Shown here one piece after another: positions 1 through 64,000 of a stretch of 64,000 nucleotides of DNA. The DNA is taken from positions 62,001 through 126,000 of the forward strand of contig JACRPS010000034.1 of NCBI GenBank assembly GCA_016223085.1, read 5' to 3'. Both the position numbers and the translations under genes were made by a program. Numbering within the stretch: position 1 is the stretch's first letter; every line of letters starts with the position of its first letter. Origin of the DNA: Chloroflexota bacterium (GTDB taxonomy: Bacteria; Chloroflexota; Anaerolineae; Aggregatilineales; Phototrophicaceae). Under the pieces are notes generated by a model. It saw only the letters and a list, made by a program, of their open reading frames with translations, was not told the DNA's origin and did not search any database.

Positions 1-171
1 GACAATCCTGACCAGATTTTTACGGTGGCGCTGCCGGTGGCGCTGCTGATCGCCATTGGCGGCCACGCCCAGGCGCTGTGGTACGATGGCCGCAACCTGA
101 TGCGGCGTCTACGCCTGCGAGTGAAAAGCCGGAAACCGGAGCTTGAGAATCCAGCGGCGGTGCGGGTCTAG
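1..171 (+). CDS. C-terminal fragment of an unidentified membrane protein
   Basis: This is an open frame from the first base to a TAG stop, giving the last 56 residues of a protein that begins outside the window. A hydrophobic stretch (FTVALPVALLIAIGG) near residues 7-21 could be one last membrane segment. It is followed by a basic tail rich in Arg and Lys (LMRRLRLRVKSRKPE), which by the positive-inside rule would face the cytoplasm. The family cannot be told from so short a piece. A polytopic transporter or glycosyltransferase is possible but is only a guess. The frame is supported by its length to the left edge and by the hairpins that begin right after the stop. Confidence 0.5.
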   Translation, partial: DNPDQIFTVALPVALLIAIGGHAQALWYDGRNLMRRLRLRVKSRKPELENPAAVRV

Positions 172-176
172 CAGAC

Positions 177-295
177 GCCGGATGCTCACGCATCCGGCTG
201 ACAAAAAAAGCCGTCAAGAAACGGCTGAAGAATCGTAATCAATGTTCTGAACCTGCTTCAGCAGGCTTATTGGTTCAGCCTCAGGCTTGAGCCTG
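177..295. terminator. Cluster of three hairpins between convergent genes
   Basis: Three perfect inverted repeats lie between the stop codons of two convergent genes. They are GCCGGATGC/GCATCCGGC with a 4-base loop (177-198), CCTGC/GCAGG (252-265) and CAGGCT/AGCCTG (282-295). None has a clean U-tract after it on either strand, so classic intrinsic termination is not certain. The position suggests 3'-end protection or two-way termination. Confidence 0.45.
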
Positions 296-306
296 GGGCG
301 GTATCC

Positions 307-771
307 TTACACCTTCGCGTACAATCGCCCGCCAAATTCTTCAAACAGCTTGTTGTCCAGATCATCGGCATAGGCAGCGACCAGGCTGATGATGTTATTG
401 GCTTCGTCGGCGTCCAGCCCGTCCAGCGGGCGTTCGCTGAACACGTACACCACATCCATGTACACGCCAAGCGCCGCGTTGGTCAGTTGCAGATTGAGTT
501 CCAGCAGGCGGCGATACAGCGGCAGCAGCCCCTGCGCCGGCAGGTGCAGGATGGGCGCAAGCACCTGTAAGTAGCCGACGTTGTTCTGCACCGAGACAAA
601 CACTTCGATCACTGCCGAACCGCGCTGGAAGCTCCAGCCGAAGCCGGACTCGGTGTTCATGCGCGCCGTCACCGGGTTCACGCCGATTGCCGGCAGAATC
701 TGCTCGACTGTCGCAGCATAGGTTTCCAGCGTCACCGCCGGTTGGGGTTTACGTCCTCGTCCGAAGACCAT
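307..771 (-). CDS. YbjN-like / sensory-transduction-fold domain protein
   Basis: A 154-residue protein. I chose the ATG at 771 because AGGAG lies about 9 bases before it; the open frame continues upstream but without such a site. After a short basic start (MVFGRGRK) it forms one alpha/beta domain, with a segment like YAATVEQILPAIGV, strands such as AVIEVFVSV and a helix LLPLYRRLLELN. It ends with an acidic helix resembling the end of YbjN (PF10722)/type III chaperone-like folds. Proteins of this fold usually bind partner proteins, and no catalytic residues are visible. It is followed on the same strand by convergent hairpins. The family assignment is from overall pattern only. Confidence 0.55.
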   Translation of the reverse strand: MVFGRGRKPQPAVTLETYAATVEQILPAIGVNPVTARMNTESGFGWSFQRGSAVIEVFVSVQNNVGYLQVLAPILHLPAQGLLPLYRRLLELNLQLTNAALGVYMDVVYVFSERPLDGLDADEANNIISLVAAYADDLDNKLFEEFGGRLYAKV

Positions 772-867
772 GTGTTTTCTCTCCTGAAGAACCTGGCTTG
801 TAGCCTGTAGCTTTGTTGATGCTTCACGCTTCAGGTCTTTCAACAGCTAATGGCTACAAGCTAAAAG

Positions 868-2079
868 CTACGTCTGTTCCCGCCCGCAGCGCAAACACTT
901 TCCCTGGTAAAAACCGGTGTGGGCGCTGCAATGACGGCAGGCGATACGGTTCTGCTCGTGATACAGGGTGTTGGTTGTGTCGTGCCAGTTGCGCCGCAGA
1001 TTGCCGGCCTGAGGCATTAGGCCGCCGCAGGTTTCGCAGTAGTGGCCGCCATTAGCCGCCGCCTTGCTCAGATCGCCGCAGGTCGGGCAGTAAACCAGCT
1101 TGCCCTGGGCGATGTCCTGCTTGTAGGTTTCCACCGCCCGCATGATGCCGCTGATGTGGATGCCGTACAGGTTGGCCGACGAGGCGCTGGCGTTGCGCGT
1201 CAGCATCCCCACCAGATAGCGATTATCGTCAAACACCGGATTGCCCCCGGCGTCCGGCGGCTGAGTGATGGTCGTGGGGAACCAGTGCGGCGAGAGGATG
1301 CGCTTGGTCGTGCGCAGGCTGCCGCGTACGCTCTGCCCGTTGTAGGCCATCGCCATCAGCGGCGTTTCTTCCGGGATGCGCGGCAGCGGCGTGACCGGCA
1401 GGATGTCGCTGACCGGCTGCTGGACAACAATCAGCGCCAGATCGAGTTCCGGGAACGAGCGCACCACGCGCCCAGGTATTTGATAACCGGTTTCCAGTTC
1501 CACCGTCACCCGTTCCAGGCTGCCCACGACGTAGCGGGTGGTCACCAGAATGCCCTCATGCAGCACGAAGAAGGCTGTGCCCGCGCCGTTTGGCCCGCCA
1601 ATCACGCCCGCGATGCGGTAATGCCCGATGTTCGATGGCGGCAGGGTGCCAAAGCCGGGAATGGTCGTCGGCGGGGTGCTGTAGGCTGGCTGCGCCGGCA
1701 TTCCCGGCAGTGTGCCAGGGGGTGGTGGGGTGGTCGGCGGTGGGCTAAAGTCAACCTGCGGCGTTACCGTCACGGCGGGCTGCGGGGGCGGCGTGACCGT
1801 CGGCGCGCTGGTGGGCGGCGTGGGAAGCTGCGCGGCCAGCCAGCGTTCGACCCGGTGGCGGATTTCCGGGTCGTCCGGGGCGGCAGCCAGCGCCGCGTCA
1901 TAATAGGCGCGCTTGGTGTTGGGGTCGGTCGTCGTTTCAGCCAGCCACAGGCAGGCGATGGCACGGATACCGCCGGTCAGTTCCGGGTCTTTGAGCGCGA
2001 TGCGCAGCAGGCGTACGCCTTCATCCAGATTGCCCGCCTGGATCGCTCCAATTCCCTGTTCCACGTACCGAAATGACAT
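868..2079 (-). CDS. TPR / trypsin-fold pseudoprotease with zinc ribbons
   Basis: A 403-residue protein, apparently cytosolic, with no signal peptide. Residues 1-85 look like TPR helices (GAIQAGNLDEGVRLLRIAL). Residues 88-145 are a Pro/Thr linker. Residues 150-320 read as a trypsin-like fold (GTAFFV, ILVTTRYVVG, FPELDLALIVV, DAGGNPVFDD, YLVGM). Two CxxC zinc knuckle pairs follow (CPTC, CETC), then CRHC and CLRC. The catalytic His of the usual TxxHVV motif is Tyr (about residue 183) and the Ser of GDSGGP is Ala (about 277); only the Asp (about 213) remains. It is therefore probably a binding or scaffold protein rather than a protease. The ATG at 2079 was preferred to an upstream GTG at 2097, though neither has a strong ribosome site. 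Confidence 0.7.
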   Translation of the reverse strand: MSFRYVEQGIGAIQAGNLDEGVRLLRIALKDPELTGGIRAIACLWLAETTTDPNTKRAYYDAALAAAPDDPEIRHRVERWLAAQLPTPPTSAPTVTPPPQPAVTVTPQVDFSPPPTTPPPPGTLPGMPAQPAYSTPPTTIPGFGTLPPSNIGHYRIAGVIGGPNGAGTAFFVLHEGILVTTRYVVGSLERVTVELETGYQIPGRVVRSFPELDLALIVVQQPVSDILPVTPLPRIPEETPLMAMAYNGQSVRGSLRTTKRILSPHWFPTTITQPPDAGGNPVFDDNRYLVGMLTRNASASSANLYGIHISGIMRAVETYKQDIAQGKLVYCPTCGDLSKAAANGGHYCETCGGLMPQAGNLRRNWHDTTNTLYHEQNRIACRHCSAHTGFYQGKCLRCGREQT

Positions 2080-2177
2080 AATTGACCGGTAAAGCACTCA
2101 TTTGCTTATACCTCTATTATAGGCCGGAATGAGAAGTCGCGCCGCAAGCTGAGGCCGCTGGTAGCGAAATATAAGGT

Positions 2178-2207
2178 TGTAGGGACACGATCTATCGTGT
2201 CCCTACA
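2178..2207. repeat. GTAGGG-type palindromic repeat
   Basis: A perfect palindrome with 13-base arms (TGTAGGGACACGA and its complement) around TCTA. It lies between the divergent pseudo-protease start and the stop of the cupredoxin gene. It belongs to the family seen throughout the window, whose members share the ends GTAGGG and CCCTAC but have different cores. Confidence 0.85.
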
Positions 2208-2235
2208 GTGGGTTAATCTGTCAGCGCAGCCGTGT

Positions 2236-3054
2236 TTATTCCGTCACGGTGAGAAGCTGTACCATGCCCAGGTTGATGTGCGCGTGGCCGCTGGCGAAGT
2301 CCGGCAGGAAGCAGGCCACCACGTAAGTGCCGGGTTCAAGATTCAGGTTAAACCAGGCACGTTCGCCCTGCTGCATCGGCATCCAGAAGCCGACCTGTTC
2401 AATCGGCAGGGTAGCGGGGTCCGCTTCACCGGAGGCCATCGTCTGCATGATGTCACGCAGTTCGGCAACAGTGGTTCTGTCGTCAATCCGGGCGATGGCC
2501 ATTTCGTGCCACTGGTCGCCCTTGTTTTCCAGCAGCCAGGTCTGCTCACCCGCGCTGATGCTGGTTGGCAGGCTGAAGGCGAAGTCCAGCAGCGATACCT
2601 GTACGTCGGCTTCCGGCGCGGCGGCATTGGTATCATCTTCGTCAGCGACGGTGAAGGTCTTCACGTCCGGCGCTTTACCCGCGAAGTTCAGGAGGACATG
2701 TTCGCCGGCCTTCAAATCAAAAGTAGCAACAAATGACGACTGCGGCGCGATTTCCGTCCCGCCCAACAGCGTAATCAGCGGCAGACCGGCTTCCGGCCCG
2801 GCGCTCATCGCTGCCATCAGCGCGTCCACCGTCACGCCATCGTTCAGGCGGGCGAGCAGCGGGGCAAACGGCGCATCCGTAATGTTTGTAAAGGTGACAT
2901 CCACGATGCCGGCGTGCAGCTCGGCGGGTACCACCAAGCCTTCCGGCCCATTGACGATGGTTGCAGATGCTTCACCTTCGTGCGCAAAGACGGGCACCAT
3001 GCCGACGAGCAGAGCCAGAACGAGCAAAACCAGACAACGAGCAGTGCGATTCAT
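2236..3054 (-). CDS. Secreted cupredoxin-domain protein
   Basis: A 272-residue protein with a clear signal peptide (LVLLVLALLVGMVPVFA, cleavage likely before HEGEA at about residue 25), so exported. Two beta-rich halves follow, each ending in a plastocyanin-like pattern. The second half keeps a plausible type-1 copper set: His in QWHEMAI, then Cys in VACFLPD, His in GHAHINLGM and the final Met. The first half (VDVTFTNITDAPF, EHVLLNFAG) lacks these residues and may be structural. The family is common in environmental bacteria and is thought to carry electrons or buffer copper outside the membrane; the exact partner is unknown. AAGGGA lies about 9 bases before the ATG. Confidence 0.65.
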   Translation of the reverse strand: MNRTARCLVLLVLALLVGMVPVFAHEGEASATIVNGPEGLVVPAELHAGIVDVTFTNITDAPFAPLLARLNDGVTVDALMAAMSAGPEAGLPLITLLGGTEIAPQSSFVATFDLKAGEHVLLNFAGKAPDVKTFTVADEDDTNAAAPEADVQVSLLDFAFSLPTSISAGEQTWLLENKGDQWHEMAIARIDDRTTVAELRDIMQTMASGEADPATLPIEQVGFWMPMQQGERAWFNLNLEPGTYVVACFLPDFASGHAHINLGMVQLLTVTE

Positions 3055-3353
3055 ACGATAGTTTCCCTTCGGTTGAAAAGAGTGTCACTGGGTTTATCGG
3101 TCAACACGGCCAAGCATACGCGGCTTTCCGGCAGGGCGACACGGTTCAAAGACGGAATTTGCGCTCGGTCAAACGGCGTAGGGCGAAAGCGGCATGGACA
3201 GGGGCAAGGGAAAGGCGTAACGCAAAGGAGCAAAGGCGCGAAAAGGATGAAAGAGAAAAACATAACACGGAGGCACAAAGGCGCAGAGGCACAGAGAGGG
3301 ATGAATAGCGCCTGTTTCAGCTTAAAATTGACCATATAATCAATACAAGCAGA
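3055..3353. other. Non-coding stretch with decayed purine-rich repeat
   Basis: About 300 bases with no convincing gene. Bases 3220-3300 hold a degenerate run of short units like AGGCGCAAAG and AGGCACAGAG, an intergenic repeat type seen in many environmental genomes. A shorter copy occurs at 34048-34082. A 94-codon open frame on the minus strand across it is of low complexity and looks accidental. The upstream part would hold the cupredoxin promoter, but no clear -35/-10 pair was found. Confidence 0.5.
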
Positions 3354-3458
3354 TTTTATGGTGGATTAGTCGGTGGGTGGAAAGATATGAACATCACCGA
3401 CGCAGTGGCTTTCGTTGAAGAACTGCGGCGCAAACAACGGGAGCGACGTGGATGGTAG
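3354..3458 (+). pseudogene. Truncated VapB-like antitoxin, C-terminal remnant
   Basis: The frame reads GGLVGGWKDMNITDAVAF then VEELRRKQRERRGW and a TAG stop. It lines up closely with the end of the intact antitoxin at 25524-25769 (LIGMWADREDITDSVEF, ARELRRRASRRG). The DNA-binding N-terminal half is absent: upstream is only repeat-like sequence. The stop overlaps the start of the toxin remnant, as in a normal antitoxin-toxin operon. It is probably a dead copy, although a 23-codon peptide from the ATG at 3387 could still be made. Confidence 0.65.
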
Positions 3459-3577
3459 AGGCAGTCGTTGACACAAATGTCATTGTTGACCTGCTTCGCC
3501 GTTATGAACCTGCCGTAGCGTGGTATCAGACGCAGACCCAACCCAATTTAGGCATAATACCAATAATCTGTCCTTAG
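3452..3577 (+). pseudogene. Truncated PIN-domain (VapC-like) toxin, N-terminal remnant
   Basis: The ATG overlaps the stop of the antitoxin remnant. The 41-codon frame begins EAVVDTNVIVDLLRRYEPAV, which is the first strand and helix of a PIN ribonuclease, including the first metal-binding Asp (D7 in VDTNV). It then runs LGIIPIICP into a TAG stop exactly where sequence resembling a DUF3048 gene in the opposite orientation begins. The rest of the PIN domain, including the other acidic residues, is missing, so the product cannot be active. Confidence 0.7.
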
Positions 3578-3690
3578 GCCGATCATATCCTCGAGCGACA
3601 GGTGCACCCAGCCGCCATTGTAGTGCGCCCGTCGCGGAACAGCACCGCGTCGCCCTCAACCCACCGAAGCGAAGCAGTCAGCAATCGAAT
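3575..3690 (-). pseudogene. Broken fragment of a second DUF3048 gene
   Basis: Read on the minus strand, this piece gives WVEGDAVLFRDGR and, after a one-base slip, HYNGGWVHLS and LEDMIGL. The intact DUF3048 gene just downstream encodes LWFEGDAVLFRDGR, RYEGRWVRPT and REDMLGL (bases about 4381-4490). The match is clear in the DNA too (CATATCCTCG, GAACAGCACCGCGTC against GAATAGCACCGCGTC). It is a short, frameshifted relic of a diverged paralogue, joined directly to the truncated PIN gene at about 3575 and ending near the stop of the Imm-5-like gene. Confidence 0.65.
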
Positions 3691-4205
3691 ACGAACCAGC
3701 AATACTGATTGCGCAACCTCTGGTCATCAAGCACGAGTTCTCGGATTTCGCCGGGAAGTTGGGCGCGCTGCCACTGGCACTCCAGACGACCAGCCTCCAT
3801 CCGTTCCGTTTCAGGGGCCGCCGCGCGTGCAGCCCGGATCGCGTAGGCCGCTGCGCCCAGTTCGTGAGCGGCCACATGAGCCACCGCCGCAGCTTGTCCG
3901 GCAGCGTAAGCCGCTTCTCTTGCCGCGCCGTGCAACGCTCTGGCAGCACCCATGGCGTGTCCGGCGGCGGTACGGGCTTGAGTCATCGTAATCTCACCCC
4001 TTGCCCAGGCACGCGCCTGCTCAATCGCCCAGCGCGGACGGTCGTCACCGGGTTGGACTTGCTCGAAGAAATGCAGGACATGCTGCGCGCAATCCGCCGC
4101 CCACACGGCAAGAAGGTGATGGTCGGCGTCCTCCAAGGTGCCGCCGCGACGCACGGTAATCAACCTGGGGTCTCGGATCTTGCTGAAAATCACTGGTCTA
4201 CCCAA
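3678..4205 (-). CDS. Imm-5-like putative immunity protein
   Basis: A protein of about 175 residues with the layout of the Imm-5-like family: DPRLITVRRGGTLEDADH, then LLAVWAADCAQHVLHFFE, then DDRPRWAIEQARAWARGEI. A long Ala-rich helical stretch of repeated AA and HA units follows, then the tail LPGEIRELVLDDQRLRN. The family is predicted to protect against polymorphic toxins, but many members sit alone, as here: no toxin gene adjoins it. The start is uncertain: a TTG at 4205 or a GTG four codons later. Its last codons run into the DUF3048 relic, so the natural C-terminus may have been kept only by chance. Confidence 0.6.
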   Translation of the reverse strand: MGRPVIFSKIRDPRLITVRRGGTLEDADHHLLAVWAADCAQHVLHFFEQVQPGDDRPRWAIEQARAWARGEITMTQARTAAGHAMGAARALHGAAREAAYAAGQAAAVAHVAAHELGAAAYAIRAARAAAPETERMEAGRLECQWQRAQLPGEIRELVLDDQRLRNQYCWFVFDC

Positions 4206-4268
4206 CCCATATTATGCGCCTCAGTTATCGTAGTGGCGAGGTACCTGCCTGTTCACCGAGTATCGCGT

Positions 4269-5390
4269 TTACTCCACCCGCAGCCACTCCTCGACCGGCT
4301 CCTGTTGCTCCGGCAGGCGCACGACCTGAAACCAGGTGTTGCCCGGCTTGAGATACAGCAGTTGCCCGTCCTTTGTCCGCAGGCCAAGCATATCCTCGCG
4401 GGTCGGGCGTACCCAGCGGCCTTCGTAGCGCCGCCCGTCACGGAATAGCACCGCGTCACCCTCGAACCACAGCCGGATTTCGATGCTGTAGCTCTTATTA
4501 TCCCCGAACTGGCTTTCCACGATGTCGGTGAACTGGTGCTCGGCATAGAGCACAACAACGTTGGCGGCGCTCACCTGCTGCATCGTGTTAGCGTCGTAGT
4601 GGCCTTTGCCGTCGGAATAACGCCAGTAGCGCCCGTTGGCCGGGTCGTACAGCCACAGCAGGCGGGTGGCGCGGTAGCGCAGGTCAATCTGGGTCGCCGG
4701 GCCGCTGCTGCCGGGAGGTGGCGCGTTCAAAAAGGCCATGCCGTGCAGTCGCGGCCTCTGGTTGACACCCTGCTCGCTGGCAAGCTGCCAGATGGCATTG
4801 GGATTGACGAACAGGTTGTGCGGCACTTCGATGCTCTCGTCGCGCCAGTAATACGGCAGGCCGAAGGCGACGCCCTTAAACAGCCGGTTCGCAAACTCCG
4901 AAGTGTTCAGCCGTTCCTCGACGCCGGTACTCGCGCCGGAAAAGGCTAATAATGCCTGGTACATCGGCACGAGTTCGTAATCAATCAGGCGCGCGCTTCG
5001 GATTGACCCCACGCGGTCGGGTGCCTGGCTGTAAAAGATGGCGGAAAAGCGGGTCAGGCCGCCTTCGGCGTAGTGCTCGTAAACGATGTCTGCCGCGCCA
5101 ATGCCGGCCTGCGGGCGCACCAGTGGCGGCGCGTTGGAGATTTTGACAACCATCGGACGGCGGTTGAGCGTGGCGGGGTCGGCAGGCAGCCCGGTCAACG
5201 GATTGATACCTGCCGGGAAAGAATCCGGTCCAAGCACGCCCGGCAGAACCGGGGAAGGATTCTCAATTTTTGTTACGGGTGTTTCGGTTGTAAGATGAGG
5301 GAGAGCATCGGATGGCGGGGCGACCGCGGGGGCGATACAGGCGCCGCAGCCGACCAGCAGGCCGATGAGTACCCGTTGAACGCGCATCAT
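4269..5390 (-). CDS. DUF3048 (YerB-like) lipoprotein
   Basis: A 373-residue protein. The start is set at the double ATG (5390) because a promoter lies within the longer open frame upstream. A lipobox (LLVGC, Cys at about 15) predicts a lipid-anchored exported protein. The N-terminal DUF3048 domain shows NPLTGLPADPATLNRRPMVV, ISNAPPLVRPQAGIGAADIV, EGGLTRFSAIFY and RVGSIRSARLIDYEL. The C-terminal domain ends with REDMLGL and YLKPGNTWFQVV. The family is related to YerB of Bacillus and its biochemical role is unknown. The best-conserved segments (Arg-Pro, GSIRSAR) are intact. Confidence 0.85.
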   Translation of the reverse strand: MMRVQRVLIGLLVGCGACIAPAVAPPSDALPHLTTETPVTKIENPSPVLPGVLGPDSFPAGINPLTGLPADPATLNRRPMVVKISNAPPLVRPQAGIGAADIVYEHYAEGGLTRFSAIFYSQAPDRVGSIRSARLIDYELVPMYQALLAFSGASTGVEERLNTSEFANRLFKGVAFGLPYYWRDESIEVPHNLFVNPNAIWQLASEQGVNQRPRLHGMAFLNAPPPGSSGPATQIDLRYRATRLLWLYDPANGRYWRYSDGKGHYDANTMQQVSAANVVVLYAEHQFTDIVESQFGDNKSYSIEIRLWFEGDAVLFRDGRRYEGRWVRPTREDMLGLRTKDGQLLYLKPGNTWFQVVRLPEQQEPVEEWLRVE

Positions 5391-5423
5391 AGATCGTGAC
5401 TTCCAAAACGGCTGTGAACCCGC

Positions 5424-5451
5424 ATTATAAACCATGATGGAAACCTGCCAA
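5424..5451 (-). promoter_or_regulatory. Sigma70-type promoter for the DUF3048 gene
   Basis: Read on the minus strand: TTGGCA, a 16-base spacer and a perfect TATAAT. It lies about 34 bases before the chosen ATG, which supports the shorter start of the DUF3048 gene. Confidence 0.65.
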
Positions 5452-5532
5452 TGGCGTCTGGCTGACGGCCAGCCTACGCCGTGAATTGTGCGGGCCGGAA
5501 ATTGCGATTAGAATGCCCGGTAAGTGCCTGGT

Positions 5533-5561
5533 TTGACGCGATTCCTGCCGTTGGCTATAAT
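5533..5561 (+). promoter_or_regulatory. Sigma70-type promoter for the DUF4388/GTPase operon
   Basis: TTGACG, a 17-base spacer and TATAAT, about 65 bases before the DUF4388 start. This is one of the best consensus promoters in the window. Confidence 0.75.
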
Positions 5562-5626
5562 CCAGATTCAGGTTGCTGCGTGTTCATGCCGGGGCTACGT
5601 TTTTATCAGTACTGTAGGGGGCGTTA

Positions 5627-6514
5627 ATGCCACTTAAGGGCGAACTCAGGGATTTCAGTACGACCCAACTTCTGAACCTCATCAACCTCGCCGGTAAAAC
5701 CGGGACGCTGACGATCTTCAAGGCGACCAAAAGCGGCGAGACGGAGGAGGTGAACGGCAAGAAGCGCGAGAAAATCATCCCCGGCCCTGAACGTGCGAAG
5801 GTGTCGTTCCGCGCCGGCAAGCTGATTTACGCGGCGATGGACGGCCAGGACGGCAACCTCGTCTCCGTGTTAAATAAAGCCGGCAAGCTCACTGACGACC
5901 AGGCACGCATCATCCGTGAACGCGCCAAAAACACAACTGACAAAGCGCTGGCGCTGCTGCTCATCAACGCCAACTACGTCACCCAGAACGACGTGGTGAG
6001 CTGCATCCAGCAGCATACGCTGGATGTGGTGTATAACCTGATGTCGTGGAATCAGGAGCCGTTCCGGTTTGATGACAACGTGCTGCCGGACAGCAACCGC
6101 ATCATGGTGCCGATTGACCTGGAAAACGTCATCATCGAAGGCGCGCGCCGCATCCGCGAGATTGAGGAACTGAACCAGCACCTGCCAAACCTGGACATGG
6201 CGCTGAAATTCCCTGATAACCCGAAAGAGAAATTTAAGGGTATTCACCTCAGCGTCGAAGAATGGCGCGTGGTGTCATTTGTGAATCCCAAAAACTCGAT
6301 TCGCCAGATTGCGAAGGCGAACAATATGTCGGAGGTCGAAATCCGGCGCATTGTCTACGGTCTGGAACAGGCCGGTCTGGTGGAACTGGTGAAACCGCCG
6401 GGTATGGATCAGACCGTCGCCAACAAGGCCGCTGGTCGCCGCCAGATGCCCGCCAAGCCACAGGTTCAAAAAGTCGTGGTGAACCGATTGATTGACAAAA
6501 TTCGGTCCATTTAA
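5627..6514 (+). CDS. DUF4388 (PATAN-type) regulatory protein
   Basis: A 295-residue protein. The first 100 residues match the DUF4388 pattern (GELRDFSTTQLLNLINLAG, KTGTLTIF, VSFRAGKLIYAAMDG), a domain found in response-regulator and gliding or type IV pilus control proteins. The middle is helical (ALALLLINANYVTQNDVV, LDVVYNLMSW). Residues 215-265 look like a winged-helix unit (LSVEEWRVVSFVN, SIRQIAKANNMSEVEI, RRIVYGLEQAGLVELV). It shares a strong promoter with the small GTPase 43 bases downstream, and the two probably act as regulator and switch. No enzyme motif is present. Confidence 0.75.
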   Translation: MPLKGELRDFSTTQLLNLINLAGKTGTLTIFKATKSGETEEVNGKKREKIIPGPERAKVSFRAGKLIYAAMDGQDGNLVSVLNKAGKLTDDQARIIRERAKNTTDKALALLLINANYVTQNDVVSCIQQHTLDVVYNLMSWNQEPFRFDDNVLPDSNRIMVPIDLENVIIEGARRIREIEELNQHLPNLDMALKFPDNPKEKFKGIHLSVEEWRVVSFVNPKNSIRQIAKANNMSEVEIRRIVYGLEQAGLVELVKPPGMDQTVANKAAGRRQMPAKPQVQKVVVNRLIDKIRSI

Positions 6515-6557
6515 CGTCCTGTAGTCGGACACATCCAACCGGAAGAGTAAGCACACT

Positions 6558-7091
6558 ATGCAAACTGTCAAAATGGTTATCACAGGGCCGTTCAGCGCCG
6601 GGAAAACCGAATTTATCCGTTCGATCAGCGAGATCGAGGTAGTGTCCACCGAGCGCGAAATCACCACGCCCGCCGAGAAGCGCCAGAAAGACGTGACGAC
6701 CGTTGCGATGGACTTCGGGCGTATCACGGTAGACGACGACCTGGTGCTGTACCTGTTTGGCACGCCCGGCCAGCGCCGCTTTGACTTCATGTGGGAAATC
6801 CTGGCGGAAGGCATGCTGGGTTTTGTGGTGATGGTGGACAGCGCCAAGCCGGAAACCTTCCGTGAGGCCAAGAGCATCCTGGAAACGTTCCGCGCCTACG
6901 CGCCCACGCCCTACGTCGTGGCCGCCAACAAGCAGGATCACCCCGACGCCTGGTCGCCAGACGACCTGCGGATTGCGCTGCGCATCGAAGAAGGCGTGAA
7001 GCTGCTGCCGTGCGTGGCGAAGGACAAGGAGAGCGTCAAGAACGTCCTGCTGGAGCTGTTGTATTCCATTCTTGAGGAAATGGATACCTAA
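6558..7091 (+). CDS. MglA/Ras-like small GTPase
   Basis: A 177-residue single-domain GTPase of the bacterial MglA-like/SRPRB-like class. The P-loop is GPFSAGKT (residues 10-17) and switch II carries GTPGQRR (68-74) in place of the usual DTPG/DxxG. The base-recognition motif is ANKQD (123-127). The conserved Thr of switch I lies near TTVAMDFG (47-54). Such GTPases sit next to DUF4388 or roadblock proteins and are thought to control polarity, motility or envelope assembly. It is the second gene of a two-gene operon. The Gly for Asp at the start of the G3 motif is shared by many bacterial relatives and need not abolish activity. Confidence 0.85.
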   Translation: MQTVKMVITGPFSAGKTEFIRSISEIEVVSTEREITTPAEKRQKDVTTVAMDFGRITVDDDLVLYLFGTPGQRRFDFMWEILAEGMLGFVVMVDSAKPETFREAKSILETFRAYAPTPYVVAANKQDHPDAWSPDDLRIALRIEEGVKLLPCVAKDKESVKNVLLELLYSILEEMDT

Positions 7092-7212
7092 GCGGCAAGT
7101 CCTTAGTCTTTAGTCAATAGTCCAGGGACAGGTATTGCGTTGATTGTACGAGTGACAGACGTGCCGCTCTATGAGACCAGTGGCTAACGATTAATGACTA
7201 GTGACTTAGTGT

Positions 7213-7284
7213 CTATCCATAAACCCTTCGTAGGGGCACGGCATGCCGTGCCCCTACCGACAAATAAAAGAGGTTTACGGATAG
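7213..7284. repeat. Nested palindrome with outer arms
   Basis: A perfect 28-base inner palindrome (7230-7257, arms GTAGGGGCACGGCA) sits inside outer imperfect arms CTATCCATAAACCC (7213-7226) and AGGTTTACGGATAG (7271-7284). A related nested element is at 21198-21269. On either side are short degenerate units such as AGTCTTTAGTC, another intergenic repeat type. Confidence 0.8.
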
Positions 7285-7337
7285 GTTCTTGGTAGGACGC
7301 TTCGGCTATCGGCTGCATTCACGAAAGCGACGACAAC

Positions 7338-8147
7338 GTGGCGACTCGGGTAACGGAACAGGGTATCGTTCATTATGAAACGTATGGACTGGGACGCCCT
7401 GTTCTTTTATTGCATGGGTGGCTGGGGTCGTGGCGGCTGTGGCGGCGCACGATTGAGGAACTGGGCAAGGAGTTCCGCACCTACGCGCTCGACTTCTGGG
7501 GCTTTGGCGAGGCGGGCGACCAGGGTGAGGACTTCTCGGTAGACAACTTCGTGCTGCTGGTAAACCAGTTTATGGACCGGCTGGGCATCGTCAAAGCGCC
7601 GCTGGTCGGCCATTCGATGGGCGGCACGGTGTCGCTGACCGCCGCCATTCGCTACCCCGAAAAAGTGGTCAAGGTGATCGTGATCGGCTCGCCGATTGTG
7701 GGCACGTCACTGAATCCGCTGCTGCGGCTGGCAGGTTATCGCGGCTGGATTGGCCTGGCGGAAACCGCGCCATTCCTGTTTGACACGTTCATGACCGGGC
7801 TGAAAGGGTCGCTGCGGGTGGCGTCCTACGGGCTGGCAAAGGACGGCAAGGCGCTGGGCAATATGTTCGCGTCGGACCTGTCGAAGCTGACCGTCGGGCC
7901 GTTTTTTGAAAGCATCAGCACGCTGCGCGACACCGATCTGCGCCCGCGCGTTGGCGAACTGAAAATGCCCATCCTCGGCATTTACGGCAAAAAAGATCGC
8001 ATCGTGAATCCCAATCAGGCGCAGGTGCTCAAAGAGCACGCGCCCAGCAGCAAAATCGCCATGTTTAACGACTCCGGCCATTTCCCCATGCTGGACGAAT
8101 ACAGCCGCTTCCACGAGACTGTACGCGATTTCCTCAACAACGGCTAA
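7338..8147 (+). CDS. Alpha/beta hydrolase (active-site Ser intact)
   Basis: A 269-residue alpha/beta-hydrolase with a GTG start. It has the oxyanion segment LLLHGWLGSW (residues 23-32), the nucleophile elbow GHSMGG (Ser93), the acid in YGKKDRIV and the His in SGHFPMLDE, so the full triad is present. The substrate is unknown; family members include esterases, epoxide hydrolases, haloalkane dehalogenases and C-C hydrolases. It aligns without gaps over the first 100 residues with the protein at 21696-22712, which has Gly at position 93. No signal peptide is present. It stands alone after a repeat-rich gap and may have its own promoter. Confidence 0.8.
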   Translation: MATRVTEQGIVHYETYGLGRPVLLLHGWLGSWRLWRRTIEELGKEFRTYALDFWGFGEAGDQGEDFSVDNFVLLVNQFMDRLGIVKAPLVGHSMGGTVSLTAAIRYPEKVVKVIVIGSPIVGTSLNPLLRLAGYRGWIGLAETAPFLFDTFMTGLKGSLRVASYGLAKDGKALGNMFASDLSKLTVGPFFESISTLRDTDLRPRVGELKMPILGIYGKKDRIVNPNQAQVLKEHAPSSKIAMFNDSGHFPMLDEYSRFHETVRDFLNNG

Positions 8148-8262
8148 TTTGAAATCCGTGTACAATGAATAGCAGTCAGCGATCAGTTATCCGCTTTTAG
8201 CTTTGCTGGTTGCTGACCGCTGAACGCTGTTCTTCCCAAAACAGCTTTTGTGGAGCAATTAC

Positions 8263-9651
8263 ATGTATCGCTACGTCATTGAAGACAACCGCCACGTGCT
8301 GCCGTTTAACGAACCGGCCAGCCAACTGACGATAGGCATTGAGCCGCTAAAAATTCATCAGGAAAACCTGTTTGCGACCGTGTTCGAAAAAGTGGACCTG
8401 GGCGGCACGTTCCACACGCCCGACCAGATACGCTACATTGCCCCCGGTGAGGCGGTTGTCTACCGCGATAATTTGTGGTTCGACCGCGAATTCCTGGAAT
8501 ATTTCCTGCTCAAGGCGCGGGCGACCAGACGCGCCTGCCGCGCCGCGTTCTACGCCGACGACGTGGCCTTCCGCACCTACACGCTGCCGCTGACCACCAG
8601 TTTTGAACGCGGCCACGATGCGAAGGGGCGCGAAATCTGCCTCGCCGACCTGTGGTTTTTCCCAAACGGGTATGCAGACGAGATCGTGCCCATCCCCGTA
8701 CCGAGTGAGGCCGACGAAAAATCCTCCGAAAAGGGCTTTTACAACGTACCGCACTTCATGGTGCATGACCAGGGCGACCTGACGCATTACCTGCCGGCAC
8801 GGGCTATCCTTTCGATTGAAAGCTGGGTGCATATCTACTACGCCAGCGTTATTTTCGGCGTGTTCACGCGCGGCAGCCGGTTTGAGCGATACGTCAAAGA
8901 GCATAACTTCTACGCGCTCAAACTGCTGTGGAAAGGGGTGATGGAGCAGAAACAGGTGTTAATGTCGTCCGAGGTCGTGCGCGTTGGGCGGGATACGGTA
9001 ATTGACCCCTCCGCCATCATCACCGGCCCGACGACGATTGGCGACAACTGCTTTATCGGCCCCGGCGTGGTGATTGACAACTGCGCCATCGGCAACGATG
9101 TGAACATCTCCCAGGGCTGCCAGTTGATGCTGACGACCGTCGCCAACAACTGCTTCCTGCCCTTCCGCGCCTCGATGTTTATGAGCGCGATGATGGAAAG
9201 TACGATTCTGGCGCAAAACACCTGCGTGCAGATGTGTGTGATCGGGCGCAACAGCTTCCTGGGGGCAGGCACGACCTTCACCGACTTTAATCTGCTGGGC
9301 GAACTGGAACTCTCGGTGGACACACGCGGCAACCGGCGTGAGCGCATCGTACCGCGTCCGATCAAGGCGGCCAACATTCGCGGCGAACTGGAAAGCGTCG
9401 GACAGGCGGTGCTGGGCAGCGCCGTCGGCCACAACTGCCGTATCGGCGCGGGTATGATTATCTTTCCGGGGCGCATGATCGAGTCCGACGTGGTGCTGGT
9501 GGCATCACCGCAGCGGCGCATCATCACCCGCAACGTGACGTTTGAGGAGAGCGACCATCACGGGCTGGACATTCGCGGCGCGGTCCACCGCCGCATGTAC
9601 CCCCGCGTAGACGAGCGCGAGCCGGAAGAGGATACGTGGAGTTCGTGGTGA
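8263..9651 (+). CDS. Left-handed beta-helix (GlmU-like) protein
   Basis: A 462-residue protein. The ATG at 8263 has GGAG 8 bases before it. The N-terminal 240 residues resemble the non-catalytic N-terminal part of GlmU-related proteins (RYVIEDNRHVLPFNEPA, ILSIESWVHIYYASVIFGVF). From about 250 on, hexapeptide repeats form a left-handed helix (DPSAIITGPTTIGDNCF, IGPGVVIDNCAIGNDVNI, SVGQAVLGSAVGHNCRIGAG). This suggests a trimeric acyl- or nucleotidyl-transferase-like protein. No intact nucleotidyltransferase signature (GxGxRM) is visible at the N-terminus, so catalysis is doubtful and a scaffold or sugar-binding role is possible. Confidence 0.7.
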   Translation: MYRYVIEDNRHVLPFNEPASQLTIGIEPLKIHQENLFATVFEKVDLGGTFHTPDQIRYIAPGEAVVYRDNLWFDREFLEYFLLKARATRRACRAAFYADDVAFRTYTLPLTTSFERGHDAKGREICLADLWFFPNGYADEIVPIPVPSEADEKSSEKGFYNVPHFMVHDQGDLTHYLPARAILSIESWVHIYYASVIFGVFTRGSRFERYVKEHNFYALKLLWKGVMEQKQVLMSSEVVRVGRDTVIDPSAIITGPTTIGDNCFIGPGVVIDNCAIGNDVNISQGCQLMLTTVANNCFLPFRASMFMSAMMESTILAQNTCVQMCVIGRNSFLGAGTTFTDFNLLGELELSVDTRGNRRERIVPRPIKAANIRGELESVGQAVLGSAVGHNCRIGAGMIIFPGRMIESDVVLVASPQRRIITRNVTFEESDHHGLDIRGAVHRRMYPRVDEREPEEDTWSSW

Positions 9652-9866
9652 TGAGCGATATTCAAGTGAAGTATGATGCTCAGGTAGACATCCTGCGGAT
9701 TCGGCTGGATGATACGCCGATTGAAGAAAGTGAGCAGGTTGAAACAGGGATTATCGTGGACTACGATGAGGCCGGGAATGTTGTTGGGCTGGAAATCCTG
9801 GACGCGTCCGAAATGGTGAGCCGCGCTAAAGCAGCGGCGCTGGTCAACCATCCATCGTCAGAATAA
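9651..9866 (+). CDS. DUF2283 small protein
   Basis: A 71-residue protein whose ATG overlaps the TGA of the beta-helix gene by one base, so it is translationally coupled. It has the DUF2283 pattern: VKYDAQVDILRIRLDD, then VETGIIVDYDEAGNVVGLEI and LDASEM. Members are small soluble proteins of unknown role, often near toxin-antitoxin genes. GGAG about 10 bases upstream supports this start over an in-frame GTG at 9636. Confidence 0.75.
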   Translation: MSDIQVKYDAQVDILRIRLDDTPIEESEQVETGIIVDYDEAGNVVGLEILDASEMVSRAKAAALVNHPSSE

Positions 9867-9901
9867 GTTTATCGTTTCGCTGAACTGCTGCTGGAAACCC
9901 G

Positions 9902-11005
9902 ATGCCAGACGACACCTTTGCCTTTATCATCCATCCGATACAGATCAAAAAAGATGTGGCGCGGAAGTTCCCGCTGCTCGGCAAAATCCTGACCGAACGG
10001 CAGATTAACTTTTTCTCGCGCTTCTTTCCGCCGGTGTATCTATCGGAAATTGAAGGCATCCGTTCCGCCGCCACCGGGCGCGAACTGCGCGGCTGGCTGA
10101 TCGCCTGCCCGTTCACGCCGCCAACCATGCTGTCGCTGCCGGTGGAAACGGTCTATAACAAGATTGTCGCCTGCGGCCACATGGCGGAAGAACTGGGCGC
10201 GCGAATTCTCGGCCTGGGCGCGTATACGTCGGTCGTCGGGGATGCCGGTAAAACGATTGCCGACCGGCTGGCGATTCCCGTGACGACCGGCGACAGTTAC
10301 ACGATTGCGATGGCGGTCGAAGCTATCCGCGAGGCGGCGCAAGTGATGGACATTCGCATGGACGCGGCGACGGTGGCCGTTGTCGGGGCGACCGGCGCGA
10401 TTGGCAAAACCTGCGCCGAGATGCTGGCGGGGGAGAGCGCGCAACTGGTACTGGTGGGGCGGCGGCAGGACGCGCTGGACGCCGTGCGTGCGGTCTGCGA
10501 GGGACAGGCGGCGCAGGTCACAACCAGCACCGACATGAGCGCCGTCTACGGCGCTGACCTGATTTTAACCGTGACCAGCGCCGTTCATGCTGTCATCGAA
10601 CCGCGCCACCTCAAACCGGGTGCGGTGGTGTGTGACGTGGCCCGCCCGCGCGATGTGTCCAGGCGCGTGGCCGAACAGCGCGACGACGTGCTGGTGATCG
10701 AAGGCGGCATGATCGAGGTGCCGGGGCCGGTGGATTTCCACTTCGACTTTGGCTTCCCGCCGCGTATGTCCTATGCCTGCATGGCGGAGACAATGGCGCT
10801 GGCGCTGGAAGGCCGCTACGAGGACTATACCATCGGCAAGGACATCACGGTGCGGCAGGCGCTCGAAATCCGTGATATCGCGGCCAGACACGGCTTTCGC
10901 CTCAGCGGCTTCCGCAGTTTTGAGGCGGAAGTCAGCCCGGAAACAATCGCGGCGGTGCGGGAACGGGCGGCGCGCAAGCGTAAAGTCTGGTCGCCGGCGG
11001 TGTGA
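9902..11005 (+). CDS. Acyl-ACP-reductase-like (AAR family) oxidoreductase
   Basis: A 367-residue protein that resembles the cyanobacterial long-chain acyl-ACP reductase along its length: ALGAYTS-like LGLGAYTSVVGDAG, then TTGDSYTIAMAVEAI, the Rossmann motif VAVVGATGAIGKTCAEML (NADPH site, about 162-168), and MSYACMAETMALALEG. The last holds Cys293, in the place of the catalytic thioester Cys of AAR (FACFAEAM). In cyanobacteria AAR turns acyl-ACP into fatty aldehyde for alkane synthesis. No aldehyde-deformylating oxygenase adjoins it here, so the aldehyde might feed wax ester, alcohol or plasmalogen-like lipids. Four bases separate it from the N-acetyltransferase gene. Similarity to shikimate dehydrogenase is limited to the Rossmann part. 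Confidence 0.7.
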   Translation: MPDDTFAFIIHPIQIKKDVARKFPLLGKILTERQINFFSRFFPPVYLSEIEGIRSAATGRELRGWLIACPFTPPTMLSLPVETVYNKIVACGHMAEELGARILGLGAYTSVVGDAGKTIADRLAIPVTTGDSYTIAMAVEAIREAAQVMDIRMDAATVAVVGATGAIGKTCAEMLAGESAQLVLVGRRQDALDAVRAVCEGQAAQVTTSTDMSAVYGADLILTVTSAVHAVIEPRHLKPGAVVCDVARPRDVSRRVAEQRDDVLVIEGGMIEVPGPVDFHFDFGFPPRMSYACMAETMALALEGRYEDYTIGKDITVRQALEIRDIAARHGFRLSGFRSFEAEVSPETIAAVRERAARKRKVWSPAV

Positions 11006-11008
11006 GCG

Positions 11009-11824
11009 ATGGTTCAACCGCTGCCCGCGCCCCTAGTGGATGCTGTTTTAGCCCATCTTGGCGTACCCGTAACCCAACCGGATATAGCAACGCTGGATCG
11101 CCTCGTCAGCGCCTATACGCGGCGCGTGCCCTGGGAGAGCGCCTCGCGGATTGCCCGCCGGGCAGCGGTGCAGGCCGCCGCCGACTGCCCGCGCTGGCCG
11201 GAGGAATTCTGGCAGACGGCGATGGAACAGGGTACGGGCGGGACATGTTACGAAAGCAACTACGCCTTTTTCAGCCTGCTGGTGGCGCTGGGCTACCGGG
11301 GCTATCTGACGATCAACGATATGGAAACGCTGATCGGCTGCCACTCTGCCATCATTGTTTATGGCGATGATAACCGCTGGCTGGTGGACGTGGGGCTGCC
11401 GCTGCACGCGCCGCTGCCACTGCCGGAATCAGACACCACCAGCCGCGCCACACCGTTCCTCCGTTACACGGTACGCCCGCTGAAACCGGCGCGCTACCAG
11501 ATCGAACGTGAACCGCATCCCCGCCCATACTGCTTCATACTGGTTGACGAACCAATCCCCGACGCGCCCTACCGCGCTGTGACCGCCGCCGACTATGGGC
11601 CGGACGGTCAGTTTCTGGACCGCATCATCATCAATAAGGTGATTGATGAGCGTTTGTGGCGTTTTAACAGCGCCGAGCCGCCGTACCATCTGGAAATATT
11701 TGAAAACGGCGAGCGGATGGATATTCCTATCACCAGCGACGTACCAATATCCGTCGCGCAGCACTTCGGCATGGATGAGGCGGTGGTGACAGCCGCCTTC
11801 GGTACGCTGGGTCTGGAGCGTTGA
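11009..11824 (+). CDS. Arylamine N-acetyltransferase-like acyltransferase
   Basis: A 271-residue NAT-family protein. The Cys-His-Asp triad is visible: TGGTCYESNYAFFSLL (Cys80), CHSAIIV (His112) and WLVDVGLP (Asp127). The N-terminal part (LGVPVTQPDIATLDRLVSAY, RVPWES) matches the family. These enzymes move an acyl group from acyl-CoA to amines or, in some biosynthetic clusters, close amides. The Arg of the usual RGGxC motif is Thr (TGGTC). It starts four bases after the AAR-like gene, suggesting joint expression and perhaps action on an acyl product. The true acyl donor cannot be told from sequence. Confidence 0.75.
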   Translation: MVQPLPAPLVDAVLAHLGVPVTQPDIATLDRLVSAYTRRVPWESASRIARRAAVQAAADCPRWPEEFWQTAMEQGTGGTCYESNYAFFSLLVALGYRGYLTINDMETLIGCHSAIIVYGDDNRWLVDVGLPLHAPLPLPESDTTSRATPFLRYTVRPLKPARYQIEREPHPRPYCFILVDEPIPDAPYRAVTAADYGPDGQFLDRIIINKVIDERLWRFNSAEPPYHLEIFENGERMDIPITSDVPISVAQHFGMDEAVVTAAFGTLGLER

Positions 11825-12027
11825 ATCTCAACCCACCGGAACAGCCTTTTGTTCTATACTGAAAGGGAGAGGAGTGCGCACCGCTACTCTCGCTGCATCT
11901 CCAAGCGAGCGAACCGTTGGGTTAGCTTATTCCAACCAAGACTTCCGGTGCGCTGGCGTTCTGGTTAGTAAACCTGTATGATTGGCACAGAATGCCAGTT
12001 CATTTTGAGCACCCTAGAGGGGGCAGT

Positions 12028-12960
12028 ATGAGCAAAGGTCGAATCCTGGTCGTCGAAGATGACTTCGACATCTCCAATATGCTGCGCATCTATTTCACCG
12101 GGCAGCAGTATGAAGTGCAGATCGCCCCGCGCGGCGGCGAAGCCCTGCAGATGACCCGGAAGCAGCTTCCCAACCTGATTATCCTGGACATCATGCTGCC
12201 GGACATGAACGGCTATGATGTTTGCCGTGAACTGCGTACTACCACCCGCACCAGCCACATCCCGATCATCTTCCTGACGCAGAAGGACGAACGCAGCGAC
12301 AAGATTGCCGGACTGGAACTGGGCGCGGACGATTACATCACCAAGCCGTTTGATATCGAAGAACTGAAGCTGCGCGTTCAGAATACCATCAACTCCACCC
12401 AGCGGCAGAACTACATGCACCCAAAGTCCGGGCTGCCAACCGGGCGGCTGATCGAAGAACACCTGCGCTCGCTCATGCATGGTGATAAGGACTGGGCCTA
12501 CATTGACCTGAAAATCAATCACTTCGATGCGTTTACCGAAGTGTATGGTTTTCTCGCCGGGGACGAGGTGATGCGCTTCACGGCGCTGGTGATGGGCGAA
12601 GTGGTGGATGAACTGGGCACGCCGGACGATTACCTGGGGCATCCCGAACGCGAGAACTTTGTCATCATCACCCATGCTGACGATGCCGAGCGGCTCAAGC
12701 AGCGGTTGGTGGAACGGTTCAACGATGAGGTGAAACAGCATTACTCGTTTATTGACCGCGAGCGCGGTTACATCCTCGTGCCGGACAGCGCTCAGGGCGA
12801 ACGCCAGGAAGCGTTGATGACGCTGGCCGCCGGGTCGGTGTCCACCCGCACGCACCAATTTTCCGATATACGCGAAATTACCGAATTGGCTGCCGAAGAC
12901 CGCCGTCGGGGTATCAGCGGAGAAGAAAACGCCGGGCCGCGAATCCTGACCTCCTGGTAG
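12028..12960 (+). CDS. Response regulator with degenerate GGDEF-like domain
   Basis: A 310-residue protein. The ATG at 12028 follows AGAGGGGG; the longer frame was rejected. The receiver domain (1-120) is complete: acidic pair EDD (10-12), phospho-acceptor Asp54 in ILDIMLPDMNG, Thr84 and Lys106 (ITKPFD). Residues 128-250 have the outline of a GGDEF domain (PKSGLPTGRLIEEHL, WAYIDLKINHFDAFTEVYG, FLAGDEVMRF), but the active loop reads HPERENFVII instead of GGDEF. It should therefore not make cyclic di-GMP and may bind a nucleotide or a partner. It lies 24 bases before the giant histidine kinase, its likely cognate sensor. Confidence 0.8.
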   Translation: MSKGRILVVEDDFDISNMLRIYFTGQQYEVQIAPRGGEALQMTRKQLPNLIILDIMLPDMNGYDVCRELRTTTRTSHIPIIFLTQKDERSDKIAGLELGADDYITKPFDIEELKLRVQNTINSTQRQNYMHPKSGLPTGRLIEEHLRSLMHGDKDWAYIDLKINHFDAFTEVYGFLAGDEVMRFTALVMGEVVDELGTPDDYLGHPERENFVIITHADDAERLKQRLVERFNDEVKQHYSFIDRERGYILVPDSAQGERQEALMTLAAGSVSTRTHQFSDIREITELAAEDRRRGISGEENAGPRILTSW

Positions 12961-12984
12961 CCTTAGTGTGCAGGTTGAGCGAGT

Positions 12985-15900
12985 ATGGGTCTGGGTGTCA
13001 TTTTATTACTGGGTGGGCTGGTTCTCACCGTCGGGTTAATCCTGTGGGCCTTGCAGCGGCAGCGCCTCGGTTATATCCCCGGCGAACAGGCCGCGCCTGC
13101 CGGAATTGACCTGCCGCTGGCCTCCAGCGAGGACGCGATTCTGGTCTCCAGGGAACACGGCCAACTGGTCTTTGTCAACGACCGCGCCCGCCGCTGGATC
13201 GGTCTAAACGGCGGCGAACCGAATCTCGAATGGATTGCCCAGCTCGCGCAGCCGGCGGACAACTTCCTTGACCTGTTTCAGCGTGAAGGGCAGGCGTCGT
13301 TCCAACTGGGGTCGCGCTGGGTGGAAGCCTCGTCGCATACCATCCCCGCCGGCGGCGAACGCCGCACCGTCGTGGTCATGCGCGAACTGAGCGCCGGCAC
13401 GACCAACCCGGAGGCGCTCGATCTATCACTGGCGATGGCGACGATCAACGAGATCGGCGAAACGGTCAACGCCAGCATGAGCATGGAGCAGTTGTTACAG
13501 GCGCTGCTGGCGATTGTGCTAAAGGCGCTGCCGGCCTCGGCGGGCGAAATCTGCCTGTGGAACGCGGAACGCACCGTGTTACAGCCGCGCGGCTGGGTGG
13601 GTGATGCGCCGTATCTGCTGGCGCTGACCGAATCCGGTGGCGCATATACGCCGGGCGAGGGCGTCACCGGCTGGATTATTAAAAATCGCAAGCCGGTGCT
13701 GGTGGCGGACGTGGACGACATAACCGCCATCCAGCCCAAGTTGACCGGTTTCTATCACAGCTTTGTCGGCGTGCCGCTGATTCTGGGCGACCGGTTGATC
13801 GGCACGCTGGAACTGGCGCACGCCAACGCCCATCATTTTAACCAGGGCAATCTGGCGCTGCTGCAGGCGATCAGCAAACCGGTGGCGACCGCGATTTACA
13901 ACGCCGAACTGTACAGCCAGCAGGCGCAGCGCATTCAGGATATGGCACTGCTGCAGGCCACCCGTCCGGCGGAAGCGGCTACCGGCGACCCCGCCCAGGT
14001 TTACGCCGCGCTGACCGAACGGATTGCCCATCTGGCCGATGCCAAAGTCTGCGGGGTGCTGCTGTACGACGAAAACCGGCAGGCGCTGCTGCCGGAACTG
14101 CCGTTTTATGGGCTGCCGGATTATGCCGCGCGCAGTTTTGTGATCGCGCTGCCGTTGGACAGCCCGCAGCGGGACATCTGGGAAAACCAGCCATACTGGG
14201 TGAGCAACGACGCGGCAGATGAGCCATTGATCGAGGCGCTGGGCCTGAAGCCGATTTTTGTGGCGGCGGGCATCCACAACATCGCCCTGATTCCGATGGA
14301 AATCGGCATCCAGCGCATCGGTCTGGTGCAGGTCGCCAACCGGCAGGCTGAGGGCGGCTTCACGTCGCAGGATATTCAGGACCTGCGGCTGCTGGTGACC
14401 CAGGCGGCAGTGGTGGTGGAAAACGTGCGGCTGTACCAGCGCGAACAGCAGCGGGATACCGAACTGGTCGGCCTGCAGGAGATGACCCACGCCATCGGCG
14501 CGTTGAGCCAGGAGGAGGAATTTTATTCCACGCTGACCGAGCGGATTGCCCGCCTGATGGATATTTCCATGTGCGGCATCCTGCTGTGGGACGAGACCAA
14601 TGAACGGCTGGTGCCACAGCTTCCGTTTTATGGTGTGCCGGATGTGATGATTCAGAACTACATCGTGAATCTGCCCACCGGCAGCCCGCTGTACACCATC
14701 TGGCAGGAAGAAGATTACTGGTACACCAACCGGGTCCAGTCGGATGCGGTGGTGTACGCCGCCGGGCTGGCCGACTTCGCCAATGCGGTCGGCGTGACCA
14801 AAACGCTGTTCGCTGTGCTGACGGTCGGCGGTCGGCGATTGGGGGTAGTGCAGGTTTCCAACAAAATCAGCGGCGAGGACTTCACCGACAAGGACGCCCG
14901 CCTGCTGCTGATCTTCGCCTCGCAGGCCGCCGCGATTATCGAAAACGCGCGGCTGTACCAGGACATCCAGCAGCGCGCGAAGGAAGCGGAACGCCTGCGC
15001 GACATCGCGGAGATGGCCGGCAGCATCCTCACCGCTGAGGATTCGTTTACCGGCGTGCTGCAAGCCATCGCCGACCTGACCGGCAGCCCGCTGGCACTTG
15101 TCAGCGTGATTGACGAGCCAGGCGGCAATCTGGTGACGTACCCACGTCTGGTCTACGGTGGCAGCCTGACCGAGCCGGGCATTTACGATCAGGGCAGCCG
15201 GGAATTTCACCGGAGCGTGGCGCTGTCGCACCAGCCGTTTTTGAGTAATCACCTGAACGCCGAAACGATGCTGGACAGCCAGCGCCATGTGGCGGAACGC
15301 CTGGGGCTGACCAGCATCGTCACCGTACCGGTAATCGTCGGTGAACGCGGCGTTGGCGAATTAAGCATCGCTAACCGCACCAAACCCTACGACAGCAACG
15401 ACCTGCGCCTGCTGGCGGCGATTGCGACCCAGATCGCGGCGACCATCGAGCGCATCCGCCTGTATGAAGCGGCGGGGCAGAACCTCCAGCGCCGTATCGA
15501 GGAACTGGACGCGATTGCCCGCATCAGCCACGAACTGACGCAGACGCTGGAACTCGACCCGGTGCTGGACGTAATTCGCCGGGAAGCGGCGCGCGCCACG
15601 CTGGCGCAGGGTGGCACAATCGTGCTGCTGAAAGCGCCCGACCGGTGGCAAAACCCCGCCATGCCGGAGATGGACAAACGCTTCGGCGTGGGGGACGGGC
15701 TGGCGGACATTGAGGTGGAGGCGGTGCTGCGCGGCGCGGATACGGTGCTGGTGCGCAATTATGCCGCTGACCCGCTGAAGCCCGCGCCGGACGACGCACA
15801 GTCTGCGATTGCCGCCGCGTTTTTCTACGAAGATCGTGTGGTTGGTGTCATCCACCTGTACCACAGCCGCGCCAAGCAGTTTGACGAGCGCACGGCGGCG

Positions 15901-18900
15901 TTTTTGCTGACCATCGCGGCGAAGGCGTCACTGGCTTACGGCAATTACAAACGTTATCAGGAACAGCTTGAACGCAGCACCCGCCTGCGGCGGCGCGTTG
16001 AGCAGTTGAACCAGATTTTTGAACTGGGACGCGTCCTGCAATCCAGCGCCGAGCCGGTCACCATGCTGGAGTCGATTCTTGACGGCATTCAGCAGAGCGT
16101 GGGCTTCGAGGTGGGTGTGGCGTCGCTGGTGGATGAGAGCGACGGTGTGCTGCGCCGCGTAGCCCAGGCTGGTATGCCGCTGGAAGCGTTTGAGCGCAGC
16201 CGTAAACACGCCCTGACGTTGGACGAGTTCCACCGGCTGATGCGCGACGACTACCGCCTCAGCGAGTCCTACTTTATCCCCGCCGAGGCGCGGCGCGGCT
16301 GGAAGCAGGCGGCGCTGCGCGCCTTCAGCACCGGCTTTGAGGGCAGCCGCGCGCTGCCGGAAGCCGCCAACGAGCGCGACTGGCGCGACGGTGATCTGCT
16401 GGTGCTGCCGCTGGTTGGTTCCGGCGGCAACCTGCTGGGCGCGATCACCCTGGACAGGCCGCTGGATAACGCCCGCCCGGACCGCCCGACCGTCGAAATT
16501 CTGGAAATCTTCGCCCATCAGGCGGCGGCCACGATTGAAAATAACCGCCTGTACCGCGCCACGCTGCACAACGCCGAGCAGGAAGCCCGGCTGAACGCCA
16601 TTATGGAAGCCGTGACCAAAACGCTGGACACCGGCCAGATCGTCGAGGCGGTGGCTTACGGCGCGTCGCGGCTGCTGCCGGTGATGCAGATGACGGTGGC
16701 GCTGCTGGATGTGGAACAGCAGGGGTATGACATCCTGAAGGTGACGTTTACCCGTGATAACACGCCGGTGCTGGCAAAAGAACACCGGGCGCACATTGAT
16801 GGCACGGCGCTGGCGCGGACGTTCCAGGATGGGCAGGATTACCTGTATTACGCCGGCGAACCGGATGCCGTCCATTATGACGATCTGCGCGCCTGGCATG
16901 GGCGCGGCGAGCGCACCAGCCTGATCGTGCCGCTGGTGGTCGGCGGTGTGATTCTGGGCGCGCTGCACCTGGGCAGCGCTGAGGAACGCGCTTTTAACTT
17001 CAGCGAACACCGCCCGCTGCTGAAGCGTATGGCGAACCTGTCGGCCGTGGCGATTGAAAACGCGCGGCTGTTCAACCGCGCGCTGAACCTGCAAACCTTC
17101 AACGAATCGGTTGTAGAGTCCATCCAGCAGGGCATCATCGTGCTGGACAAGTCCGGGCGTATCCTGTCGGTTAATGCTACCATGTCGCAGCGGTATGGCT
17201 GGGACGCGGACAGGGCCGTGCGCCAGGATTTGTTTGCCTATGACCCGGAACTGGCCGTGCTGGCCGACGACCTGCGGCTGGTGCTGGACATGGGCACACC
17301 GCGCGAGCGCATCTGGCAGCAGACGGTGGACGACGACCAGCTGGTGGTGCGGAACTTTTACCTGTACCCCCTCCGCAGTGCCGATGGCGTGCGCGGCGCG
17401 GTGCTGCTGGTTGAAGACGTGACCGAACGTGCCCAACTGGAACGCGATGTGGAAGCCCGCGCCAACCAGTTGGCTGTGCTGACGGAAGTCTCCAGCCGTA
17501 TTACAGCCTCGCTCAACCGGCACGAAGTGATTGACCTGGCGCTGGGCGAACTGGGGCGCATCATCCATTATGATACCCTGACACTGTGGACGCGGCAGGC
17601 AGATTATCTGGTGCTGGAAGGCTTCCGGGGCTTCGATGAAGCAACGATTGAGCCGGGGGTGCAGGTGGCGATTCAGTCGCACGACCGGCTGCGGATTGTG
17701 GTCGAAACCCAGCGCCCGTATGCCATCAATAATTTGCAGCATCGGGATTACCTGCCCGGCGAAAAAGACGTATTAAGCTGGATGGGCGTGCCGCTGGTGA
17801 ACCAGGGCACTGTCGTCGGCGTGATCGCGCTGGCGAAGTCGCAGCCGCGCTTTTACGGGCAGCAGCTTCAGCAGGCCGCCTTTGCCTTCGCCAACCAGAT
17901 GGCGGTCGCGCTGGCAAACGCCGACCTGTACGCCGAATCGCAGCGCCGCACCGAACGCCTCAGCCTGCTTAACCGCGTGTCGGTGGCGCTGGCGCAGTCG
18001 CTGGACAGTGAAAACATCCTGGAAATCGCCCTGCGGGAAATCGCTGGCGTGATGGGCGTAGAGCAGGGGCGGGCGCTGCTGTTCGAGCGCGAACTCCAGA
18101 TTGGCCGCGTGATCGTCAAACACCCGCGCGGTGACGCCCCGCCGGAAGAATTTGTGAACCTGATCGAAAGCGCCATCTACCAGCAGATGCGCCGCACTAC
18201 CGAGCCGATTGTGTACGAGGATGTCAACGGCCTGACGCGCGACGACCCGGTGGTGATGGAACTAGGCCCGCGTGGCATCACGGCCTTTGTGGTTATTCCG
18301 ATGACGGTTGGCGGTCAGGTGATCGGCACGTTTGAACTGGAAGTGCTGGACGGACCGCGCCGGTTTGCGTCGGAGCAGATGGAACTGGGGCAGATCATCG
18401 CCAACCAGGCGGCGATTGCCGTGCAGAACACCAACCTGCTGGAACAGACGCTGGTCCGCACCCGCGAACTGGAAACGCTGCTGGAAGCGGCGCAGGCTAC
18501 TTCGCTCACGCTTAACCTGGACGAGGTGTTCCAGAGCGTAGTGGCGCTGATGCTCCACGCCCTGGACATGGACGACTGCGCGGTGATGCTGTGGGACAAT
18601 GTGGAAAACGTGCTGGAAGTGGAAGTGGAAGTGAACCGCTTTGGCGACCCGCGCCGCACCGTGCCGCATGGCACGGTCTACAACCTGCGCGAGTACCCGG
18701 CGCGGCTGAAGGCGCTGCAGGAGCGCGAGGTGATCGTCATCCGTGCCGACAATCCAGGCGCGGACGCCACCGAACTGGACCTGCTGCGGCGCAACGGCGA
18801 TCAACTCCGCGTGCTGATTCCGCTGATCGTGCGCGATCAGGCAATTGGTCTGGCGCAGGTTGAAACGCAGATGCAGCACCGCACCTTCGGCCATCGGGAA

Positions 18901-21195
18901 ATCCGGCTGGCGCAGGCGCTGGGGTCGCAGGCGGCCATCGCCATCCAGAATGCGCGCCTGTCAACCGAGACGGCGGCGCTGGTGGAAGAAGGCTTCATTA
19001 TCAACAACCTCAGCACGGCGATTTCGTCCACCCTGACGCTCGACGACATCATCACCATCGTGCGCGACCAGATACCGCGTGTCACCGATGCCGAGGAAAT
19101 GTACCTGGCGCTGTACAATGCCGAAGCCCAGACGATTGACTTCCCGGTGGCCGTCCGGCGCGATGGCAGCGAGTTTTCGATCCCGTCGCGCCCGTTGGGG
19201 CGGGATGAGGTGTCGTTTGTGATTAAGCACCGCCGGTCGCTGCCGCTGGGTGGCGGCAACTGGTCGTCAGACGAGATGCGCCGCAACCTGGGCATTGATA
19301 ACGGCGAGGGAGATGCCAAGAGCTATCTGGGTGTGCCGATTGTGGCTGGTGACCAGGTGCTGGGTGTTCTGGCTGTGCGCGACTCGACCACGCCACGCGC
19401 CTTTGGCATCAACGACGAACGCCTGCTGACAACGGTCGGGGCGCAGTTGGGCGCAGCTATTCAGAACGCACGTTTGTTCGAGCAGGTCAGCACCTTCGCC
19501 AGTGAACTGAACCAGCGCGTGCAGGAGCGCACGCAGGAATTGCAGGAACGCTCGCAGGAACTCCAGCGCGAGCGCGACCGGATTGACACGCTCTACCGCA
19601 TCACGTCTGACCTGGCGACCACGCTCGATATGGACCGGGTGCTGCATCGCGCGCTCGAACTGGTCGCCGGGGCGGTCAGCGCCGACGATGGCGTGATTAT
19701 GCTGGTTGACCCAATGACCGACAAGCTGTACAGCCGCGCCCTGCTGAATCAGGAGGACTCCAGCAGTATCCGGCAGCCGACGCACCCGGCGGAAGGGCTG
19801 GCGCGCTGGCTCATCCAGTACGGTGGGCAGCACGTGGTGGTGGACGAACTGCACGGCAGGGACTACTGGGACACGTCTATCGCCGGGGCGGACGTCTGGC
19901 ACAGCGCGGTCGCCGTGCTGCTGGAAAATAACGACGACGTACATGGCGTGATGGTGCTGCTCAGCCGGACACCCGGCGTCTTCACCGACACGCAGATCAA
20001 GCTGATTATCGCGGCGGCCAACCAGGTGGCGGCGGCGATTTACAACGCCGAGCTGTACCACCTTATCCGCGACCAGGCCGAACGGCTGGGCGTGCTGGTG
20101 CGGCAGGAACGCGAAGAAACGGAAAAGAGCAATGCGATCGTCGAGGGGATTGCCGACGGCGTGATGCTGGCCGACGCCGACGGTGTGATTGTGCTGTTTA
20201 ACAGCGCCGCCGAGCATATCCTTGATCTCCCCCGCGATAACGTCATTGGCCAGACGATCTTTAAGCTGTCCGGTCTGTTTGGCGAATCGGCGGCGCTGTG
20301 GACGCGTGCGATTGAAGAATGGGCGCGCGACCCGGAACGCCACCGCCCCGGCGATTTCCTGGCGGAAACGCTCGATCTGGGGCGGCGCGTGGTGAGCGTC
20401 CACCTGTCGCCGGTGCATATCAGCGACCGCTTCCTGGGTACGGTGTCGGTCTTCCGGGACATCACCAAGGAAGTGGAAGTGGACCGCATCAAAAGCGAGT
20501 TTGTATCGAACGTATCACACGAACTGCGCACGCCGATGACCAGCATCAAGGGTTTTGCCGATCTGCTGCTGCTGGGCGTGGCCGGGCAGATGACAGAACA
20601 GCAGCAGAACTTCCTGCAGAAGATCAAGAGCAACGCCGACCGCCTGAGCCAACTGGTGGACGACCTGCTGAACATCTCGAAGCTGGATGCGGGCGAACGG
20701 CTGAACCCGGAGCTGGTGGACGTGGGGCAGGTGATTACCAACGTGGTCGCCACGCTGCGCGGCAAGGCGCACCACGAACGCAAGGATTTGCAGGTCACGG
20801 TGGATACACCGCCGTCGCTGCCGATGATCCAGGCCGACCCGCACAAGCTGACGCAGATCGTCACCAACCTGGTGGACAATGCTTTTAATTACACCTATGA
20901 CGGTGGTAGTATTGACATTACCGCCAGCGTGCAGCCAGACGGTGAGCATATCCTCATCAGTGTTAAGGATACCGGTATCGGCATACCGGAAGAATTCCGT
21001 TCCCGCATCTGGCAGCGGTTTGAACGGTATGACGATCATGCCCTGGTGATGGACGTAGCCGGCACCGGACTGGGACTGTCCATCGTCAGGGAACTGGTGG
21101 AAATGCACAACGGGGAAGTCTGGTTTGAGTCGGAAATTGGCAAGGGCACAACCTTCTTTGTCTCCCTGCCGGTAGACCAGCCGGGCGTTCATTAA
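12985..21195 (+). CDS. Giant histidine kinase with about twelve GAF and three PAS domains
   Basis: A 2736-residue protein in one unbroken frame. An N-terminal membrane helix (GVILLLGGLVLTVGLILW) leads to a PAS-like unit (about 50-140). GAF domains start near residues 148, 322, 491, 669, 837, 1004 and 1201. A PAS follows at 1369-1480, then GAFs near 1490, 1654, 1825 and 1996, a coiled coil (2171-2200), a GAF at 2199-2355 and a PAS at 2382-2485. The kinase core has the H-box VSHELRTPM (His2512), N-box NLVDNAFNY, G1 DTGIGIP and G2 GTGLGLS. It has no receiver domain of its own; two response regulators flank it. Such GAF arrays can bind small ligands or chromophores, but no bilin-type Cys motif was spotted. 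Confidence 0.9.
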   Translation: MGLGVILLLGGLVLTVGLILWALQRQRLGYIPGEQAAPAGIDLPLASSEDAILVSREHGQLVFVNDRARRWIGLNGGEPNLEWIAQLAQPADNFLDLFQREGQASFQLGSRWVEASSHTIPAGGERRTVVVMRELSAGTTNPEALDLSLAMATINEIGETVNASMSMEQLLQALLAIVLKALPASAGEICLWNAERTVLQPRGWVGDAPYLLALTESGGAYTPGEGVTGWIIKNRKPVLVADVDDITAIQPKLTGFYHSFVGVPLILGDRLIGTLELAHANAHHFNQGNLALLQAISKPVATAIYNAELYSQQAQRIQDMALLQATRPAEAATGDPAQVYAALTERIAHLADAKVCGVLLYDENRQALLPELPFYGLPDYAARSFVIALPLDSPQRDIWENQPYWVSNDAADEPLIEALGLKPIFVAAGIHNIALIPMEIGIQRIGLVQVANRQAEGGFTSQDIQDLRLLVTQAAVVVENVRLYQREQQRDTELVGLQEMTHAIGALSQEEEFYSTLTERIARLMDISMCGILLWDETNERLVPQLPFYGVPDVMIQNYIVNLPTGSPLYTIWQEEDYWYTNRVQSDAVVYAAGLADFANAVGVTKTLFAVLTVGGRRLGVVQVSNKISGEDFTDKDARLLLIFASQAAAIIENARLYQDIQQRAKEAERLRDIAEMAGSILTAEDSFTGVLQAIADLTGSPLALVSVIDEPGGNLVTYPRLVYGGSLTEPGIYDQGSREFHRSVALSHQPFLSNHLNAETMLDSQRHVAERLGLTSIVTVPVIVGERGVGELSIANRTKPYDSNDLRLLAAIATQIAATIERIRLYEAAGQNLQRRIEELDAIARISHELTQTLELDPVLDVIRREAARATLAQGGTIVLLKAPDRWQNPAMPEMDKRFGVGDGLADIEVEAVLRGADTVLVRNYAADPLKPAPDDAQSAIAAAFFYEDRVVGVIHLYHSRAKQFDERTAAFLLTIAAKASLAYGNYKRYQEQLERSTRLRRRVEQLNQIFELGRVLQSSAEPVTMLESILDGIQQSVGFEVGVASLVDESDGVLRRVAQAGMPLEAFERSRKHALTLDEFHRLMRDDYRLSESYFIPAEARRGWKQAALRAFSTGFEGSRALPEAANERDWRDGDLLVLPLVGSGGNLLGAITLDRPLDNARPDRPTVEILEIFAHQAAATIENNRLYRATLHNAEQEARLNAIMEAVTKTLDTGQIVEAVAYGASRLLPVMQMTVALLDVEQQGYDILKVTFTRDNTPVLAKEHRAHIDGTALARTFQDGQDYLYYAGEPDAVHYDDLRAWHGRGERTSLIVPLVVGGVILGALHLGSAEERAFNFSEHRPLLKRMANLSAVAIENARLFNRALNLQTFNESVVESIQQGIIVLDKSGRILSVNATMSQRYGWDADRAVRQDLFAYDPELAVLADDLRLVLDMGTPRERIWQQTVDDDQLVVRNFYLYPLRSADGVRGAVLLVEDVTERAQLERDVEARANQLAVLTEVSSRITASLNRHEVIDLALGELGRIIHYDTLTLWTRQADYLVLEGFRGFDEATIEPGVQVAIQSHDRLRIVVETQRPYAINNLQHRDYLPGEKDVLSWMGVPLVNQGTVVGVIALAKSQPRFYGQQLQQAAFAFANQMAVALANADLYAESQRRTERLSLLNRVSVALAQSLDSENILEIALREIAGVMGVEQGRALLFERELQIGRVIVKHPRGDAPPEEFVNLIESAIYQQMRRTTEPIVYEDVNGLTRDDPVVMELGPRGITAFVVIPMTVGGQVIGTFELEVLDGPRRFASEQMELGQIIANQAAIAVQNTNLLEQTLVRTRELETLLEAAQATSLTLNLDEVFQSVVALMLHALDMDDCAVMLWDNVENVLEVEVEVNRFGDPRRTVPHGTVYNLREYPARLKALQEREVIVIRADNPGADATELDLLRRNGDQLRVLIPLIVRDQAIGLAQVETQMQHRTFGHREIRLAQALGSQAAIAIQNARLSTETAALVEEGFIINNLSTAISSTLTLDDIITIVRDQIPRVTDAEEMYLALYNAEAQTIDFPVAVRRDGSEFSIPSRPLGRDEVSFVIKHRRSLPLGGGNWSSDEMRRNLGIDNGEGDAKSYLGVPIVAGDQVLGVLAVRDSTTPRAFGINDERLLTTVGAQLGAAIQNARLFEQVSTFASELNQRVQERTQELQERSQELQRERDRIDTLYRITSDLATTLDMDRVLHRALELVAGAVSADDGVIMLVDPMTDKLYSRALLNQEDSSSIRQPTHPAEGLARWLIQYGGQHVVVDELHGRDYWDTSIAGADVWHSAVAVLLENNDDVHGVMVLLSRTPGVFTDTQIKLIIAAANQVAAAIYNAELYHLIRDQAERLGVLVRQEREETEKSNAIVEGIADGVMLADADGVIVLFNSAAEHILDLPRDNVIGQTIFKLSGLFGESAALWTRAIEEWARDPERHRPGDFLAETLDLGRRVVSVHLSPVHISDRFLGTVSVFRDITKEVEVDRIKSEFVSNVSHELRTPMTSIKGFADLLLLGVAGQMTEQQQNFLQKIKSNADRLSQLVDDLLNISKLDAGERLNPELVDVGQVITNVVATLRGKAHHERKDLQVTVDTPPSLPMIQADPHKLTQIVTNLVDNAFNYTYDGGSIDITASVQPDGEHILISVKDTGIGIPEEFRSRIWQRFERYDDHALVMDVAGTGLGLSIVRELVEMHNGEVWFESEIGKGTTFFVSLPVDQPGVH

Positions 21196-21197
21196 AT

Positions 21198-21269
21198 ACC
21201 TGTCCGTCAATCCTGTGCAGGGGCAGGACGTGCCCCTGCAGACGGGTAAAATGAGGATTGCGGGTAGGT
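21198..21269. repeat. Nested palindrome with outer arms
   Basis: The inner palindrome TGCAGGGGCA/TGCCCCTGCA (21216-21240) lies inside imperfect outer arms ACCTGTCCGTCAATCCT (21198-21214) and AGGATTGCGGGTAGGT (21254-21269). It has the same plan as the element at 7213-7284. It fills the gap between the kinase stop and the next response regulator and may act on the transcript between them. Confidence 0.75.
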
Positions 21270-21292
21270 TCCAACAGCAAAAAGGGCAAGTG

Positions 21293-21670
21293 ATGGCACA
21301 TATTCTCGTAGCCGAAGACGAGCGCGACATTCGAGAGCTGATTAACTTTACGCTGATGTTCGCCGGCCACAAGGTGACGCAGGCGTCGAATGGGGCTGAG
21401 GCGTTGGAACTGGCGCTGCAGGTCAGGCCGGACCTGATTATGATGGATGTGCGGATGCCGAAGATGACAGGGTACGAAGCCTGCCGCCAGATGAAGCAGA
21501 ACGACGACATCCGCCACATTCCGGTGGTGTTTTTATCCGCCAAGGGGCAGGACGAAGAAGTGCAAACCGGCATCGAGGCCGGGGCGGTCGCCTATATTTT
21601 GAAGCCGTTCGCGCCGGAGGAACTGACCCGCCGGATTGGCGAAATCCTTGCCCAGAATGGGCTGTCGTAG
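21293..21670 (+). CDS. Single-domain response regulator (CheY-like)
   Basis: A 125-residue receiver-only protein. The ATG at 21293 follows AAGGG. The acidic residues EDE (8-10), phospho-acceptor Asp52 (LIMMDVRMPKMTG), Ser in VVFLSAKGQ and Lys in YILKPFAPEE are all present, so it should be phosphorylated normally. There is no output domain. It lies directly downstream of the giant kinase, separated by a nested palindrome, and is the best candidate for a diffusible phosphate receiver of that kinase. Twenty-five bases separate it from the hydrolase-like gene. Confidence 0.85.
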   Translation: MAHILVAEDERDIRELINFTLMFAGHKVTQASNGAEALELALQVRPDLIMMDVRMPKMTGYEACRQMKQNDDIRHIPVVFLSAKGQDEEVQTGIEAGAVAYILKPFAPEELTRRIGEILAQNGLS

Positions 21671-21695
21671 AGGAGTGCCCGGTTAAACGGCCTAT

Positions 21696-22712
21696 ATGAG
21701 TGCCATTACCATCGGCGGGAATCTGGTCCATTACGAAGTGCTGGGGCGCGGTCGTCCGGTGATCCTGCTGCACACCTGGGTCGGTAGCTGGCGCTACTGG
21801 ATTCCAACCATGCAGCAGCTTCAACTGAAGTACCGCGTGTATGCGATTGACCTGTTTGGCTTTGGCGATTCCGGCAAGGACGCCAGCCGCTACTCGGTGG
21901 ATCACCAGGTGCATCTGATCGTTGATTTTATGAACAACCTGGGCATCCCGAAGGCGGCGCTGGTCGGGCACGGCCTGGGCGCGCTGGTGGCGACGGAATT
22001 TGCCCGGCTGTACCCGGACAAAGCGCCGCGCGTGCTGCTGTCCGGCGCGCCGCTGTTTGACCCCGGTAATCTGGACAAGCGCGTGCCGGCGGGACGGCTG
22101 ACGCCGCTGACGGATAACCGGCCTGCCGCGCCGGTGCTGCCGCAGTTGGAACCCGAAGCCACCATCATGAACGCCAGTTCCGCCATGCGGGCAGCGCTGC
22201 TGGAAGCGGCGCGGGCACGCAGTAATGGCGACCCGGAGCCGGAAGTGCCCGACCTGACGATTGAAACGGCCAGGCGCGTGCAGCGGCACAATCCGCTGCA
22301 AACCCTGATCGGCGACACCAATGCCGAGGCGCTGCTGGCGAAATGTTTTAAACGCTCCGAACCGGAATACGACAAGCTGGCGCTGGACCTGCCCAAGATT
22401 GACAATAACGCGCTCAAGGTCAGCGCGATGGCCTACGATTCCGGGCGGATGCTGGATACGCTGCGGCTGCTGCCGATGCCGATGGTGGTGCTGCACGGCA
22501 GCGACGACCCCATCATCCCCGTGCCCGATGAAAATGTCTGGCATTACATCACGGCGGAAAACACCAGTCTGCTGCCGATGCCGCTGCCCGGCGTCCGGCA
22601 TTTCCCCATGCTGGAATACGAACGGTTTATCCGCCTTGTGAATGACTTTCTCGATGCGGCGGACGTCAGCAAACTGGAAATCAAAGAACGGTGGAAACGC
22701 CGAACCCGGTAA
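21696..22712 (+). CDS. Alpha/beta-hydrolase-fold protein lacking the nucleophile Ser
   Basis: A 338-residue protein, a paralogue of the hydrolase at 7338-8147 (GRGRPVILLHTWVGSWRYW against GLGRPVLLLHGWLGSWRLW). The nucleophile elbow reads GHGLG (Gly93, codon GGC at 21972-21974) where the paralogue has GHSMGG. The acid (LHGSDDPIIPV) and His (GVRHFPMLEYERF) persist. An insert of about 60 residues (PEATIMNASSAMRAALLEAA and onward) forms a larger cap. It is probably non-hydrolytic and may bind a ligand or partner; some lyases and receptors of this fold lack the Ser. Its gene follows the response regulator and overlaps the thiamine pyrophosphokinase gene by 22 bases. Confidence 0.75.
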   Translation: MSAITIGGNLVHYEVLGRGRPVILLHTWVGSWRYWIPTMQQLQLKYRVYAIDLFGFGDSGKDASRYSVDHQVHLIVDFMNNLGIPKAALVGHGLGALVATEFARLYPDKAPRVLLSGAPLFDPGNLDKRVPAGRLTPLTDNRPAAPVLPQLEPEATIMNASSAMRAALLEAARARSNGDPEPEVPDLTIETARRVQRHNPLQTLIGDTNAEALLAKCFKRSEPEYDKLALDLPKIDNNALKVSAMAYDSGRMLDTLRLLPMPMVVLHGSDDPIIPVPDENVWHYITAENTSLLPMPLPGVRHFPMLEYERFIRLVNDFLDAADVSKLEIKERWKRRTR

Positions 22713-23359
22713 AATATCTCATCTTCGCCAACGGCGAAGTGGGCGACGGCCCGCTGGTGCGGCGGGTGCTGGCGGATGCTGCCGGCGCGGCAGTGGTCGC
22801 GGCGGACGGCGGCGCGCGGGTCGCGCAGTACTACGGCCTGCCCGTGCAGACGCTGATCGGCGATCTGGACTCGTTGACGGCGGCGGAACTGGCGGCGCTG
22901 GCGGCGCAGGGCGCGGACATCCGGCGCTATCCCGAAGAAAAGAACGAAACCGATCTGGAACTGGCGCTGCTGCTGGCGGCAGAGCAGGGCGCGATGTGGA
23001 TTCGTGTCCTTGGCGCGGTCGGCGGGCGGCTTGACCAAACACTCGGCAACGTGTATCTTCTAGCTCTGCCGGAACTGGCAGGCCGCGATGTGCGGCTGGT
23101 CGCTGGCCGGCAGGAGACGTGGCTGCTGTATTCCGGCGAGTCGGTCATTCACGGCACTCCCGGTGATACCGTGTCACTGATGCCAATCAGCGGTCTGGTG
23201 CGGGGCGTGCGGACGGAAAACCTGTATTATCCGTTGCGGGACGAAACGCTGGCGTTTGGCCCGGCGCGCGGGATGAGCAACGTCATGCAGGCCGAGACCG
23301 CCCGCGTCTGGACTCAGGACGGCATCCTGCTGGTGGTCCACACGTTGGGGCGAGCGTAG
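22691..23359 (+). CDS. thiN: Thiamine pyrophosphokinase
   Basis: A 222-residue protein with a GTG start inside the end of the upstream gene. It has the family motifs: YLIFANGEVGDG, VVAADGGARVAQYYGL, the metal and substrate loop IGDLDSL, KNETDLELAL, and GAVGGRLDQTLGNVYLL. The C-terminal domain carries GDTVSLMPISG and ARGMSNVM. It transfers pyrophosphate from ATP to thiamine to make TPP in the cytosol. Length and motif order fit a complete enzyme. No TPP riboswitch was recognised upstream, as expected for an internal operon gene. Confidence 0.9.
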   Translation: METPNPVKYLIFANGEVGDGPLVRRVLADAAGAAVVAADGGARVAQYYGLPVQTLIGDLDSLTAAELAALAAQGADIRRYPEEKNETDLELALLLAAEQGAMWIRVLGAVGGRLDQTLGNVYLLALPELAGRDVRLVAGRQETWLLYSGESVIHGTPGDTVSLMPISGLVRGVRTENLYYPLRDETLAFGPARGMSNVMQAETARVWTQDGILLVVHTLGRA

Positions 23360-23369
23360 GGAGCAGGCC

Positions 23370-23855
23370 TTGACCCGTATTACCGTGCATAAACACAACC
23401 ATGTCGGCGAACACCTCCTCGCCTATGAGGGCGACGTGATCGAACGCGGGGCGACCTGGGTTTGCCTGCGGGCCGTGTTCCAGCGCCCGGAAGTTAACGT
23501 GGGGTTTGTCGTGTTCCGTCCGGGAGATGTGTTTATCGAGTGGTTTTACACCGACCGCTGGTACAACGTGTTTGAAGTGCATGATGGCGACAGCCCGCAG
23601 GTGAAAGGCTGGTACTGCAACATCACCCGCCCGGCGGTCATCACCGCTGACGCGGTGCGCGCCGATGATCTGGAACTGGACGTGTTTGTGATGCCTAATG
23701 GCACGATGCTGCTGCTGGACGAAAAGGAATTCAGCGCCATGAACCCGTCGGTTGACGAACGGATTGCCGCGCTGCGGGCGGTGGACATGATCCGGCGCGC
23801 AGTGGCCGAGCGTGAGCCGCCGTTTGCACGGGTGCGCTCCGACGCGGTAGTGTGA
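23370..23855 (+). CDS. DUF402 domain protein
   Basis: A 161-residue protein with a TTG start 10 bases after thiN. It shows the DUF402 pattern: RPGDVFIEWFYTDRWYNVFE, VKGWYCNITRPA and LELDVFVMPNGTMLLLDEKE. Related proteins include FomD-like nucleotide phosphate hydrolases and the domain of RNase E/G partners; they bind divalent metal through conserved Asp and Glu residues (LDVFVMP and LLDEKE here). The likely activity is hydrolysis of a nucleoside phosphate, but the substrate is unknown. It is probably the last gene of the operon starting with the response regulator. Confidence 0.7.
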   Translation: MTRITVHKHNHVGEHLLAYEGDVIERGATWVCLRAVFQRPEVNVGFVVFRPGDVFIEWFYTDRWYNVFEVHDGDSPQVKGWYCNITRPAVITADAVRADDLELDVFVMPNGTMLLLDEKEFSAMNPSVDERIAALRAVDMIRRAVAEREPPFARVRSDAVV

Positions 23856-23953
23856 CTGTTTCCCCGACGATCAATCGCCGGGTCCTGACGAACAACTTCG
23901 CCTTCTACTGCTCACCTCGCTTAACCCTCCCTGAGAATCTCATCTATGAGATG

Positions 23954-23981
23954 TTGACGGGCAGGTTGAAAACTGTATAAT
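23954..23981 (+). promoter_or_regulatory. Sigma70-type promoter for the PucC-like gene
   Basis: TTGACG, a 16-base spacer and TATAAT, ending 46 bases before the PucC-like ATG. It marks a new transcription unit after the thiN/DUF402 group. Confidence 0.75.
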
Positions 23982-24027
23982 CTTCTCCGTAAACCTCATA
24001 AAATCTACAAAAAACGAGTAACCCGGT

Positions 24028-25419
24028 ATGAGCGAACCGCACGAACAGAACCTCTCCATTGGCCGCAACCTCAAAATTGGCCTGTTTCACCTGGGATCGG
24101 GTATGGCGGATGTGGTCTCCACCGGCATCTGGAATCGGATTATGATCAGCGATCTGGGCTTTAGCGCCACGCCGATTGGCCTGCTGGTCAGCCTGCGTTA
24201 TTTCCTCGCGCCGCTGGGGGTATGGGCCGGGCGCATGTCTGACCGATACACCGTTGCCGGCTACCGGCGGCTGTCCTGGGTGTGGCTGGGGCGTGCCATG
24301 ATGGCGATCAGCATCGCGCTGCTGGGCCTGCTGACAGCCCATATCGCGCGTGGCAACGACGCCACACCATTGGCGTGGCTGCTCATCACCGTGTCGTTGC
24401 TGCTGTTCAGTCTGGGTAATGCGTTCTCCGGCAGCACCTTCCTCGCGCTGATCTACGACCGCGCAGGCGTGAACCAGCGCGGGCGGGCGGTGGGCATCGT
24501 CTGGACGTTCCTGCTGCTGGGTTTCACCGTCGGCGGTATGCTGTTTGGGATTCTGCTGCCGGGGAGCGCCGACGACGCGGGCGCGCACGTGTTGGGCTTC
24601 TCGCCGGATACGCTGCAAAACCTGTTCCTCGTCGGCGCGCTGGTGATGGGCGGACTGTGGTTCTTCTCGGTTGTGGGTGAGGAACGTCGGCACACGGCCA
24701 CCGTCATTCAGGCTGGCGAGATCGAAACGACTTCGCTCCGGGATGATCTGAAGCTGGCCTGGGACAACCGCCGAACACGCTTTTTTTTCTGGTATCTGGC
24801 GCTTTCGATGATCTTTGCCTTCTCGCAGGACCTGATTCTGGAGCCATTCGCGGGTGACGTGTTTGGCATGGAGGCGCGCATCACCACCCGCTTCGCCGCT
24901 TACTGGGGCAGCATGGCGATTCTGGGCACGATTGTGTTCCTGGTGCTGTCACGGCGGTACAGGCGGCTGACCAACACGGCCATGTCGTACATCGGCGTGA
25001 TCGTACTGGTGGCGACGTTCGCGCTGTTTGCGCTGTCGTCGTTGGCGCAGGTGCGCGGGCTGGTCACGCCGGGACTGATTTTGCTTGGGATCGGGCTGGG
25101 TATCTGGAACGTTGGCACGCTGGGCATGATGATGGAGATGAGTCCGTTTGGACGCGCCGGGACGTTCCTGGGCTTCTGGACACTGGTCGTAACGCTGGCG
25201 CGTGGTATTGGTGTGTCCGGTGGCGGGGTTGTGCGTGACGCTGTGCTGTCGCTGACTGGCGATTTTGCCACATCCTACGGGCTGGTGTTTGCGCTCGGCG
25301 CAATTGGATTAGGTGTCGCGCTGTGGGCACTCAGCCGCGTGGATGTCAAGGCGTTTCAGGCGGAAGTGGGCGAAACGACGGCAGCGACAGAGAAGGTGCT
25401 GGCGGCGGCGCTGGATTAG
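24028..25419 (+). CDS. PucC/BCH-family MFS carrier
   Basis: A 463-residue membrane protein with about twelve segments. The start (LSIGRNLKIGLFHLGSGMAD, STGIWNRIMISDLG, GLLVSLRYFLAPLGVWAGRM, GYRRLSWVWLGRAMM) follows the PucC/LhaA family pattern closely. PucC proteins help build light-harvesting complexes or move (bacterio)chlorophyll in phototrophs. No other photosynthesis gene is in the window, so this could be a trace of phototrophy in the lineage, a real pigment carrier encoded away from its cluster, or a paralogue with another substrate. It has its own strong promoter. Confidence 0.75.
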   Translation: MSEPHEQNLSIGRNLKIGLFHLGSGMADVVSTGIWNRIMISDLGFSATPIGLLVSLRYFLAPLGVWAGRMSDRYTVAGYRRLSWVWLGRAMMAISIALLGLLTAHIARGNDATPLAWLLITVSLLLFSLGNAFSGSTFLALIYDRAGVNQRGRAVGIVWTFLLLGFTVGGMLFGILLPGSADDAGAHVLGFSPDTLQNLFLVGALVMGGLWFFSVVGEERRHTATVIQAGEIETTSLRDDLKLAWDNRRTRFFFWYLALSMIFAFSQDLILEPFAGDVFGMEARITTRFAAYWGSMAILGTIVFLVLSRRYRRLTNTAMSYIGVIVLVATFALFALSSLAQVRGLVTPGLILLGIGLGIWNVGTLGMMMEMSPFGRAGTFLGFWTLVVTLARGIGVSGGGVVRDAVLSLTGDFATSYGLVFALGAIGLGVALWALSRVDVKAFQAEVGETTAATEKVLAAALD

Positions 25420-25523
25420 CGCTTGGCAACTGGCGGTTGGCGATTGGCGGTTGGCCAGTGGGCTGGCCGCTTTTGATTCCGGGCAAGTATGTTACAATGA
25501 GGCAAAGATAAGGATGGTAGGCG

Positions 25524-25769
25524 ATGGAAACGATTGTCCTGAAAGGTATCATCACCGACGACGGCAACTTGCAGGTTGAGATACCGCCCGATTTACCGCC
25601 GGGACCAGTGGAAGTGGAAATCCGGCGGCAAGAAATCCGAGGGATTACGCTGGGCGAGATTTTGAAATCTGATCTTATTGGCATGTGGGCTGACCGTGAG
25701 GATATTACGGACAGTGTCGAATTTGCACGGGAACTACGTCGGCGTGCCTCAAGGCGTGGGGTCAAGTGA
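25524..25769 (+). CDS. VapB-like antitoxin
   Basis: An 81-residue protein. The first 40 residues (METIVLKGIITDDGNLQVEI, PPDLPPGPVEVEI) are like the beta-strand DNA-binding domain found in this antitoxin type. The tail (LIGMWADREDITDSVEF, ARELRRRASRRG) would wrap the PIN toxin. The stop overlaps the toxin start (GTGA). The same tail is preserved in the truncated copy at 3354-3458. It probably represses its own operon, but no clear operator was seen. Confidence 0.75.
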   Translation: METIVLKGIITDDGNLQVEIPPDLPPGPVEVEIRRQEIRGITLGEILKSDLIGMWADREDITDSVEFARELRRRASRRGVK

Positions 25770-26149
25770 ATGATTTAATCGGACTGCCTGATACCAACAT
25801 TGTAGTTGACTTTTCAAGGAAATATAAACCTGCAATCGAGTGGCTGCGGAACAATGAGCAACTCGTGTTTGGCGTTCCTTCCCTTGTGCGAATGGTTCCT
25901 GGAGCGAGCAACAGAATCGAGCAGGATAAAGTTATTAGATTATTGCAACCTTATACAATTGTTTATCCTTCTGAACTAGACGCACAATGGGCAATGGAGC
26001 AGTTTGAAATTTACCATTTGAGCCACCGGATTGAAATTATTGACTGCTTTATCGCTGCGATGAGCGCGCGTTTGCAACTGCCAATTGACACTCGCAATGT
26101 CAGAAACCTGAATGTTTTTCCGGGCGTGCTGGTTCACGTTCCTTACTAG
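25766..26149 (+). CDS. PIN-domain (VapC-like) toxin, altered active site
   Basis: A 127-residue protein with a GTG start overlapping the antitoxin stop. PIN signatures are PDTNIVVDF (Asp9), IEIIDCFIAAMSARL (third Asp) and PIDTRNVRNLNVF (fourth position). The second acidic position, usually the Glu of an M-E-L-x-G-A pattern, reads VRMVPGASN, so the Glu appears lost through a two-residue deletion. PIN toxins cut RNA using four acidic residues and Mg; loss of one would weaken or abolish this. The gene is clearly richer in A/T than its neighbours, suggesting recent acquisition. Confidence 0.7.
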   Translation: MNDLIGLPDTNIVVDFSRKYKPAIEWLRNNEQLVFGVPSLVRMVPGASNRIEQDKVIRLLQPYTIVYPSELDAQWAMEQFEIYHLSHRIEIIDCFIAAMSARLQLPIDTRNVRNLNVFPGVLVHVPY

Positions 26150-26166
26150 AGCATCCCATTCAGTCT

Positions 26167-27789
26167 ATGTCAACAGCAAAAGCCTTATCCAACCGCCAGG
26201 TGGCCCGCGCCGCGCTGGTTGTCATCTTCGGCTTTCTCACCAGCGGCGTGCTCGGCTTTGTGCGGGTGTTGATCGTGTCGCGCCAGTTTGGCACGAGCGC
26301 CGCGCTGGATGCGTTCCTGGCCGCGCAGCAAATCCCGGAACTGATCTTCGTGCTGGTGGCCGGCGGCGCGCTGGGGTCGTCGTTCATTCCGATTTATGCC
26401 CGGCTGCGCGAAACCGACCAAGATGAGGCGTGGCGGCTTGCCAGCGCGGTCATGACGCTGGCGGCCCTGGCGGCGCTGGCGCTGGGGGCGCTGGTCATCG
26501 TACTTGCGCCCTGGCTGGTCGGCAATCTGCTGCTGCGCGACAAGCCGCCGGAAGCGCAGGCGCTCACGGTTGACCTGATGCGGCTCATGATGGTCACGCC
26601 GTTTATCTTCAGTATCAGCGGGCTGGTGATGGGCATCCTGCAATCACATGGGCTGTTCCTGCTGCCGTCGCTGGCGATCAGCATGAACAACATCGGCCTC
26701 ATCCTCGGCGCGCTGCTGATCGCCCCGGTGCTGCCGCCCGCGTCCGGCGTGGCGCAGGTCGGCGGGGCGAACGTGTACGGGCTGGCTTACGGCGCGATCT
26801 TAAGCGCCATCCTGCATCTGCTTGTCCAGCTACCGGGGTTATGGCAGATTCGCGCCCGGCTGCGCCCGCTGCCCGACCCACGCCTGCCCGGCGTGCTGCG
26901 GGTGCTGGCGCTGATGGGGCCGCGCGTGCTGGGGCTGGGCGTGGTGCAGGTGAATTTTCTGGTAAACATCGCCCTGACCGCGCCGATGGTGGACGGCAGT
27001 TACACGGCGCTGCGGACGGCCTTCACACTGATGTTCTTCGTGCTGGGCGTGATCGCGCAGAGCGTCGGCTCGGCAGTGTTCCCCACGCTGGCGGCGCTGT
27101 CGGCGGCGGGCGACATGGCCGGGTTTAAGGACCGGCTGGCGGCAGCGCTGCGCGGCGTATTGTTCCTGTCGTTCCCGGCGATGGTCGGGCTGGTGGTACT
27201 GCGCGGGCCGCTGGTCGGACTGTTCCAGGGCGGTGAGTGGACGGCGACCAGCACGGCAGCGGCGGCGTGGGCGCTTGGTTTTTACGCGGTCGGCATCGCC
27301 GGCTTCAGCCTGCTGGAAGTGCTGTCGCGGGCGTTTTACGCGCTGGCCGATACCTGGACGCCGGTTAAAATCGGCGTCGCGGCGATGCTCTCCAACATTG
27401 TTTTGAGCCTGATTCTGGTGCGGCTGATTGGCAACCCCGCTAGCATGGAAAACGGCCCGTTCGCCGGGCTGGCGCTGGCAAACGCGCTGACGACGCTGCT
27501 GGAAGCGGCGGCGCTGTGGTGGCTGCTGCGGCGGCGCATCGGCGATATTCACGAAGCTGCCACACTGAACGGCGCGGCGCGGGCGCTGCTGGCGGCGCTG
27601 GGCATGGGCGCGGCGCTGGTTAGCATGATGGCCGTGATCGGGGACACCAGTCCGCTGGCGCTGATCGTGATCGGCGGTGTGGTTGGCGTCCTCGTCTTTC
27701 TGGGCTTGAGCCTTCTGGTGGGCGTGCCGGAAGCGCGCAGCGTGCCGCTGCGGCTGCTGCGCCGGGCGCGGGGTAGATGGTTTTTGTAA
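26167..27789 (+). CDS. murJ: Lipid II flippase MurJ
   Basis: A 540-residue polytopic membrane protein of the MOP/MviN type. Diagnostic parts are FLTSGVLGFVRVLIVSRQFG, DAFLAAQQIPELIFVLVAGG and SSFIPIYARLRETDQDEAW, followed by about 14 membrane segments. It flips lipid II for cell-wall synthesis. The TAA stop lies inside the left arm of a palindromic repeat (27785-27814), so the repeat may have set the present C-terminus. It begins 17 bases after the toxin gene and may be co-transcribed or have its own promoter. Confidence 0.85.
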   Translation: MSTAKALSNRQVARAALVVIFGFLTSGVLGFVRVLIVSRQFGTSAALDAFLAAQQIPELIFVLVAGGALGSSFIPIYARLRETDQDEAWRLASAVMTLAALAALALGALVIVLAPWLVGNLLLRDKPPEAQALTVDLMRLMMVTPFIFSISGLVMGILQSHGLFLLPSLAISMNNIGLILGALLIAPVLPPASGVAQVGGANVYGLAYGAILSAILHLLVQLPGLWQIRARLRPLPDPRLPGVLRVLALMGPRVLGLGVVQVNFLVNIALTAPMVDGSYTALRTAFTLMFFVLGVIAQSVGSAVFPTLAALSAAGDMAGFKDRLAAALRGVLFLSFPAMVGLVVLRGPLVGLFQGGEWTATSTAAAAWALGFYAVGIAGFSLLEVLSRAFYALADTWTPVKIGVAAMLSNIVLSLILVRLIGNPASMENGPFAGLALANALTTLLEAAALWWLLRRRIGDIHEAATLNGAARALLAALGMGAALVSMMAVIGDTSPLALIVIGGVVGVLVFLGLSLLVGVPEARSVPLRLLRRARGRWFL

Positions 27790-27814
27790 GGACACGATTT
27801 ATCGTATCCCTACA
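27785..27814. repeat. GTAGGG-type palindrome overlapping the murJ stop
   Basis: A palindrome with arms TGTAAGGACACGAT and ATCGTATCCCTACA and a TT loop. Its second to fifth bases include the TAA that ends murJ. The left arm has drifted from GTAGGG to GTAAGG. Confidence 0.8.
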
Positions 27815-27835
27815 GACAGGATGCGAAAGGGGTGG

Positions 27836-28663
27836 ATGATGGTGGCAACCTATTCATTTCAAGTCGGGCGCTTGCAGTGCGCGGTGATTCAGGATGGCGG
27901 TGTCGTTGGCCCGGTTGAACGGATCGCCGGCATGTTCCCGGATATACCGCACGATTCCCTCGAACGGGAGCTGCTCCGTCACGGCTTCGACCTGAACGCG
28001 CTCCCGTTTTCGCTCAACGTGCTGCTCGTGGATACCGGCGCGCAGCGTGTCCTGATGGATACGGGCGAAGGTCTGCCTGACAGCCAACTGCTGGACGGTC
28101 TGCGCGCGCTTGGAGTTGCGCCGGAAGCCATAGACACTGTTATTTTGACACACGGCCACCGCGATCACATCGGCGGCATCGTGGACGGAGACGGAAAGCT
28201 CATTTACGCCAATGCGCGCTATGTGATGTGGCGCAGCGAATGGGAACACTGGCTGGCGGTCGGCCAGCAGCCCGACGAGCGCAGCCAGTATATCCGGCGC
28301 AACCTGATTCCGATACAGGACCGCGTGACGCTGATCGAAGCCGAAGCCGAAATCGTGCCGGGCATCTGCGTCCTGCCCGCGCCGGGGCATACCGTCGGCC
28401 ATATCGCGCTGCTGCTGGAATCCGACGGTGAACGCCTGCTACACATCGTAGACGCGGCACACCAGCCGGTACAGGTGACAATTACCGAGTGGTCGCCCCG
28501 CTTTGATATGCAGCCCGACCGGGCGCAGCAAACGCGGCGGGCGCTGGTGGAACGCGCCGCGCGGGAAAAGCTGCTGGTCGCGGCCTATCACTTCGGTTTC
28601 CCCGGTCTTGGGAACGTGATGGAGCAGGATGGCGAACTGGTGTGGCAGGCGGCTGAGATTTAA
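27836..28663 (+). CDS. Metallo-beta-lactamase-fold hydrolase 1
   Basis: A 275-residue protein. The ATG at 27836 was chosen because AAAGGGG lies just before it. The metal motif HGHRDHIGG (HxHxDH) follows VILT, a further His is in APGHTVGH, an Asp is in HIVDAAH, and the final His is in AAYHFGFPG. All ligands for a two-metal centre are therefore present. Members hydrolyse lactones, thioesters or organophosphates; the substrate here is unknown. It is a tandem paralogue of the next gene (shared GAPGHT-type, TGTG-type and YHF segments). Confidence 0.8.
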   Translation: MMVATYSFQVGRLQCAVIQDGGVVGPVERIAGMFPDIPHDSLERELLRHGFDLNALPFSLNVLLVDTGAQRVLMDTGEGLPDSQLLDGLRALGVAPEAIDTVILTHGHRDHIGGIVDGDGKLIYANARYVMWRSEWEHWLAVGQQPDERSQYIRRNLIPIQDRVTLIEAEAEIVPGICVLPAPGHTVGHIALLLESDGERLLHIVDAAHQPVQVTITEWSPRFDMQPDRAQQTRRALVERAAREKLLVAAYHFGFPGLGNVMEQDGELVWQAAEI

Positions 28664-28691
28664 CCGCCATGACACCAAGCACACCAAGCTG

Positions 28692-29525
28692 ATGACCGGA
28701 AGTTTTCGCTTTCACATCGGCGCGTTCACCTGTTATTCCGTCAGCGACGGGACGCGCACCTACCCGGCGAAGGCATTTTTTGCCAACGCGCCGGATGATG
28801 TACTGGCGGCGGCGCTGGCGCGGCACGGGCAAAGCGCGGAACTGGTTACGCCGTTTAGCAGCCTGCTGGTAGACACGGGTGTGAGCTGCCTGCTGGTGGA
28901 TACTGGCACGGGGCCGGTGGTGGACACGGCAGGCAAGCTGCTCGACAGCCTGCGCGGGGCGGGTTACGCGCCGGAAGCTGTGGACACGGTGGTGCTGACA
29001 CACGGCCACGCCGACCACATCGGCGGGGCGGTCCGTCGCAGCGGCCAGCCGGCGTTCCCCAACGCCCGCTATCTGCTGACGCGGGCGGAGTGGGAGTACT
29101 GGATGGCGCCGGCGATGTTGCTCCGAGCGGGCGAGTCGCGGCTGCAACCAACACGCGCCATTCTGGACGGGCTGAAAGATGGCCTGCGGTTGATCGAGGC
29201 GGACGCCGACATTGCACCGGGGATTCGTGCTCTGCCGGCGCCGGGGCATACGCCGGGCAACATCGCGCTGGAGATCGAGTCCGCCGGCGACCGGCTGGTG
29301 CTGATCCCCGACGTGTTCGCGCATCCCCTGCATCTCGAACATCCCGACTGGAACATCGTCGCCGATGCTGACGCGGCGCAGGCTGTCGCCACCCGGCGGC
29401 GCTTCCTCGAGCGGCTGGCGCTTGCCGGAACGCTCGTCCTGGTCTACCATTTTGCGCCGCCCGGGCTGGGGCGGGTTGTCCGCCAGGGTGATGTCTGGGG
29501 ATGGGAACCAATCGAACGGCTGTGA
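28692..29525 (+). CDS. Metallo-beta-lactamase-fold hydrolase 2
   Basis: A 277-residue protein, start at ATG 28692. HGHADHIGG, PAPGHTPGN, LIPDVFAHP and LVYHFAPPGLG supply the metal ligands. It shares with its upstream neighbour an N-terminal part typical of lactonase-like members (ITxPF-like SLLVDTGVSCLLVDTGTG). It arose by tandem duplication and may act on a different ester or lactone. Between the genes is a short scrap of sequence with no feature. Confidence 0.8.
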   Translation: MTGSFRFHIGAFTCYSVSDGTRTYPAKAFFANAPDDVLAAALARHGQSAELVTPFSSLLVDTGVSCLLVDTGTGPVVDTAGKLLDSLRGAGYAPEAVDTVVLTHGHADHIGGAVRRSGQPAFPNARYLLTRAEWEYWMAPAMLLRAGESRLQPTRAILDGLKDGLRLIEADADIAPGIRALPAPGHTPGNIALEIESAGDRLVLIPDVFAHPLHLEHPDWNIVADADAAQAVATRRRFLERLALAGTLVLVYHFAPPGLGRVVRQGDVWGWEPIERL

Positions 29526-29549
29526 CGTCTGAAACGCCGGGAGGAGAAG

Positions 29550-30290
29550 ATGAGCCAAAGCAAATCTATCGGTGAGCAGAATTACGAGCAGTTTGCGCGG
29601 CGCTATGCCGAATACGCGAAAACGAAACCCCACAACGCCCTGTACGAACGCCCGGCGACTCTCTCGCTGCTGCCAGACGTGGCGGGCAAGCGGGTACTGG
29701 ACGTGGGCTGCGGGCCAGGCATCTACGCCGAATGGCTGGTGAATCACGGCGCTGAGGTAGTGGCCTTCGACGTGATGCCGGAATTTGTTGGTCTTACGCG
29801 GCAGCGCGTTGGCGACCGGGCGACGGTGCTGCGGGCGGATCTGAACCAGCCGCTTGCGTTCGCTGCCGATGCTTCGTTTGATCTGGTGCTGTGCCCGCTG
29901 GTATTCGACTATTTCCCTGATCTGCGCCCGCTGTACAATGAGTTTTACCGGGTGTTAAAGCCGGGTGGCGCGCTGGTATTTTCCTGCGGCCATCCGTTTG
30001 GCGATTGGCTGCTGGTGCATGAACGTCTGAAACAGGGCGAAGACTACTTTAACGTGGAACTGTTCGAAATGCCCTGGACAGGCTTTGGCGACCCCGCGCC
30101 GATCATGAAAGGCTACCGCCGCCCTCTGCAGGAGCTGATAAACCCCATGCTGGCAGCAGGTTTTATCCTCGACCGGCTGCTGGAGCCGCAGCCGGTCCCG
30201 GCCTTTCAGCAGGCTGATCCCGAACGGTACGACCGCCTCATGCGCCAGCCCGGTTTTATCTGCGTGCGGGCGTACAAGCACGAAACCTGA
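29550..30290 (+). CDS. Class I SAM-dependent methyltransferase
   Basis: A 246-residue protein with GGAGGAGA before the ATG. Motif I is VLDVGCGPGIYAEWL, the acidic residue binding the ribose is in VVAFDVMPEFV, and post-I and motif II-like segments are FDLVLCPLVFDYFPDL and LKPGGALVFSCGHPFGDW. The substrate is unknown; the fold resembles small-molecule methyltransferases of the UbiE/type 11 kind. It follows the two lactamase-fold genes by 24 bases, so the three may form one operon. Confidence 0.8.
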   Translation: MSQSKSIGEQNYEQFARRYAEYAKTKPHNALYERPATLSLLPDVAGKRVLDVGCGPGIYAEWLVNHGAEVVAFDVMPEFVGLTRQRVGDRATVLRADLNQPLAFAADASFDLVLCPLVFDYFPDLRPLYNEFYRVLKPGGALVFSCGHPFGDWLLVHERLKQGEDYFNVELFEMPWTGFGDPAPIMKGYRRPLQELINPMLAAGFILDRLLEPQPVPAFQQADPERYDRLMRQPGFICVRAYKHET

Positions 30291-30311
30291 CATACCACCG
30301 CGCCGCTGCTA

Positions 30312-30338
30312 TATCCCAAATTTATCCAAATTGGGATA
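30312..30338. terminator. Hairpin between convergent genes
   Basis: TATCCCAA and TTGGGATA form an 8-base stem around a loop between the methyltransferase and xseB stop codons. There is no strong T-run on either side, so it is a candidate two-way terminator only. Confidence 0.4.
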
Positions 30339-30356
30339 ATGTGGGAATATGCGGGA

Positions 30357-30566
30357 TTACGGTTCCACCCGGCCATCGGCGGTAAGCTGGCTAATGCGCA
30401 GTTCGGCCCTGTCCAGCAGCGTTTGACAATGTTCGGACAGTTTTCGTCCGCGTTCGAACAGGGCCACCGATTCATCGAGCGAGAGTTCGCCCGATTCGAG
30501 TTTGGCGACAATCGCTTCCAATTCGGCGTAGGCGGCTTCAAAAGAGAGTTCGTTTATAACGTTCAT
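30357..30566 (-). CDS. xseB: Exodeoxyribonuclease VII small subunit
   Basis: A 69-residue protein with the expected XseB pattern: [34 protein letters not shown] and LSEHCQTLLDRAELRI. It binds several copies to XseA to form the ATP-independent single-strand exonuclease. It overlaps the end of xseA by 29 bases, consistent with translational coupling and the high ratio of small subunit needed. Confidence 0.9.
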   Translation of the reverse strand: MNVINELSFEAAYAELEAIVAKLESGELSLDESVALFERGRKLSEHCQTLLDRAELRISQLTADGRVEP

Positions 30567-31767
30567 GGGTTTCCTTGTCTTCGACTCGCGCTTTCAGATC
30601 GCCGTCGTGGAACTGCACGGTGATGCCCGTTCCTGGCTTCACGTTCGCCGCGCCGGTTAACCGCTGGCCAGTTTCGCTGCGCGATACAATCGCATAGCCC
30701 CGTGACAGGATGGACTGCGGGCTGGCGGCGTTAAGCGCGGCGGCGCGGTTTGCCAGCCGTTCGCGCAGCAGGTTCAGATGCGCCATCTGCCGCGTGGCGA
30801 GCCGCGCATTCCAGTCATCCACCCGCTGGCGCAGGTTGCGAATCCGGCTGGCGGGGGACAGGTGGCCGAGCGACCGCTGCGCGATGGCCAGATTGGCCTG
30901 CAACGCCGCCAGATGGTCGGTGACGAGGCCCGTCATGAAGCTATCCAGGCTAAGCAGGTCGGCGCGTAAATCTTCGATACTCGGTGTGATCTGTTCGGCT
31001 GCCGCCGATGGCGTTGGCGCGCGCAGGTCGGATACAAAATCGCAGATGGTAAAATCCGTTTCGTGACCGACGCCGGTCACCACCGGGATGCGGCTGGCGG
31101 CGACTGCCCGCGCCACACGCTCGTCGTTAAACGCCCACAGGTCTTCGATGCTGCCGCCGCCGCGAATCAGCAGAATCACGTCCACGTTGGTGTAGACGTT
31201 CAGGCGTTCCAGCGCGGCCACGATTTGCGGCGGAGCGTCCGCGCCCTGTACCAGCGTCGGGCTGAGAATGAGGCGCGCCAGCGGGAAGCGGCGGCGCAGC
31301 ACGTTCTGAATATCCTGAAAAGCGGCGGCTTCCGGTGACGTCACCACGCCAATCTGGTGGGGGAAGGGCGGAATCGGGCGTTTGCGCGCCTCGTCGAACA
31401 ACCCCTCGGCTTCCAGCTTGCGTTTTAGCTGCTCGAACTGCTGGTACAGGTCGCCCGTTCCCACCGGGCGCAGCCGGTCAGCGTAAAGCTGGTATTCGCC
31501 GCGCGTTTCATAAACGCTGACGCGGCCATGCGCCTCAATTTGATCGCCGTTCTGGGGCACAAACGACTGGCGTTCGACGCTGGAACGCCACATCGCGCAC
31601 CGAAGCTGCGCGCTGCCGTCCTTAAGCGTGAAGTACCAGTGGCCGGACGAGGCGCGGGTCATGTTGGAGACTTCGCCCTGCACCCACACGTCCTGCAAGG
31701 CCGGGTCGGTTTCAAACACCTGCCGGATGTAGGCCGTGAGTTCGGCAACGGAAAGGACATCGGGCAT
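30538..31767 (-). CDS. xseA: Exodeoxyribonuclease VII large subunit
   Basis: A 409-residue protein; ATG at 31767 after AAAGGGGA. The N-terminal OB fold ([49 protein letters not shown]) is followed by the catalytic core ([78 protein letters not shown]). It degrades single-stranded DNA from both ends in repair. The long helical C-terminal part binds XseB. It is complete and typical. Confidence 0.92.
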
Positions 31768-31832
31768 ACATTTCCCCTTTGGCTGTAGGCGAGGGAGATT
31801 ATACAATAGTGAGGTTGTTATCGAAACAGACG

Positions 31833-31854
31833 ACAAGGGGCTTAAGCCCCTTGT
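31833..31854. repeat. Perfect 22-base palindrome (GGGGCTTAAGCCCC core)
   Basis: ACAAGGGGCTT and its complement form a perfect 22-base palindrome in the divergent gap between xseA and the small gene at 31877. A partial relative (GGGCTTAAGCC) is at about 40525. It could be a dispersed repeat or a regulatory site for the divergent pair. Confidence 0.7.
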
Positions 31855-31876
31855 CCCCGAAAAGGACTGGGTACGA

Positions 31877-32173
31877 ATGGCTTACCTGAATGAGCAGCAG
31901 CGGTTGAAGCTGCTGGATGAGTTAAAAACGCTGAAGTTTAACCAGGCGAAGGGCAGACTGCGCCGCATGGACCCGAAAGCGCGGCTGGTGTTTTACCGCA
32001 ACGCGCAGCAGGTAGGGCGCTGGATGACGCGCTACGACCTGCCAACGCTGGGCACAAGCGTGACGCTGGTCGAAAAAAACCGAGTCGCCGACGACGATGG
32101 TGATAAAAAGCTGGAAAACGAGTGGCAAATGGTGGAAGTCCAGGTGGAGCCGTTGCCCGATAATCACCTGTAG
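31877..32173 (+). CDS. Conserved hypothetical small protein
   Basis: A 98-residue protein from the ATG at 31877. It is basic and helical at first (LNEQQRLKLLDELKTLKFNQ, AKGRLRRMDPKARLVFYRNA), then beta-like (LPTLGTSVTLVEKNRV) and acidic at the end (DDDGDKKLENEWQMVEV). I do not recognise the family. Codon use matches the genome and the frame is clean, so it is probably real. It is divergent from xseA with a palindrome between them. Confidence 0.6.
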   Translation: MAYLNEQQRLKLLDELKTLKFNQAKGRLRRMDPKARLVFYRNAQQVGRWMTRYDLPTLGTSVTLVEKNRVADDDGDKKLENEWQMVEVQVEPLPDNHL

Positions 32174-32292
32174 CGTTCAGCACTCCGCATTTGGCTTGGG
32201 GCTGATCGCTGAAAGCTGACCGTTAAACAGATCAGTCCGGTAAACGAAAAACTAACGTTCGCATCGTATTATGCAAGAGGATAGAGAACATC

Positions 32293-32841
32293 ATGCTGCG
32301 TACACTGCCGCAAACCCGTCAGCAGCCGCTGGCCGTCCGGTTGGCCGCTATCGCCGTTTTTACGCTGCTCACCGCCCTGTCGGCGCGGGTGACGATTGAC
32401 ATCGGCATCGTGCCGTTCACGCTGCAAGTACTGGTGGTGCTGCTCAGTGGTCTGGTGCTGGGTAGCCGGGATGGGGCGTTGAGCCAGGCGGCTTACGTGG
32501 CGCTGATCGCGGCGGGGCTGCCGCTGGACGCGCGCGGCCTGGGCACGGCGGCGCTGTTTGGGCCAACCGGCGGCTACCTGCTCGGCTTTATCGCGGCGGC
32601 GGGCGTTGCCGGCCTGCTGGTCGAACGCGGCGCAACTCGGCTGGAATGGCGCTGGCTGGCCGGCGTGGCCGGTATTGGTGTGCTGTACGCCTTTGGCGTC
32701 ACGCATCTGAAGCTGTATACCGGCATGGACTGGGTCGCAGCCTGGGGCGTGGGCGCGGCGCCGTTCCTGCTGGCCGATCTGGCAAAGGCCGTGATTGCCG
32801 CCGCGCTGGCGGAAGGTGGACGCGGGTTGCTGTCGCGCTAG
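32293..32841 (+). CDS. bioY: BioY-type biotin transporter (ECF S component)
   Basis: A 182-residue membrane protein with about six helices. The BioY pattern is clear: VTIDIGIVPFTLQVLVVLLSG, LVLGSRDGALSQAAYVALIA, AAGLPLDARG, GPTGGYLLGFIAAA. It binds biotin and moves it across the membrane alone or with an ECF module; no EcfA or EcfT gene is nearby, so it would use a shared module or act alone. No biotin operator was identified. Confidence 0.88.
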   Translation: MLRTLPQTRQQPLAVRLAAIAVFTLLTALSARVTIDIGIVPFTLQVLVVLLSGLVLGSRDGALSQAAYVALIAAGLPLDARGLGTAALFGPTGGYLLGFIAAAGVAGLLVERGATRLEWRWLAGVAGIGVLYAFGVTHLKLYTGMDWVAAWGVGAAPFLLADLAKAVIAAALAEGGRGLLSR

Positions 32842-32872
32842 GGTGGATAAGCGTATGGAAAGGTGAAAGGCG

Positions 32873-33178
32873 ATGAACCAACCTGTAACGATTACGTTTG
32901 TGCCGGAGCAGGTCGTCACCTGGCTGATTATCGGCCTGATTGCCGGGTTGCTGGCAAGCGTCCTGGTGCGTGGACGGCGCTTCGGGCTGTGGGGCAGTAT
33001 CATTGTTGGCCTGCTGGGGGCGCTGATCGGCGGGCTGATCTTCACCGTGCTGGGGATTCAGGTCTCGCCTGCGCTGGCCGACGGCATCATGATTCGTTAC
33101 ATTGACATCCTGGTCGCGTTCATCGGCGCAATTATCGTGCTTGTTCTGGTCGGCGCAATCTGGTGGCGGCGGTTCTGA
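32873..33178 (+). CDS. GlsB/YeaQ/YmgE-family membrane protein
   Basis: A 101-residue protein with three hydrophobic segments (TWLIIGLIAGLLASVLV, LWGSIIVGLLGALIGGLIF, ILVAFIGAIIVLVLVGAIWW). The glycine-rich GSIIVGLLGALIGG motif is typical of the transglycosylase-associated/GlsB family, linked to stress response. The ending WWRRF is also usual. The gene is 31 bases after bioY and probably co-transcribed; the function is not known precisely. Confidence 0.8.
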   Translation: MNQPVTITFVPEQVVTWLIIGLIAGLLASVLVRGRRFGLWGSIIVGLLGALIGGLIFTVLGIQVSPALADGIMIRYIDILVAFIGAIIVLVLVGAIWWRRF

Positions 33179-33188
33179 CGATTTGCCG

Positions 33189-33216
33189 CAGGGGCGAACC
33201 GCCGGTTCGCCCCTAC
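33189..33216. repeat. GTAGGG-type palindrome between convergent genes
   Basis: Arms GGGGCGAACC and GGTTCGCCCC around GCC, with the usual CTAC end on the right and GCAG on the left. It is essentially the only sequence between the GlsB-like and fabI stop codons, so it may serve both as terminator. Confidence 0.8.
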
Positions 33217-33224
33217 ACCAGCGC

Positions 33225-34028
33225 CTATTCCACCAAGCCCGCCAGTTCGTCCTCGGTAGCAGTCAGGCCGAGGATATTGTAGCCAGCGTCAACATGAATG
33301 GTTTCGCCGGTGACGTTACGGCTGAGATCGGACGCCAGGTACAGCGCCGTATCACCCACGTCTTCCTGGCTCACCAGGCGGCGCAGCGGCGCAGCTTTTT
33401 CCGAATACTTCAACATCATCCGAAAGCCCGGCACGCCCGCTGCCGCCAGTGTTTTGATCGGCCCGGCGCTGATGGCATTGACGCGAATTCCCTTCGGGCC
33501 AAGATCGTTGGCGAGATAGCGTGTGATCGTTTCGAGCGCGGCTTTGGCAACGGCCATGACATGATACTTTGGCATCACCTTCTCGGCAGCATAATACGTC
33601 AGGCTGATGATGCTGCCGCCGTCGGTCATCAGCGGTTCGGCACGCTTCGCCATCCCAATCAGGCTGTAGGCGCTGATATCCAGCGCCAGCTTAAAACCCT
33701 CGCGGGAAATGTCCACAAAACGCCCGCCCAGGTCTTCCCGGTTGGCGAAGGCAACGCAGTGGACCAGCGTGTCCAGCCTGCCATAACGGTCTTTCACCTT
33801 CGCAAAAATGGCGTCCAGTTGCTCGTCGCTGGTCACATCGCAGGGTTCAACAAAATCGCAGTTGATTTCGTTTGCCAGCGGGAACACGCGCTTTTCCATG
33901 ATTTCGCCGGCATAGCTAAGGGCAATCGCCGCGCCTTCATCGTGCAGGCGCTTGGTGATGCCCCAGGCGATGGAATTTTTGTTGGCGAGGCCGAAGATCA
34001 GCGCCACCTTGCCATCCATTAAACCCAT
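33225..34028 (-). CDS. fabI: Enoyl-[acyl-carrier-protein] reductase FabI
   Basis: A 267-residue SDR enzyme of the FabI class. Motifs: [15 protein letters not shown] (nucleotide site), [28 protein letters not shown], the active-site Tyr and Lys in [13 protein letters not shown], and the late segment [18 protein letters not shown] then [13 protein letters not shown]. It reduces enoyl-ACP with NADH in the last step of fatty-acid elongation. It stands alone here, away from other fab genes. Confidence 0.92.
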
Positions 34029-34157
34029 ATCATTCCTCCCAGAGATTTAACGCAAAGGCGCCAAGGGGCAAAGACGCAAAGTTTCTTTTTTCCTGGCGTT
34101 CCCGGCGTCATGGCGGTCAATTGGTGCGATTACTGTAACACGGGACAGGGGGAGGCG

Positions 34158-34586
34158 CTACGGAATTGGCCTGCGCGAACATGGATAGCGACCAACAGCA
34201 AGAAACGCGGCGCGGCGCACCAGACGCGCGCCGCTGTTTAAGCGCAGCAGGAATACAGTTACTCGAGCTTCAGGGGTTAACGGTGTGATAACTGCGTCGT
34301 CCAATCGGAAATGATCGTTCCAGTACATCGTGCGCGGGTTATAAAGCGAAACGAAGGTTTCTGTTTCGATGTCGTAAGAACCAATGTCGCTGCCTTTGTA
34401 GCGGTTACAGTCAAAGCAGCTTAAACACAGATTGTCCAGGGTGGTATCGCCTCGGTGCTTGTTTGAAATAATATGATCTACTTCATGAGCAAGATATGAA
34501 TCAGCCTCAGTCATCAGGCAACATTCACAGCAACCGCCAGCGCGGTCAATGACCAGGCGGCGCAGTTCAGCAGGAATATGCGTCAT
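34158..34586 (-). CDS. HNH endonuclease
   Basis: A 142-residue protein with a zinc-type HNH module: CCECCLMTEADS, HEVDHIISNKHRGDTTLDNL, CLSCFDCNRYKGSDIGSYD. The CxxC pairs and the His-Asn-His triad are visible. The remainder (FVSLYNPRTMYWNDHF) is typical of the stand-alone family found next to a small partner. The start overlaps the stop of the 83-residue upstream protein (ATGA). The cut DNA is unknown; a selfish or defence role is possible. Confidence 0.8.
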   Translation of the reverse strand: MTHIPAELRRLVIDRAGGCCECCLMTEADSYLAHEVDHIISNKHRGDTTLDNLCLSCFDCNRYKGSDIGSYDIETETFVSLYNPRTMYWNDHFRLDDAVITPLTPEARVTVFLLRLNSGARLVRRAAFLAVGRYPCSRRPIP

Positions 34587-34834
34587 TTTTTGTTCGCTAA
34601 CTGTTGCTGCGCATAAGCCTTTAACATGCTCACAAAATGGTTCACGCTTTCGAACTCATCCAGTTCTGCTTGTTCTTCCGGCGTCAGGTGGCCTTCCCGA
34701 TTGATTTCCAACAGATGTCTAACCCGTTCCTGGGTAGCTGTCGAAGCGCGGAACGCGATAATTTCCTCTGGTGTGGGCGACTGAACCAGAAAACGGTAAA
34801 CCTCATCGTAAACAGGCGACTGCGCGATTGCCAT
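34583..34834 (-). CDS. Small hypothetical partner of HNH protein
   Basis: An 83-residue acidic helical protein (VYDEVYRFLVQSPTPEEIIA, FRASTATQERVRHLLEINRE, LTPEEQAELDEFESVNHF). This pattern recurs in cyanobacteria and Chloroflexota, nearly always upstream of an HNH nuclease, as here with a 4-base overlap. It may be an inhibitor or DNA-binding partner, but this is inference. A TATAAT lies upstream on the minus strand at 34865-34870. Confidence 0.65.
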   Translation of the reverse strand: MAIAQSPVYDEVYRFLVQSPTPEEIIAFRASTATQERVRHLLEINREGHLTPEEQAELDEFESVNHFVSMLKAYAQQQLANKK

Positions 34835-34949
34835 ACCCTTGAACCCTTAAACCATTCCTCGCTTATTATAAGCCACTTTGCTTGCGCGCGCCCGGTAAAC
34901 CGCCTATCATCGGCGCGGTGAATGGCGACTGAACAGGGGAAGATGAGCG

Positions 34950-35966
34950 ATGCCCAGCGATACCATCCGCGTGATCGTAGCGATAAACTTTTCCGACGAC
35001 ATCATGGCGCAGCTTCGCGCTGTTTCGCCGCGTTACCATATCGAACGGCACTATCCGAACGTACCGGACTCGGCCATCGCTGAGGCCGAGGTGCTGTACA
35101 CCCTGGGATATTTCCCGGACCCGGCGCGGGCGCCGCGTCTGCGCTGGATTCAAATGCACACCGCAGGGATTGACCATGCGCTTAACCAGCCAATCATGCA
35201 GGCAGAGGATGTCGAAATCACCACCATCAGTGGGATTCACGCCACGCCGATGGCGGAATACTGCCTGATGATGATGTTGGCCTTCGCGTACAAACTGCCG
35301 ACGATGCTGCGCCTGCAGGCGCAGGCGGAATGGCCGGCCCGGCAGCACAGTCTGTTTGCGCCCCGTGAACTGCGCGGGCAGACGGTCGGCATTGTCGGCT
35401 ACGGCAGCATCGGGCGGGAACTGGCGCGCTTGGCGGACAGTCTGGGCATGACGGTGCTGGCCGCCAAACGGGATGTGATGCACCCGGAACTGCCGGAAGA
35501 CCGGTATCAGGAAGCTGGCATCGGCGACCCCAGCGGGGAAATCCCGGCGCGGCTGTACCCGCCGGAGGCGCTGTCGTCCATGGCGTCGGAGTGTGACTTC
35601 CTGGTGCTGATTACGCCGCTGACTGGCAGCACACGTCACCTGATCGGCGAGGACGTGCTGAACGCGATGAAAAAGACGGCAGTGCTGATTAACGTCGCGC
35701 GCGGCAGCGTGGTGGACGAGAAGGCGCTCATCTCCGCGCTGGCGGCGGGGCGCATCGGTGGGGCGGCGCTGGACGTGTTCGAGGAAGAACCTCTGCCGGC
35801 GACCAGCCCGTTGTGGAACATGGATAACGTGATTATCAGCCCCCACGTGGCCGGTAACAGCAGCCGCTATAACGAGAAGGCGGCGGCGCTGTTCGCGGAA
35901 AATCTCCAGCGGTACATCGAAAAGCGTCCGCTGCTGAACCGGCTGGAACGCAAGCGCGGGTATTAG
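34950..35966 (+). CDS. D-2-hydroxyacid dehydrogenase
   Basis: A 338-residue NAD-dependent dehydrogenase. The nucleotide motif is TVGIVGYGSIGRELARLADS. The catalytic Arg is in NVARGSVVDEKAL, the Glu in DVFEEEPLP and the His in IISPHVAGNSS. The N-terminal substrate domain has LRWIQMHTAGIDHALN and HATPMAEYCLMMML. It would reduce a 2-keto acid (glyoxylate, hydroxypyruvate or similar); the substrate is not clear. A complete member; GGGGAAGA lies 11 bases before the ATG. Confidence 0.88.
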   Translation: MPSDTIRVIVAINFSDDIMAQLRAVSPRYHIERHYPNVPDSAIAEAEVLYTLGYFPDPARAPRLRWIQMHTAGIDHALNQPIMQAEDVEITTISGIHATPMAEYCLMMMLAFAYKLPTMLRLQAQAEWPARQHSLFAPRELRGQTVGIVGYGSIGRELARLADSLGMTVLAAKRDVMHPELPEDRYQEAGIGDPSGEIPARLYPPEALSSMASECDFLVLITPLTGSTRHLIGEDVLNAMKKTAVLINVARGSVVDEKALISALAAGRIGGAALDVFEEEPLPATSPLWNMDNVIISPHVAGNSSRYNEKAAALFAENLQRYIEKRPLLNRLERKRGY

Positions 35967-35999
35967 GCGGTTGGCTTTTGGCGGTTGGATATACGGACA

Positions 36000-36030
36000 G
36001 AGAAGTGGCTGAGTGTACGAGCCACTTCTC
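36000..36030. terminator. 11-base-stem hairpin between convergent genes
   Basis: GAGAAGTGGCT and AGCCACTTCTC form a perfect stem around a 9-base loop. It lies between the stops of the dehydrogenase and rmuC, so it probably ends or protects both transcripts. Confidence 0.6.
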
Positions 36031-36049
36031 AAGTTAGCTTGTGAAACAA

Positions 36050-37204
36050 CTACGACTTCGTAACCTCAGCAAGTACAGCCGTCTCAGTAATGCCGTTTGC
36101 TTCTAGCAAACCATCAATCTTGTTTAGTGGCTTCTCTAGAGCAGTACGGCGCTTACCTACCAGGTCGTCGTAAGCTTCTCTCGCCTTTTCAAGTGCTCCA
36201 CCGATTTTCTCCATCATTCCAGTATATTCAGTCCACTGTTTCTTGAACTCGTTCAGCAACTTCAGAACTTCTCGTGAGGATTGTTCCAGCTTGAAGTTTT
36301 CGGCTGCTTGGCGAATAACAGCGAGTACAATGTAAAGCGTGAGTGGGGAGCAGATAATCACTTTCTGTTTTAGTGCTTCTTCAATAATCGTATCATCTTC
36401 CTCATGGATAAAGCGATACACCTGCTCATTGGGAATGAAGACGAGCACACAATCAACTGTATCCGAATTGATATAATCTTTACTCCTTTCGCATCCGACT
36501 TCTCTCACCCGGCCACGAACATCCGCCAGGAATTTTTTCCGATAGTTGTCCTTATCAACCTCGGCTTGTGCCTTGAGATAGTGCATGTAGTTGTCTAATG
36601 GAAATTTGGAATCCATGTTGAGGCAGACATTATTCGGCAGTTTGAAACTGAAGTCAGGGCGGGTCTTTCTGCTTCCGTTAGTGTCAACTGTTGTTTGCTT
36701 GGTGTAGTTAACCCCCTCGATAAAGCCTGCCAATCGCAAAATATCATCCGCGATTCGTTCGCCCCATTGTCCCCGTGAACGATTGTTGGCTAAGGCATCA
36801 TGCAACTGCGACGATGTACGAGTTAAATTCTCTAGTTCTTTACCGAGTGCCCCCAACCGTTCAGCACGACTATTTTCAAATTCAGATACCAAGTCAGCTA
36901 CTTTGCCAAGTCTAGCATCAATAGTTTCTAGTCGCTGGTCAATCAGTTGCTTTTTACTTTCAAGCTCGGTTGTATGGTGCACAGTCTGAGATTTCAGTTT
37001 CTCTTCGGCCAATTTGAGTAAGTTATTTGTGGATTTATCCAAAGCATCTAGCGAGAGGGTGCTGAACGCATTTTTCATGGTGTCGGCTAAAGCTGATTCA
37101 GAAGTTCTACGCTTTTTCTCGCTTTGCTGTACGATAAAAAATGTAACGATAGCACCAATAATGGTGCCAGCACTAAAACTGATAAGAAGTGGTAGCCAAT
37201 CCAT
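36050..37204 (-). CDS. rmuC: RmuC family protein, low GC
   Basis: A 384-residue protein; the ATG at 37204 has AAGGGGGAA before it. An N-terminal membrane helix (WLPLLISFSAGTIIGAIVTF) is followed by a coiled coil (about 60-140, KKQLIDQRLETIDARLGKVA) and the RmuC domain: RGQWGERIADDILRLAGFIE, TRPDFSFKLPNNVCLNMDSK, FPLDNYMHYLKA, CVLVFIPNEQVYRFIHEED. The RmuC fold is nuclease-like (PD-DExK), with Asp in RPDF and Lys in DSKFP. It limits recombination at inverted repeats in E. coli. Base use is clearly more A/T-rich than in neighbours, a sign of transfer. Confidence 0.85.
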   Translation of the reverse strand: MDWLPLLISFSAGTIIGAIVTFFIVQQSEKKRRTSESALADTMKNAFSTLSLDALDKSTNNLLKLAEEKLKSQTVHHTTELESKKQLIDQRLETIDARLGKVADLVSEFENSRAERLGALGKELENLTRTSSQLHDALANNRSRGQWGERIADDILRLAGFIEGVNYTKQTTVDTNGSRKTRPDFSFKLPNNVCLNMDSKFPLDNYMHYLKAQAEVDKDNYRKKFLADVRGRVREVGCERSKDYINSDTVDCVLVFIPNEQVYRFIHEEDDTIIEEALKQKVIICSPLTLYIVLAVIRQAAENFKLEQSSREVLKLLNEFKKQWTEYTGMMEKIGGALEKAREAYDDLVGKRRTALEKPLNKIDGLLEANGITETAVLAEVTKS

Positions 37205-37407
37205 AATTCCCCCTTCAGATTGCTTAGTCACTGCTAGTCATTATGTTAATTCATTATTTGTTATTTGAGCGTGAAAAAGTTAAGAATTCTTGTTGCAAAA
37301 ATAAAACTTTGTACTGGCGTTCGGCTTTTTCCCATTTCAGAACATTTCCGCCCTTTCAAGCGTATTTATAGATGTTGTCTATTGAAAACTTTTTGAAAGG
37401 GGAACCT

Positions 37408-39222
37408 GTGAAAAAATACCGTTTCGAGCAGTTCGCGGCGACGCGGCTGTATTACCCGCTGGTGGGCTACTCACCGGATGGCAAACACATCGCCCACGTC
37501 AATAACATGACCGGTCAGTTTAACCTGTGGACGGTGTCCAGCGGCGGCGGGTATCCGCGCCAGTTAACCGCCTATACCGATAACACGGTGCGCAACTTCG
37601 CCTGGTCGCCGGACGGTCAGAAACTGCTGCTTCAGGCCGACCAGAACGGCGACGAGCAGCACCAGATTTACGTCGTCGGCGCGGCCGGCGGCTGGCCGGA
37701 GGCGCTGACCAGCAAGCTGGACGCACAGCATAACCTGGGCGACTGGTCGCCGGATGGCAAGTGGTTTGCATACTGCGCCAACGATCAGAACCCGGCCAAC
37801 ATGGACATCGTTCTCTACGAAGTCGAAACCGGCGACACCCGCCGCCCGCTGCCGCCCGGCAAGCTGTACTTCCCGGCAGACTGGTCGCGCGATGGGCATT
37901 ACCTGCAAATCGTGGATATCCGTTCCAACACCGATCAGGATGTGCTGGTTCTGGACGTGCAGACGGGCGACTGCCTGAACGCGACTCCGCATGAAGGTGA
38001 AGTGATTTTTGTCCCCGGCCCCTGGGCACCGGACAGCAGCGGCTTTTATCTGCTGACCAACACCGGGCGCGAGTTCACCGGGCTGGCCTTTTTCCGGCTG
38101 GCCGACCAAACATGGGCGTGGGTGGAAACGCCTAACCACGACATCGAGCAGGTGGACATCTCCCGCAATGGCCGCGTGCTGGCCTGGGCGGTCAACGAGG
38201 GTGGCGCGTCGAAGCTGTACGGGCGCGATCTGCAAACGGGTGAAACGCTCCGTCTGCCGGAACTGCCGCTGGGGGTCATCAGCGCCATGAAGCTGAATCC
38301 GGATGGCACGAAGCTAGCGCTGATCTTCGGCAGGCCAACGGTGGCAAGCTGCCTGTACGAACTCGATCTGCGAACCGGCGATCTGCTGATGCTGGGGCAG
38401 AGTATGCTTGGCGGCATAGACCCGGCGGACATGATCGAACCGGAGCTGGTAGAGTATCCGACGTTTGACGGACGTATGATTCCGGCGTGGCTGTACCGCC
38501 CGCGCGGGGCAGGCCCGTTCCCGGTGGTTCTCTCGATTCACGGCGGGCCGGAGTCGCAGGAGCGCCCGACCTATGCCTATAACGGCCTGTACCAGTATTT
38601 GCTGAATCGTGGTTTTGGCATCCTCGCGCCCAACATTCGCGGTTCGACCGGCTACGGCATCAGTTATCAAAAGCTGATTCACCGCGACTGGGGCGGCGCG
38701 GAACTGAAGGACATCGAAGGCGCAGCGAAGTATCTGCAAAGCCTGGACTGGGTGGACAAAAACCGCATTGCCGTGTTCGGTGGCAGCTTCGGCGGCTTTG
38801 CAACACTCAGCGCCGTGACGCGCCTGCCGGATTACTGGGCGCTGGGGGTGGACATCGTGGGGCCGTCCAATCTGCTGACGTTTGTGAAGTCCGTGCCCCC
38901 GTTCTGGCAGCGATTCATGAAACAATGGGTGGGCGACCCGGAGGAAGACCGTGATTTGCTGGTGGAGCGTTCTCCCATCACCTACGTTGACCAGATTCGC
39001 GTGCCGCTGCTGGTGATCCAGGGTGCGAAAGACCCGCGCGTGGTGCAGGCCGAAAGCGACCAGATGGTGGAGCGTATCCGCCAGCGCGGCGGCGACGTGC
39101 GCTATTACGTGGACGAGGAAGAAGGACACGGCGCGACGCGGCGCGAGAATGCGATCAAGTGGATGAAACTGGTGAGTGAATACCTGGAAGAATACCTGCT
39201 TGATGAGCCGTCACCTGCATGA
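37408..39222 (+). CDS. S9-family prolyl oligopeptidase-like peptidase
   Basis: A 604-residue protein. The GTG at 37408 with AAAGGGGA before it is preferred to the ATG at 37372. The N-terminal half is a beta-propeller of WD/TolB-like blades ([40 protein letters not shown]). The C-terminal alpha/beta-hydrolase has the nucleophile [10 protein letters not shown], the Asp in QGAKDPRVV and the His in EEGHGATR. Oxyanion part: [13 protein letters not shown]. It cuts short peptides, probably in the cytosol since no signal peptide is present. All three catalytic residues are intact. Confidence 0.88.
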
Positions 39223-39285
39223 AACTTCTTACGGAAGCGTGCGTATAGTATCATTAGACGGACATCGTAGTGAGGAGTTTCAACC

Positions 39286-39618
39286 ATGTCTGACAACGAA
39301 ATGCCCAATACCGACGTGAACCCGGAAATTGTGGATAACGCGGCGGACGCCGAAAAATCGCCGCTGGAAGCGTTCATTTACCACCAGCGCCGCGCGCTGG
39401 AAGAAGCCGGCAAGGCGATTGACGCGCTGCTGCCCGACCGCTTCAAGGAACACGGCTCGGCGGCCAGCAAGGAATTTGTGAAGGGTTTCCAGGTGCTGAT
39501 TGACGCTGCCATCACCGAGATCGAAAAGGCGACCAGCAAGGTCGAAGCCGAAGTGAGTGATGACGAAGACCGGCCTTCCACCACCGGCAAGGCGAAGGTC
39601 AAGGTGCAGGTGGAATAA
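39286..39618 (+). CDS. Small acidic hypothetical protein
   Basis: A 110-residue acidic protein: a disordered start (SDNEMPNTDVNPEIVDNAA), a central helix bundle (LEAFIYHQRRALEEAGKAID, EFVKGFQVLIDAAITEIEKA) and a charged tail ending in KAKVKVQVE. The family is not recognised by me. GGAG lies before the ATG and a strong terminator follows it, so it is a real, separately ended gene. It is reminiscent of small proteins that act as helical partners, but no role can be assigned. Confidence 0.65.
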   Translation: MSDNEMPNTDVNPEIVDNAADAEKSPLEAFIYHQRRALEEAGKAIDALLPDRFKEHGSAASKEFVKGFQVLIDAAITEIEKATSKVEAEVSDDEDRPSTTGKAKVKVQVE

Positions 39619-39647
39619 TCGTTTCACCTGATGAATGACACACTGTC

Positions 39648-39677
39648 GGGGAGGGTCTAAGACCCTCCCCTGTTTTT
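39648..39677 (+). terminator. Rho-independent terminator
   Basis: GGGGAGGGTC and GACCCTCCCC form a 10-base stem with a TAA loop, followed by TGTTTTT. The stem is nearly identical to the core of one palindromic repeat (52947-52975), suggesting that a repeat was taken over as a terminator. Confidence 0.85.
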
Positions 39678-39852
39678 ATCAGGGTTATTCTTTTACGAGG
39701 CATGGTCATTGTCAGTGGAAGGCTGGGCAGCGTTTGGCTTCAGCACGCTCAACATACCAAACCGAAAGACGATAGCGTTTCTTAAGTAAGTTAACGAATG
39801 TTTTTGTCGGGACACGTTTTTTCGTTGATTTGTTTCGAGAACCGACTTTAGT

Positions 39853-40239
39853 CTACCCCTTGTGGTGATCCAGTTGGCGAACAGCAGCAGCAATGTCGGA
39901 TGCGAAGTTCCCTCGTGTCAGATATTTTGAAGCGCCGGCCTGGAGGACGTCCTGTTGTCTGACGTTATCCTCACGTTTAGGTTCCAAAGCGACAATTCTG
40001 ATGGTGGGGTATTCCTGGAAGAGCGAACCAATGAATGAAACGAAGTCCGAGGGTTGCAGTTCCAGGTCAAGGAAGAGCACGTCCGGCTGCAATTGTTGAC
40101 ACAGGAGGCGTACTTCCGCGCTGTTCGCAACCTCGCCCACGACCTCAAACCCCTCCTGGACACTGAAAAAAACAGCGAGTGCTCTCCGTAAGTTTTCATC
40201 ACTCTCGGCAATCAGAATACGGATAGTTGCTGCTGCCAT
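39853..40239 (-). CDS. Receiver-only protein with altered switch residues
   Basis: A 128-residue receiver domain. The phospho-acceptor Asp58 is in VLFLDLELQPSDF, but the acidic pair reads ESD. The usual Thr/Ser position lies in VALEPKRED, and the conserved Lys of the last loop is replaced in KYLTRGN (Arg109). Loss of the Lys and Thr often means weak or phosphorylation-independent signalling. The LuxR/NarL-type start (IRILIAESDENLRRALAVFF) suggests it descends from a two-domain regulator that lost its DNA-binding half. It is divergent from the Crp-like gene. Confidence 0.75.
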   Translation of the reverse strand: MAAATIRILIAESDENLRRALAVFFSVQEGFEVVGEVANSAEVRLLCQQLQPDVLFLDLELQPSDFVSFIGSLFQEYPTIRIVALEPKREDNVRQQDVLQAGASKYLTRGNFASDIAAAVRQLDHHKG

Positions 40240-40616
40240 ACGTGACCGGTCCCTTCCTACCAGGGTCTTGTTAGTCCCGGCTTAACAACGTGCGAGATGG
40301 GTTTGACCGGGAATGTTGTTAATCAGGACGCCTTTCATTTTATGACTCAGAGTAGAGAAGGGTGTAAAGATAAATGCGATGTTACCAATAATGGAATTAT
40401 CGTTACATCCAGGGTACAATGAGCTATCAACGCAATTATACCTGTTATGTACGGTAACGTACATAGCGGCGGTATCAATTTCGCGTAAGAAACTTCATAC
40501 TGCCAGGTTTACGGAAGCAGGCGGGCTTAAGCCTTAACCCCTTGCCCCCACTTTCTCCTGTGACCCTCTCAAGTGAAGCACTGACTTTTGTTGGGGTAGT
40601 CGTACAGGAGAAAAGC
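40240..40616. other. Regulatory gap between divergent REC and Crp-like genes
   Basis: 377 bases without a gene, relatively A/T-rich. It holds the palindrome at 40446-40465 and a half of the GGGCTTAAGCC repeat at about 40525. No -35/-10 pair of good quality was found for either gene. It probably carries both promoters. Confidence 0.5.
40446..40465. promoter_or_regulatory. Inverted repeat TATGTACG-N4-CGTACATA, possible operator
   Basis: A perfect 8-base-arm palindrome with loop GTAA, about 150 bases before the Crp-like start. Its size and symmetry suit a dimeric regulator, perhaps the Crp-like protein itself, but it differs from the classical TGTGA-N6-TCACA site. Confidence 0.45.
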
Positions 40617-41327
40617 ATGTTTACCCTTCTAACGGATCCATCCAGATCGAATCGGCTACTGGCGGCACTGCCGCCTGAAGACTATCAACGTTTGTTACCT
40701 GCTCTCGAACCGGTCGCTTTTCAACCCACCGACGTGCTCTATGAGCCAAACAGACCGATTGAGTACGTATATTTCCCCCTTTATGGAGTAGCTTCCATCC
40801 TGGTTGTTATGAATGATGGGCTAACGGGTGAGGTGGCTACCGTAGGAAATGAAGGGATGGTCGGAATTACCCTGTTTCTCGGCATTGCCGAGACGACGAC
40901 CAAAGCAATTTACCAGATCGCTGGGGAGGCGCTGCGGTTGCCCGCCGGGGTATTCATGGCGGAAATTAACCGAAACAGTGCCCTGGTAGCTATTCTCCAA
41001 CGATATACCCAGGCCTGGATGACCATGCTGACCCAACATGCTGCCTGTAACAATCTGCACCCACTCAACGAACGCTGCGACCACTGGCTGCTGCTCACCC
41101 ATGATCGCGTCAGCGGAGATCAGTTTAGCTTAACGCAAAAGTTTCTTGGTTTCATGCTGGGGGTGAGGCGAGCAGCCGTCAATAGTGTTATGCAAACCCT
41201 TCAGAAGGTTGGTTATATACGCTACAGCCGAGGGATCATCACCATTGTTGATCGTCCAGGATTAGAAAGTGTGGCCTGCGAGTGCTACGGCGTTGTCAGC
41301 GGTGAGTACAGGCGGATGCTCGACTAA
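40617..41327 (+). CDS. Crp/Fnr-family transcription regulator
   Basis: A 236-residue protein. The ATG at 40617 has AGGAG seven bases before it. The cyclic-nucleotide-binding-like barrel (VAFQPTDVLYEPNRPIEYVY, FPLYGVASILVVM, EVATVGNEGMVGITLFLG) is followed by a long helix (ILQRYTQAWMTMLTQHAACN) and a winged helix (FSLTQKFLGFMLGVRRAAVN, VMQTLQKVGYIRYSRGIITI). The VATVGNEGMVG segment marks a subgroup common in soil and lake bacteria. Cysteines exist but not in an Fnr cluster pattern, so the signal is unknown. Confidence 0.85.
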   Translation: MFTLLTDPSRSNRLLAALPPEDYQRLLPALEPVAFQPTDVLYEPNRPIEYVYFPLYGVASILVVMNDGLTGEVATVGNEGMVGITLFLGIAETTTKAIYQIAGEALRLPAGVFMAEINRNSALVAILQRYTQAWMTMLTQHAACNNLHPLNERCDHWLLLTHDRVSGDQFSLTQKFLGFMLGVRRAAVNSVMQTLQKVGYIRYSRGIITIVDRPGLESVACECYGVVSGEYRRMLD

Positions 41328-41462
41328 CCGAGGACCGTTAGCCAACCATTTGATCGGGATTGTCATCTCACCATCGTTTCTAACCTCCTGCAAACCTGCG
41401 CGTAGGGCGAACGTCCCCGGAAGATCGGTCAAAAGTTGGACAACTTTGGAGCGAGCCGGGCT

Positions 41463-41468
41463 TATAAT
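41463..41468 (+). promoter_or_regulatory. -10 element before the SH3-repeat gene
   Basis: A perfect TATAAT, 42 bases before the ATG at 41511. The only -35-like hexamer (TTGGAC) is 21 bases further upstream, too far for a standard promoter, so only the -10 is claimed. Confidence 0.45.
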
Positions 41469-41510
41469 GCGAATGGTGTCTGGAACAGAGCATCCCGAAA
41501 GGGGGATGGT

Positions 41511-42437
41511 ATGCGGTACGTGGCGAAATTCGCGCTTCTCAGTCTGACAATCCTCGTGGTACTGGCGGCGGTTGTGCCGGCGCTGGCGGGTCATGCCGAG
41601 CAGTACAATAACTGTACCCAGCCGGCGCGGCTGTCGGTTGGCATGACCGGACGTGTGACCCTGTATCCGTATCTGCCGAATACGCTGCGGAACGCGCCCG
41701 GGTATGGCGCGAAGATCGGCAGCATCCCGGCAGGTGGGACCTTCACGGTCGTGGGTGGACCGCAGTGTGTCTCCGGCATTTACTGGTGGCAGGTGAATTA
41801 TAACGGCCTCGTCGGCTGGACCGGCGAAGGCAACGGCTATACCACCTACTGGCTGGAGCCATATGGATGGACGCCGCCGCCCCCGATCTGCGCCCTGCAA
41901 AATCGTCTATACATCGGTGGTTATGGCCGCGTCACACCTGGTCTGCCCAATGTGCTGCGCAGTGCGCCGGGCACAAACAGCACCGGCTCCAACAGCGTCG
42001 TGATCGGCGAAATCCCCGGCGGCGGTATCTTCTCGGTGGTGGATGGGCCGCAGTGTGGCAGCGATGGCCGCTGGTGGTGGTACGTGAACTATAACGGCAC
42101 ACTGGGCTGGACGCCGGAAGGCGAAGGCAGCAGCACCTACTGGACCGAGCCGTACGTCCAGACAGGCACAACCTGCCCCGGCTTTGTCACCTCCCGGCTG
42201 GTTAAGGGTGGCTACGGGCGTGTGACGTTGTGGCCGAACCTGCCGAACCGCCTGCGCGAATTCCCGTCGTACCAGGGCTTCGTCATCGGCAGCGTCCCGG
42301 CGGGCGGTGGGTTCGCGGTGCTTGATGGCCCAAACTGCGCGCAGAACACCGCCTGGTGGCTGGTGAACTACAACGGCGTGGTGGGCTGGACGGCGGAAGG
42401 CAGCGGCAGCCAGTACTGGCTGGAGCCGACGTATTAA
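41511..42437 (+). CDS. Secreted triple SH3-like repeat protein
   Basis: A 308-residue protein; ATG at 41511 after GGGGG. The signal peptide (FALLSLTILVVLAAVVPALA) is followed by three repeats of about 90 residues. Each starts with a Cys and carries GRVTLYPYLPNTLRNAPG-like, IPAGGTFTVVGGPQC-like and WWQVNYNGLVGWTGEG-like segments, ending in YWLEPY. The design matches bacterial SH3 domains that bind cell-wall or surface ligands; the paired Cys in each repeat may form a disulfide. It has no catalytic domain and could be a surface adhesin or ligand protein. Confidence 0.8.
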   Translation: MRYVAKFALLSLTILVVLAAVVPALAGHAEQYNNCTQPARLSVGMTGRVTLYPYLPNTLRNAPGYGAKIGSIPAGGTFTVVGGPQCVSGIYWWQVNYNGLVGWTGEGNGYTTYWLEPYGWTPPPPICALQNRLYIGGYGRVTPGLPNVLRSAPGTNSTGSNSVVIGEIPGGGIFSVVDGPQCGSDGRWWWYVNYNGTLGWTPEGEGSSTYWTEPYVQTGTTCPGFVTSRLVKGGYGRVTLWPNLPNRLREFPSYQGFVIGSVPAGGGFAVLDGPNCAQNTAWWLVNYNGVVGWTAEGSGSQYWLEPTY

Positions 42438-42465
42438 CCCGGGAACGAGATTGAATGGGCATCGT

Positions 42466-42580
42466 GTAAGGACAAGGCGCGCCATGTCCCTACGGCAATC
42501 ATGGATCTGTTGCAGGGACGAGATATATCTCGTCCCTACGCCGGTCACAACGTAGGGGCGAACCGCCGGTTCGCCCCTAC
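42466..42580. repeat. Array of three different palindromic repeats
   Basis: Three palindromes of 28-29 bases lie within 115 bases: 42466-42493 (arms starting GTAAGGACA), 42512-42539 (GGGACGAGATA/TATCTCGTCCC) and 42552-42580 (GTAGGGGCGAACC). Their ends agree but their cores differ. The last one supplies the TAG stop of the GH113-like gene (42577-42579). Confidence 0.85.
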
Positions 42581-43764
42581 GATTCCCCGCCAAAGAAACG
42601 ACGCAGCACCACCTCGGCGGGCTTGTTGTGGAAGCTGTACCCCCGGTCGTTCGGGCCGCCCTGTTCCGGGTCGGTCGAAAGCGACCACCAGAAAATCCCC
42701 TGCCACCAGCTTTGCCCCTGGAAGGATTCGATCAAGGCTTGATAGGCATCGGCCTGTTCCTGCATGTCCAGTTCACCCTGGAGCGACCAATCACCCGGAA
42801 GAATGTTCGTGCCGTCCACGCTCATGTAACCGGCTTCGGTGATGATGATCGGCTTGTTCCAGCGTCCCGCCAGCCAGCCCAGATAGGCGACGGTTGGTTT
42901 CCAGCCCAGTTTCATCTGCGCCCACGTCGGGTTTTTGGTGAGCGTGACGGTGAAATAGGCGTCAATGCCAATCGCGTCCAGCGCGTCCCACCAGCTTATT
43001 TGCAGCGGCTCGAAGTAGGTCAGCGCGGCGTAGGTTAACGGTCCGTCGTACACGGCGCGCACCGCCCGGATGACGGCGCGCCAGTTGTCGGCGCGGTGAA
43101 CTGTACCCCACAGTTCCGTACCGACGACAAAATAGTCCACGTCTGTTTCCTGCGCCAGTGCAGCGTAGTGAGTAATGAAGCGGGTGTAGCTGGCGAACCA
43201 AGCCGCCCAGGCGCTTTCGTCCACGCCAAAGCCGATTCTGAAGCGTCCATCAGACGAGTTTTGCAGATTGAGCAAATCCAGGTGCGGCTTGAACATCACC
43301 TTTAACCCCAGGCTGTGCGCCCGCCGGATGACGTGCCGCAGTTCATCGTCGCTGGCCGTTGCCCGGTCGGTCTGGCATTGGATGTTGGTTGAGGTGCGTG
43401 TCTCCTGGAAGCACTTCACCACCACCGCCAGCCAGTTCGCGCCGGAGGGCAGGACGATCTCGCCCAGCGTCCGGTCGGAGTTGGCGCTGGCGAATTCACC
43501 ATTCCACCATGACTCGTAAGTGATGCCTTTCATAAAATCTTGGGGCAGCAGCGCGGGTGTATCCGAAGCCAGCGCCGGCGGCGACAGCACGGAAATAAAT
43601 AACAAAAACACCCCGACGAGCGCGCACGGGATGCTCAGAATCAGGCATCCCCAGCGGCGGCAGGCGATGGTTGTACGCTGCGAAAGCGGATGAAGGCGAA
43701 TGGGTGTTTGCACGTTCCCTGCCATCAACGGCGGTTCAAACTCTGGCCAAGTAGTCTGAACCAT
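42577..43764 (-). CDS. GH113-like glycoside hydrolase, membrane-anchored or secreted
   Basis: A 395-residue protein. A hydrophobic segment at about 40-66 (CLILSIPCALVGVFLLFISV) serves as anchor or late signal; a start at Met14 is also possible. The TIM-barrel part matches the GH113/mannanase-like pattern: FMKGITYESWWNGEF, WLAVVVKCFQET, LGLKVMFKPHLDLL, the acid in YFVVGTELWGTVH, YFTVTLTKNP and the nucleophile in KPIIITEAGYMSVDG. It would hydrolyse beta-mannan or a related polysaccharide outside the membrane. Its stop codon lies in a palindromic repeat. Confidence 0.8.
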   Translation of the reverse strand: MVQTTWPEFEPPLMAGNVQTPIRLHPLSQRTTIACRRWGCLILSIPCALVGVFLLFISVLSPPALASDTPALLPQDFMKGITYESWWNGEFASANSDRTLGEIVLPSGANWLAVVVKCFQETRTSTNIQCQTDRATASDDELRHVIRRAHSLGLKVMFKPHLDLLNLQNSSDGRFRIGFGVDESAWAAWFASYTRFITHYAALAQETDVDYFVVGTELWGTVHRADNWRAVIRAVRAVYDGPLTYAALTYFEPLQISWWDALDAIGIDAYFTVTLTKNPTWAQMKLGWKPTVAYLGWLAGRWNKPIIITEAGYMSVDGTNILPGDWSLQGELDMQEQADAYQALIESFQGQSWWQGIFWWSLSTDPEQGGPNDRGYSFHNKPAEVVLRRFFGGES

Positions 43765-43849
43765 TGTTAATTTTAATTGTAATAACTACAGTCATTAGAT
43801 TGCGATAGATAGTTCCTGAGGCCGCGATTAAAAATGATGGTTGCACAGC

Positions 43850-43880
43850 TTGACTCTGACACCGTGTCAGGGTTGATAAT
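43850..43880 (+). promoter_or_regulatory. MerR-type promoter, 19-base spacer with dyad
   Basis: TTGACT and GATAAT are separated by 19 bases, and the spacer holds the dyad CTGACAC-C-GTGTCAG (43856-43870). Long spacers with a central dyad are the mark of promoters turned on by MerR proteins that twist the DNA. It stands 27 bases before the MerR-family gene, so autoregulation is likely. Confidence 0.75.
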
Positions 43881-43907
43881 CAGGGACACAACGGCGGGAA
43901 AGAAGCG

Positions 43908-44762
43908 ATGTTCAAAATCGGAGAGTTCGCGCAACTGGCAGGCATATCGGTGCGGATGCTGCATCACTACGATCAGCTTGGCCTGCTGCGCCCGCGTTAC
44001 GTAGATCGCCAGACGGGCTATCGCTACTACGCGGCGGAGCAGTTGAACCGCCTGCATCGGATTCTGGCACTGAAAGACCTGGGGCTGACACTCGACGAAG
44101 TGGCCTATCTGCTGGATGAGGCTGTTACAGTCGAGGCGCTGCGGGGAATGCTGCTGCTGAAACGGGCGGAACTACACCGCCGGGTGCAGGAAGAACAGGC
44201 GCGGCTGGCGCGGGTGGAGGCCCGCTTGCAGCACCTAGAAAAAGCTGCCGGTTCGGCTGAGTACGACATAGTTATCAAAAGCACCGGCGCGCTTGACGTG
44301 GTGGTGCTGCGGCGGGCGCTGGCTATCGGCCAATCGCCGGCAGTTTTATTCCGCGAGGGGCTGGCGCTGCTGCGCGAACGCGGTCTGGAGCCATCTGGTT
44401 TCCTCTGCCTGTATTACTTCGCCTATATCCGCCAGCAGCATCCGGCGATTAAACCCCGGCGTAATCTGATCGAAGCCGCCTTCCAGGTAGACCTGAACGC
44501 TTTTCGCCAGAAATTCGGCACGAATGACCGGCGGCTGCGGCTGAAAACACTCAACGGCTTTCCGCTGGTTGCCAGCGCCATTCACTGCGGTCCTGACCAG
44601 ACGCGCCATCTGGCGTTCCAGGGAGTGCGCCAGTGGATGGCACAGCATCATTACTGTATGGCTGCGCCCGCCCGCGAATTTTATCTGCGGCGCGACCCGG
44701 CGCAGCATCACATTACCGAGGTACAGATTCCGCTGCAAAAAATACAGACAGACGAGGCTTAG
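43908..44762 (+). CDS. MerR-family regulator with GyrI-like ligand domain
   Basis: A 284-residue protein. The MerR helix-turn-helix (FKIGEFAQLAGISVRMLHHY, DQLGLLRPRYVDRQTGYRYY) is followed by a coiled coil (about 70-112) and a C-terminal domain of about 160 residues resembling the BmrR/GyrI-type effector-binding fold (FREGLALLRERGLEPSGFLC, HHYCMAAPAREFYLRRDP). Such proteins sense amphipathic drugs or metabolites. The promoter upstream has the MerR signature. It is probably co-transcribed with the propeller gene starting 19 bases later. Confidence 0.82.
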   Translation: MFKIGEFAQLAGISVRMLHHYDQLGLLRPRYVDRQTGYRYYAAEQLNRLHRILALKDLGLTLDEVAYLLDEAVTVEALRGMLLLKRAELHRRVQEEQARLARVEARLQHLEKAAGSAEYDIVIKSTGALDVVVLRRALAIGQSPAVLFREGLALLRERGLEPSGFLCLYYFAYIRQQHPAIKPRRNLIEAAFQVDLNAFRQKFGTNDRRLRLKTLNGFPLVASAIHCGPDQTRHLAFQGVRQWMAQHHYCMAAPAREFYLRRDPAQHHITEVQIPLQKIQTDEA

Positions 44763-44781
44763 TTTAAGAGAGGTAAATCGG

Positions 44782-45801
44782 ATGAACAGGATTGTTGCTT
44801 GGGTGATTATGGGGTTGCTGCTGCTTATAACCGTGCCACTGCTGGCGCAGGAAAACAGCCTGTTTGCGCTGGCGAGTAACGAGCCGGTTGTGACCAACGC
44901 TGGCGATTTCCGTTCCTGGGACGGCCAGTATACCGACCCCGGTGCAGTGCTGGTTCACGACGGTCAGTTCCACCTGTTCCGCAACGGCTTTATTGGCTGG
45001 CCGGCGAAGGTGCAGGTTGGCTACCTCACGTCGCCGGACGGTATCAAATGGACAGAGGCGAGCGAGTCGCCCGTGTTGGGAACGGACGACGTACCTTATG
45101 CTGGCGTGGCGGCGCTGGCATCCAGCGCGCTGGTGGAGGATGATGGTACATGGGTGCTGTATTTTTACACCTGGGAATCCCGTTCCGGCGGGCGCTCCGG
45201 CGGCGCGATTGGCCGCGCCACCGCACCATCGCCCGTCGGCCCCTGGACGGTTGACCCGGAGCCGATCCTGACCCCCGGCAGCGCCGGAAGTTGGGACGCG
45301 CTCCAGGTGAACGCGCCGAGTGTCGTCAAAACGGACGAGGGATACTGGATGTATTTCAGCGGCAATCGGGATGGACTGCCGACCAGTAAAATCGGGCTGG
45401 CAACCTCTGAGGACGGTATCACCTGGACAAAATACGACGACCCGGCTACGACCGATGCCGCCCATGCCGACAGCGACCCGATTTTGCAGACCGACGAGGC
45501 CGGCGCGTTTGTGCACCAGCCCAGGGTGGTGTACACGCCGGATGACGGCTGGGTGATGATCTACCGCCAGGTGCAGCGCTCAGGTATGGAACTGATGCTG
45601 GCGCGCAGCGAGGATGGGGTTCACTGGGAAACTGTCACCGACGAGCCAGTGTGGACGCGAACCAGCATTCCGGCATCCAACGGCTTCTGGTTCACGGCGC
45701 TGGCGCGGCATGAAGACACCTATTATCTGTACATCGAGGGAGGTCAGGACCGGCACACCAATATTTTTGTCGCCACCCACCAGGGGAAGCTGCCGGAGTG
45801 A
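44782..45801 (+). CDS. Secreted five-bladed beta-propeller (GH43/GH32-like)
   Basis: A 339-residue protein with a signal peptide (IVAWVIMGLLLLITVPLLA, cleavage before QENSL). The blade segments are DPGAVLVHDGQFHLFRNGF, VGYLTSPDGIKWTEASESP, GAIGRATAPSPVGPWTVDPE, KIGLATSEDGITWTKYDD and LARSEDGVHWETV. These recall GH43/GH32/GH130-type propellers. The usual catalytic set (Asp in the first blade, Asp and Glu later) may be present, with DPG as a candidate, but it cannot be fixed by eye. It lies 19 bases after the MerR gene, so its amount is likely set by that regulator. Confidence 0.7.
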   Translation: MNRIVAWVIMGLLLLITVPLLAQENSLFALASNEPVVTNAGDFRSWDGQYTDPGAVLVHDGQFHLFRNGFIGWPAKVQVGYLTSPDGIKWTEASESPVLGTDDVPYAGVAALASSALVEDDGTWVLYFYTWESRSGGRSGGAIGRATAPSPVGPWTVDPEPILTPGSAGSWDALQVNAPSVVKTDEGYWMYFSGNRDGLPTSKIGLATSEDGITWTKYDDPATTDAAHADSDPILQTDEAGAFVHQPRVVYTPDDGWVMIYRQVQRSGMELMLARSEDGVHWETVTDEPVWTRTSIPASNGFWFTALARHEDTYYLYIEGGQDRHTNIFVATHQGKLPE

Positions 45802-46060
45802 ACCAGAACAGCACGCTGTTGGCGAACTGATTTACCCCCATCCCCAGCCCCTTCTCTCAGGGGACGTTCGTCCCCATTCGAGTCGCCGTCAACAGGGGAA
45901 GGGGGAGGGGTTCCGGGTTCGCCAACAGCACCGAGCAGGGCTTTACCCCCTCGTTTCCGGGGGTTTGCCTGCACTTCTGGCTAGGTGATGCCCGATTTGT
46001 GATACCTACGAGGCGGCTTGCGCGTATACTGGTGTAGAACATGTGAGAAAGGGAAAAAAG
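45802..46060. other. Intergenic stretch with C/G-rich decayed repeat
   Basis: 259 bases without a gene. Bases 45835-45960 are rich in CCCC/GGGG units (CCCCATCCCCAGCCCC, GGGGACGTTCGTCCCC) that form imperfect hairpins and look like decayed intergenic repeats. A TATACT at 46025-46030 could be the -10 of the next gene. Confidence 0.45.
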
Positions 46061-46381
46061 ATGCACGGTAATTGGCGACATTACGGGTATCACGGTCAAC
46101 ATTGGGGGCATCATGGCTGGCATCACCGGCACTACCGCCGGGGCGGGATGATGTGGATTGTGCCAATGATTCTGCTGTTTCTGCTGGTGTTCGGCGTGTT
46201 TAAGTTCTTCTGGCCGCTGCTGCTCATCGGCTTCATCATCCTGATGGCGAAGGCTGTATGCCCGTTGAAGCAGTGGCAGCGCCGGGACTGGAACGAAAAG
46301 CTGAAGAACGAGGAGAAGCCGAAACGCGACGACCCGCGCTACGTGCAGACCGAAGACGGCGAATGGCTGGAGATTATTTAG
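46061..46381 (+). CDS. Small His-rich membrane protein
   Basis: A 106-residue protein; ATG at 46061 after AGAAAGGGA. The first 33 residues hold about eleven His among Gly, Trp, Tyr and Arg (HYGYHGQHWGHHGWHHRHY), a likely metal-binding or pH-sensing tail. Two hydrophobic stretches (MMWIVPMILLFLLVFGVFKF, WPLLLIGFIILMAKAV) follow, then a charged C-terminus (NEKLKNEEKPKRDDPRY). The family is not recognised. Similar His/Gly-rich N-termini occur in small metal-handling membrane proteins, but this is inference only. Confidence 0.65.
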   Translation: MHGNWRHYGYHGQHWGHHGWHHRHYRRGGMMWIVPMILLFLLVFGVFKFFWPLLLIGFIILMAKAVCPLKQWQRRDWNEKLKNEEKPKRDDPRYVQTEDGEWLEII

Positions 46382-46410
46382 TCGCCAGTCGTCAGTCACC
46401 AGTCAAAGAC

Positions 46411-46432
46411 AGGGGCGGCGCATGTCGCCCCT
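46411..46432. repeat. Decayed palindromic repeat
   Basis: Arms AGGGGCG and CGCCCCT with an imperfect core. It is a partly degraded member of the GTAGGG family, next to a run of AGTCACCAGTC-type units. Confidence 0.6.
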
Positions 46433-46480
46433 ATTACATTACCATATCACTTGAATAGGATACACCCTCAAGCAAATATT

Positions 46481-46717
46481 TCATGCTTCGCCTAACCAGA
46501 AATCATCAGGTAATGGCTCATCAAAATCATCACTCACCGTCCAGCTACCTGCGTGCAATCCTAGAATGCGCTCTCCTTCAGCAATAGTCACAGGTGTCAG
46601 ACGGGCGACAGGCGTTCCATGCTTAGTTAGAATCACTTCTCCGCCCTGCTGAACCAGCGTTAGAAGTTCTTTCCACTCGAAAAGAGCTTCTTTGACATCT
46701 ATCATTTTCGCTACCAT
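46481..46717 (-). CDS. Orphan Phd/YefM-type antitoxin
   Basis: A 78-residue protein. The fold is Phd/YefM-like: KEALFEWKELLTLVQQGGEV and ILTKHGTPVARLTPV, followed by the tail RILGLHAGSWTVSDDFDEPL and PDDFWLGEA, typical of antitoxins paired with PIN toxins. No toxin gene follows on the same strand: downstream is only a repeat and the end of a convergent gene. It may be a stray antitoxin that neutralises toxins elsewhere, or a remnant. It starts 14 bases after the ubiB-like gene ends. Confidence 0.75.
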   Translation of the reverse strand: MVAKMIDVKEALFEWKELLTLVQQGGEVILTKHGTPVARLTPVTIAEGERILGLHAGSWTVSDDFDEPLPDDFWLGEA

Positions 46718-46730
46718 TTTTGGCTCCGCT

Positions 46731-48626
46731 CTACTCCCCGCCGAACCACAGACTAAGCATCATGATACCTGAAAACACGTAACCGGCGATGGCGGGCACG
46801 AGGTCGCCGTTGGTGTACAGCAGCGTTGAACTTACCAGCAGGCTGCCAAAGATCACAGCGCGGACGGTGCGTTTGCCCTGCGCTTCAAGGCGCTGCATCT
46901 GCTTGCGGTAGGTGGGGCTGGGCGAGACGCGCACGTTCACTTCGCCGCGTTCGATCTGGTTGAGGACGCGGTCCACCTGCTGTGGGAACACAACGGCGCG
47001 GTTGACGACGCTTTTCCCCACTTCCGACAGCACCTGGCCGGGATTACCGTTGAGCAGGCCCTGCAAAATCGGAATGCCGATTTCGCCGCTGACATTCGCG
47101 CCGTTTTTGAGCGTCCGCGCGATCAGCTTCTGCGCGTAGGGCTGGAGTTCCTGCCAGGGGTTAAACGTCGGGTCGAGGCTGGTCGCCATACCGCTGAGGA
47201 TGCCCATACAGCGCCCCAGGTAGATAAAATCCTGCGGCACCTGGAACGGCATCGAGAAGATCAGATCGTTAAACTCGCTGGCAAGGTCGCGCGCTTCGGC
47301 ATAGCTGACGTTTTTAATCTCCGTCATGCTCAGGCCCCATACCTGGTCGAAGGCCGCTTTGGTCGCTTCCTCGATGCGCTCCACGTCGGCTTCCGGCAGC
47401 AGGAAGCCGAGTTCCTGGTAGCTGCGTACCAGCTTATCGGCATCGCGGTTGACGATGGCCGCCAGCGTGTTCACCAGTCCGGCGGCGATTTTGGGGCTGA
47501 GCGAGCCGGTCATGCCGAAGTCCACGAAGATCAGGTAAAACGGGCGTCCGCTTTTGCCGTAGTGGCTGTTACCGTTTTCCTGCGGTAGCGGATACACAAA
47601 CAGGTTGCCGGGGTGGGGGTCGGCGTGGAAAAACCGTTCCTCAAACACCTGCTTCATGTAACAGTCCATTAGCCGCTTGGCGACGGCATTACGGTTGATG
47701 CCGGCAGCTTCGATGGCCGCGTAATCGTTGATCTTGATCGTCGTCACGTCTTCCATCACCAGTACGGAATTGGTGCTCAGGTCGCCGTAGACCGCCGGGA
47801 TGTAGATGCCGTGATCGTCCTTAAACATGCGGGCGAAGCGACGGGCATTATAGGCTTCGCGCTTGTAGGATATTTCTTCCAGCAGCACGCGCCCGAACTC
47901 GTGCGCCAGCGCCACCGTGTCGGCGCGGCGGCTGATGAAGCGGAAGCGGCGGGCGATGTGCGCCACAATGCGCAGCGCAGCCAGATCGGTGTAAACAATT
48001 TCCCGGATGCCGGGGCGCTGCACCTTAATCACCACGCGCTCGCCGTCTTTCAATCGGGCGCGGTACACCTGTCCCAGTGAGGCAGCGGCAATCGGCGTTT
48101 TGTCAATCTGCTCGAACGCATCCAGCAGCCTGCCGAGTTCGGCCTGCATTGCCGCCATGATCTGGTCATGCGGGACGGGCGGCACTTCGTCTTGCAGGCC
48201 GGCTAACTCGTTGGTGATTTCCGGCGGCAGCACGTCCACGCGGGACGACACAAACTGGCCGAGTTTTATCATCACCCCGCCCATTTTGATGGCGTAGGCG
48301 CGGAATTCGCGGGCGGTTTTCACCCAGCGCGCCAGGCTGCTCCGATCAACCCGCTCCTGGCCGATGAGGCGCGGCATGACATACTGCCACAGCAGCACGC
48401 GGGCGAACAGCCGCAGGGCGAACAGCAGCGTCCGCACGTAGCGGATTTGCAGCCGCAGGGAGCGCCGCCCCGCCGGAATGGGGGGAATCTCCGGCGGGGA
48501 CTCGATGACAGTATCCGTGACACCGGCAAGGTGTGGCGGGTGCGTTCCGTTAACGTACCCGCTGCTTTTGTACCCGTTCGTCCTTTCGGAACTGGATACG
48601 GAGGGTAGCTTGTTCAAATCGGGCAT
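46731..48626 (-). CDS. UbiB/ABC1-family atypical kinase
   Basis: A 631-residue protein. The ATG at 48626 overlaps the end of the ArsA gene by 77 bases. The ABC1 kinase core has the KxGQ motif (VMIKLGQFVSSRVDVLPPE), the Ala-rich loop AAASLGQVYRA, the Lys in VVIKVQRPG, HADPHPGNLFV and the DFG-type VDFGMTGS. At the C-terminus two membrane helices (AVIFGSLLVSSTLLY, AIAGYVFSGIMMLSLWFGGE) anchor it. These kinases support quinone or other isoprenoid lipid handling. A further upstream start is open, but the reading would lie deep inside the ArsA gene. Confidence 0.85.
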   Translation of the reverse strand: MPDLNKLPSVSSSERTNGYKSSGYVNGTHPPHLAGVTDTVIESPPEIPPIPAGRRSLRLQIRYVRTLLFALRLFARVLLWQYVMPRLIGQERVDRSSLARWVKTAREFRAYAIKMGGVMIKLGQFVSSRVDVLPPEITNELAGLQDEVPPVPHDQIMAAMQAELGRLLDAFEQIDKTPIAAASLGQVYRARLKDGERVVIKVQRPGIREIVYTDLAALRIVAHIARRFRFISRRADTVALAHEFGRVLLEEISYKREAYNARRFARMFKDDHGIYIPAVYGDLSTNSVLVMEDVTTIKINDYAAIEAAGINRNAVAKRLMDCYMKQVFEERFFHADPHPGNLFVYPLPQENGNSHYGKSGRPFYLIFVDFGMTGSLSPKIAAGLVNTLAAIVNRDADKLVRSYQELGFLLPEADVERIEEATKAAFDQVWGLSMTEIKNVSYAEARDLASEFNDLIFSMPFQVPQDFIYLGRCMGILSGMATSLDPTFNPWQELQPYAQKLIARTLKNGANVSGEIGIPILQGLLNGNPGQVLSEVGKSVVNRAVVFPQQVDRVLNQIERGEVNVRVSPSPTYRKQMQRLEAQGKRTVRAVIFGSLLVSSTLLYTNGDLVPAIAGYVFSGIMMLSLWFGGE

Positions 48627-49749
48627 CGGCGATTTCCAAATCCCACAGGGCATACGGTAAGACGATGTTCCGGCGATATGGCCCCACCCGCAGCGTGATT
48701 TCATCGCGGGAGCGATACAGGTCCATATCCTCTTTGCTGGCGAACGGCAGGGGAACAACCAGCGTGTGCGTGCCGTCGCTATCGGTTTCAATCCGGTGCG
48801 TGTGGCCGTCAAACAGCTTGTGCGCCGGATTTTTATCGCCGTAGAGCGTCGTGCCCAACTGGCGCAGGCTGTCCAGGCCGGTCACTTCCTGCCCGAACAG
48901 CGGGATTTTCAGGAGTGGCAGTTCGCCAAAGGCTTCGCCGATGAAGCCGATGTTCTCCTGCTGGTTGGCCTTCCACATGGCAAAGTACGGGTCGGTTACT
49001 TCCGGCGGGATGATACGGTTGCAGATGATGGCGTCGGTGGCGTAGCCGTACAGGTTGAGATAGGTGTAAGTGCGCTGTGTTTCCTTAATGACCATCTTCT
49101 CCGGGTTTACGACCAGCCGGATGCTGCTGATGTCCGGGTCGGTTAGCAGGGCGCGTACCTTGTCCAGCGTCTGGAACAGGCTTTCGACCTGATCCCAGGC
49201 GTTCGAGTCCGGTACAGCGTCCACGCGGTTGACCAGTCGCCCGATGGGTCGCAGGATTTTCGACGCACCGCGCGTCAGCGTCAGAATCTTCTCGAACCAC
49301 CAGCGCGTCACGTCTGGCAGGCTGAGTAGCCGCAGCGTTTCGGCAGTTGGGGCGGCATCCACGATCAGCACGTCGAAGGCTTTATCCTCGACGTACTTGT
49401 TAATCCACAGCAGATGCGCGCCTTCTTCCAGCCCTGGCAGAATCGTGACTTCCTCTGCCACGATGTTTTCCACCCCCTGGCGGCTGAACAGCGCCACCAT
49501 ATACTTCTGGAACGCGCCCCAGTACTTGTCCATCGAGTAACGCGCGTCCACTTCCTGCGCCCACAGGTTGGGATACAATTCGACCGGCTCCGGGCCGATC
49601 TGTTTTTCCAGCGAGTCGGCCAGGCTGTGCGCCGTGTCGGTGCTGATGACAATCGTCTTGAGTCCCATTTCGGCGCAGCGCAGCGCGGTGGCCGCCGAAA
49701 TGCTGGTTTTGCCGACGCCGCCTTTGCCGGTATGTACGATAATCCGCAT
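48550..49749 (-). CDS. ArsA/Get3-like ATPase with HSP20-like tail
   Basis: A 399-residue protein. The deviant P-loop is HTGKGGVGKTSIS (residues 6-18), with switch I STDTAHSLADSLE and switch II VDAAPTAETLRLLSLP. The central part follows the anion-transporting ATPase family (GLEEGAHLLWINKYV, SIRLVVNPEKMVIKETQRTY, ICNRIIPPEV). The last 90 residues (HTLVVPLPFASKEDMDLYRS, DEITLRVGPYRRNIVLP) form an alpha-crystallin-like unit known in ArsA_HSP20-type proteins. No arsenite Cys triad is evident, so protein targeting is more likely than arsenic export. It overlaps the UbiB gene and probably shares a transcript. Confidence 0.85.
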   Translation of the reverse strand: MRIIVHTGKGGVGKTSISAATALRCAEMGLKTIVISTDTAHSLADSLEKQIGPEPVELYPNLWAQEVDARYSMDKYWGAFQKYMVALFSRQGVENIVAEEVTILPGLEEGAHLLWINKYVEDKAFDVLIVDAAPTAETLRLLSLPDVTRWWFEKILTLTRGASKILRPIGRLVNRVDAVPDSNAWDQVESLFQTLDKVRALLTDPDISSIRLVVNPEKMVIKETQRTYTYLNLYGYATDAIICNRIIPPEVTDPYFAMWKANQQENIGFIGEAFGELPLLKIPLFGQEVTGLDSLRQLGTTLYGDKNPAHKLFDGHTHRIETDSDGTHTLVVPLPFASKEDMDLYRSRDEITLRVGPYRRNIVLPYALWDLEIADARFEQATLRIQFRKDERVQKQRVR

Positions 49750-49870
49750 GGTGTCCTTCTCTTATCCCTTACATGTGTCATTATACACGAACGGGAAGCA
49801 GTTCCCCGGTATATTCATGTACGTATAAGGTGGGGGCAAGGTGGCAGGCCGAGCGCGTAGGGGTGGGTTT

Positions 49871-49902
49871 TGTAGGGGCGGGTTTAGAAACCCGCCCCTA
49901 CA
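49871..49902. repeat. GTAGGG-type palindrome, 15-base arms
   Basis: A perfect palindrome with arms TGTAGGGGCGGGTTT and AAACCCGCCCCTACA around AG, located between the globin stop and the ArsA start. It is the longest perfect member in the window. Confidence 0.88.
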
Positions 49903-49955
49903 GATGTTTTAAGAACTGAGCCGGGTTGTTCAAAACGTCGCGGGGGAAAGCTATT

Positions 49956-50393
49956 CTACCCAGCGTTACCCCCATTATCTGAGGCGTGTGCCGCCTCAAT
50001 CGCAATTTCCGACAGATAATCCCACACACTGCGCCACGCCTGCTCGACCTCCGGCGTGAAGTCGCGTCCCAGGCCGGCCTTTAGCGTCCATACCAGCGCA
50101 TCACCCATGATCGGATAGTGTTCTGGCTTCACGCCATAGCTGACATGCTCCCGACCCATCAGTTGAATCTGCGGCCTGTGGCTGTCCAGCTCGTTCAGGC
50201 CGTTGACGGCGAACAGGATCATGGTGATGAGCTTGCGCCCCTGTGCGCGCGCATCGCCACGAAACATCGGGATCAGCGTGGGGTCAATTTCAAACAGGCG
50301 GTCGTAAAACAGCCGGGCGGCCACGTCAATATCCACGATAAATTTCTCAAACGTGGTCTGCACCAGCCACACCTGGCGTTCGGTTAAAGTCAT
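49956..50393 (-). CDS. Single-domain globin
   Basis: A 145-residue globin; ATG at 50393 with AGAAGGA before it. The pattern (LTERQVWLVQTTFEKF, AARLFYDRLFEIDPTLIPMF, RKLITMILFAVNGLNELD, LMGREHVSYGVKPEHYPIMG, DALVWTLKAGLGRDFTPEV) matches bacterial haemoglobin-like and neuroglobin-like proteins. The proximal heme His is in GREHVSYGV. It probably handles oxygen or nitric oxide in the cytosol. It lies between the TIR-UDG gene and the ArsA gene on the same strand. Confidence 0.88.
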   Translation of the reverse strand: MTLTERQVWLVQTTFEKFIVDIDVAARLFYDRLFEIDPTLIPMFRGDARAQGRKLITMILFAVNGLNELDSHRPQIQLMGREHVSYGVKPEHYPIMGDALVWTLKAGLGRDFTPEVEQAWRSVWDYLSEIAIEAAHASDNGGNAG

Positions 50394-50525
50394 AACAAAT
50401 CCTTCTGTCTGGTCAATGGCAGCCAGCCAATGTCCCGACAACTTCTGTTTTGTCTGGAAACTGGCAACCGGTAACTATGCCTATCGTACATCGGCAGGGG
50501 CATTTCCAACCTTAACGTCAGTTGA

Positions 50526-50541
50526 TGTAGACTGGTCTACA
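50526..50541. terminator. Short palindrome at the TIR-UDG stop
   Basis: TGTAGAC-TG-GTCTACA is a perfect 7-base-arm palindrome that includes the TAG stop of the TIR-UDG gene. It may be a shortened GTAG-type repeat or a simple 3' hairpin. Confidence 0.45.
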
Positions 50542-51628
50542 GGAACAGCTTCAGCTTCTCAAAATCCTGCCGCAGCGTTTCCTTCTGGCTGGCGCTGTAG
50601 AGTACAACGGCGGGGTGATACAGCGGCACGACGTGGATTTCGCCGTAGGGCAGGCGCGTTTTTATCAGCTTGCCGTGGAGCTGGCTGATCTTGCCGCGTT
50701 TCTCCGGCAAATCCAGCTTTTTGAGCATATATGACATGGCAAAGCCGCCCAGCGTGGCGATCACCGCCGGCTGGATGATGTCAATGATGCGGTCAACAAA
50801 TGGCGCGTAGAAGGCCAGTTCTTCCGGCAGCGGGTCGCGTTTGCCAGGAAAATCGAGCAGCACGTTGGTTACATATACGTCGTCGCGCTTCAGGCCGATG
50901 CCGCGTAGCATTTCCGCCAGCACGTCGCCGGATGGCCCGATGAACGGTCGCCCGGTGGCCGCTTCGTTTTTGCCCGGCGCTTCGCCGATGAACAGGATAT
51001 TGGCATCCGGGTTGCCCTCGCCCAGCACCGGAAAGTGCCGGTTTTCGATACGGTATGTGTACAGCGGGGATGAGGTTGCGCCCACCAGATCGTCGCGCAC
51101 GGCCTTCAGCGCCGCTTCCTTTTGGCGCAGCGTCTCGGAGTTGGCGCGGCCTTTGAACGAGGGATTGGCGGGAATGGCGCTTTTGATGGCAGTAGCCAGT
51201 TTTTCGACATCGCGTGAAAAATGCTGGTGGCTGAGTTCAACCGCGTTGCGGCGGCACAACGGGTGCAACTCATCCGGCAAATCGTTGGGGGAGGGCATCC
51301 GCGCCCGCCCGACCAGCACGGGAATCACCAGCTTGTTCTGCCGGAGCGCGCTGGCGATTTCAATCCGCACGAAGTCGTTCCACTGGTGCAGTCGCCGTTC
51401 GCCGGCATCGTCGGCGCAGTTCAGCCAGCCGGGGCCGATCACGGCGATCAGCACGTCACAGGATGCGACCGCATCTTCCAGCACCTGCACGAAGTCGGCG
51501 CCGGGCGGGATGCTGTCCACGTCCATAAACAGGTCGTCGCGCTGAAAGTGCTGCGCCAGATGATCGTAGAGGCGGCCAACGTACCCTTCGCTGTCCTGCC
51601 GGCGGTAGTTGATGAAGATGCGACTCAT
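50537..51628 (-). CDS. TIR domain fused to a cysteine-less family-4-like uracil-DNA glycosylase
   Basis: A 363-residue protein in one clean frame. Residues 1-150 are a TIR domain: RIFINYRRQDSEGYVGRLYD, the BB loop MDVDSIPPGADF, CDVLIAVIGPGWL and the helix NDFVRIEIASAL, where Glu90 is in the place of the catalytic Glu of NAD-cleaving TIRs. A linker (150-182) leads to the UDG domain: GEGNPDANILFIGEAPGKNE (motif A about 215-222), GRPFIGPSGDVLAEML and the late motif YHPAVVL (His338). Family 4/5 UDGs usually hold four cysteines; here they appear as Ala184, Ser187, Asp259 and Tyr274, so no iron-sulfur cluster is expected. Inferred role: recognition of uracil or modified bases coupled to TIR signalling, as in anti-phage systems. 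Neighbours give no further clue. Confidence 0.8.
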   Translation of the reverse strand: MSRIFINYRRQDSEGYVGRLYDHLAQHFQRDDLFMDVDSIPPGADFVQVLEDAVASCDVLIAVIGPGWLNCADDAGERRLHQWNDFVRIEIASALRQNKLVIPVLVGRARMPSPNDLPDELHPLCRRNAVELSHQHFSRDVEKLATAIKSAIPANPSFKGRANSETLRQKEAALKAVRDDLVGATSSPLYTYRIENRHFPVLGEGNPDANILFIGEAPGKNEAATGRPFIGPSGDVLAEMLRGIGLKRDDVYVTNVLLDFPGKRDPLPEELAFYAPFVDRIIDIIQPAVIATLGGFAMSYMLKKLDLPEKRGKISQLHGKLIKTRLPYGEIHVVPLYHPAVVLYSASQKETLRQDFEKLKLFL

Positions 51629-51650
51629 GGCTTCACCGATTCAATATTGG

Positions 51651-51680
51651 GTAGGGGCGGGTTTCTAAACCCCCCCCTAC
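51651..51680. repeat. GTAGGG-type palindrome before the TIR-UDG gene
   Basis: Arms GTAGGGGCGGGTTT and AAACCCCCCCCTAC with one mismatch. It occupies the gap between the glycosyltransferase-like gene and the TIR-UDG start, a place where it would sit in the 5' leader. Confidence 0.75.
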
Positions 51681-51716
51681 TATTGTAATACGAATCGAGC
51701 AGGTGACTGATAAGAC

Positions 51717-53672
51717 TCACCCGTTGGCTTCCGGCGGCGCGCCGTAACATTCACCCTGCATCGTGCTGCCGAAGCAGACACGGTTGCGCTCGCCCGTCAT
51801 TTCGATCACCTGCCGGTCGGGAAACAGCTTCAAAATCTGGTCACGCAGGCCAGGCGCGAGCGTATCCCAGGCGGCCACAATCTCGCTGTCGAGGTATGGG
51901 CTGGTGCCTGCCATCAGGCTGCCGTACGCCCGCCAGCGCACGTCCGCGCCGGCGATAATCACCAGCAGCGGACGGTCATCTTCACGGCGCGCTTTCACGG
52001 CTTCGATCAGCTCCGGACTGACCCAGTTGAAGCGGTACAGCGGCGTGATGCGCGGCGTGCTGTAGGCATACAGCGTGTACAGCAGCAGCGCCGCGAAGGC
52101 CGCGTACACTGGCCAGCGCCGCCAGCGCTGCGCCAGCCAGGCAATTGGCACGGCGGTGAGCACGGCCAGCCCCGTCAGCCCCTCGAAATAGTAGCGCGTG
52201 CTGTACAACTGCGAGCCAATCCAATAGGCGATGTACAGCCCGACCAGGCACAGCGGCACGGCCAGCAGTAGCCACGTCCAGGCGGCGCGCGGGTTCGGCT
52301 TATCCAGCAGCAGGAACGCAAACGGTAGCAGCATCCAGACCGCCCCCGCCCCCATCCAGGCGTAGGCAAACCTCGGGTTGCGCAGGTACGTTTCTACCGG
52401 CAGGGTAGTCGTCAGGAAAAACGCGGCCATACCGACCGCCAGCCAGATGGCCCACTTCCACCAGCGCCGCCCCAGGCCGAGGATGAGGCCGAATGGAAGC
52501 AGTATCCAGCTTACGCCGATCACCGGCCAGTACACGGCGCTCATTCGCAGCCGCAGCGATTCTTCCGGCATACCACCCAACTGCCAGCCGAACAAATCCG
52601 CCGCTGCCAGCGACAAATCCCATCGCGTCTGGCGGATGCCTTTTTCCAGCGTGTGGATATTGCGTCCATGCCCTTCGCCAAAGCCCACGTTGTCGTAGCT
52701 CCACACCAGTTCGTACAGGTTTTGCCGGGGGTCGCCAGTGGCGGCGTACTGGTACAGCGGAATCAGCAGGCTGACGAGCAGCGTGGCGGCGGCCAGCGCC
52801 AGCAAAGGGATGAGCACCGACATAAAACGTTGGCGTGGCTGTAGGGACACGATATATCGTGTCCCTACGGAGATTTCGTTCGAGTCTATGGAGGAGCGAA
52901 CCGCCGGTTCGCCCCTACGGGTGTCTGCAAGCGTATTCTCATCCGTGTAGAGGAGCGTCTCAGACCCTCCCCTACGCAGGAACGGTTGAATTAATCGCAC
53001 GCCGCTGTAGGCCACCAGTGGCGCGGCAACCCCTACCCCCGCCAGCGGACGGTTGGCGACCAGCAGCCCCAGCGCCAGCCCGCCCACCACGCCCCAGCGC
53101 AGCGCAGACGACCGTTGGCGGGCGCGTTCCATGCGCCAGTAGGCCCACAAAAACAGGGTGGCCGCAAACAGCGCCGAGGTGTGCCCCATCAGCGTGCCGT
53201 TGAGCAGCAGCGCCATCGGCGAAAAGGCCGTCAGCGCGGCGGCGAACACGCCCGTATCCGGGTTAAAGAGGTCGCGGCCCAACCGGTACACCAGCGCCAC
53301 CGTCAATGCTGTCAGAAAGGCGTTGATAACCCAGGGCTGACCCATCACAACGCCACCGGCCAGCAGCAGCGGCCAGCCCAGCGGATATTTGCCGAAGCGT
53401 TTGCCGCCCCGGTCCACCACAAACGGCTGCCAGAAGGGACGCGCCGGGCTGGGCGATTCGATTACCATGTCCCCGCGCGCCAGCGTGCGCGCCTGAAATA
53501 GATAAGCCATCTCGTCTTCCAGGTGCGGCAGGCGTTCGTAGACGGTGCGGCTGACAAGCGCCGTCATGCAGAAGCTGAACAGCGCCAGCAATAAGGCAAG
53601 CAGGTGATGATAATTCAACGATGGCTTGACGACGCTCATTTCGGTTTGGGGTAAGGTGGATGACTGATTCAT
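51717..53672 (-). CDS. GT39/ArnT-like membrane glycosyltransferase with in-frame repeat insert
   Basis: A 651-residue polytopic protein with about 12 membrane helices. The first loop has HLEDEMAYLFQARTLARGDM, with the acidic pair expected for GT-C enzymes that use lipid-linked sugars. Later come GKYPLGWPLLLAGGVVMGQP and FSPMALLLNGTLMGHTSALF. Residues 233-278 are a hydrophilic insert encoded by three palindromic repeats (RRGGSETLLYTDENTLADT, RRGEPAVRSSIDS, VGTRYIVSLQP) between two membrane segments. The C-terminal part (KARREDDRPLLVIIAGADVR) is outside the membrane. It would glycosylate lipid or protein at the envelope; donor and acceptor are unknown. Confidence 0.75.
   Translation of the reverse strand: MNQSSTLPQTEMSVVKPSLNYHHLLALLLALFSFCMTALVSRTVYERLPHLEDEMAYLFQARTLARGDMVIESPSPARPFWQPFVVDRGGKRFGKYPLGWPLLLAGGVVMGQPWVINAFLTALTVALVYRLGRDLFNPDTGVFAAALTAFSPMALLLNGTLMGHTSALFAATLFLWAYWRMERARQRSSALRWGVVGGLALGLLVANRPLAGVGVAAPLVAYSGVRLIQPFLRRGGSETLLYTDENTLADTRRGEPAVRSSIDSNEISVGTRYIVSLQPRQRFMSVLIPLLALAAATLLVSLLIPLYQYAATGDPRQNLYELVWSYDNVGFGEGHGRNIHTLEKGIRQTRWDLSLAAADLFGWQLGGMPEESLRLRMSAVYWPVIGVSWILLPFGLILGLGRRWWKWAIWLAVGMAAFFLTTTLPVETYLRNPRFAYAWMGAGAVWMLLPFAFLLLDKPNPRAAWTWLLLAVPLCLVGLYIAYWIGSQLYSTRYYFEGLTGLAVLTAVPIAWLAQRWRRWPVYAAFAALLLYTLYAYSTPRITPLYRFNWVSPELIEAVKARREDDRPLLVIIAGADVRWRAYGSLMAGTSPYLDSEIVAAWDTLAPGLRDQILKLFPDRQVIEMTGERNRVCFGSTMQGECYGAPPEANG
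52841..52975. repeat. Three palindromic repeats inside a coding region
   Basis: The members are at 52841-52868 (arms GTAGGGACACGATA), 52890-52918 (left arm decayed to GGAGGAGCG, right CGCCCCTAC) and 52947-52975 (GTAGAGGAGCGTC, right GACCCTCCCCTAC). They lie within the membrane glycosyltransferase gene, in a phase that avoids the TAG hidden in each end, and keep the frame open. Confidence 0.85.
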
Positions 53673-53745
53673 GGCGCGGAATTATACCCGCTGTTGAAGC
53701 GGTTGGCAGCGCAGGCTTAATGGTCTGCACCATCCTGAAACATGA

Positions 53746-53751
53746 TATAAT
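53746..53751 (+). promoter_or_regulatory. -10 element before the YVTN propeller gene
   Basis: A perfect TATAAT 30 bases before the ATG. No good -35 is seen at the right distance. Confidence 0.4.
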
Positions 53752-53781
53752 GGTTGAAACAATAATGTTATAGGGGGATTT

Positions 53782-55134
53782 ATGCGCGCCTGCTTCGTCC
53801 GCTGCCTGCGTTCCGGTCTGGCGCTGGCGGCGCTCCTTCTGGCCGTTTATCCAACCACCGCTGAAGACACGGTACTGATTCCCGCCCAGTGTTTGACCGC
53901 CGTCGCCAATCCTCTGACCCATAAAGTTTACTGCGCGTCGAACGGAATTGTCGTGATTGACGGCGTGACCAATACCGTCATCAAAACGATTGAAGTCGGT
54001 GATGTTACGAATACTGGTATCGGGAACATGGCGATTAATCCGGCCAGGGAACGGCTGTACGGCATTGATAATAAGCTGCCGGCCAATGTGGTTGTCGTTG
54101 ACACCGCGACCGATTCGCTGCTCACTACTATCCCCACTGTGGGAGGTGCTGGTCCCGGAATTGCGGTAAACAGTGTTTCAAACCGCATCTATGTAGGCTA
54201 CATGCTTACGCGCGAACTGGCTGTCATTGACGGTAACACCAATACCGTTATACAAACGGTTGATTTAGGAAATAAAAGGCCGAACGAAGTCGCTGTGAAT
54301 TCCACGACTAATCACATTTACGTATCGTTTGCGACGTTCGATGGGACTTACGATGTCCCGCCTTATGGCCTGCTGGTGCTGGACGGCACTTCGTTATCCG
54401 TGATCAAGACGCTGCCAATGGTATCCGCTGCCAACCGAATCAGCGTGAATGAAACGACCAGACAGGTATACCTATCCGTGACCGAGCCAGATTCCTTTAA
54501 TGGGCATGTGATTCAGCTTGACGGATATACCAATACGGTGGTGGTGGATGTTCCGCTGCCTGACGCATTGAACAGCATAGCCGTCAACAGTTATAACGAT
54601 CACATTTACCTTCCAGCGGTCAACAGCGATGTCAATTCAGGCAGGGTTTATATCCTGGACGCGCTCACCCTCACTATCGTGGATGTAAAACCGATTGGAA
54701 CTGCTGTTTATGATGTGACCTTCGACCCCGTGACCAGTCTGGTTTACGCGGTCGCGTTGGATGATGTGGAAGCTATTGCAGTACAGCAGTTATCCCGCTC
54801 GCTTGCAGCAGGTAGCAGCGGCAATACCATCGCCGTTTTTCAGGATAGTCTGCCGCGTCCGGTTGGCCCCAAACGCAACGTCTATGATACCCATACCCCC
54901 ACGCTCACCTGGGGTCCCATCACCTGGGCGGCAGGCTACCGGCTGGAGGTGGATAATAACAACAGTTTTTCCAGCCCGGAGTTTGTGTATGACGATGCCC
55001 ATAACCCGACAGCATTTGCATTGACCGATTATCTCAACAACGGGCGTTATTTCTGGCGGGTGCAGGCAAAACGTGCCAACGGTCAACCGGGTGCCTGGAG
55101 CGCGGTAGACAGCTTTAGCATTGCCGCGCCGTAA
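53782..55134 (+). CDS. Secreted YVTN-type beta-propeller protein
   Basis: A 450-residue protein. An N-terminal signal (SGLALAALLLAVYPTTAEDT) is followed by seven blades of the YVTN kind, recognised by repeats like VIDGVTNTVIKTIEVGD, VVDTATDSLLTTIPTVGG, VIDGNTNTVIQTVDLGNKRP and LDGYTNTVVVDVPLPDAL. Residues 350-450 form a fibronectin-type-III-like domain (DTHTPTLTWGPITWAAGYRL, YFWRVQAKRANGQPGAWSAV). Probably surface-exposed, binding a protein or polysaccharide. The base use is slightly less G/C-rich than its neighbours. Confidence 0.8.
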   Translation: MRACFVRCLRSGLALAALLLAVYPTTAEDTVLIPAQCLTAVANPLTHKVYCASNGIVVIDGVTNTVIKTIEVGDVTNTGIGNMAINPARERLYGIDNKLPANVVVVDTATDSLLTTIPTVGGAGPGIAVNSVSNRIYVGYMLTRELAVIDGNTNTVIQTVDLGNKRPNEVAVNSTTNHIYVSFATFDGTYDVPPYGLLVLDGTSLSVIKTLPMVSAANRISVNETTRQVYLSVTEPDSFNGHVIQLDGYTNTVVVDVPLPDALNSIAVNSYNDHIYLPAVNSDVNSGRVYILDALTLTIVDVKPIGTAVYDVTFDPVTSLVYAVALDDVEAIAVQQLSRSLAAGSSGNTIAVFQDSLPRPVGPKRNVYDTHTPTLTWGPITWAAGYRLEVDNNNSFSSPEFVYDDAHNPTAFALTDYLNNGRYFWRVQAKRANGQPGAWSAVDSFSIAAP

Positions 55135-55144
55135 AAGCCCACGC

Positions 55145-55173
55145 TTGTCACGCCCTCTTTCGGCGTTTATAAT
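55145..55173 (+). promoter_or_regulatory. Sigma70-type promoter for rplI
   Basis: TTGTCA, a 17-base spacer and TATAAT, about 75 bases before the L9 start: a near-perfect promoter, as expected for a ribosomal protein gene. Confidence 0.85.
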
Positions 55174-55247
55174 ACGACTTTGCTTTCCGCAAGATACACA
55201 GCGCAGCGCCCGGCGGGGCCGTTGCCGATTTTGAGGGTGAAATTTCC

Positions 55248-55880
55248 ATGAAAGTGATCCTGCTTGCAGATGTCTACAAACAAGGCGTGGCCGGGGAAGT
55301 TGTTGAAGTGGCGGACGGCTATGCGCGGAATTACCTGATTCCGAAGAAACTGGCCGCCAAAGCCACGCCGGCGGAACTGGCGAAGGCCGACAAACTGCGC
55401 GAAACCGCTGCGGCCCGCAAGGCGGAACTGGAAGGCCGCCTGAACGAAGTGGCACGCCAGATTGATGGTGTGGAACTGGTGTTTGGCCGCCGCGCCGCCA
55501 ATACCGGCAAGCTGTTTGGGTCCGTCACCACGACCGAAATCACCGAGGCGCTGCGGGAAAAGACCGGGGTGGACATCAACCGCCGCCGCCTGAGTATGCA
55601 GGCGCTGCGCGAAGTGGGCACGTATGACATCCCGGTGCGGCTGGGCACGGATGTCTCGCCAACCCTGCGCGTGATCGTGATGCGCGAAGAAGAACTGCCC
55701 GCGTATCTGGCGGCCCAGGGTGGCGCGGCGGAAGCCGAGCAACCGCAGACCGTGGTCGAAGCGGTGCAGAACGCGGTTGAAAACGCGGTCGAAGCCGTGA
55801 CCGGCGCGGTCGAGTCGGTGGCGGAACGCGTGGCCGACGCGCTGACGCCGGGCGACGAGCCGGCAGGCGGCGCTCAGTAA
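55248..55880 (+). CDS. rplI: Ribosomal protein L9 with long C-terminal extension
   Basis: A 210-residue protein. The N-terminal L9 domain (MKVILLADVYKQGVAGEVVE, ADGYARNYLIPKKLAAKATP) and the C-terminal L9 domain (KLFGSVTTTEITEALREKTG, LSMQALREVGTYDIPVRLGT) are complete at about residue 150. A 60-residue tail follows, made of Ala, Glu and Val heptad-like units (VVEAVQNAVENAVEAVTGAV, ESVAERVADALTPGDEP), likely helical. Usual L9 is near 150 residues, so the tail is unusual. Bound by a clear promoter and terminator, the gene is monocistronic. Confidence 0.92.
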   Translation: MKVILLADVYKQGVAGEVVEVADGYARNYLIPKKLAAKATPAELAKADKLRETAAARKAELEGRLNEVARQIDGVELVFGRRAANTGKLFGSVTTTEITEALREKTGVDINRRRLSMQALREVGTYDIPVRLGTDVSPTLRVIVMREEELPAYLAAQGGAAEAEQPQTVVEAVQNAVENAVEAVTGAVESVAERVADALTPGDEPAGGAQ

Positions 55881-55909
55881 CCTTCCTCTCGCTGATGTTG
55901 AAAAAATGG

Positions 55910-55947
55910 GACCCCGCCGGTATAACCGTTGTCGGGGTCGCTTTTTT
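55910..55947 (+). terminator. Rho-independent terminator of rplI
   Basis: GACCCCG and CGGGGTC form a stem with an internal hairpin (CGGT/ACCG) and a run of six T. Confidence 0.9.
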
Positions 55948-55979
55948 AATGCAGGTGGGGGCTGGTACAATTACACGCT

Positions 55980-57233
55980 ATGGATGCACAGTCACTAGGC
56001 CGCTATCTGCGCGAAACCCGTGAGGCCAGGGAACTGACACTCGACGACGCGGAGCAGTCCTTACGGATTCGCCGCCGCATCCTTGAGTCGTTTGAACTGG
56101 GTGATTTCACGGTCAGGGATGCTTCCGCTGTCCAGATTCGCGGTTTTATCCGCAATTACGCCCGCTACCTGGGGCTGGACGAAGACCGGGTGGTGGCACA
56201 TTACGATGCCTCGCTGGTGGAAGCGCAGCGCCGCAACGGCAAACGACGCGGCAAACGCGACACGCAGCCGTTCGCGCCGGTTGGCCCGCGCTCGATCACC
56301 GACACCAACCCGGCGCTGCCGCCGGTGGTGGTCGCTCCGGTTCGGGAGCGTCGTGGTAGTTTCCTCAACACACTGGCGCTGCTGCTGGTCGCGCTGGCAG
56401 CGGTGGCCGTGATTGTGTTTGTGGCTGCCCAGTTGATTACCCAGCCGCCGGATACCACCGTGCCGCCGGGACCAGATGGGGACATCCTGGTTGAACTCCC
56501 ATCGTCACCGACCTTTACGCCGATGCCCACCTTTGCCATCGGACCGACGCCCACGCCGCTGGCGATTGCCGGCGCGGCGCAGGTCTATGATGGGCGCGGT
56601 GTGCTGGTGACGATCAATATGGTGCAGCGAAGCTGGCTGCGGATTATCAGCGACGGCGTGGAGCAGTTTGCCGGCGTGGCGCGCCCCGGCCAGCCGCCGC
56701 TGGAATACCGCGCCAACGAGTCGGTCAGCATCACCGCCAGCAATGCCGAGGCGCTGGTAGTGACGTACAACGGCCAACCGCAGGGCGCGTTTGGCGGGCG
56801 CGGTCAGAAAGTGGACATCACCTTTACCATGAACGGTGTGCAGGTCAGTTCCGGGCCGGGCTTTGACCCAACTTCGGAATTTACACCGACGCCGCCGCCG
56901 ACCTCCGCGATTGACGTGCAGGGGATGATTGCGGCGCTGACGCCCAGTAATACCCCCGGCCCCAGCCCAACCGCCAGCGATACACCGACGGCGTCGTTTA
57001 CACCAACGATTACCCTCACACCTTCGATCACACCCACACCAAGCGATACGCCGACGATCACACCCACGCCGAGCAACACCGCGCCGCCCACCAATACGCT
57101 GCCACCGACACGCACGCCGCTGCCAACCAGCACGCCGACGGCGACGCGCACACCACTGCCGCCCACGCCGACGGCGGTGCTGCCACCGCGTGTGACGCAG
57201 GAGGGCCTCCCGCCGACGAAACCGGCGGGATAA
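55980..57233 (+). CDS. RodZ-like HTH membrane protein with Thr/Pro tail
   Basis: A 417-residue protein. The helix-turn-helix part (SLGRYLRETREARELTLDDA, LRIRRRILESFELGDFTVRD, VQIRGFIRNYARYLGLDEDR) is typical of RodZ-like proteins. A membrane segment (LNTLALLLVALAAVAVIVFV) lies at about 128-150, and a beta-rich external domain (VLVTINMVQRSWLRIISDGV, PPLEYRANESVSITASNAEA) at about 200-280. The last 120 residues are Thr/Pro/Ser runs (TPTITLTPSITPTPSD), probably a wall-spanning or glycosylated stalk. RodZ links the cell-shape cytoskeleton to wall synthesis; its tail is longer than usual. Confidence 0.8.
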   Translation: MDAQSLGRYLRETREARELTLDDAEQSLRIRRRILESFELGDFTVRDASAVQIRGFIRNYARYLGLDEDRVVAHYDASLVEAQRRNGKRRGKRDTQPFAPVGPRSITDTNPALPPVVVAPVRERRGSFLNTLALLLVALAAVAVIVFVAAQLITQPPDTTVPPGPDGDILVELPSSPTFTPMPTFAIGPTPTPLAIAGAAQVYDGRGVLVTINMVQRSWLRIISDGVEQFAGVARPGQPPLEYRANESVSITASNAEALVVTYNGQPQGAFGGRGQKVDITFTMNGVQVSSGPGFDPTSEFTPTPPPTSAIDVQGMIAALTPSNTPGPSPTASDTPTASFTPTITLTPSITPTPSDTPTITPTPSNTAPPTNTLPPTRTPLPTSTPTATRTPLPPTPTAVLPPRVTQEGLPPTKPAG

Positions 57234-57243
57234 GGTTGGGTAC

Positions 57244-57272
57244 TGTAGGGACATGGCCGCCATGTCCCTGCA
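57244..57272. repeat. GTAGGG-type palindrome
   Basis: Arms TGTAGGGACATGG and CCATGTCCCTGCA around CCG, right after the RodZ-like stop. It lies between two genes on the same strand. Confidence 0.82.
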
Positions 57273-57327
57273 TTTTTTACTTCAAATGCGTGTTTTGATT
57301 TTGCTGCCGCGAAAGGCTCATGTGTTT

Positions 57328-58173
57328 ATGAAACTGTCCACTGCCGATCTCGTGCTTGCCCGCGATGCTGCGATTGACCTGCAAACGCATACGATTTACA
57401 GCGATGGTGTCTGGCTGCCAGACCAGCTTATTGACTATCTGGCAGGTGAAGGCTTTGGTCTGGCCGCCATCACTGACCATGACCGGGTGGATACGCTGGT
57501 GTCGCTGCAACGGCTGGCGCTGGAAAAAGGGTTTCCGCTGCTGGTTGCCGTAGAGATGACCACCACCTGGAAAGGTGAGCTGGTTGACATACTTTGTTAC
57601 GGCTTTGACCCGGAGAACAACTATTTGGCTGAACTGGCGCAGGACGTGGCCCGCCGCCAGCGCGAGAACACCATGCAGGTCTGCAACTTCTTTCACCAGC
57701 AGGGATACACACTTGCCGAAGACGAAATAACGGCCATCCTCGATCTTCCAGGTTCAGGACAACCGTTCGCGCTGGCCGCCCTCCTTAAGAAAGGTGGCTA
57801 TGAAACACCGGGCAAAATGCTGCGCGAGGCCGGCTGTGATTTTGCCACCAGCGACCCGGCGGCGGTCGTGGATGCGGCGCACCGCAGCAGCGCAGTGGCG
57901 CTGATTGCTCACCCTGGGCGAAGTGATGGCTTTGTGTGTTTTGACACGGATTTGCTGGACGAACTGCGCCGGGACGTGCCGGTAGACGGCCTTGAAGTTT
58001 ATTACCCTGCCCATGCGCCGGAACAGATGGAGATGTATCGGGAATATGCGGAAAAACATGGCTTGCTGACCAGTTCCGGCTCGGATTCGCATGGCCCGGA
58101 TAAAAAGCCGATCAAGTATCCGGCGCAGTTGAGCCGAAACCTGCTGGAGCGACTGGGTATCCAGGTGAAATAA
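57328..58173 (+). CDS. PHP-domain phosphoesterase-like protein
   Basis: A 281-residue protein; ATG at 57328. The PHP motifs are DLQTHTIYSDGVW (the usual first His is Gln, the second His stays), LAAITDHDRVDTL, VAVEMTTTWKGELVDIL, VALIAHPGRSDG and SSGSDSHGPDKKP. Most metal ligands are kept, so it could still be an active phosphoesterase, as Gln is seen at this position in some family members. Substrates of relatives include 3',5'-nucleoside bisphosphates. Probably expressed with the downstream deaminase gene. Confidence 0.75.
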   Translation: MKLSTADLVLARDAAIDLQTHTIYSDGVWLPDQLIDYLAGEGFGLAAITDHDRVDTLVSLQRLALEKGFPLLVAVEMTTTWKGELVDILCYGFDPENNYLAELAQDVARRQRENTMQVCNFFHQQGYTLAEDEITAILDLPGSGQPFALAALLKKGGYETPGKMLREAGCDFATSDPAAVVDAAHRSSAVALIAHPGRSDGFVCFDTDLLDELRRDVPVDGLEVYYPAHAPEQMEMYREYAEKHGLLTSSGSDSHGPDKKPIKYPAQLSRNLLERLGIQVK

Positions 58174-58239
58174 CCAATCTTTGTTGAACAGGATGGACAG
58201 CCTTTACCCATAGCATTGGCTTACCAGAAAGGACATCCG

Positions 58240-58815
58240 ATGCAATTCACGCTGTCACTGCCCGATTGGGCCATTGAGGAAAACAATCGCCTGCCGGAAC
58301 GCCTGCCGGCACTGGAAGACCGCATGGCGGCGGTTATCCGCTTTTCGCGGCTGAACTTCGAGAACGGTACGGGCGGACCGTTCGCTGCCGGCGTGTTTGA
58401 GCGCGATACGGGTAAGCCGGTCGTGATCGGCGTCAACCGCGTCATGGCGTCCAACTGCTCGTCGGCTCATGCCGAGGTGATGGCGCTGTCCCTGGCGCAG
58501 AAGAAACTGGGAACGTGGGATTTGGGCGGGCCGGGCCTGCCCGCGTACCAGTTCGTCGTCAACTGGCGGCCCTGCGCCATGTGCTTTGGCGCAACGCTGT
58601 GGTCGGGCATCCGGTCGCTGGTGATTCCCGGCAGCGGGCCAGAACTGGAGCAGATCACCGGCTTTGATGAGGGGCCGATTCATCCCGATTGGGAGCGCGA
58701 ACTGGCGAAGCGCGGTATTGAGTTGGTCAACCACGTGCTGACCGACGAGGCGCTCAAGGTATACCGCGACTTTGCCGCCAGCGGCAGTTTTGTCTACAAT
58801 GCGCGGCAAGGATAG
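58240..58815 (+). CDS. Zinc-dependent nucleoside/guanine deaminase-like protein
   Basis: A 191-residue protein; ATG at 58240 after AAAGGA. The zinc site has SSAHAEVMALSLAQKKLG (His and the proton-shuttling Glu) and RPCAMCFGATLWSGI (two Cys). GGPFAAGVFERDTGKPVVIG is the family start. It deaminates a cytosine- or guanine-type base; within the CMP/dCMP deaminase superfamily it is closest in style to guanine deaminase and TadA-like enzymes. The exact substrate is not clear. Confidence 0.82.
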   Translation: MQFTLSLPDWAIEENNRLPERLPALEDRMAAVIRFSRLNFENGTGGPFAAGVFERDTGKPVVIGVNRVMASNCSSAHAEVMALSLAQKKLGTWDLGGPGLPAYQFVVNWRPCAMCFGATLWSGIRSLVIPGSGPELEQITGFDEGPIHPDWERELAKRGIELVNHVLTDEALKVYRDFAASGSFVYNARQG

Positions 58816-58873
58816 TTCTCAGTCATCAGTTGTCAGTTTTCAGTAAAGTGCATAAGGGTATAATTCGGGTACT

Positions 58874-58946
58874 GTAGGGGCGACTCAGTGTGGTCGTCCC
58901 CGCGAAGTACAGGTAACGTAGGGGCGACCCTGTGTGGTCGCCTGTG
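58874..58946. repeat. Two adjacent decayed palindromic repeats
   Basis: 58874-58903 begins GTAGGGGCGAC and ends GTCGTCCCCGC. 58918-58946 begins GTAGGGGCGACC and ends GGTCGCCTGTG. Both cores contain TGTGTGG. They precede the Uma2 gene; a TATAAT at 58859-58864 just upstream could be the -10 of a promoter. Confidence 0.7.
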
Positions 58947-58987
58947 AAAACACACGATAACCAAAGCAGTCGAACGAGGTTGGTGAC

Positions 58988-59560
58988 ATGGCGCTGCCGG
59001 CGGAAAAACTGTACACGGTGGATGAGTTCGAGGAGTTCATCGCCAGGCCGGAGAACCGCGACCGCCACTTTGAACTGATTGACGGCGTCATCGTGGAGAA
59101 AGCAATGCCAACCGAAGAACATGCGCTGATTGTGGGACTTTTTATCTGTTTCTTCACCGATTATGCCAGGCCGAGAGGGCTTGGTCTACCAGGTCCTGAA
59201 AGCCGCTTCCGTGTGCCGGGCAACTTCAAAAATACGCGCCAAGCGCACGTCTCTATGACGATTGACCCCGATGTTCCGATCACCGTCAAAGGCGCTGCGC
59301 GACGCGCGCCGGATGTGATTGTCGAGGTGCGCTCGCCAGACGAGAATTACGACGACCTGCGCGAGAAAGCCAGGTTTTACATCGCCAACGGTGTGCGGCT
59401 GGTGTTCCTGGTATTCCCGCGCCCCAAGATTGTGGAAGTGTACCGCCCCGGCGTGCCGTCGGAAATCCTGACGGTCGAAGACACCATCGAAGGTTACGAC
59501 GTGCTGCCTGGCTTTACGCTGCCGGTGGCGAACCTGTTTATCACCAGACGGAGTGGCTAA
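58988..59560 (+). CDS. Uma2-family (DUF820) endonuclease-fold protein
   Basis: A 190-residue protein of the Uma2 type, abundant in cyanobacteria and Chloroflexota. Motifs: YTVDEFEEFIA, HFELIDGVIVEKAMPT, and the nuclease core APDVIVEVRSPDENYDDLRE with the following ARFYIANGVRLVFLVFPRPK. The Glu of FELIDG, Asp of PDVIVEV and Glu of VEV form the PD-(D/E)xK set. The family is nuclease-like, with unknown target, and often present in many copies. It overlaps the next gene by 8 bases, so the two are coupled. Confidence 0.82.
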   Translation: MALPAEKLYTVDEFEEFIARPENRDRHFELIDGVIVEKAMPTEEHALIVGLFICFFTDYARPRGLGLPGPESRFRVPGNFKNTRQAHVSMTIDPDVPITVKGAARRAPDVIVEVRSPDENYDDLREKARFYIANGVRLVFLVFPRPKIVEVYRPGVPSEILTVEDTIEGYDVLPGFTLPVANLFITRRSG

Positions 59561-60107
59561 CACTGTGGCCTGGGAAGTGCCGCTGGTCCTGAAAGACACC
59601 GTTTCGATTGTCGCAATCGGTGACACCGGCCTCGAACCGATGGCGCTGCGGACGATGCTGGAAGCCTTTAACTTTCGCGTGGACATTCACTGGGTCGGTT
59701 CGCGTAAGGAAGCGGTCGAAATTCTCAGGGGCAGCATTCCCACCTTTTTCCCGTATATCATTCTCTCGTGTCATGGCGATCCCACTAACGGCGGTTGTAT
59801 CCTCGTCCCTGATGAGCCGCCGCTGACCATCGCCGATCTTGCGTCCATTGTGCATCTGCCGGAGCGCGTCGTACTCAATCTCGGCTGCGCGACCGGCACG
59901 GAAGCGTTCGCGGCGGCGTTCTTCAAGGGTGGCTGTGTCGCTTATATCGCGCCGGCTGATTACGTGGAAGGCAACGCGGCCATCTTTTTTGCGATTCATC
60001 TGTTTTATTTTCTGGCGCAGAAAAAGTCCCTGCGCGAAGCGGTTGAACTGTCGCGGGCGCACGACGAATGTGGGTTGTTCCGGTTATATTTACCTAATGG
60101 AGCGTAA
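59553..60107 (+). CDS. Stand-alone CHAT/caspase-like protein
   Basis: A 184-residue protein; GTG start at 59553 (an in-frame GTG at 59565 is possible). It has the outline of a minimal CHAT or caspase-like domain: VSIVAIGDTGLE, FPYIILSCHGDPTNGGCIL (His74), RVVLNLGCATGTEAFAAAFF (Cys112), GGCVAYIAPADYVEGNAAIF and the final helix KKSLREAVELSRAHD. The His-Cys dyad is in the usual order and spacing. CHAT proteases act in cell death and anti-phage systems and often carry TPRs; here the domain is alone. Its overlap with Uma2 and closeness to the cyclase suggest one operon. The family call is by pattern only. Confidence 0.6.
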   Translation: MANTVAWEVPLVLKDTVSIVAIGDTGLEPMALRTMLEAFNFRVDIHWVGSRKEAVEILRGSIPTFFPYIILSCHGDPTNGGCILVPDEPPLTIADLASIVHLPERVVLNLGCATGTEAFAAAFFKGGCVAYIAPADYVEGNAAIFFAIHLFYFLAQKKSLREAVELSRAHDECGLFRLYLPNGA

Positions 60108-60110
60108 ATA

Positions 60111-60776
60111 ATGACACGCCAGTTGATTGATCTCAGCCACACCGTCGAGGACGGCCTCATCACCTACAAGGGGCTGCCCGCGCCCATCATCTGCGATTAC
60201 CTCAGCCGCGAGGCGTCGCGCCGGGTATACGCGCCCGGCACGGAGTTCCACATCGGCAAAATCGAGATGGTCGCCAATACCGGGACATACCTCGATTCGC
60301 CCTTCCATCGCTTTGCCGATGGCCGCGATCTGGCGGCGCTGGAACTGGAACAACTGGCGCATCTCGACGGTGTATTAGTCCGCCTCTCGCCGGAGCACGG
60401 GCGCGTGATTGATGCCGACTGCTTCGCCGGGCTGGACGTGCGCGGCAAGGCGGTGCTGGTGCAAACCGGTTGGTCGCGCCACTGGAAGACCGACCAGTAT
60501 TTTGAAGGCCACAGCTACTTGACTGAAGCCGCTGCCCATGCGCTCAAGGCAGGCGGCGCGGCGCTGGTGGGCATTGACTCGTACAACATTGACGATACGG
60601 CGGATGGCCGCCGCCCGGTTCACACCATCCTGCTCGGCGCGAATATTCTCATCGTCGAGCATATGAACAATCTGGAGGCGATCCCCGCCGGCGTGCCGTT
60701 TAAGTTCTACGCCGTGCCGGTAAAGGTAAAAAACTTTGGCACGTTCCCGGTGCGCGCCTTTGTCATGGTGGAGTGA
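60111..60776 (+). CDS. Cyclase/kynurenine-formamidase-family protein
   Basis: A 221-residue protein of the KynB-like cyclase family: LIDLSHTVEDGLITYKGLPA, ANTGTYLDSPFHRFADGRDL, GKAVLVQTGWSRHWKTDQYF, GHSYLTEAAAHALKAGGAAL. The metal motif is usually HxGTHxDxPxH; here it is NTGTYLDSPFH, so two His are Asn and Tyr while the Asp and last His stay. Some cyclases of this subgroup show the same change. It may hydrolyse an amide or lactone or act only as a binding protein. GGAG is 9 bases before the ATG. Confidence 0.78.
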   Translation: MTRQLIDLSHTVEDGLITYKGLPAPIICDYLSREASRRVYAPGTEFHIGKIEMVANTGTYLDSPFHRFADGRDLAALELEQLAHLDGVLVRLSPEHGRVIDADCFAGLDVRGKAVLVQTGWSRHWKTDQYFEGHSYLTEAAAHALKAGGAALVGIDSYNIDDTADGRRPVHTILLGANILIVEHMNNLEAIPAGVPFKFYAVPVKVKNFGTFPVRAFVMVE

Positions 60777-60804
60777 GGGACTCCCTGACTGTGGAGAGAT
60801 TACA

Positions 60805-61269
60805 ATGTGGCCGCTCACAAAAGAGTTTTCGTTTGTTTCGCCTTATTCTTTGAAGGAGTGCAAAAAAGCACTCAAACATCTTGAATCTTGTCCTGAAATC
60901 ACCATGTTAGAAGTTACCGAGAAGACTGCTGAAACCTATTTCCGGTTGGGATGTTATCAAAGCGACGGCCACAGAAGACTGGCCTATGCTGAGGCTGAGA
61001 TGACTCTTTCCTTAAATGAAACAGGAGATGTAAAGGTTCGAGGAACAAGCAACGCCTCTGTCCTCCAGATTTTGTTCTATACGTATTTCGTTGTTATCGG
61101 GGCTATTTTAGCTTTCATATTTTACTCTCCTTTAATACTGTTTCTGTTCTTTTCGCTGTTTGCGATTATCTTTGTGAGAAGGCTTCGTCTGGTGTTTAAC
61201 AATCAAGAAAGACTAATCTCAATTATCTATGACGCTCTGGGGGTGGATAAAACAGAGGTTCGTCTATAA
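60805..61269 (+). CDS. Hypothetical low-GC membrane protein
   Basis: A 154-residue protein; ATG at 60805. A soluble part of about 90 residues (FVSPYSLKECKKALKHLESC, YFRLGCYQSDGHRRLAY) is followed by two membrane segments (QILFYTYFVVIGAILAFIFY, PLILFLFFSLFAIIFVRRLR) and a short tail. The family is not recognised. Base use is far more A/T-rich than in neighbours, suggesting transfer. It is followed by two palindromic repeats. Confidence 0.6.
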   Translation: MWPLTKEFSFVSPYSLKECKKALKHLESCPEITMLEVTEKTAETYFRLGCYQSDGHRRLAYAEAEMTLSLNETGDVKVRGTSNASVLQILFYTYFVVIGAILAFIFYSPLILFLFFSLFAIIFVRRLRLVFNNQERLISIIYDALGVDKTEVRL

Positions 61270-61288
61270 AATTCTGCTGACATGGCAT

Positions 61289-61369
61289 GTAGGGACACGG
61301 CATGCCGTGTCCCTACCGATTCAATTGTTGATGGATGATTGTAGGGGCGAACCGCCGGTTCGCCCCTAC
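61289..61369. repeat. Two perfect palindromic repeats upstream of rimO
   Basis: 61289-61316 (arms GTAGGGACACGGCA) and 61341-61369 (GTAGGGGCGAACC and its complement) are both perfect. They lie between the low-GC gene and rimO. Their cores match those at 7230 and 42552 respectively. Confidence 0.88.
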
Positions 61370-61394
61370 AAGGTATTGTATAACAGGGAACGGG

Positions 61395-62837
61395 ATGGCG
61401 TCTCGTAAAAATAACTACTATCTCCTCAGCCTCGGCTGTTCCAAAAATACGGTCGATTCGGAAAGCATCGCGCAGGTGTTGAACCAGAACGGGATGCGCG
61501 GCGTCGGCAATCCGAATCAGGCGGAAGTGCTGATCGTCAACACCTGCGGCTTTATTGACACGGCCAAGCAGGAATCGATCAACGCGCTGCGTGAGCTGGC
61601 CGACGGCAAGCGCAAAAACCAGATGGTGATCGCGGCGGGCTGCCTGTCGCAGCGGTACGGCGCGAATCTGGTGCAGGAAGTGCCGGGGCTGGATGGCGTG
61701 ATCGGCACGCGCCGCTGGATGGACATTTTTGACCTCATCCGCCGCCTGCGCGACCGCAAACATCCCGAACCGCTGTATCACCTGCCAACGGATGCCAACG
61801 TCGTCGGGCTGGACGAACGCGGCGTGTTGCGCGCAAGCGTCCAGGGCGCGAGTGCCTATCTCAAGATCGCCGACGGCTGCCGCCGCCCGTGCGCTTTCTG
61901 CGCCATCCCGAAAATCAAGGGGACAGCCGTCAGCCGCCCGGTGGAGTCTATCGTGCGCGAGGCGGAACGGCTGCAAAACATGGGCGTCAGGGAACTGATT
62001 CTGATCGCGCAGGATACAACCGATTACGGCCACGACCTGGGCCTGAAAGATGGACTGGCGCATCTGCTGGACAGCATCGTGCAGGCCGCGCCGGACATCC
62101 CCTGGATTCGCGTGATGTACGCCTATCCCGGCTACGTCACGCCACGCCTGATGGAAACGATGGCAAAACACCCGCAGATTTTGCCCTATCTCGATATGCC
62201 GCTTCAGCACGGCCACCGCGACACGCTGCTGCGCATGAAACGTCCGGCGAAAATCGAATGGGTGTACGAAACGGTCGGCAGGCTGCGTGAGATGATCCCG
62301 AACCTGTGCGTTCGGACAACCTTTATTGTCGGCTATCCCGGCGAAACCGAGGCCGAGTTTGAAGGGTTGATGCAGTTCGTGCGTGATTTGCAGTTCGACC
62401 GCGTCGGCGCGTTCCAGTACTCGTATGAAATCGGCACGCCGAGCGCGGCATTGCCTAACCACGTGGATGACGCCGTGAAGCAGGAGCGTTACGAACGGCT
62501 GATGGAACTCCAGCAGGGCATCAGTCTGGCGAAAAACCAGGCGCTGGTCGGCAGGACGCTGGACATCCTGGTCGAAGGGCACGGCGTCAGCGAGGATGAC
62601 GACGGCCAGCCAACCGGTGACACGATCACGCTGGGGCGCAGCTACCGCGACGCGCCGGAGATTGACGGTTACGTGCTGGTCGAAGGGGAACTGCCGGTTG
62701 GCGAAATCGTACCGGTGCGCATCACTGGCGCGACCACCTACGACCTGATCGCCACGCCGGACACCCATGCGCCGGTTGTCATCGAGCCGGGCAAAGTCTA
62801 CGGCGAGGGTATGATTACGCTGGACAGCGTGGGGTGA
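61395..62837 (+). CDS. rimO: Ribosomal protein S12 methylthiotransferase RimO
   Basis: A 480-residue protein. ATG at 61395 chosen after ACAGGGAACGGG; the longer frame reads through a repeat. The N-terminal MTTase part has SLGCSKNTVDSE, LIVNTCGFIDTAKQES and IAAGCLSQRYG. The radical-SAM motif is GCRRPCAFCAIPKIKG, followed by LILIAQDTTDYGHDL and LPYLDMPLQHGHRDTLLRMK. A TRAM-like end follows. It adds a methylthio group to an Asp of ribosomal protein S12 using two iron-sulfur clusters. Complete. A terminator follows about 100 bases later. Confidence 0.93.
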   Translation: MASRKNNYYLLSLGCSKNTVDSESIAQVLNQNGMRGVGNPNQAEVLIVNTCGFIDTAKQESINALRELADGKRKNQMVIAAGCLSQRYGANLVQEVPGLDGVIGTRRWMDIFDLIRRLRDRKHPEPLYHLPTDANVVGLDERGVLRASVQGASAYLKIADGCRRPCAFCAIPKIKGTAVSRPVESIVREAERLQNMGVRELILIAQDTTDYGHDLGLKDGLAHLLDSIVQAAPDIPWIRVMYAYPGYVTPRLMETMAKHPQILPYLDMPLQHGHRDTLLRMKRPAKIEWVYETVGRLREMIPNLCVRTTFIVGYPGETEAEFEGLMQFVRDLQFDRVGAFQYSYEIGTPSAALPNHVDDAVKQERYERLMELQQGISLAKNQALVGRTLDILVEGHGVSEDDDGQPTGDTITLGRSYRDAPEIDGYVLVEGELPVGEIVPVRITGATTYDLIATPDTHAPVVIEPGKVYGEGMITLDSVG

Positions 62838-62939
62838 TAACATCGAACCGATGCCGCCAGGGGCTGGAAGCCCTCTGGCTGACTCCTGAAGGTAAGCCCG
62901 CCAGAAGCGGGCTGACAGCCATGACTAATTCGTCTTTCC

Positions 62940-62963
62940 AGCCACCTTCCAGGTGGCTTTTTT
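62940..62963 (+). terminator. Rho-independent terminator after rimO
   Basis: AGCCACCT and AGGTGGCT form an 8-base stem with a 3-base loop and end in TTTTTT. Just before it AGCCCGC/GCGGGCT (62895-62913), and after it GCCGGACG/CGTCCGGC (about 62970-62993), form further hairpins, giving a cluster between convergent genes. Confidence 0.88.
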
Positions 62964-63053
62964 CGTTCAGCCGGACGGCTTTCAGCGTCCGGCGTGGCTT
63001 ATTTGCGGCATATCACCATATCCCTCTACCGTTTCCGTCCGCCGTTTTCTTGA

Positions 63054-63986
63054 CTACAGCCAGTCGCGCCGCAAAAACAGCATCACGACGCTGAACGTCA
63101 CAACCAGAGTGATGCCCATGATGATGACGAAGGAGTGCTCAAGTTCCATCAGCGGCAGCTTGATATTCATGCCGTAAATGCTGGCAATGACGGTTGGCAG
63201 CGACAGGATGATGGTGATGGACGCCAGGAACTTCATCACGACGTTCAGATTGTTGGAGATGATCGAGGCAAACGCATCCATCATCTGGCTGAGGATGCCG
63301 CTGGAGATGTTGGTCATTTCGATGGCCTGGCCGAGTTCGGTCAGCACGTCTTCCAACAGGTCCTGGTCTTCCTCATATTTGTTGAACAGGTGGCTCTTTT
63401 GCAGCCGCCCAATCATCAGTTCATTGGATTTCAGCGCGGTCGTGAACAGCGTCAGGCTTTTCTGGTACTTCAGCAGTTCCAGCACCTCTTTGTTTTTCAG
63501 CGAGGCTTGTAGCCGGTCTTCCAGCGCGTCCACCTTGCGGTTGATCTCCCGCAGGTACGCCAGATATTTATTGGCCGCCGCCAGCAGCAGATGCAGCACG
63601 AAGCGGTTTTTCTTGGCCGTGCTCAGGCCGCGAATCCGTCCCGCCGCCAGTTCCGGGATGACCGTGTTTTCCGCCTTATAGACGGTGATTATCACGCGCT
63701 CGGTCATCACAATGCCGATGGGCACGGTCGCGTAAGGAATATCGGCGTGTTCGCCCTGGAACACCGGCACGCGCAGCACGATCAGAATCGTGCCATTGTC
63801 GTTTTCGGTGCGCGGGCGTTCGTCTATGTCCAGCGGATAGGTCAGGTAATCTTCCGGGATATGGTATTCCCGGCACACACTGGCGATCTCCTGGGTGTCA
63901 GGATTCACCAGATTCATCCAGCAGCCATCAATCGGTTTGTCAAGCGTTATCAGGCCGGCCTCGGTATTACGCAGACAGGTAATCAT
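63054..63986 (-). CDS. corA: CorA-type magnesium transporter
   Basis: A 310-residue protein. The N-terminal cytoplasmic domain begins MITCLRNTEAGLITLDKPID and has VIITVYKAENTVIPELAAG. A long helix with NRKVDALEDRLQASLKNKEV follows. Two C-terminal membrane segments flank the YGMN selectivity motif (SIYGMNIKLPLMELEHSFV, then VIIMGITLVVTFSVVMLFLR). It forms a pentamer that lets Mg or Co into the cell. GGAGAGAG lies before the ATG. It is complete, ending in RRDWL. Confidence 0.92.
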   Translation of the reverse strand: MITCLRNTEAGLITLDKPIDGCWMNLVNPDTQEIASVCREYHIPEDYLTYPLDIDERPRTENDNGTILIVLRVPVFQGEHADIPYATVPIGIVMTERVIITVYKAENTVIPELAAGRIRGLSTAKKNRFVLHLLLAAANKYLAYLREINRKVDALEDRLQASLKNKEVLELLKYQKSLTLFTTALKSNELMIGRLQKSHLFNKYEEDQDLLEDVLTELGQAIEMTNISSGILSQMMDAFASIISNNLNVVMKFLASITIILSLPTVIASIYGMNIKLPLMELEHSFVIIMGITLVVTFSVVMLFLRRDWL

Positions 63987-64000
63987 GTTGCTCTCTCCAC

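Follow-up and report, generated by a model that had tools for sequence, protein, structure and literature searches.

Could one small bacterial protein read altered bases in DNA and answer them through NAD? This question is raised by a gene in a 64,000-nucleotide stretch of DNA from a Chloroflexota bacterium (hereafter, the window, meaning the whole stretch that was analyzed). The first-pass annotation, made from the letters alone, described one frame joining a TIR domain to a family-4-like uracil-DNA glycosylase (UDG) domain without iron-sulfur cysteines, and proposed a compact, undescribed system that could sense uracil or odd bases and then deplete NAD, in the manner of anti-phage strategies. 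Domain models, predicted structures, comparative genomics and gene neighborhoods were used here to examine that proposal.

A single gene joins a TIR domain to a UDG domain

The gene and its main parts are located in the window as follows.

50537..51628, minus strand: TIR-UDG fusion gene, 363 aa; 40/154 genomes of the order hold the fusion
51200..51619, minus strand: TIR domain (Pfam TIR_2), residues 4-143; Pfam match and SARM1 TIR fold match
51359..51361, minus strand: Glu90, putative NADase catalytic Glu (SARM1 Glu642); 39/39 covering fusions
51125..51178, minus strand: linker, approximately residues 151-168, from the AF2 model; pLDDT <50 at residues 154-157, its least confident stretch
50540..51124, minus strand: UDG domain, residues 169-363; Pfam and NCBIfam matches and 4zbx fold match

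The frame runs from 51628 to 50537 on the minus strand (no strand had been given before), with 363 codons, an ATG start and zero internal stops, and its translation contains the previously named UDG motifs GEAPGKNE, GRPFIGPSG and YHPAVVL, as well as NDFVRIEIASAL. Profile searches and structure prediction for both halves, as the first-pass annotation had advised, agree on the domain content. Residues 4-143 match Pfam TIR_2 (2.7e-12, 47.7 bits; cut-off 28) and residues 203-354 match Pfam UDG (1.1e-29, 103.7 bits; cut-off 24.3), a strong match that answers the earlier concern that the second half might lack one. The NCBIfam model UDG_fam4 (TIGR00758) assigns the protein to UDG family 4 at 160 bits, above the curated cut-off of 125.3. 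In an AF2 model based on 23 aligned fusions (mean pLDDT 89.7), both halves are confident, while their mutual placement is without confidence (pTM 0.59). The UDG half superimposes on the family-4 UDG of S. tokodaii, 4zbx (Z 29.2, rmsd 1.5, 187 residues, 37% identity), and the TIR half on the TIR domain of SARM1 (Z 18.2, rmsd 2.1, 135 residues). Hence, family model and fold both place the UDG half in family 4, while the four [4Fe-4S] ligands of that family are missing.

The TIR half combines the fold of a TIR NADase with its catalytic Glu. Glu90, singled out in the first reading as the putative catalytic residue, aligns with the Glu of SARM1 DWVHKEI and is kept in all 39 fusion sequences covering the position. 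It lies opposite SARM1 Glu642 (numbering counted along the alignment from SARM1 position 564 of the 724-residue chain, which stands opposite residue 4), the residue changed in PDB 7cm7 according to the title of that structure. The two proteins differ in what accompanies the TIR domain, as SARM1 carries ARM and SAM domains whereas the partner in the fusion is a C-terminal UDG.

Distribution and integrity of the fusion

The fusion was found in 2/400 genomes drawn from the phylum, 5/396 drawn from the class, 40/154 of the order, 29/98 of the window's family and 10/17 of its genus, and every fusion seen belongs to the order Aggregatilineales. This gives the frequency that the first-pass annotation had wanted counted and disposes of its worry that relatives might lack the fused TIR. 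In the named collection, the best 79 of 246 confirmed stretches comprised 35 fusions and 44 stretches with their best domain match in one half, with 166 weaker confirmed stretches lying outside this count. Both halves are under purifying selection, with dN/dS of 0.02-0.20 in each across nine pairs (synonymous change being near saturation in some pairs). An assembly join or frameshift between the halves, also considered at first reading, is ruled out, because the fusion recurs in independent assemblies and both halves show these low ratios. A few copies are incomplete: the fusion in G489 starts within the TIR half (match from residue 76, frame from residue 98) and may be truncated, and among fusions at contig ends, that of G399 starts at residue 58 and the matches in G432 and G475 end at residues 310 and 337.

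A phage or plasmid origin was considered and rejected: no match in plasmid and phage records covered 80% of the fusion query, and 17 pattern matches in the scanned viral contigs yielded zero confirmed relatives. A full-length tree of the fusions (excluding L109) was poorly resolved, with most deep forks lacking support; the AU test weakly rejected a single clade for the fusions of the window's family (p 0.028), suggesting that the fusion has at times passed between families. TIR domains like that of the fusion abound in these genomes and bear a wide variety of tails. At L150, L153, L159 and L161, for instance, a TIR close to that of the fusion precedes a C-terminal half that, by eye, resembles a formylglycine-generating-enzyme domain.

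The missing cysteines mark an older UDG clade

The places of the four iron-sulfur ligands are occupied as follows.

51077..51079, minus strand: Ala184, place of cluster ligand 1; A 38, S 1, F 1 of 40 fusions
51068..51070, minus strand: Ser187, place of cluster ligand 2; S 39, A 1 of 40 fusions
50852..50854, minus strand: Asp259, place of cluster ligand 3; D in 40/40 fusions and 20/20 stand-alone relatives
50807..50809, minus strand: Tyr274, place of cluster ligand 4; Y in 40/40 fusions and 20/20 stand-alone relatives

These four residues, proposed earlier from the sequence of one protein, were borne out by alignment with canonical family-4 UDGs, in which all 14 sequences carry Cys, Cys, Cys (10) or His (4), and Cys in the corresponding columns. 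None of the 40 fusions and none of the 20 aligned stand-alone relatives has a cysteine in any of the four columns, the stand-alone relatives reading Leu, Ser, Asp and Tyr (the 20 stand-alone and 14 canonical UDGs being a selection from many more matches). Since the cysteines are absent in 20/20 stand-alone relatives too, their loss predates the fusion, and the idea that it was an adaptation to the fusion was rejected. The lack of cysteines is thus no peculiarity of the fusion but a trait of an older clade, made up of UDGs encoded alone in Chloroflexota and certain candidate-phylum (CPR) bacteria. In a quick tree of 91 UDG domains, the cysteine-less sequences split from the canonical ones (SH-aLRT 98), and the 38 fusions used (all but L104 and L108, which are cut at the 3′ end) formed one clade (SH-aLRT 99) inside the cysteine-less group, so that the cluster was lost first and the TIR domain then probably added once, within the cysteine-less UDG clade. 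The curated family-4 model accepts 3/3 stand-alone cysteine-less proteins tested. Stand-alone UDGs with the same four ligand places occur in Curtissbacteria, Doudnabacteria and Microgenomates (L197, L198, L200 and L203), pointing to a wide cysteine-less branch of family-4-like UDGs.

Absence of the cluster need not mean absence of catalysis. In the excerpted text of PMC5295032, Cys-to-Ser changes in two family-4 enzymes removed only about 40% of activity; because of this, and because the pocket is nearly intact (see below), glycosylase activity without the cluster is plausible.

Two further observations concern the wider family. In otherwise canonical family-4 UDGs, His replaces the third cluster cysteine (KHRPP) at L005:1489-2136 and also at L137, L144, L221 and L236; this variant accounts for 4/14 of the aligned canonical sequences and was seen by eye at two archaeal loci. 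Genome G019 holds the fusion together with a stand-alone cysteine-less UDG (L128, G019:C168), a canonical UDG and two weaker UDG-superfamily matches, one of which carries a stop and adjoins the stand-alone gene.

The UDG pocket is nearly intact

The residues expected to form the base-binding pocket were located as follows.

50972..50986, minus strand: UDG motif A GEAPG, residues 215-219; Glu216 is E in 35/40 and Q in 5/40 fusions
50963..50965, minus strand: Glu222, pocket-side Glu following motif A; 40/40 fusions
50942..50944, minus strand: Phe229, stacking residue (Phe55 of S. tokodaii UDG); 40/40 fusions
50864..50869, minus strand: Thr254-Asn255, with Asn255 opposite Asn82 of S. tokodaii UDG; 40/40 fusions
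50615..50617, minus strand: His338 of motif B (YHPA); 38/38 covering fusions

In the quoted portions of PMC11078745, from which the S. tokodaii residues were taken, Phe55 has a stacking role, Asn82 is named, and Tyr170 is DNA-binding according to the title of a structure paper in the reference list; Tyr344, opposite Tyr170, is kept in 37/38 fusions. By these alignments, nearly all pocket residues of the fusions are kept. Two deviations were noted: Glu216 is replaced by Gln in 5/40 fusions, compared to 0/20 stand-alone and 0/14 canonical sequences aligned, a change that would suit a binder more than an excising enzyme, and in the window protein and the two sequences closest to it the loop DFPGKRDP is shorter by one residue. 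In fold, pocket residues and the GEAPG and HPA motifs, the UDG half therefore resembles 4zbx, from which it differs by its missing cluster cysteines and its N-terminal TIR. Membership in family 7 (UdgX) was rejected: the folds are related (Z 23.8), whereas motif A reads GEAPG rather than GEQP, the family-7 motif according to the part of PMC5295032 consulted, and the UdgX model TIGR03914 scores 87.9 bits against a cut-off of 189.95.

Genomic context

In the window, the fusion gene is preceded by a gene for a membrane glycosyltransferase-like protein and followed by globin, ArsA-type ATPase and ABC1 kinase genes (Pfam), and a Pfam scan of ten neighbors revealed no defense gene. Contexts differ across the 40 fusion loci. 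PADLOC matches among 124 neighbor proteins were scattered, with at most three for any one family (raw count), and, as the first-pass annotation had stated for this locus, no clear defense island is apparent around the fusion.

A recurrent association was observed with TAG, the 3-methyladenine DNA glycosylase gene, which is found no further than 7.5 kb downstream of the fusion gene in 9/40 genomes and, in four of them, no more than 50 nt away on the same strand. The chance expectation is about 0.09 among the 30 fusion genomes with TAG, a figure that assumes 5.8 Mb per genome and ignores kinship, all nine linked genomes being in one family. By tblastn, TAG was found at 9/40 fusion loci as opposed to 0/20 stand-alone UDG loci. 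The linkage spans eight genera, all of family f1, and may reflect shared descent; the window's own genome gave no match to TAG. Among the two nearest neighbors per side (n = 124; proteins of <110 or >700 residues left out, genes called by a longest-frame rule), the commonest were glutamine synthetase (5), dual-specificity phosphatase (5), YegS-type kinase (4) and TAG (3); the TAG gene beside the fusion in G424 was missed by these calls and found by a separate search. The glutamine synthetase matches seemingly form a five-locus cluster of the window's genus (matched by count), and none was present in eight other neighbors of similar size that were scanned. The most widely recurring neighbor is thus a base-repair gene, and this favors DNA damage as a trigger no less than phage. 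Another UDG-superfamily gene is present in 38/40 fusion genomes, and the fusion is therefore not the sole candidate for uracil repair in its hosts.

Among individual loci, a YegS-type lipid kinase gene begins 22-30 nt after the fusion at L075, L076, L078 and L079 of the window's genus, and a dual-specificity phosphatase gene lies downstream at the same four loci and at L093 and L095 of another family. Elsewhere in the window, a gene at 12985-21195 (plus strand) specifies a sensor kinase of 2736 residues in which roughly ten GAF domains accompany PAS, HisKA and HATPase domains; ahead of it, at 11992-12960, lies a response regulator gene that matches GGDEF weakly.

Comparison with known systems

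Sensor-TIR effectors known to us answer nucleotide messengers, proteins or guided nucleic-acid recognition. As far as their summary descriptions go, TIR-STING, the CARF-TIR protein Cat1 and short Argonautes with TIR share with the fusion a sensor coupled to a TIR effector and differ in answering nucleotide messengers or guided nucleic-acid recognition; in the fusion, the putative sensor would be a base-reading repair fold. Membership in Thoeris as ThcB4 was rejected, with model NF058526 giving 46.9 bits against a curated cut-off of 220. The TIR half matches PADLOC ThsB1 (3.3e-11) over only 66 of 396 model positions, and ThsA is not among the 25 listed of the 39 PADLOC families matching the 124 neighbors. 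On the glycosylase side, Brig1 and Brig3 (PMC11078745, PMC13160076), set beside the fusion by their descriptions only, also act on altered DNA bases, and Brig1, a member of the UDG superfamily, protects against phage and has a ThsA-like gene nearby (PMC11078745, in excerpt); their defense, in contrast, consists of base excision. A term search of these two texts gave no mention of a TIR fusion, and neither a TIR-UDG fusion nor a cysteine-less family-4 clade is described in the available parts of PMC5295032 and PMC9266487. More generally, no description of the TIR-UDG fusion, consistent with the earlier impression of novelty, or of the cysteine-less clade was found in the open-licence literature, subscription papers lying outside the search.

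Function of the fusion

With two conserved active sites in one chain, the simplest reading is a sensor of altered bases joined to an NAD-using effector. The fusion is best explained, with a probability of about one half, as a single-gene sensor-effector whose TIR NADase is activated when the UDG half meets an altered base. Derived from family 4 but cluster-free, with its pocket nearly intact, this UDG half would bind uracil in DNA, or an altered base akin to it, and probably still excise it. Its engagement on DNA, or the gathering of several molecules where alterations are dense, would bring TIR halves together and thereby start them cleaving NAD or making an ADP-ribose signal; base damage or foreign DNA chemistry would then end in arrested growth or an alarm that runs on NAD. 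What we infer here is that the TIR half is an NADase, that uracil is the ligand, that DNA activates the protein, and what follows for the cell. As to the trigger, the TAG linkage tilts the sensor-effector reading slightly toward base damage in the cell's own DNA, which is at least as likely as phage or plasmid DNA, both being put forward tentatively. Weighing against a sensor-effector, the TIR domain may be attached for other reasons, such TIRs carrying many different tails, and the TAG linkage is limited to 9/40 genomes of one family, with glutamine synthetase and phosphatase genes commoner among the nearest neighbors. What stands of the first-pass interpretation is the domain content, the Glu, the absent cysteines and the lack of a clear island; its anti-phage slant and its emphasis on cysteine loss fare less well, as the loss is older than the fusion and TAG points at least as much to damage as to phage.

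Alternatively, the protein could be a repair glycosylase whose TIR half is merely a scaffold or oligomerization domain without NAD chemistry. A nearly intact UDG pocket, and a same-strand TAG gene immediately following the fusion in four genomes, would be expected of such an enzyme; retention of Glu90 in 39/39 sequences, the additional UDG-superfamily gene in 38/40 genomes and the existence of stand-alone cysteine-less UDGs that do without a TIR make this explanation rather unlikely.

Abortive-infection defense, in which recognition of uracil-rich or otherwise modified phage DNA through the UDG half would lead the TIR half to kill or stall the infected cell, corresponds to the phage branch of the sensor-effector reading and is compatible with it. 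The patchy presence of the fusion (40/154 genomes of the order, 10/17 of the genus), its varied gene contexts, the transfer between families suggested by the AU test, the partial ThsB1 match and the Brig1 precedent are all in keeping with a defense gene. Nevertheless, the commonest PADLOC family reaches 3/124 neighbors (raw count), no plasmid or phage record matched at the coverage given above, no relative was confirmed in viral contigs, and the TAG linkage points to base repair, leaving this role doubtful. A UDG half that anchors the protein to DNA whatever the base, with TIR activation arising from another cause, would agree with the Gln variants and the shortened loop but is improbable in view of the invariant Glu222, Phe229, Asn255 and His338 and of a UDG-half dN/dS as low as that of the TIR half.

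Implications

Returning to the sensor-effector reading, a more specific form of it, advanced with reserve, would make the fusion a bacterial counterpart, by logic rather than by descent, of NAD consumers activated by DNA damage, such as PARP1: a lesion- or uracil-reading glycosylase domain, drawn from a cluster-free family-4 branch, would directly switch on a TIR NADase of the same chain. In the cysteine-less UDG clade to which the fusion belongs, nature offers a way to test the purpose of the family-4 iron-sulfur cluster, and the fusion itself is one small, testable gene. If the sensor-effector reading is true, a repair fold would let a TIR domain read DNA bases, and NAD metabolism would be coupled directly to base damage or DNA modification.
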